A stretch of 13,522 nt of DNA from Chrysochromulina parva (taxonomy: Eukaryota > Haptophyta > Prymnesiales > Chrysochromulinaceae): NCBI GenBank assembly GCA_002887195.1, contig PJAB01001581.1, forward strand, positions 1 through 13,522, in the 5' to 3' direction. The position numbers were made by a program, and so were the translations under genes. The notes beneath the pieces are model-generated. The model saw nothing but the letters and a program-made list of their open reading frames with translations, did not search any database and had not been told where the DNA came from. Each line of letters starts with the position of its first letter. Within the stretch, counting starts at the first letter, position 1. Of this stretch, positions 1-13,522 are shown piece after piece.

Positions 1-168
1 CCTCCATGGCCCGGCCTGGCGCGAGGGCGCGCGCGCATGGACCCATCAGAAATCCCAGGGATTGACATACGAAAACAGGGAGTTTTCTGCCCAAATGAAC
101 CCCACCCCGGTTTACCGCGATGCCGCGTTCCCGTTGCCGTTCGGATACGGTACCTCTCGCGCCTCGAT
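1..168. other. left-edge non-coding sequence
   Basis: No gene is supported here. The stretch lies downstream of the minus-strand coiled-coil gene, so it is probably its 3' flank. It begins with a GC-alternating run around 20-38 (GCGCGAGGGCGCGCGCGC). Open frames crossing it on the plus strand have arginine-rich compositions expected of a shadow of the minus-strand gene. The coiled-coil gene could continue here through a spliced exon, but I could not identify one. Confidence 0.4.
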
Positions 169-1368
169 CTACCTCGGTCGTGGCGGTCCAGATTGCAAAA
201 GCGGTCCGCCTCGCTCTCGCGCGCTGCGCATCACCCCATTCACTTCGCTGTCGGGTCGGCTAGGACTCCTAAGGCTAACAGGAGCCGTGCATCCGCCAGC
301 AGCTGTGAGCACCAAATCTCGCACCAAATCTCGCGCGCCGCGGTCCATCAATGCCGCCGCGTGACGCGCAGCATCTCTCGGCGACGCCTCTTTCGAAGCC
401 TTGCACTCGTTGAGCGAATCGACGTACCGCGCGAAGCGACTCCTGGACGGGCCGGGTTCTCGTGGCTGCTGCTGCTGCGGCGGCGGCGGCGGCGGCTCAA
501 CTTGCTGGAGCAACTGCAGCTGCTGCTCGAGCAGCTTGATCTCCTCCCGAAGGTGAGTCCTCTCGATCGCCGCGCGGGCCGCCTCGGCCTGCCACCCGTC
601 GCGCTGCTGCCCAGCGAGTCGGCGATCCTTTTGGGCCTGCTCATGGGCCGCGCTAAGCGCTGCCTCGGCTGCCACCTCCGTCTCAGACGGGACCTCGGCA
701 CGCATGCACTGCGCATGCATCGCTGCGGTCGCTGCATGCGCCTCGGAGGCGGCTTGCTCGAGGGCATGGCACGCCTTCTCAAGATGGGCCGCCCTGCCCG
801 CAGCCGCGTCCGCGAGCGCGAGGGCCTTATCGACAGCCTCCACTGTTCGCTGTTCGCTGCGCGCCGCCGACCGCGTGAGCGCCGCCTCGAGCGCGGCCGC
901 CTCCGCCTCGAACGCCTTAGCGGCACGATCTGCGGCGCGACGAGCGACGCGCTGCTCATTCAGCTCGCGTAGGGCTGTGTCGCGCTGCTCCTCGGCCCTC
1001 CTGAGCAGCTGCGCGACGACGCTGGCTGCATCGTCTTTAGCGCTGGCGTTACCCTGCGCGCGCGCCTCGGCCTTCTCGGCACGCTCTTGTTGCCGCGCTG
1101 CTTCGGCCCGTGCGGCCTCGAGCTCGTACGCAAACTCTTGCACTGCTGCCGAGTGTTCGTTTGTCAGCGCTGCCGCGACGCACTTGAGGCTGGCAACGAG
1201 CTCTGGGACATCTGCTGGCTTGAGCCGGGCTTGCGAATGTTCCACAAGGCCCTTCATCGTGTCGTGCAACGTGTCGCGGTAGGCGCGCAGGCTGTCAAGC
1301 TCGCGCTGGAGCGAGGCTAAGTCTTTGTTACCGCCGAGTCGCTCGGCAAGGCGCAGCGAAGCCGGCAT
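169..1368 (-). CDS. coiled-coil protein of unknown function
   Basis: I do not recognise the family. The 399-aa frame starts at the ATG complementary to 1366-1368 and stops at TAG (complement of 169-171). From about residue 17 to 290 it is a nearly unbroken helix-forming sequence rich in Ala, Glu, Arg, Gln and Leu with heptad-like spacing (AARAEAARQQERAEKAEARA is typical), which indicates a long coiled coil. A Leu/Gln-rich segment follows (EEIKLLEQQLQLLQQ), then six prolines and four glutamines encoded by a CTG/CGG microsatellite. A direct repeat of 12 bp at 310-333 gives RDLVRDLV. The last 50 or so residues are Pro/Ser/Arg-rich and less protein-like, so the true 3' end may differ, for example through an unrecognised intron. 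It is divergent from the channel gene. The minus strand is preferred because the overlapping plus frame at 37-972 has a shadow-like Arg/Leu composition. A cytoskeletal or scaffold role would fit but is only a guess. Confidence 0.6.
   Translation of the reverse strand: MPASLRLAERLGGNKDLASLQRELDSLRAYRDTLHDTMKGLVEHSQARLKPADVPELVASLKCVAAALTNEHSAAVQEFAYELEAARAEAARQQERAEKAEARAQGNASAKDDAASVVAQLLRRAEEQRDTALRELNEQRVARRAADRAAKAFEAEAAALEAALTRSAARSEQRTVEAVDKALALADAAAGRAAHLEKACHALEQAASEAHAATAAMHAQCMRAEVPSETEVAAEAALSAAHEQAQKDRRLAGQQRDGWQAEAARAAIERTHLREEIKLLEQQLQLLQQVEPPPPPPQQQQPREPGPSRSRFARYVDSLNECKASKEASPRDAARHAAALMDRGARDLVRDLVLTAAGGCTAPVSLRSPSRPDSEVNGVMRSARERGGPLLQSGPPRPR
465..496. repeat. GCT/CGG trinucleotide microsatellite
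   Basis: Four GCT-type triplets are followed by six CGG triplets. Read on the minus strand they encode the proline and glutamine runs of the coiled-coil protein. The repeat keeps the reading frame, so length variation would change only the Pro and Gln tracts. Confidence 0.8.
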
Positions 1369-1498
1369 GAGGCGCTCGGCTTTGCAACGTCTATTTTACG
1401 CTACTCAACCCCCAGATCGCCCCGCCCGCCTACGTACCGGTAGGAATCTATCGTCGCGCAATACGTTCACGCGTATCGGCGAGCGGCAACGTATAATC
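1369..1498. promoter_or_regulatory. divergent intergenic spacer, probable bidirectional promoter
   Basis: 130 bp separate the start codons of the minus-strand coiled-coil gene and the plus-strand channel gene, so both promoters must lie here or overlap the 5' ends. The spacer is less GC-rich than its neighbours and contains an AT-rich stretch near 1390-1400 (TCTATTTTACG). I see no convincing TATA box or other named element. If the upstream in-frame ATG at 1325 were used, the two genes would overlap head to head by 44 bp. Confidence 0.35.
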
Positions 1499-4400
1499 AT
1501 GCTGACAACAGCCGAGGTCCCGGTTGATGCCATGAATGGCACCACGTGCCAACCGACGCCGCCCGGGGTGGCAGCACACGAGAATGCACCACCAGTATTG
1601 AGTTCTATGATCGCTTCTCAAGCCATGAATCCAGTGAAGCTGGAGACGCATCCGGTCCCGCCGTCTCTGGAGATGGACTCGGGTCGTGGCATCGGTGGAG
1701 GAGTCTCGGTGCAGGATTTCCACTCACGGATCTCGGTGCAGGTCAGTCCGAGAGTGTCAAATACCACCAGCAATCGGGACTCGCACCGCACCAGTAATCG
1801 GGACTCGCATCGACATGCCGCCTTCGACGTCGATGACCTGCGCAATCATGCGCAATCGATGACTGGCAAGAGTCAGTATGTGGTGCAGACCAGGATTCCG
1901 CTGCAGGAGCCTCGCAGGAAAGTCTTTCGCTGGAAGTGGGCACACAAGCTGGCTCGAGTATTCCCAGAAGAAGACGGCACGGGACGGCGCGCGGCCGTCA
2001 ATAGGTTCGCACGCTCCTTCACGGCGCCATCCACGATCCGGAAGTCGTCCATCACCTTCCGCAAGGTGAAGACGGAGGACTCCACGCAGCGGCGTGAGCC
2101 GACAAATTTCATGGAGTTCTATGCGCAACTCTCCGCCAGGGAGGGCGAGCAGCCGCACGCCTTCGTCGATCGCAAGGTGGATGAGTCGGGCTTCCGTGAG
2201 GAGGTAAGCCGACTCCGCGCGCGTCTCTACCATATGAATCGTCTGCTGCTCATCCCCAACACGAGGCTGATGCAGTTCTGGGACGTCCTCATGCTATGTC
2301 TCCTCTTCTATACGGCCACCGTCACGCCGTATGAGGTTAGCGACGCCGCCACCCATGCCCCCAAAGCCCCCTCATTGGCACCGAGTGACACGTCACCCAT
2401 GCCCCCAAAGCCCCCTCATTGGCGCCGAGTGACACGTCACCCATGCCCCCAAAGCCCCCTCATTGGCACCGAGTGACACGTCACCCATGCCTCCAAAGCC
2501 CCCTCATTGGCGCCGAGTGACACGTCACCCATGCCCCCAAAGCCCCCTCATTGGCACCCTGTGACACAGAGTGCCAACCGAGTGACACTGCATGCCACTT
2601 CTTGCCACTGAATGACACTTCTTGCCACTGAGTGACACTTCTTGCCACTGCAGGTGTGCTTCATGTGGGCTGGTGTTGAGCCAGGCTCACCGCTGCAGGT
2701 GCTCAACGCCGTCGTGAACGTGCTCTTCGGTGTCGACATCGTCCTCAACTTCTTCGTGCCGTACCGAATGCCCGAGACCGGGTACCTTGCGAAGTCAACC
2801 CCACCCTAACCCTTGTCTAGTAGTAACCCGAACCCGAACCCTACCCGCCAGGTACCTTGTCAAGTCACACGTGATGATTGCGCGGCGCTACTTGGGCTCC
2901 TGGTTCGTCATCGACGTGCTCTCCATCCTACCGGTCGAGGAGATGATCGAGTGGTCGTTGAACACTCTTGACCGTTCGAACCTCGACTTTCTGAAGATGG
3001 TGCGTATGCTCCGGCTGTTGCGCCTGATCAAACTCATGCGCATCCTGCGCGCGAGCCGCATCTTGAAGCGATGGGAGGGCGTCGTGCCAATCTCGTACGC
3101 GCACTGGGAGCTCTTCAAGTGGATCTCGATCGTCGTGCTCACGACGCACTGGCTCGCGTGCTCGCTCGGCCTCCTCGCACAGCTTGCGGACGACCAGCGC
3201 ACCGACGCGCTCGCGGCGGGCGTGCTGGCGCGCGTGCTCGCGGGGGAGCCTGCGGATGAGGGTGGAGGTGATTGCTTCGGCTGCGTGCGCGGCGACACGC
3301 GATATGAAGCCTTTTGCGAGTTCACGTCGTGCCTCACGTCGTGTGAGGTGGATGTGCTCGCGAGGATGGAGCTCGGGAGCGAGCCGTTCCTCGAGCAGGT
3401 GATCAAGAAGCGCAATGCTATTCGCAACGCGCAGACCTGGATCTGCCGGTACAATGAAGAGGGCTCGGTGCGCAACGTCGACTACCACGGAGACGTGTGG
3501 CTCGCCGCCATGTACGTGAGCACGGTCGCAATGACGGGTGGCGTTGGCTCGATCGTGCCCGAGAACCGGGCCGAGTATGCCGTGTTCTGTTTCGCCATTC
3601 TGATCGGCTCGATCATCTGGGCCATGGTTGTGGGTACCATCTGCGCGATGATGACGACGGGCGACCCTCACACGATCGCATTTCGGCAGCAGATGGACGC
3701 CCTGAACGATTTCATTGCCGACATGAAAATCCCGCACGAGCTCGGGGTCTTGGCGCGCTCGTACCTGCGCAATACACGGGAGCTACGCAAGAAGCTCTCG
3801 TATGATTCGCTGGTCTCTCGCCTCTCTCCCGGGCTACAGGGAGCCATGATGCTGCACATGTCGCGCTCGACATTCACGCATGTATGGTTCCTTCATGGCG
3901 TCGAGTCCGAGTGCCTCGTGAAGCTCGCGGCGCGGCTGGCGCGCATTGGCTACCCTCCCAAGGAGCGGATCAACTCGTCGAGCCTCACAATCATGATGAG
4001 AGGCATCGCGGCGCGTGGCGGCGATCTCTTGCGCTCGGGCTCCACCTGGGGCGACGACATGATCCTTTCCGCCAAGGTGCTGCGCGACACACGCCCCGCG
4101 ACCGCGCTCACGTACGTTGAGACCATCAGTCTGCAGCGCGAGGACCTAGACGACGTGCTGGCGGACTACCCAGCCTCGAAGCGCGTTGTGCAGGCCTCGG
4201 CCATGCGCCTCGCCCTCAAGCGCACCGTGGTCCTTCTCAAAGCGTATGCGGACTCCCAGCGCGTGCGGGAGACCGGCGCGTCGGTGGCCTACGAGATGCT
4301 CACGTCCGCCTTTGGGCAGCCAAAGTCGCCGGGAAAGGGGCCAGAGGGGCCGGAGGGGGATCTCCCGCCCGATCTCGGGCACATCTTCCGCACCATCACA

Positions 4401-4802
4401 GGCTCCAAGCTGCGCGACGTCGATGAGGCGGGCAACTTAGTGGAGCAGGTGCTGCCTCCTGTGCGCGAGCGCCGCGGGTCGGGCGGCGAGCTGGAAACCC
4501 CTGTGGAAACCCCTGTGGAAACCCCGGAGACGCGAAGGCGGCAACAGGAGAGGCGGCAACAGGAGAGGCGGCAACAGGAGGGTGATGCGATCAAGCAGGA
4601 GGTGTCGAGCATCCATGTGGACGTGAGGCGGCTCAATGAGCAGATGAGCGAGATGCACGCGATGCTGACCCAGCTCACGCGCAAGAGTTCAGGCAAGAGC
4701 CGATTCTCGTACGGCGAGTACGGTGAGATGAGCACAAGCCATGCGCACATTGGTGCGCTGATTCAACCAAGAAGGCAGGCAGTAGACTATGAAGAACTTT
4801 AG
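1499..4802 (+). CDS. CNG/EAG-type six-transmembrane cation channel with C-terminal cyclic-nucleotide-binding-like domain
   Basis: Spliced as 1499-2335, 2654-2781 and 2852-4802, giving 971 aa. Exon 1 ends in phase 0 and exon 2 in phase 2. The joins restore S1 (about 258-283), S2 (about 295-316, DIVLNFF) and the S2-S3 linker. S3 (335-351) reads YLGSWFVIDVLSILPVE, the hallmark of the EAG/HCN/CNG superfamily. S4 has basic residues every third position: R373, R376, R379, K382, R385, R388, R391. S5 is about 409-433, followed by a long turret (434-541) with six cysteines. The pore helix and filter give TGGVGS at 550-555 instead of GYG or GFG, then S6 (564-588). A C-linker (about 595-680) leads to a degraded cNMP-binding fold (about 688-765; WGDD at 721-724, RPA at 736-738). 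The tail holds ETPV and RRQQE tandem repeats and a short coiled coil. The N-terminal 250 residues are low-complexity, with an NRDSHR duplication encoded at 1766-1813. The start at 1499 is chosen over 1325 because the latter overlaps the divergent gene; 1499 itself is uncertain. It should sit in a membrane and conduct cations, but ion selectivity cannot be assigned. Confidence 0.88.
1766..1813 (+). repeat. 24-bp coding tandem duplication
   Basis: Two near-identical 24-bp copies (1766-1789 and 1790-1813) encode a duplicated eight-residue block containing NRDSHR in the cytosolic N-terminus of the channel. The unit is a multiple of three, so the frame is kept. Confidence 0.75.
2350..2567 (+). repeat. 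44-bp minisatellite, five copies
   Basis: Units begin at 2350, 2394, 2438, 2482 and 2526, each starting CACCCATGCC and ending in GAGTGACACGT. Copies 1, 3 and 5 carry GGCACC while copies 2 and 4 carry GGCGCC at the same place, so the array has an 88-bp higher-order period. Copy 5 diverges at its 3' end. 44 is not a multiple of three, which agrees with a non-coding location. Confidence 0.95.
2581..2653 (+). repeat. 20-bp tandem repeat reaching the splice acceptor
   Basis: Units of CTTGCCACTGARTGACACTT lie at 2601-2620 and 2621-2640. A truncated copy at 2641-2653 ends CAG, and a diverged copy precedes them at 2581-2600. The GTGACAC core is shared with the 44-bp array upstream, so the two arrays may be related. 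Confidence 0.85.
2782..2851 (+). other. channel intron 2 (70 bp) bounded by a duplicated exon fragment
   Basis: The donor is GG|GTACCTTG and the acceptor is CGCCAG|GTACCTTG. Removing 70 bp restores G-YLVKSH in phase, between the S2 and S3 segments. The first 17 bp of the repeat at 2781 and the exon sequence at 2851 match at 15 positions (GGTACCTTG..AAGTCA). Between them is C-rich sequence with CCCTAA, AACCCGAACCCGAACCCTA and similar motifs. Retaining the intron gives a TAA at about 2808-2810. Confidence 0.85.
4493..4580 (+). repeat. two coding minisatellites in the channel C-terminus
   Basis: A 12-bp unit GGAAACCCCTGT (4493-4504, 4505-4516, partial to 4525) encodes ETPV repeats. A 15-bp unit AGGCGGCAACAGGAG in three perfect copies (4536-4550, 4551-4565, 4566-4580) encodes RRQQE repeats. 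Both unit lengths are multiples of three and keep the frame. The perfect identity of the 15-bp copies points to recent or ongoing expansion. Confidence 0.95.
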
Positions 4803-5206
4803 GTGGTAAGACCAGCTCCGCGGGGAAACAACTTGGCGGCGAGAATCTATAGGATCGGATATTATATACGTAGCCGGAGCTGTATCAAACGCCCGATTAA
4901 GCATTGACGCGAAACGTTAACGACCGAGTCCGACAGCCGAGTGGCGCGCGGGCGCACGCACTCCGGTCACGGCCCGAGAGCGGAGAGGCGCCGCGTCCCC
5001 CGGCCCCGCCTCCCGCGTTCGACGCCTCCTGGCGCCGGAGCGGGGGCGAGCGCGTGTATCTGTATCGTTCTTGGCGCGTGTCCGTGTGCGGTGGCGTATG
5101 GCGACGGCGGGGGCGGCAGGGCGGCAGCGGGGCCAGCGGCCCAGCGCCAGGGGGGGGCGCGGGGCGCGCGCGCGCAGCCCCACCCCATCACGTTCACGAG
5201 GAAAAC

Positions 5207-5226
5207 ACATGGCCAATTGGCCATGT
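5207..5226. promoter_or_regulatory. 20-bp perfect palindrome with paired CCAAT cores
   Basis: ACATGGCCAATTGGCCATGT is its own reverse complement. The centre CCAATTGG presents CCAAT on both strands. It lies 345 bp upstream of the NOL10 ATG. A second palindrome, AGCGTCGACGCT, is at 5273-5284 and its GCGTCGAC half recurs at 5289-5296. They could be protein-binding sites or simple chance symmetry. Confidence 0.4.
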
Positions 5227-5352
5227 AGAAAAACTTGGGTCTCCGGTAGGCGCCGCAGTCGGCGGTAACAAAAGCGTCGACGCTGAAGGCGTCGACAAGA
5301 GGCGAACACACATGGGAACAGGTGTCACGTCATAAATGGAGACATCCGTCAA

Positions 5353-5383
5353 CCAATTGCCGTAAACCTTGCCCTAAACCCTT
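5353..5383 (+). promoter_or_regulatory. CCAAT box and telo-box-like motif upstream of NOL10
   Basis: CCAATT at 5353-5358 is followed by CCCTAAACCCTT at 5372-5383, about 190 bp before the NOL10 start codon. In plants, telo-boxes (AAACCCTAA) are enriched in promoters of ribosome-biogenesis and translation genes. This copy matches only approximately (AAACCCTTA), so the assignment rests on position, gene function and partial match. Confidence 0.3.
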
Positions 5384-5570
5384 ACGCGCGACTCACGCGC
5401 CGACCCCGCCGCTGCTGCGGTGCTGCGTGCTGTTATTTCCTCTGAGTTGTACTGGCCGACGCGTCCTTCTCCTTTCGAAAGCCCACCATCGTGTGAATGC
5501 GAGTGCGAAAGTCGGGGCACGAGCTTCGTCACACATCGATCAACCGGACGACGTCGCTGGCAGTCCGATC

Positions 5571-7973
5571 ATGTCCCTCGCCCCTCCCTCCGAGCTCGCG
5601 GGCGTCAAGGTTTACAACCTGTCGTCGGTGGGCAAGGCGCTGCCGGCGTGGGTCACTGAGAGGCGCAAGAATGCGTCGGTCAACAGCAAGAAGCGGCGTG
5701 GCCGTGTGCAGGACGAGCGCATCGAGATCATCCAGGACCTCTTCTTCCCGACAACCTCAGGCCGTGTCAAGATAAGCCGCGACGGCTCGACGATGATGGC
5801 AACGGGCGGCTATCCGCCGATGGTGCGCGCGTACGAGCTGCGCGAGCTGTCGCTCAAATTCACGCGGAACTTCGAGTCCGACGTTGTGCAGTTCCAAATG
5901 CTCTCGCCGGACTGGAAGAAGGCCGTCTTCCTGCTCGCCGACCGCAGCATCGAGTTCCACTCGCAATTCGGCAAGCACCACGTGACACGCATTCCGCACC
6001 ACGGGCGTGCGATGGCCTACCAGCGCGAGACATGCGACCTGCTGCTCGGCGGCGTCGGCGGCGAGCTCTACCGGCTCAACCTCGAGCGCGGCTCGTTCCT
6101 TGCGCCGCTGCAGACGGGAGCCTCGGGCCTCAACGTGCTCGCAGTGAACCCGACGCACGGCATGCTCGTGGTCGGCACGCAGGACGGGCACGTGCAGTGC
6201 TGGGACCCGCGCCAGCGCTTGCCGCTCGGCACATGCTCGCCTTTTGACGCGCCCGAGATAGCGCGCGCGGCGGCCGCGACGCACGGGTTGATCGACCCGG
6301 GCGCGCCCGAGGGCGAGCGCGAGCTGCTGCCGGCACCACGCGAGGTGACGGCGCTGCGCTTCGACGCGCGCGGGCTGCAGCTCGCCGTGGGCACCTCGAC
6401 TGGCCACGTGGCCCTCTACGACCTGCGCCGCGCCTCGCCGCTGCGCATCAAGGATCATCAGTATGGGCTGCCGATCGTAGACATCAAGTACCACTCGATG
6501 ACCGGGCACGTGGTCTCTTCGGACGCGAAGAGCATCAAGATCTGGGAGCGCGAGAGCGGCAAGACGTACACGAGCATCGAGCCCGCCGCGGACGTTAACG
6601 ACGTCGCTCTCTACCCCGACAGCGGCATGATCTTCGCGGCGCTCGAAACCGAGCGGCTGGGTGCCTATTTCGTGCCCTCGCTCGGCCCCGCGCCGCGTTG
6701 GTGTCACTTTTTGGACAATATCACGGAGGAGATGGAGGAGGCGCCGACGAGCCAGGGGCTCTACGACGACTATAAGTTCGTCACGCGAGAGGAGATAGAG
6801 AAGCTCGGCCTCGCCGCCCTCCTCGGCACCACGACGCTCCGCCCGTACATGCACGGCTTCTTCGTCGATGCGAAGCTGCATGCCAAGGCGGTGAGCCTCT
6901 CGCAGCCGTTTGCGTACGAGCAGTGGCGCAAGCAGCGGCTCGAGGAGAAGCTCGCCGCCAAGACCGCCGGGCGCATCGCCCCTGTCCTCAAGCCCAAGGT
7001 CAAGGTGAACGCCGAGCTCGCCGAAGATTTGCGAGCGCCAGCCAAGAAGCGTTCGTTCGGTTCCAAGGGCGACGAGAGCGAGGTGCCCAAGGGCGCGCTG
7101 CTCGACGACTCGCGCTTCGCCAGCCTGTTCACCAACCCCGACTTTGCGATCAGCCGCGACTCGGAGGAGTACCAGGCGCTTCATCCGCACGCCAAGGAGC
7201 TCAACGACGCGCGCGCCTCGCGCCTCAAAGCGGCCCGGGCGGAGGAGAGTGCGGACGGCGAGGACGACGACGAGGCGCGTGAGGAGGAGGAGGACCAGGA
7301 GGACCAAGAGGACCAGGAGGAGGACCAGGAGGAGGACGAGGAGGGCTACGGAGAAGAGGAGGATGAGCTCAGTGCCCTGCGCAGCAGCGCAAAGGTGGGC
7401 GGCAAGCGCGGCCGCGACGGCCACTCTAAGGCAGCCGCTCGACAGCCGGGCAAGCATGAAGCTCGTGGCGCTCGGGGCGGCGGCGGCAGCGACGGTGGTG
7501 GAGGCGGCAGTGGGGCCGCCGGTGGCAGCAGCGGGCGCGGCGGCGCGCCGCGGGACGTGCGCATGATCGGGCTGCAGCAGGACATTCTGCGTGGCTCTGT
7601 GGGCAGCGCGGCCGCGTCCGCCCTGCCTGCGACTGCAAGCTTCGGCGAGCGGCTCGCCGCCGGGGCCGCGAGCGCCGCGAGCGATCGCGCCTCCAGCGCA
7701 CTTGTCACTGGAGCTCGAGAGATGAGCTTCGTGCCGAGTGCAGCCACGTCGCCGGCCAGTAAAGGCGGAAAGGGTAAAGGCGGCAAGGGCCGCGGCGGCA
7801 AAGGGAAAGGCGGCAAGGGGCGTGGCAGCGGTGGCGGCGGCCGACCAAGCATGTCCAGCGGAGAGGACAGGCGAGGGATGGAGCGAGGCATGCTCGGGCC
7901 TGCCAAAGGGGGCGGCAAGGGCAAAGGACGAGGAGGAAAGGGTCGCGGTGGAGGGGGCCGCGGCCGACGATGA
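5571..7973 (+). CDS. NOL10: NOL10/Enp2-family nucleolar WD40 ribosome-biogenesis protein
   Basis: This 800-aa intronless frame matches the NOL10 (yeast Enp2) family from end to end. The family works in the nucleolus in the small-subunit processome during 40S ribosome assembly. The N-terminus shows the conserved block VKVYNLSSVGKALPAWVTER, then a WD40 propeller over about residues 45-400. Family signatures include SLKF, DRSIEFHSQFG, YRLNLERG, LYDLR, KDHQYGLPI, SGKTYTSIEP, LYPDSGM, LGPAPRWC, YDDYKFVT, YMHGFF and PFAYE. A NUC153-type segment follows near 512-535 (DDSRFASLFTNPDF). An acidic Glu/Asp/Gln tract lies at about 560-600. The tail has Gly/Lys/Arg repeats (GKGGKGRGGKGKGGKG near 730-755, and again near 780-800), which resemble nucleolar GAR-like tails. 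The start at 5571 is chosen because family similarity begins seven or so residues later and the 83 extra residues of the longer frame from 5322 are not NOL10-like. Family identity is strong. The tail is longer and far more Gly-rich than in animal NOL10. Confidence 0.93.
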   Translation: MSLAPPSELAGVKVYNLSSVGKALPAWVTERRKNASVNSKKRRGRVQDERIEIIQDLFFPTTSGRVKISRDGSTMMATGGYPPMVRAYELRELSLKFTRNFESDVVQFQMLSPDWKKAVFLLADRSIEFHSQFGKHHVTRIPHHGRAMAYQRETCDLLLGGVGGELYRLNLERGSFLAPLQTGASGLNVLAVNPTHGMLVVGTQDGHVQCWDPRQRLPLGTCSPFDAPEIARAAAATHGLIDPGAPEGERELLPAPREVTALRFDARGLQLAVGTSTGHVALYDLRRASPLRIKDHQYGLPIVDIKYHSMTGHVVSSDAKSIKIWERESGKTYTSIEPAADVNDVALYPDSGMIFAALETERLGAYFVPSLGPAPRWCHFLDNITEEMEEAPTSQGLYDDYKFVTREEIEKLGLAALLGTTTLRPYMHGFFVDAKLHAKAVSLSQPFAYEQWRKQRLEEKLAAKTAGRIAPVLKPKVKVNAELAEDLRAPAKKRSFGSKGDESEVPKGALLDDSRFASLFTNPDFAISRDSEEYQALHPHAKELNDARASRLKAARAEESADGEDDDEAREEEEDQEDQEDQEEDQEEDEEGYGEEEDELSALRSSAKVGGKRGRDGHSKAAARQPGKHEARGARGGGGSDGGGGGSGAAGGSSGRGGAPRDVRMIGLQQDILRGSVGSAAASALPATASFGERLAAGAASAASDRASSALVTGAREMSFVPSAATSPASKGGKGKGGKGRGGKGKGGKGRGSGGGGRPSMSSGEDRRGMERGMLGPAKGGGKGKGRGGKGRGGGGRGRR
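7240..7370 (+). repeat. GAG/GAC-rich coding tract (acidic run)
   Basis: GAGGACCAGGAG-type triplet repeats encode an uninterrupted acidic stretch in NOL10 containing repeats of EDQ and EEDQ. The same DNA creates the long leucine/valine-rich frame on the opposite strand, which is a shadow. Confidence 0.8.
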
Positions 7974-8235
7974 CACGACTCGTGAGAGAGCGGGCAAGAG
8001 GCAGAGAGCAGGGACAAGGGCGCCGCTACACGCTCTACGTCGCCGCTTGTCCCAGACAAGACTCAAGAGGGTTGAATGGATGCTCAGTGCACACGTTTTA
8101 GCGTTTTACACACATGCAAAGCCACGACGATGCTTGCGGCTCAGGGAAGAAAACCAGGAGGAGGGGCTGCTCCCCCCACAGGGGGAACGTGACTGTCCCC
8201 CCCCCACGGGGAAACGCAAAGGCCGGAGCAAAACC
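7974..8235. other. spacer between NOL10 and the methyltransferase gene
   Basis: 262 bp that must hold the 3' end of NOL10 transcription and the promoter and leader of the next gene. No coding sequence is supported. The frame that enters the methyltransferase is open upstream through this spacer, but its product there (basic, low complexity) does not look like protein. The start context at 8236 is AAAACCATGT. Confidence 0.5.
8171..8212 (+). promoter_or_regulatory. two C-run/G-run hairpins just before the methyltransferase start
   Basis: TCCCCC-CACA-GGGGGA (8171-8186) forms a six-pair stem with a four-base loop. A related sequence at 8196-8212 pairs TCCCC with GGGGA. They lie 24-65 nt before the ATG, so they would be in the mRNA leader if transcription starts upstream. 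A role in translation control is conceivable but unproven. Confidence 0.35.
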
Positions 8236-9212
8236 ATGTTCGCCACCACCGAGCACACACCTGTGCTGAAGGAGAATGTGCGCGTGCCGGCAAATCGCTT
8301 CGACCCGGAGACTTACGACCAGTACCTGACTTCCGTCTACGTCCTTTGGAACCTCCTCGACCGCATCATCCTGCGGCACCGCCCTGACCGGGGAATGCCA
8401 CAAATGCCGTATGGGTACATGCGATTGGTGCAGCTCCACAGCTACTCGCGCCTCGTGTGGAAGCGCGACGACGTGCGCACCTACTGTGAGACCGGCGTCA
8501 ATGGCGGCCACGGCACTGCGGCGATGCTTCTGGCCAACCCGCATCTCGTGACGCACTCGTTTGACCTCGGCATCCAGCCCTATTCTCGCGATGTCTTCGA
8601 TCTGCTCAAGCTCTATTTTGGCGAACGATTCAATCTGTACGTGGGGGACTCACACAGGACACTCCCGCAGTTTGCTGCCAACGAGAGCAACCACCGGCAG
8701 TGCGACGTGATCCTCATCGACGGCGACCACGGCGACGGTGCTTACGACGACATCCGTGATTTCAAGCCGTTGGCCGCGTGCCATGCCCACGTGCTCCTCG
8801 ACGACACGCTGCCCACTGCCGCCGGTGTGAATGCTGGGCCCCGCAATGCTATCAGACAGGCGGTGGCCCAGGGTATGATTAAAGTGGTGCGCCCGCCGTG
8901 GGAACCCGCCTCCCGCCCCGAAACCTGCTTCCTTTCTCGTCCGGTCTCCGACTGTGACCTTCAGCGCTCCCTCGACTGACCTCCGAAGCGCTCCCTCTCG
9001 GATCCTAGGTGCGAAACCACGGGTACAACGTGACCACGCGCGACAATCCGTGCCTGCGCGACAAGTTCGGTGGCCGGCCACACTGCTTCAACCCCTGGGG
9101 CTGGGCGATCGCTCGCTACCTCGATCGCTCATGCAAGGCGGAGAGCTCTGAACAGGCGGCACTGCGTGCCTCGTTGGAGAGGCGCCAGCCCGAACGACGG
9201 GATCGTGTGTAG
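8236..9212 (+). CDS. class I SAM-dependent methyltransferase (Methyltransf_24-like)
   Basis: Spliced as 8236-8886 and 9009-9212, giving 284 aa. SAM-binding motif I is ETGVNGGHGT at residues 85-94. A strand-2 acidic residue is D110 in HSFDLG. A conserved block VILIDGDHGDGAYDD spans about 158-172, where the DGDH resembles metal or substrate-binding residues in Methyltransf_24 and TylF-like enzymes. HVLLDD lies at 185-190. The C-terminal part in exon 2 continues the fold (VRNHGYN, NPCLRD, NPWGWAIARYL). This type methylates small molecules or sugars in several lineages; the substrate here cannot be inferred. Without splicing the frame stops at 8977-8979 after 247 aa, losing the C-terminal segment. 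No signal peptide is visible, so it is probably soluble. The start at 8236 is chosen because upstream in-frame codons give non-protein-like sequence. Enzyme class is confident; exact donor and substrate are less so. Confidence 0.8.
8887..9008 (+). other. methyltransferase intron (122 bp)
   Basis: The preferred donor is AAAGTG|GTGCGC and the acceptor GGATCCTAG|GTGCGA, phase 0, joining GMIKV to VRNHGYN. The acceptor is nearly forced because an in-frame TAG ends exactly at 9008. An alternative donor three bases earlier (AAA|GTGGTG at 8884) would drop one valine. The first five intron bases GTGCG equal the first five bases of exon 2. Confidence 0.7.
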
Positions 9213-9886
9213 AGCGTGGAGGTAGTGAAGTGTATGGAAAGCCGCGAAAGCATTACCCGTCATTCAATGCGAAATACACCCCGATCCCCTTCGACCCCGT
9301 CGGGGCGTCGGCGTGAGCCATGGCGTGAGCTTCGAGAGCGCCATCGTGGGCACCAAACGCGCAATTGCAAACGCGCCTTGGCGAGCACTCACCGCGCCGG
9401 CATGGGCACCATACGTGTCGTCATGGGCAACATGCGCGTCCTCGTTCGCAGATGAGCGCCGTAATGGGCACTTTTCGCGCCGTCATGGGCATCTAACGCG
9501 CCATCACGAGCTTCGTCACGAGTTCTACACGCGCCGTATTGGGCACCACACATGTCGTCATGGGCACCATACATGCCGTCATGGGCAACATGCGTGCCGT
9601 CGTGAGCACTTCACGCGCCGTCATGAGCGCAGAACGCGCCGTAGTGGGCACCAACCTGGTGCGGCGTGTGAGCATTCCGCGTGCCGTGCCCCGTGCTCGT
9701 CCGTCGATGCCCCCACCCGAGACGCCACCGTGCCCAGTGGATCTCACCAACCCGCTTATGCATGCCGCACGAGTACCGGATCCGGGCCTCGGTCCTGCGT
9801 GCCTTACAGTGGGACCGCCCTCTTGCCAACGGGTGGCATCTGCTGGCTTTTCGGTTGAGTCTGCTCATGCTTCGGATGGCCACAGC
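9213..9886. other. spacer upstream of the beta-helix kinase gene
   Basis: Beyond the minisatellite (9337-9655) I see no supported gene. Several frames are open here because the 21-bp unit is a multiple of three. The frame feeding the kinase gene is open from 9497, so its start could lie upstream of 9887, but the sequence between 9656 and 9886 (Pro/Ala/Arg-rich) has no recognisable domain. Confidence 0.45.
9337..9655. repeat. 21-bp degenerate minisatellite, about 15 units
   Basis: The consensus is close to CGCGCCGTCATGGGCACCAT plus A. Clean 21-bp units start at 9372, 9393, 9414, 9435, 9476, 9530, 9551, 9572, 9593, 9614 and 9635. A 14-bp partial unit lies at 9358-9371, a 20-bp unit at 9456, and an expanded 33-bp unit at 9497-9529. 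Copies differ by substitutions, so the array is old. Because 21 = 7 codons, it yields heptapeptide repeats in several frames (for example RHGHHTC-type and MGTIHAV-type on the plus strand). Confidence 0.88.
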
Positions 9887-12800
9887 ATGCTCAATCCCTG
9901 GCAGCTTGTGTGCTGGGGGTGCTTGCTGATGGCATCGCTCATGGCATGGCACCGTCGTTTCGCGAAGTCTCCTTGCTCTCGGCCACATCGGCCTCGAGAG
10001 AAGCAGGGCGTGCGCGGTGACCTCACTCTCCTTGCATTGTGCACCATGCTGCCCTGCACCGAGACCAGCGACGTTCCCGGGTTGAACCGAGGTCTGCAGC
10101 TCACGGTGCCCAGCCACCGCCGTGAGCTGCAGACCGCGGTGAGCACCAGCGCTGGCCTGACCAGCGCACTCGCCAACACCGCCGTAAGCCGCATCGTCCT
10201 TGCCTCCGGCACCTACAACCTCACCGCCGAGCTCAGCATCACCAGGAGCGTCATCCTTGAGGCGGCGGCGGGAGCCACAGTCACCCTGAACGCACAAGCG
10301 AGCTCCTCGAGTCCGCGCCGTGTGCTGAACATCAACCCGGGCTCATCGGGCGTCGTGCAGCTGATCGGACTCGGCATCACAGGAGGCTACACCGCCGCTG
10401 TGCGTGCTCATGTTTAAAACTTCCCATCGCCCTGATGGGAAAGTTGCTGACGTGCTTGCCCCGACTCACGCTTGCACAACTGCGGTCAACTACAGCCGGT
10501 GCGTGCCGCAGAGACCTTCAAAAGTTCCCATCGCCCCGATGGGAACATTGCTCACGTGCTGGTCCCGACTCACGCTTGCACAACTGCAAACGCTTGCACA
10601 GCCGTTTGTGCCGGGCGGCGGTGTCTATGTCAGTTCTGGCACAGTGACCATCTCTTCGTGCACCATAAGTGGGAACTCTGCTGGCTCTGTGCGTGCTCAT
10701 GTTCAAAAGTTCCCATCGTCCCGATGGGGAAATTGCTGACGTGCTTGCCCTGACTCACGCTTGCACAACTGCGAACGCTTCGGTCAACTATAGGGGGTGT
10801 GTGCCACAGAGACCTTGAGAATATTCCAATGCCCCGATGGGAGACTCACGTTTTGCTCGTTGTTTGCAGGGCGGCGGTGTCTATGTCGAGCAGGGTGGCA
10901 CAGTGGCAATCTCATCGTGCACGATAAGTGGAAACTCAGCTGGCCAAGTGTGTGCTCATGCTCTCAAAAGTTCCCATTGCCCCGATGGGAAAGTTGCTGA
11001 TGAGCTTGCCTCGACTCTCGCTTGCACAACTGCGGCCGACGCTTCGGTCAACAACAGTTTGTACGTGCCGCAGATACTTGAAAACTTCCCATCGCCCTGT
11101 GATGGGAAAATTGCTGACGCGCTTGCTTCGACTCCGCTTGAACAACTCTGTGGCCGACGCTCGGGTCAACTATAGTGCCAACAACTCTGTGTACGTGCCG
11201 CAGAGACCTGAAATGTTCCCATCGCCCAGATGGGAAAATGGCTGACACCCTTGCTGACACACGCTTGCACAACTGCGGCTGACACTCGTCAACTACAGGG
11301 GGTACGTTCCTTAGAGACCTCGAAGTTTCCCATCGCCCCGATGAGAATACGATGGGAAAAAGGCTGACGTGCTTGCCCGGACTCACGCTTGCACAACTGC
11401 GGCCAACACAGGCGGTGCGTGCCGCAGAGACCTTCAAAACTTTCCATCGCCCCCATGGGAGAATCACGTTTTGCTCGTTTTGCAGGGTGGCGGTATCATT
11501 GTCAAAGGCGCAGTTACCATCTTATCCACCATTAGTGGGAACACAGCTCCAAATGTGCTTGCTCATGTTCAAAAGTTCCCATCGCCCGATGGGAAAATGG
11601 CTGACGTGCTTGCCCCGACTCACGCTTGCGCAACTGCGAACGCTTTGGTCAACTACAGGCTGTGCGTGCCACTGAGACCTTGAATATTTCCCATCGCCCC
11701 GATGGGAGACTCACGTTTTGCTCGTTGTTTGCAGGGCGGTGGTGTCATAGTCATTCAAGGCACGGTGTCAATTGTGAACTCCCAGATCCACTCCAACACA
11801 GCTGGCGATGTGCGCGCTCATCTTCAACATTTCCCATCGCCCCCATATGGGAGATTCACGATTTGCGCGTTGTTTTGCAGGGCGGCGGTGTCTATGCCTC
11901 TACTGGCACTGTCTCAATCATCAACTCCCAAGTGTATTCCAATCAAGCTACCAATGTGCGTGCTCTTGCTCAAAAGTTCCCATCGCCCCGATGGGAAAAA
12001 TGCTGACGCACCTGCTTTGATTCTCGCTTTCCCAACTGCTGACGACGCTTCGGTCAACTACAGGGGCCCAATGTCTATGTTAGCAGCGGCCCCTGGACAT
12101 CCTGTGCATCGACCTGTCCACCGTTGGTGAGCTCCTGTGCAACGACCCTCACCGGCGTCTATGGCTCAGTCGCAACTTGCCCGGCGCCGCCGCCCTTGCC
12201 GAGCGACCCAACGGGCGTCATCATCGGCGTCGTCGTCGGCGTGATCCTCGCCCTCGCCCTCGCCCTTGTCATCCTGCACCGCCGTCGCCGCGATATGTGC
12301 CGCACCAGCGCCAACGGTAGGAGCGACTCGCACTCGTCCACGCCGTCCTCTGACAAGGTGGGCTCGCTCGCGCTCTCCGAGGGCGCGAGCGCCAGTGCCA
12401 AGGCACGCATGACGCGGGCGCAGGAGCTCCTCAAGGCTTGGGAGCTCGACGCGCGCGAGATCACGATCCTCGAAAAGCAGCTCGGCGAGGGCGGGCAGGG
12501 GGTCGTGGTGCGCGGCTTGTGGCACGGCATCGAGGTCGCCATCAAGCAGCCGCGGCTGTCAAAGGGGAGAAGCGGGAAGCAGAACGCCTTCGGCTCGACG
12601 TCGGCACTCGATTCGTACAACCAGGCGCTCCGTCGTGAGGTGCGCGCGCTCTCACGCGTGCGCCATCCGAATGTCATCAAGCTGTACGGCGTATGCTTAG
12701 GACCTGCACCGATGCTCCTGATGAGCTACGCACCGAGCGGCACGCTGCAGGACGCGCTCGACGACCACAAGTTCCAGACGCCCTTGGAAATGGTGCGGCT

Positions 12801-13522
12801 GCTCGCGGGCATCGCGCGCGGCATGGATGCGGTGCACGCCCACAAGATCATCCACCTCGACCTGAAGCCAGAGAATGTGCTCATCGGGCCGCTCGACGTG
12901 CCGTGGATCACCGACTTTGGGCTCTCCACCTCTTCCAACATGACCTCCATGTCGCAGTCGACCGTGGGCGGGCGTGGCACGCTGCCCTTCAAGGCGCCCG
13001 AGCTCTTCGCCCATCCGCCGCACGTGGGGCCCGAGGCCGACGTGTACGCCTTTGCCATCCTCGCGTGGATCGTTGTCTGTGGCGAGCAGCCGTACGCGAA
13101 CATGCTGGCGGCTGCGACGTCGTTGCCGCAGGCGGTGGCCCAGGGCGTGCGGCCGACGCTGGCCGACCCGAACGAGGAGTGGCAGGACAAGACCACCCTG
13201 CCAATGGTGAGGCTGATCGAGGGCTGCTGGCACGCCGATTCTGCGCAGCGTCCGACTTTTGGCAGCGGCAGCGGCGAGGGCGCAGAGGGCGGAGAAGATG
13301 GAGGCAAGGGGTTGAGGAGTCGTGTCGTCGAGATGCTCGAGAAGATGGAGCACTCACTCTCAAAGGGCTCTGATCTGGAGGCGTCACAGCTGGCGCTGGC
13401 GATGCGGCTGATCTCGACCGAATCTGAGGCGGAGACGCTGAGCATCTCCCTCGTGCAGATTGGCGCGGCACAGGGCGATGCGACGACGACGGCGGCGGAG
13501 CAGACCGAACTGGCGGAGGAGA
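9887..13522 (+). CDS. beta-helix receptor-like protein kinase (TKL-like, partial at right edge)
   Basis: Spliced as 9887-10399, 10602-10688, 10870-10947, 11486-11554, 11735-11809, 11881-11955 and 12064 to beyond 13522. All junctions are phase 0, giving at least 486 codons in the last exon and about 785 aa so far. Exon 1 has a hydrophobic N-terminus (about residues 6-21) and the start of a right-handed parallel beta-helix (SRIVLASGTYNL, ITRSVILEA, LIGLGITGG). Exons 2-6 each add one coil of type GGGVYVSSGTVTISSCTISG. Exon 7 opens with a Cys-rich stalk, then a TM helix at about 350-372 (GVIIGVVVGVILALALAL followed by HRRRR). The kinase domain spans about 435-720: GEGGQG (440-445), K460 in VAIK, E491, catalytic loop HLDLKPEN (D565), DFG (583-585), APE (612-614), QRPTF (R near 695). 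All catalytic residues are present, but HRD is HLD (non-RD). A Gly/Glu-rich insert follows QRPTF. It should be a type I surface receptor kinase; the ligand is unknown. The start at 9887 is uncertain, and 9929 or upstream starts are possible. Confidence 0.82.
10400..10601 (+). other. receptor-kinase intron 1 (202 bp, two units)
   Basis: Donor GCT|GTGCGTG and acceptor TTGCACAG|CCGTTTG. The usual TTTGCAG immediately before the GGCGGC codons is here GTGCCG, without AG. The nearest upstream AG, 12 nt earlier, keeps the frame and adds PFVP to exon 2. An internal TACAG-CCG-GTGCGTG junction lies at 10491-10505. Confidence 0.7.
10689..10869 (+). other. receptor-kinase intron 2 (181 bp, two units)
   Basis: Donor TCT|GTGCGTG and acceptor TTTGCAG|GGCGGC, phase 0. 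The internal junction CTATAG-GGG-GTGTGTG is at 10788-10803. The acceptor is preceded by ACTCACGTTTTGCTCGTTG, a plausible branch-site motif (CTCAC) and U-rich tract. Confidence 0.8.
10948..11485 (+). other. receptor-kinase intron 3 (538 bp, five units)
   Basis: Donor CAA|GTGTGTG and acceptor TTTTGCAG|GGTGGC, phase 0. Five units are joined head to tail with spacers TTT (11058-11060), a 15-nt spacer (11176-11190), GGG (11299-11301) and GCG (11412-11414). I searched it for a lost beta-helix exon (GGCGG...GTCTAT or AGTGGGAAC) and saw none. Confidence 0.8.
11555..11734 (+). other. receptor-kinase intron 4 (180 bp, two units)
   Basis: Donor AAT|GTGCTTG and acceptor TTTGCAG|GGCGGT, phase 0. The internal junction CTACAG-GCT-GTGCGTG lies at 11653-11668. 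It has the same organisation and almost the same length as intron 2. Confidence 0.8.
11810..11880 (+). other. receptor-kinase intron 5 (71 bp, single unit)
   Basis: Donor GAT|GTGCGCG and acceptor TTTTGCAG|GGCGGC, phase 0. It has the exon-type head and the short U-rich tail in one 71-nt unit, so it looks like the minimal complete form of the repeated intron. Its hairpin is the variant TTCCCAT...ATGGGAG. Confidence 0.85.
11956..12063 (+). other. receptor-kinase intron 6 (108 bp, single unit)
   Basis: Donor AAT|GTGCGTG and acceptor CAACTACAG|GGGCCC, phase 0. Here the long tail ending GGTCAACTACAG directly precedes coding sequence, which shows that this tail type can act as an acceptor, as its copies inside introns 1-4 potentially could. 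Confidence 0.82.

Follow-up and report, generated by a model that had tools for sequence, protein, structure and literature searches.

In-phase, stop-free codon-sized spacers between tandem intron units in putative receptor-like genes of Chrysochromulina parva

Introduction

How an intron composed of several complete introns is spliced, and what becomes of the few nucleotides between them, is the question raised by a gene of the haptophyte alga Chrysochromulina parva. The gene lies at positions 9497-13522 of a 13,522-nt stretch (contig PJAB01001581.1), which was analysed as a whole and is hereafter called the window. Its six phase-0 introns (region 10400-12063) consist of 13 related units of 71-115 nt, all 13 starting with GT and ending with AG, and seven spacers, 3 nt long and once 15 nt, occupy the junctions between units. 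The original prediction offered two readings of these spacers, either as micro-exons adding residues to the protein or as recursive (ratchet) splice points allowing piecewise removal. The micro-exon reading is favoured here over the ratchet: all 57 junctions compared are in phase and none of 81 spacer codons is a stop, which provides strong if indirect support, while the ratchet would fit a single junction of zero length.

Architecture of the Window Gene

Four types of splice site recur in the units. First donors are of A type (GTGCGYGCT) and later donors of B type (GTACGTGCC and close forms); internal acceptors are of L type, which ends near GGTCAACTACAG, and the last acceptors of S type (TTGTTTGCAG). 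On the forward strand of the window, an open frame whose start codon is not fixed (9497-10399) enters the first donor in phase 0. Intron 1 then comprises a 96-nt unit with an A donor and an L acceptor (10400-10495), the spacer CCG, a predicted micro-exon for Pro (10496-10498), and a second unit of 103 nt (10499-10601). It is followed by an 87-nt exon encoding one beta-helix coil and a PFVP extension (10602-10688). Intron 2 is built from units of 105 nt (10689-10793) and 73 nt (10797-10869, B donor, S acceptor) around the predicted Gly micro-exon GGG (10794-10796), and leads to a 78-nt exon of one coil (10870-10947). Intron 3 is the longest array, with units of 110 nt (10948-11057), 115 nt (11061-11175), 108 nt (11191-11298), 110 nt (11302-11411) and 71 nt (11415-11485, S acceptor). 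These are separated in turn by TTT (11058-11060, Phe), the 15-nt TGCCAACAACTCTGT (11176-11190, CQQLC), GGG (11299-11301, Gly) and GCG (11412-11414, Ala), each again a predicted micro-exon, and a one-coil exon of 69 nt follows (11486-11554). Intron 4 contains units of 104 nt (11555-11658) and 73 nt (11662-11734) with GCT, predicted to add Ala, between them (11659-11661), and precedes a 75-nt exon of one coil (11735-11809). Intron 5 is a single 71-nt unit with an A donor and an S acceptor (11810-11880), followed by a further 75-nt coil exon (11881-11955), and intron 6 is a single unit with an A donor and an L acceptor (11956-12063). The arrangement of 2, 2, 5, 2, 1 and 1 units and the seven spacers are thus recovered to the base as first described, and the phase-0 setting, with spacers that are multiples of three and never a stop codon, is borne out at all seven junctions. 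Once the introns are removed, the frame is open whether the spacers are kept or skipped, so that their in-frame length also suits skipping; the unspliced frame contains many stops.

The last exon seen (12064-13522) encodes the last coil, a proline-rich stretch, a hydrophobic segment that is probably membrane-spanning, as judged by eye, and a protein kinase domain (Pfam Pkinase) that is intact up to the contig end, which cuts the exon. The coils themselves give only a weak Pfam match (Chlam_PMP at 1.2e-4), and several homologues carry the precomputed accession PF13229, which we take to be Beta_helix. The ectodomain may accordingly be described as the putative beta-helix of a receptor-kinase-like protein. 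The best database protein, P0001 (EukProt, Chrpa1/5695, jgi/Chrpa1 Chrysochromulina_OHIO), contains the window gene's own sequence together with intron-derived peptide. Provided that the introns are real, the public model is thus mistaken in the regions they occupy, and, judging from this protein, other array genes are likely to be misannotated in the reference set as well. Degenerate 21-nt tandem repeats lie 5' of the gene (window 9393-9653), and a comparable stretch belongs to the translated sequence of some homologous proteins, where it reads as RAVxxT-like repeats, so the N-terminus may begin further upstream than can be fixed.

The remainder of the window holds a gene for a NOL10-like nucleolar WD40 protein (5322-7973) and one for a Methyltransf_24 domain protein (8236-8979). 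Further upstream, five copies of a 44-nt tandem repeat (2350-2567) precede an ion-channel frame (Ion_trans) and probably lie within an intron of that gene.

The Unit Family across the Genome

The genome searched comprises 45.07 Mb in 2199 contigs, and the searches yield lower bounds. At least six further beta-helix genes, on C1223, C1677, C728, C19, C1870 and C1983, carry the same units. A profile built from the 13 window units, run on the window and 12 fetched stretches, gave at least 119 matches, of which 104 fall within the seven beta-helix genes. In these seven genes the units were chained with the donor placed at the start of the unit profile and the acceptor at whichever CAG or TAG most closely precedes the next donor, except where a coil exon comes next; six donors and one acceptor were placed manually. 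As this rule requires AG and GT at every junction, the invariance of these dinucleotides is built in. Chaining resulted in 47 introns of 1 to 13 units (21 single, 17 double, two of 3, two of 4, three of 5, one of 7 and one of 13) and in 104 closed units, the longest of 123 nt; one last unit of C1870 was not closable and is excluded from the counts. The 57 junctions belong to six genes (window 7, C1223 11, C1677 8, C728 16, C19 11, C1870 4), and C1983 has single-unit introns only. Rows of, for example, 8, 5, 44 or 11 nt in the junction table arise where a CAG or TAG happens to occur within a coil exon, the length being its distance from a first donor, and chaining places these stretches in exons of 69-99 nt. 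Two rows of L016 (19 and 4 nt), before first-type donors in broken exon sequence, were left uncounted. In L012 (C19:6001-16000) the first donor at 5975 reads GCGTGC instead of GTGCGTGC, and the intron starting there is probably a GC-AG intron.

Outside the array genes, six more junctions were found at five loci (L014 twice, L016, L017, L020 and L018), all with 3 nt; these are short pieces whose spacers may simply be inherited. The genome search for AG-spacer-GT junctions that had been proposed was also run, with a spacer of 0-30 nt allowed; since the pattern needs an intact acceptor and donor, it bears on spacer length only. It gave 30 matches, 28 of them in loci with units on the same strand, and all 28 spacers are multiples of three: 3 nt (25), 6 nt (2) and 15 nt (1). 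The other two, with spacers of 3 nt on C664 and 2 nt on C2180, lack a unit on the matched strand and are counted neither way. The C664 match was accordingly dropped as a 29th junction, the unit-like piece there being on the opposite strand; at L032 (C664) 1352-1520, a junction-like string and a unit-like palindrome occur on different strands.

Phase and Stop Codons of the Spacers

The spacers at the 57 junctions measure 0 nt (1), 3 nt (42), 6 nt (10), 9 nt (1), 15 nt (2) and 18 nt (1), and are thus a multiple of three in 57 of 57 cases. The original prediction had named related arrays with spacers of random length as evidence that would speak against it; in the five paralogues, which supply 50 of the junctions, every spacer is in phase. 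By comparison, the lengths of the 104 units spread over the three residues modulo three as 35, 30 and 39. Unit length was taken as the control instead of the distance from the acceptor to the next hairpin (28, 15 and 4 over the three residues, at 47 of 57 junctions), because that distance is dominated by a few common unit layouts. Many of the 3-nt spacers are inherited copies and thus not independent. The 15 spacers of other lengths fall into about nine groups in the author's own grouping, for which (1/3)^9, about 5e-5, is a cautious figure.

Stop codons are likewise absent. None occurs among the 81 spacer codons, whereas shuffling within codon positions gives a mean of 6.7 and reached zero in none of 5000 trials. 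When only the 31 distinct spacers (55 codons) are taken into account, zero stops are reached in 15 of 5000 shuffles, and for TAA and TGA alone the chance of zero stops is 0.017 with all codons and 0.031 with distinct spacers. The lack of TAG may perhaps reflect avoidance of an extra acceptor.

The internal exons of the seven genes are also multiples of three and free of stops (41 of 41), and 25 of them are exactly 75 nt, that is, one 25-residue coil. This argues against the notion that the genes are decaying or unexpressed and the pattern an old relic, as do the kinase domain of the window gene, intact as far as the contig reaches, and the presence in public protein sets of relatives that have kinase or beta-helix regions. 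Such decay would fit the fragmentary look, by eye, of L016 and L020 and a public model of the window gene that reads through intron sequence, but it is regarded as extremely improbable.

Use of the Inner Splice Sites

The arrays mostly follow a grammar in which an A donor comes first, B donors come later, L acceptors lie inside and an S acceptor comes last. By a crude motif rule, the non-last units of multi-unit introns have an L end in 50 of 57 cases, an S end in 2 and neither in 5, while last units end in S in 24 of 26 and single units in 18 of 21, with one L. The inner types can nevertheless serve alone. An L acceptor is the only 3' site of intron 6 in the window (11956-12063), and a B donor is the only donor of a single-unit intron at L011 6214-6286, the first intron visible in the C728 gene. 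In addition, a lone unit with an A donor and an L acceptor forms a phase-0 intron of a PITH-domain gene on the minus strand (L019, C277:22001-31000, positions 5113-5219), and the exons of that gene, once joined, match PF06201 at 6.5e-45; the unit can thus exist outside the receptor family. Its initial GTG recurs after its end and could represent a 3-bp target duplication.

These observations bear on the possibility that each array is excised whole by a single splice between the first donor and the last acceptor, with the inner units as inert tandem repeats and the 3 nt inherited from one founding junction. A founder would indeed leave 3 nt at most junctions, as seen at 42 of 57, GGG has been copied together with units in L011, and first donors and last acceptors are of distinct types. 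Against this stand the spacers of other lengths, 15 of 15 of which are multiples of three, and the lack of stops, and the inner site types are the only ones in some single introns. Moreover, idle inner junctions should decay, yet none of the 104 units is a fusion of the kind expected from a dead junction; as the chain rule demands AG and GT, this absence of fused units is the informative form of the observation. One-step removal is therefore judged distinctly unlikely.

Ratchet splicing, with the junctions as stepping stones for piecewise removal of a long intron and no residue left, would correspond to one junction in L010 (C1677:1-9000). There, on the gene's strand, TTTTCAG is directly followed at 7423/7424 by GTGCGTGCC without a spacer, in what from its sequence appears to be a true ratchet-type AG-GT site inside an otherwise micro-exon array. 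At the other 56 of 57 junctions a spacer separates AG from the GT of the next unit, so the donor is not rebuilt at the exon edge, and among the spacers themselves only GTT and GTG begin with GT. A 3-nt spacer is at odds with this reading because the first splice leaves the exon followed by NNN-GT rather than GT, and piecewise removal would keep the 3 nt in the mRNA. As a general account, the ratchet is very improbable.

Collectively, the in-phase and stop-free spacers, the use of inner site types alone in single introns, the lone PITH-gene unit and spacers more variable than the mean of their flanks (see below) favour the micro-exon reading. The spacers are thus probably micro-exons, one to six codons long and in one case of zero length, which the mRNA normally retains and which are read into protein.

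Spacer Sequence and Loop Position

Across the 42 three-nucleotide junctions, diversity at the three spacer positions is 0.69, 0.71 and 0.61, compared with flank means of 0.43 upstream and 0.28 downstream; some single flank columns, at up to 0.74, match the spacers in variability. The two codons that end the 75-nt coil exons, beside the donors, are also among the most variable. As both the spacers and the adjoining exon-end codons vary, spacer residues would extend a variable loop. In intronless relatives most coil-to-coil steps span 25-36 residues, and the sequence at the place of the spacer is free and in some cases includes Cys pairs; in six of eight intronless loci there are frames with at least three coils and loops of variable length at that place. 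The three longest spacers encode Cys pairs, namely CQQLC in the window (11176-11190), CSSCG (L012 4740-4754) and CFPNCG (L013 4319-4336). Their resemblance to the loops of some intronless relatives is suggestive only, because they also resemble the unit tail.

Relatives in protein sets provide a further view. Of the 120 proteins listed, six cross a junction such that the spacer length is fixed in any frame. One is the window gene; the other five, from environmental sets, imply spacers of 3, 3, 3, 3 and 6 nt, in a small sample of predicted proteins that may include the same species. P0108, P0110 and P0113, read by eye, fit 3 nt.

Since every isoform would have to keep the frame, spacers that are divisible by three and stop-free could also be explained by combinatorial splicing of any donor to any later acceptor, which would generate many isoforms differing by whole codons in one loop. 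This would agree with phase 0 throughout, with coil exons that are open with and without spacers in the six junction-bearing genes, with units closely related within and between arrays, and with the variability of the spacers, above the flank mean, and of the neighbouring exon-end codons. Constant inclusion accounts equally well for the in-phase length, however, and the grammar that the site types follow could favour a fixed order. Combinatorial splicing is possible but doubtful. Less likely still is its fullest form, with every donor-acceptor choice used and the arrays acting as a codon-by-codon generator of diversity, by which one receptor-like gene would give many forms whose exposed loops differ by whole residues. 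If it were true, the 13-unit intron of the C728 gene alone could yield thousands of loop variants.

Other features of spacers and units were considered and set aside. A loop-like residue make-up of the spacers was dropped as independent evidence despite a result of 0/5000 against intron triplets: with the same scoring, single flank triplets range from -1.4 to 1.32, and column shuffles reach the observed loop-likeness in 825 of 5000 trials for distinct spacers and in 4 of 5000 for all. Special conservation bracketing the spacer was dropped as well, as among 31 inner units conservation in the flanks (first 20 positions 85%; last 14, which are poorly aligned, 76%) does not exceed that of the remaining unit sequence (hairpin region 86%, between 79%). 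Each unit contains an inner rather than terminal palindrome near TTCCCATCGCCCCGATGGGAA. No claim is made for the hairpin as a functional element: in 86 ungapped copies (18 of 104 units have none) pairing amounts to 692 cells against a mean of 692.05, a value reached by 553 of 1000 shuffles in which the arms were dealt at random, and the RNAalifold consensus of the units holds three pairs with no covariation.

Origin and Growth of the Arrays

The introns had been proposed to grow by head-to-tail amplification of a whole intron, and this stands for part of the C728 gene. At L011 6964-7866, seven of eight units have their best match within the same array (90-96% identity) and GGG accounts for five of the seven spacers between them; spacer and unit therefore multiply together there. 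Elsewhere growth is less simple: over the whole set only 6 of 104 units match their next neighbour best, and 25 of 104 find their best match within the same gene. With the neighbour so seldom the best match, the arrays outside this stretch are probably old and reshuffled, which we infer to have occurred partly through duplication of whole coil-plus-intron modules. Target-site duplication was discarded as a source of the 3 nt in arrays, as the spacers differ, by eye, from the codon before the first donor and from the start of the unit.

Proposed Mechanism and Significance

In the micro-exon reading, each unit would be a complete, ordinary GT-AG intron by itself, and its shortness (60-123 nt) would allow recognition across the intron. 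Simultaneous splicing of two neighbours across a 3-nt exon is scarcely feasible; the units would thus be removed in succession, each step joining one codon to the growing exon. We infer from the genomic sequence that the spacer codons would be kept in the mRNA and would add residues to the loop between two beta-helix coils. Expansion or recombination of the array could then supply new micro-exons as modules of spacer plus unit, with selection holding the spacer length divisible by three and stop-free while the spacer sequence drifts or diversifies.

In this alga's receptor-like genes, single introns would thus have become head-to-tail chains of up to thirteen introns. If this is confirmed, the genes would carry dozens of whole-codon exons of the smallest possible size, with as many as twelve in an uninterrupted run, and would represent a natural stress test of how the spliceosome chooses sites when an exon is too small for recognition. 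They would also offer a route by which a protein loop grows one residue at a time through an added intron. In parallel, they point to a blind spot of gene annotation, as the public model of the window gene reads through the introns.

Comparison with Known Systems

Among the titles and abstract openings listed in searches of open-access papers, none describes arrays of related introns with one-codon exons. The papers cited below describe systems that share some of their features. Micro-exons of 1-15 nt occur in plants and animals, as in the 1-nt exon of APC11 (PMC4674806), the 3-bp exon of Drosophila homothorax (PMC7392893) and the three micro-exons of RPS24 (PMC11162997), and about half of plant micro-exons of 1-15 nt and about 80% of human ones are multiples of three (PMC8831610). 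Like the spacers described here, they consist of one to a few codons between two introns and are missed by standard annotation. At each of the 57 junctions, an acceptor lies directly before and a donor directly after a very short segment, in one case of zero length. The known examples are single or in small groups, whereas here runs of up to 12 spacers, predicted from DNA as micro-exons and in phase in 57 of 57 cases, lie between related introns. The micro-exon genes of Schistosoma also have short exons, mostly multiples of three, for which alternative splicing has been proposed to vary the protein (PMC10526429). Their exons measure from 6 (3 in the abstract) to 81 bp and their introns from 100 to almost 5000 bp (PMC10526429), while here the introns are short and are copies of each other, and the spacers mostly measure 3 nt.

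Introners are likewise families of near-identical introns, which create introns by insertion into exons and in some cases add codons (12 bp in Aureococcus), and one such family has been described in Chrysochromulina (PMC9860276). In contrast, the present copies are mostly tandem in one gene family and carry both splice sites, with one stand-alone copy in the PITH gene. Some introner families, though not all, show target-site duplications or terminal inverted repeats. No consistent matching target-site duplication was seen by eye at the array junctions, and the lower-bound genome searches did not reveal the wide dispersal of large introner families, the profile matches lying mostly in the seven related genes. 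Stwintrons are complex introns removed by successive splicing, in which one intron lies nested within a splice element of another, and sequence-similar copies occur in one genome (PMC8469720). The distinction from them drawn at the outset is upheld: the units lie side by side, each with a complete GT and AG, and a spacer between them. Finally, recursive splicing is similarly stepwise, with a piece of exon joined before the next donor is used. In its ratchet form that donor lies directly at the joined edge (PMC6224609), whereas here it lies 3-18 nt downstream, with one exception at 0 nt among the 57 junctions.
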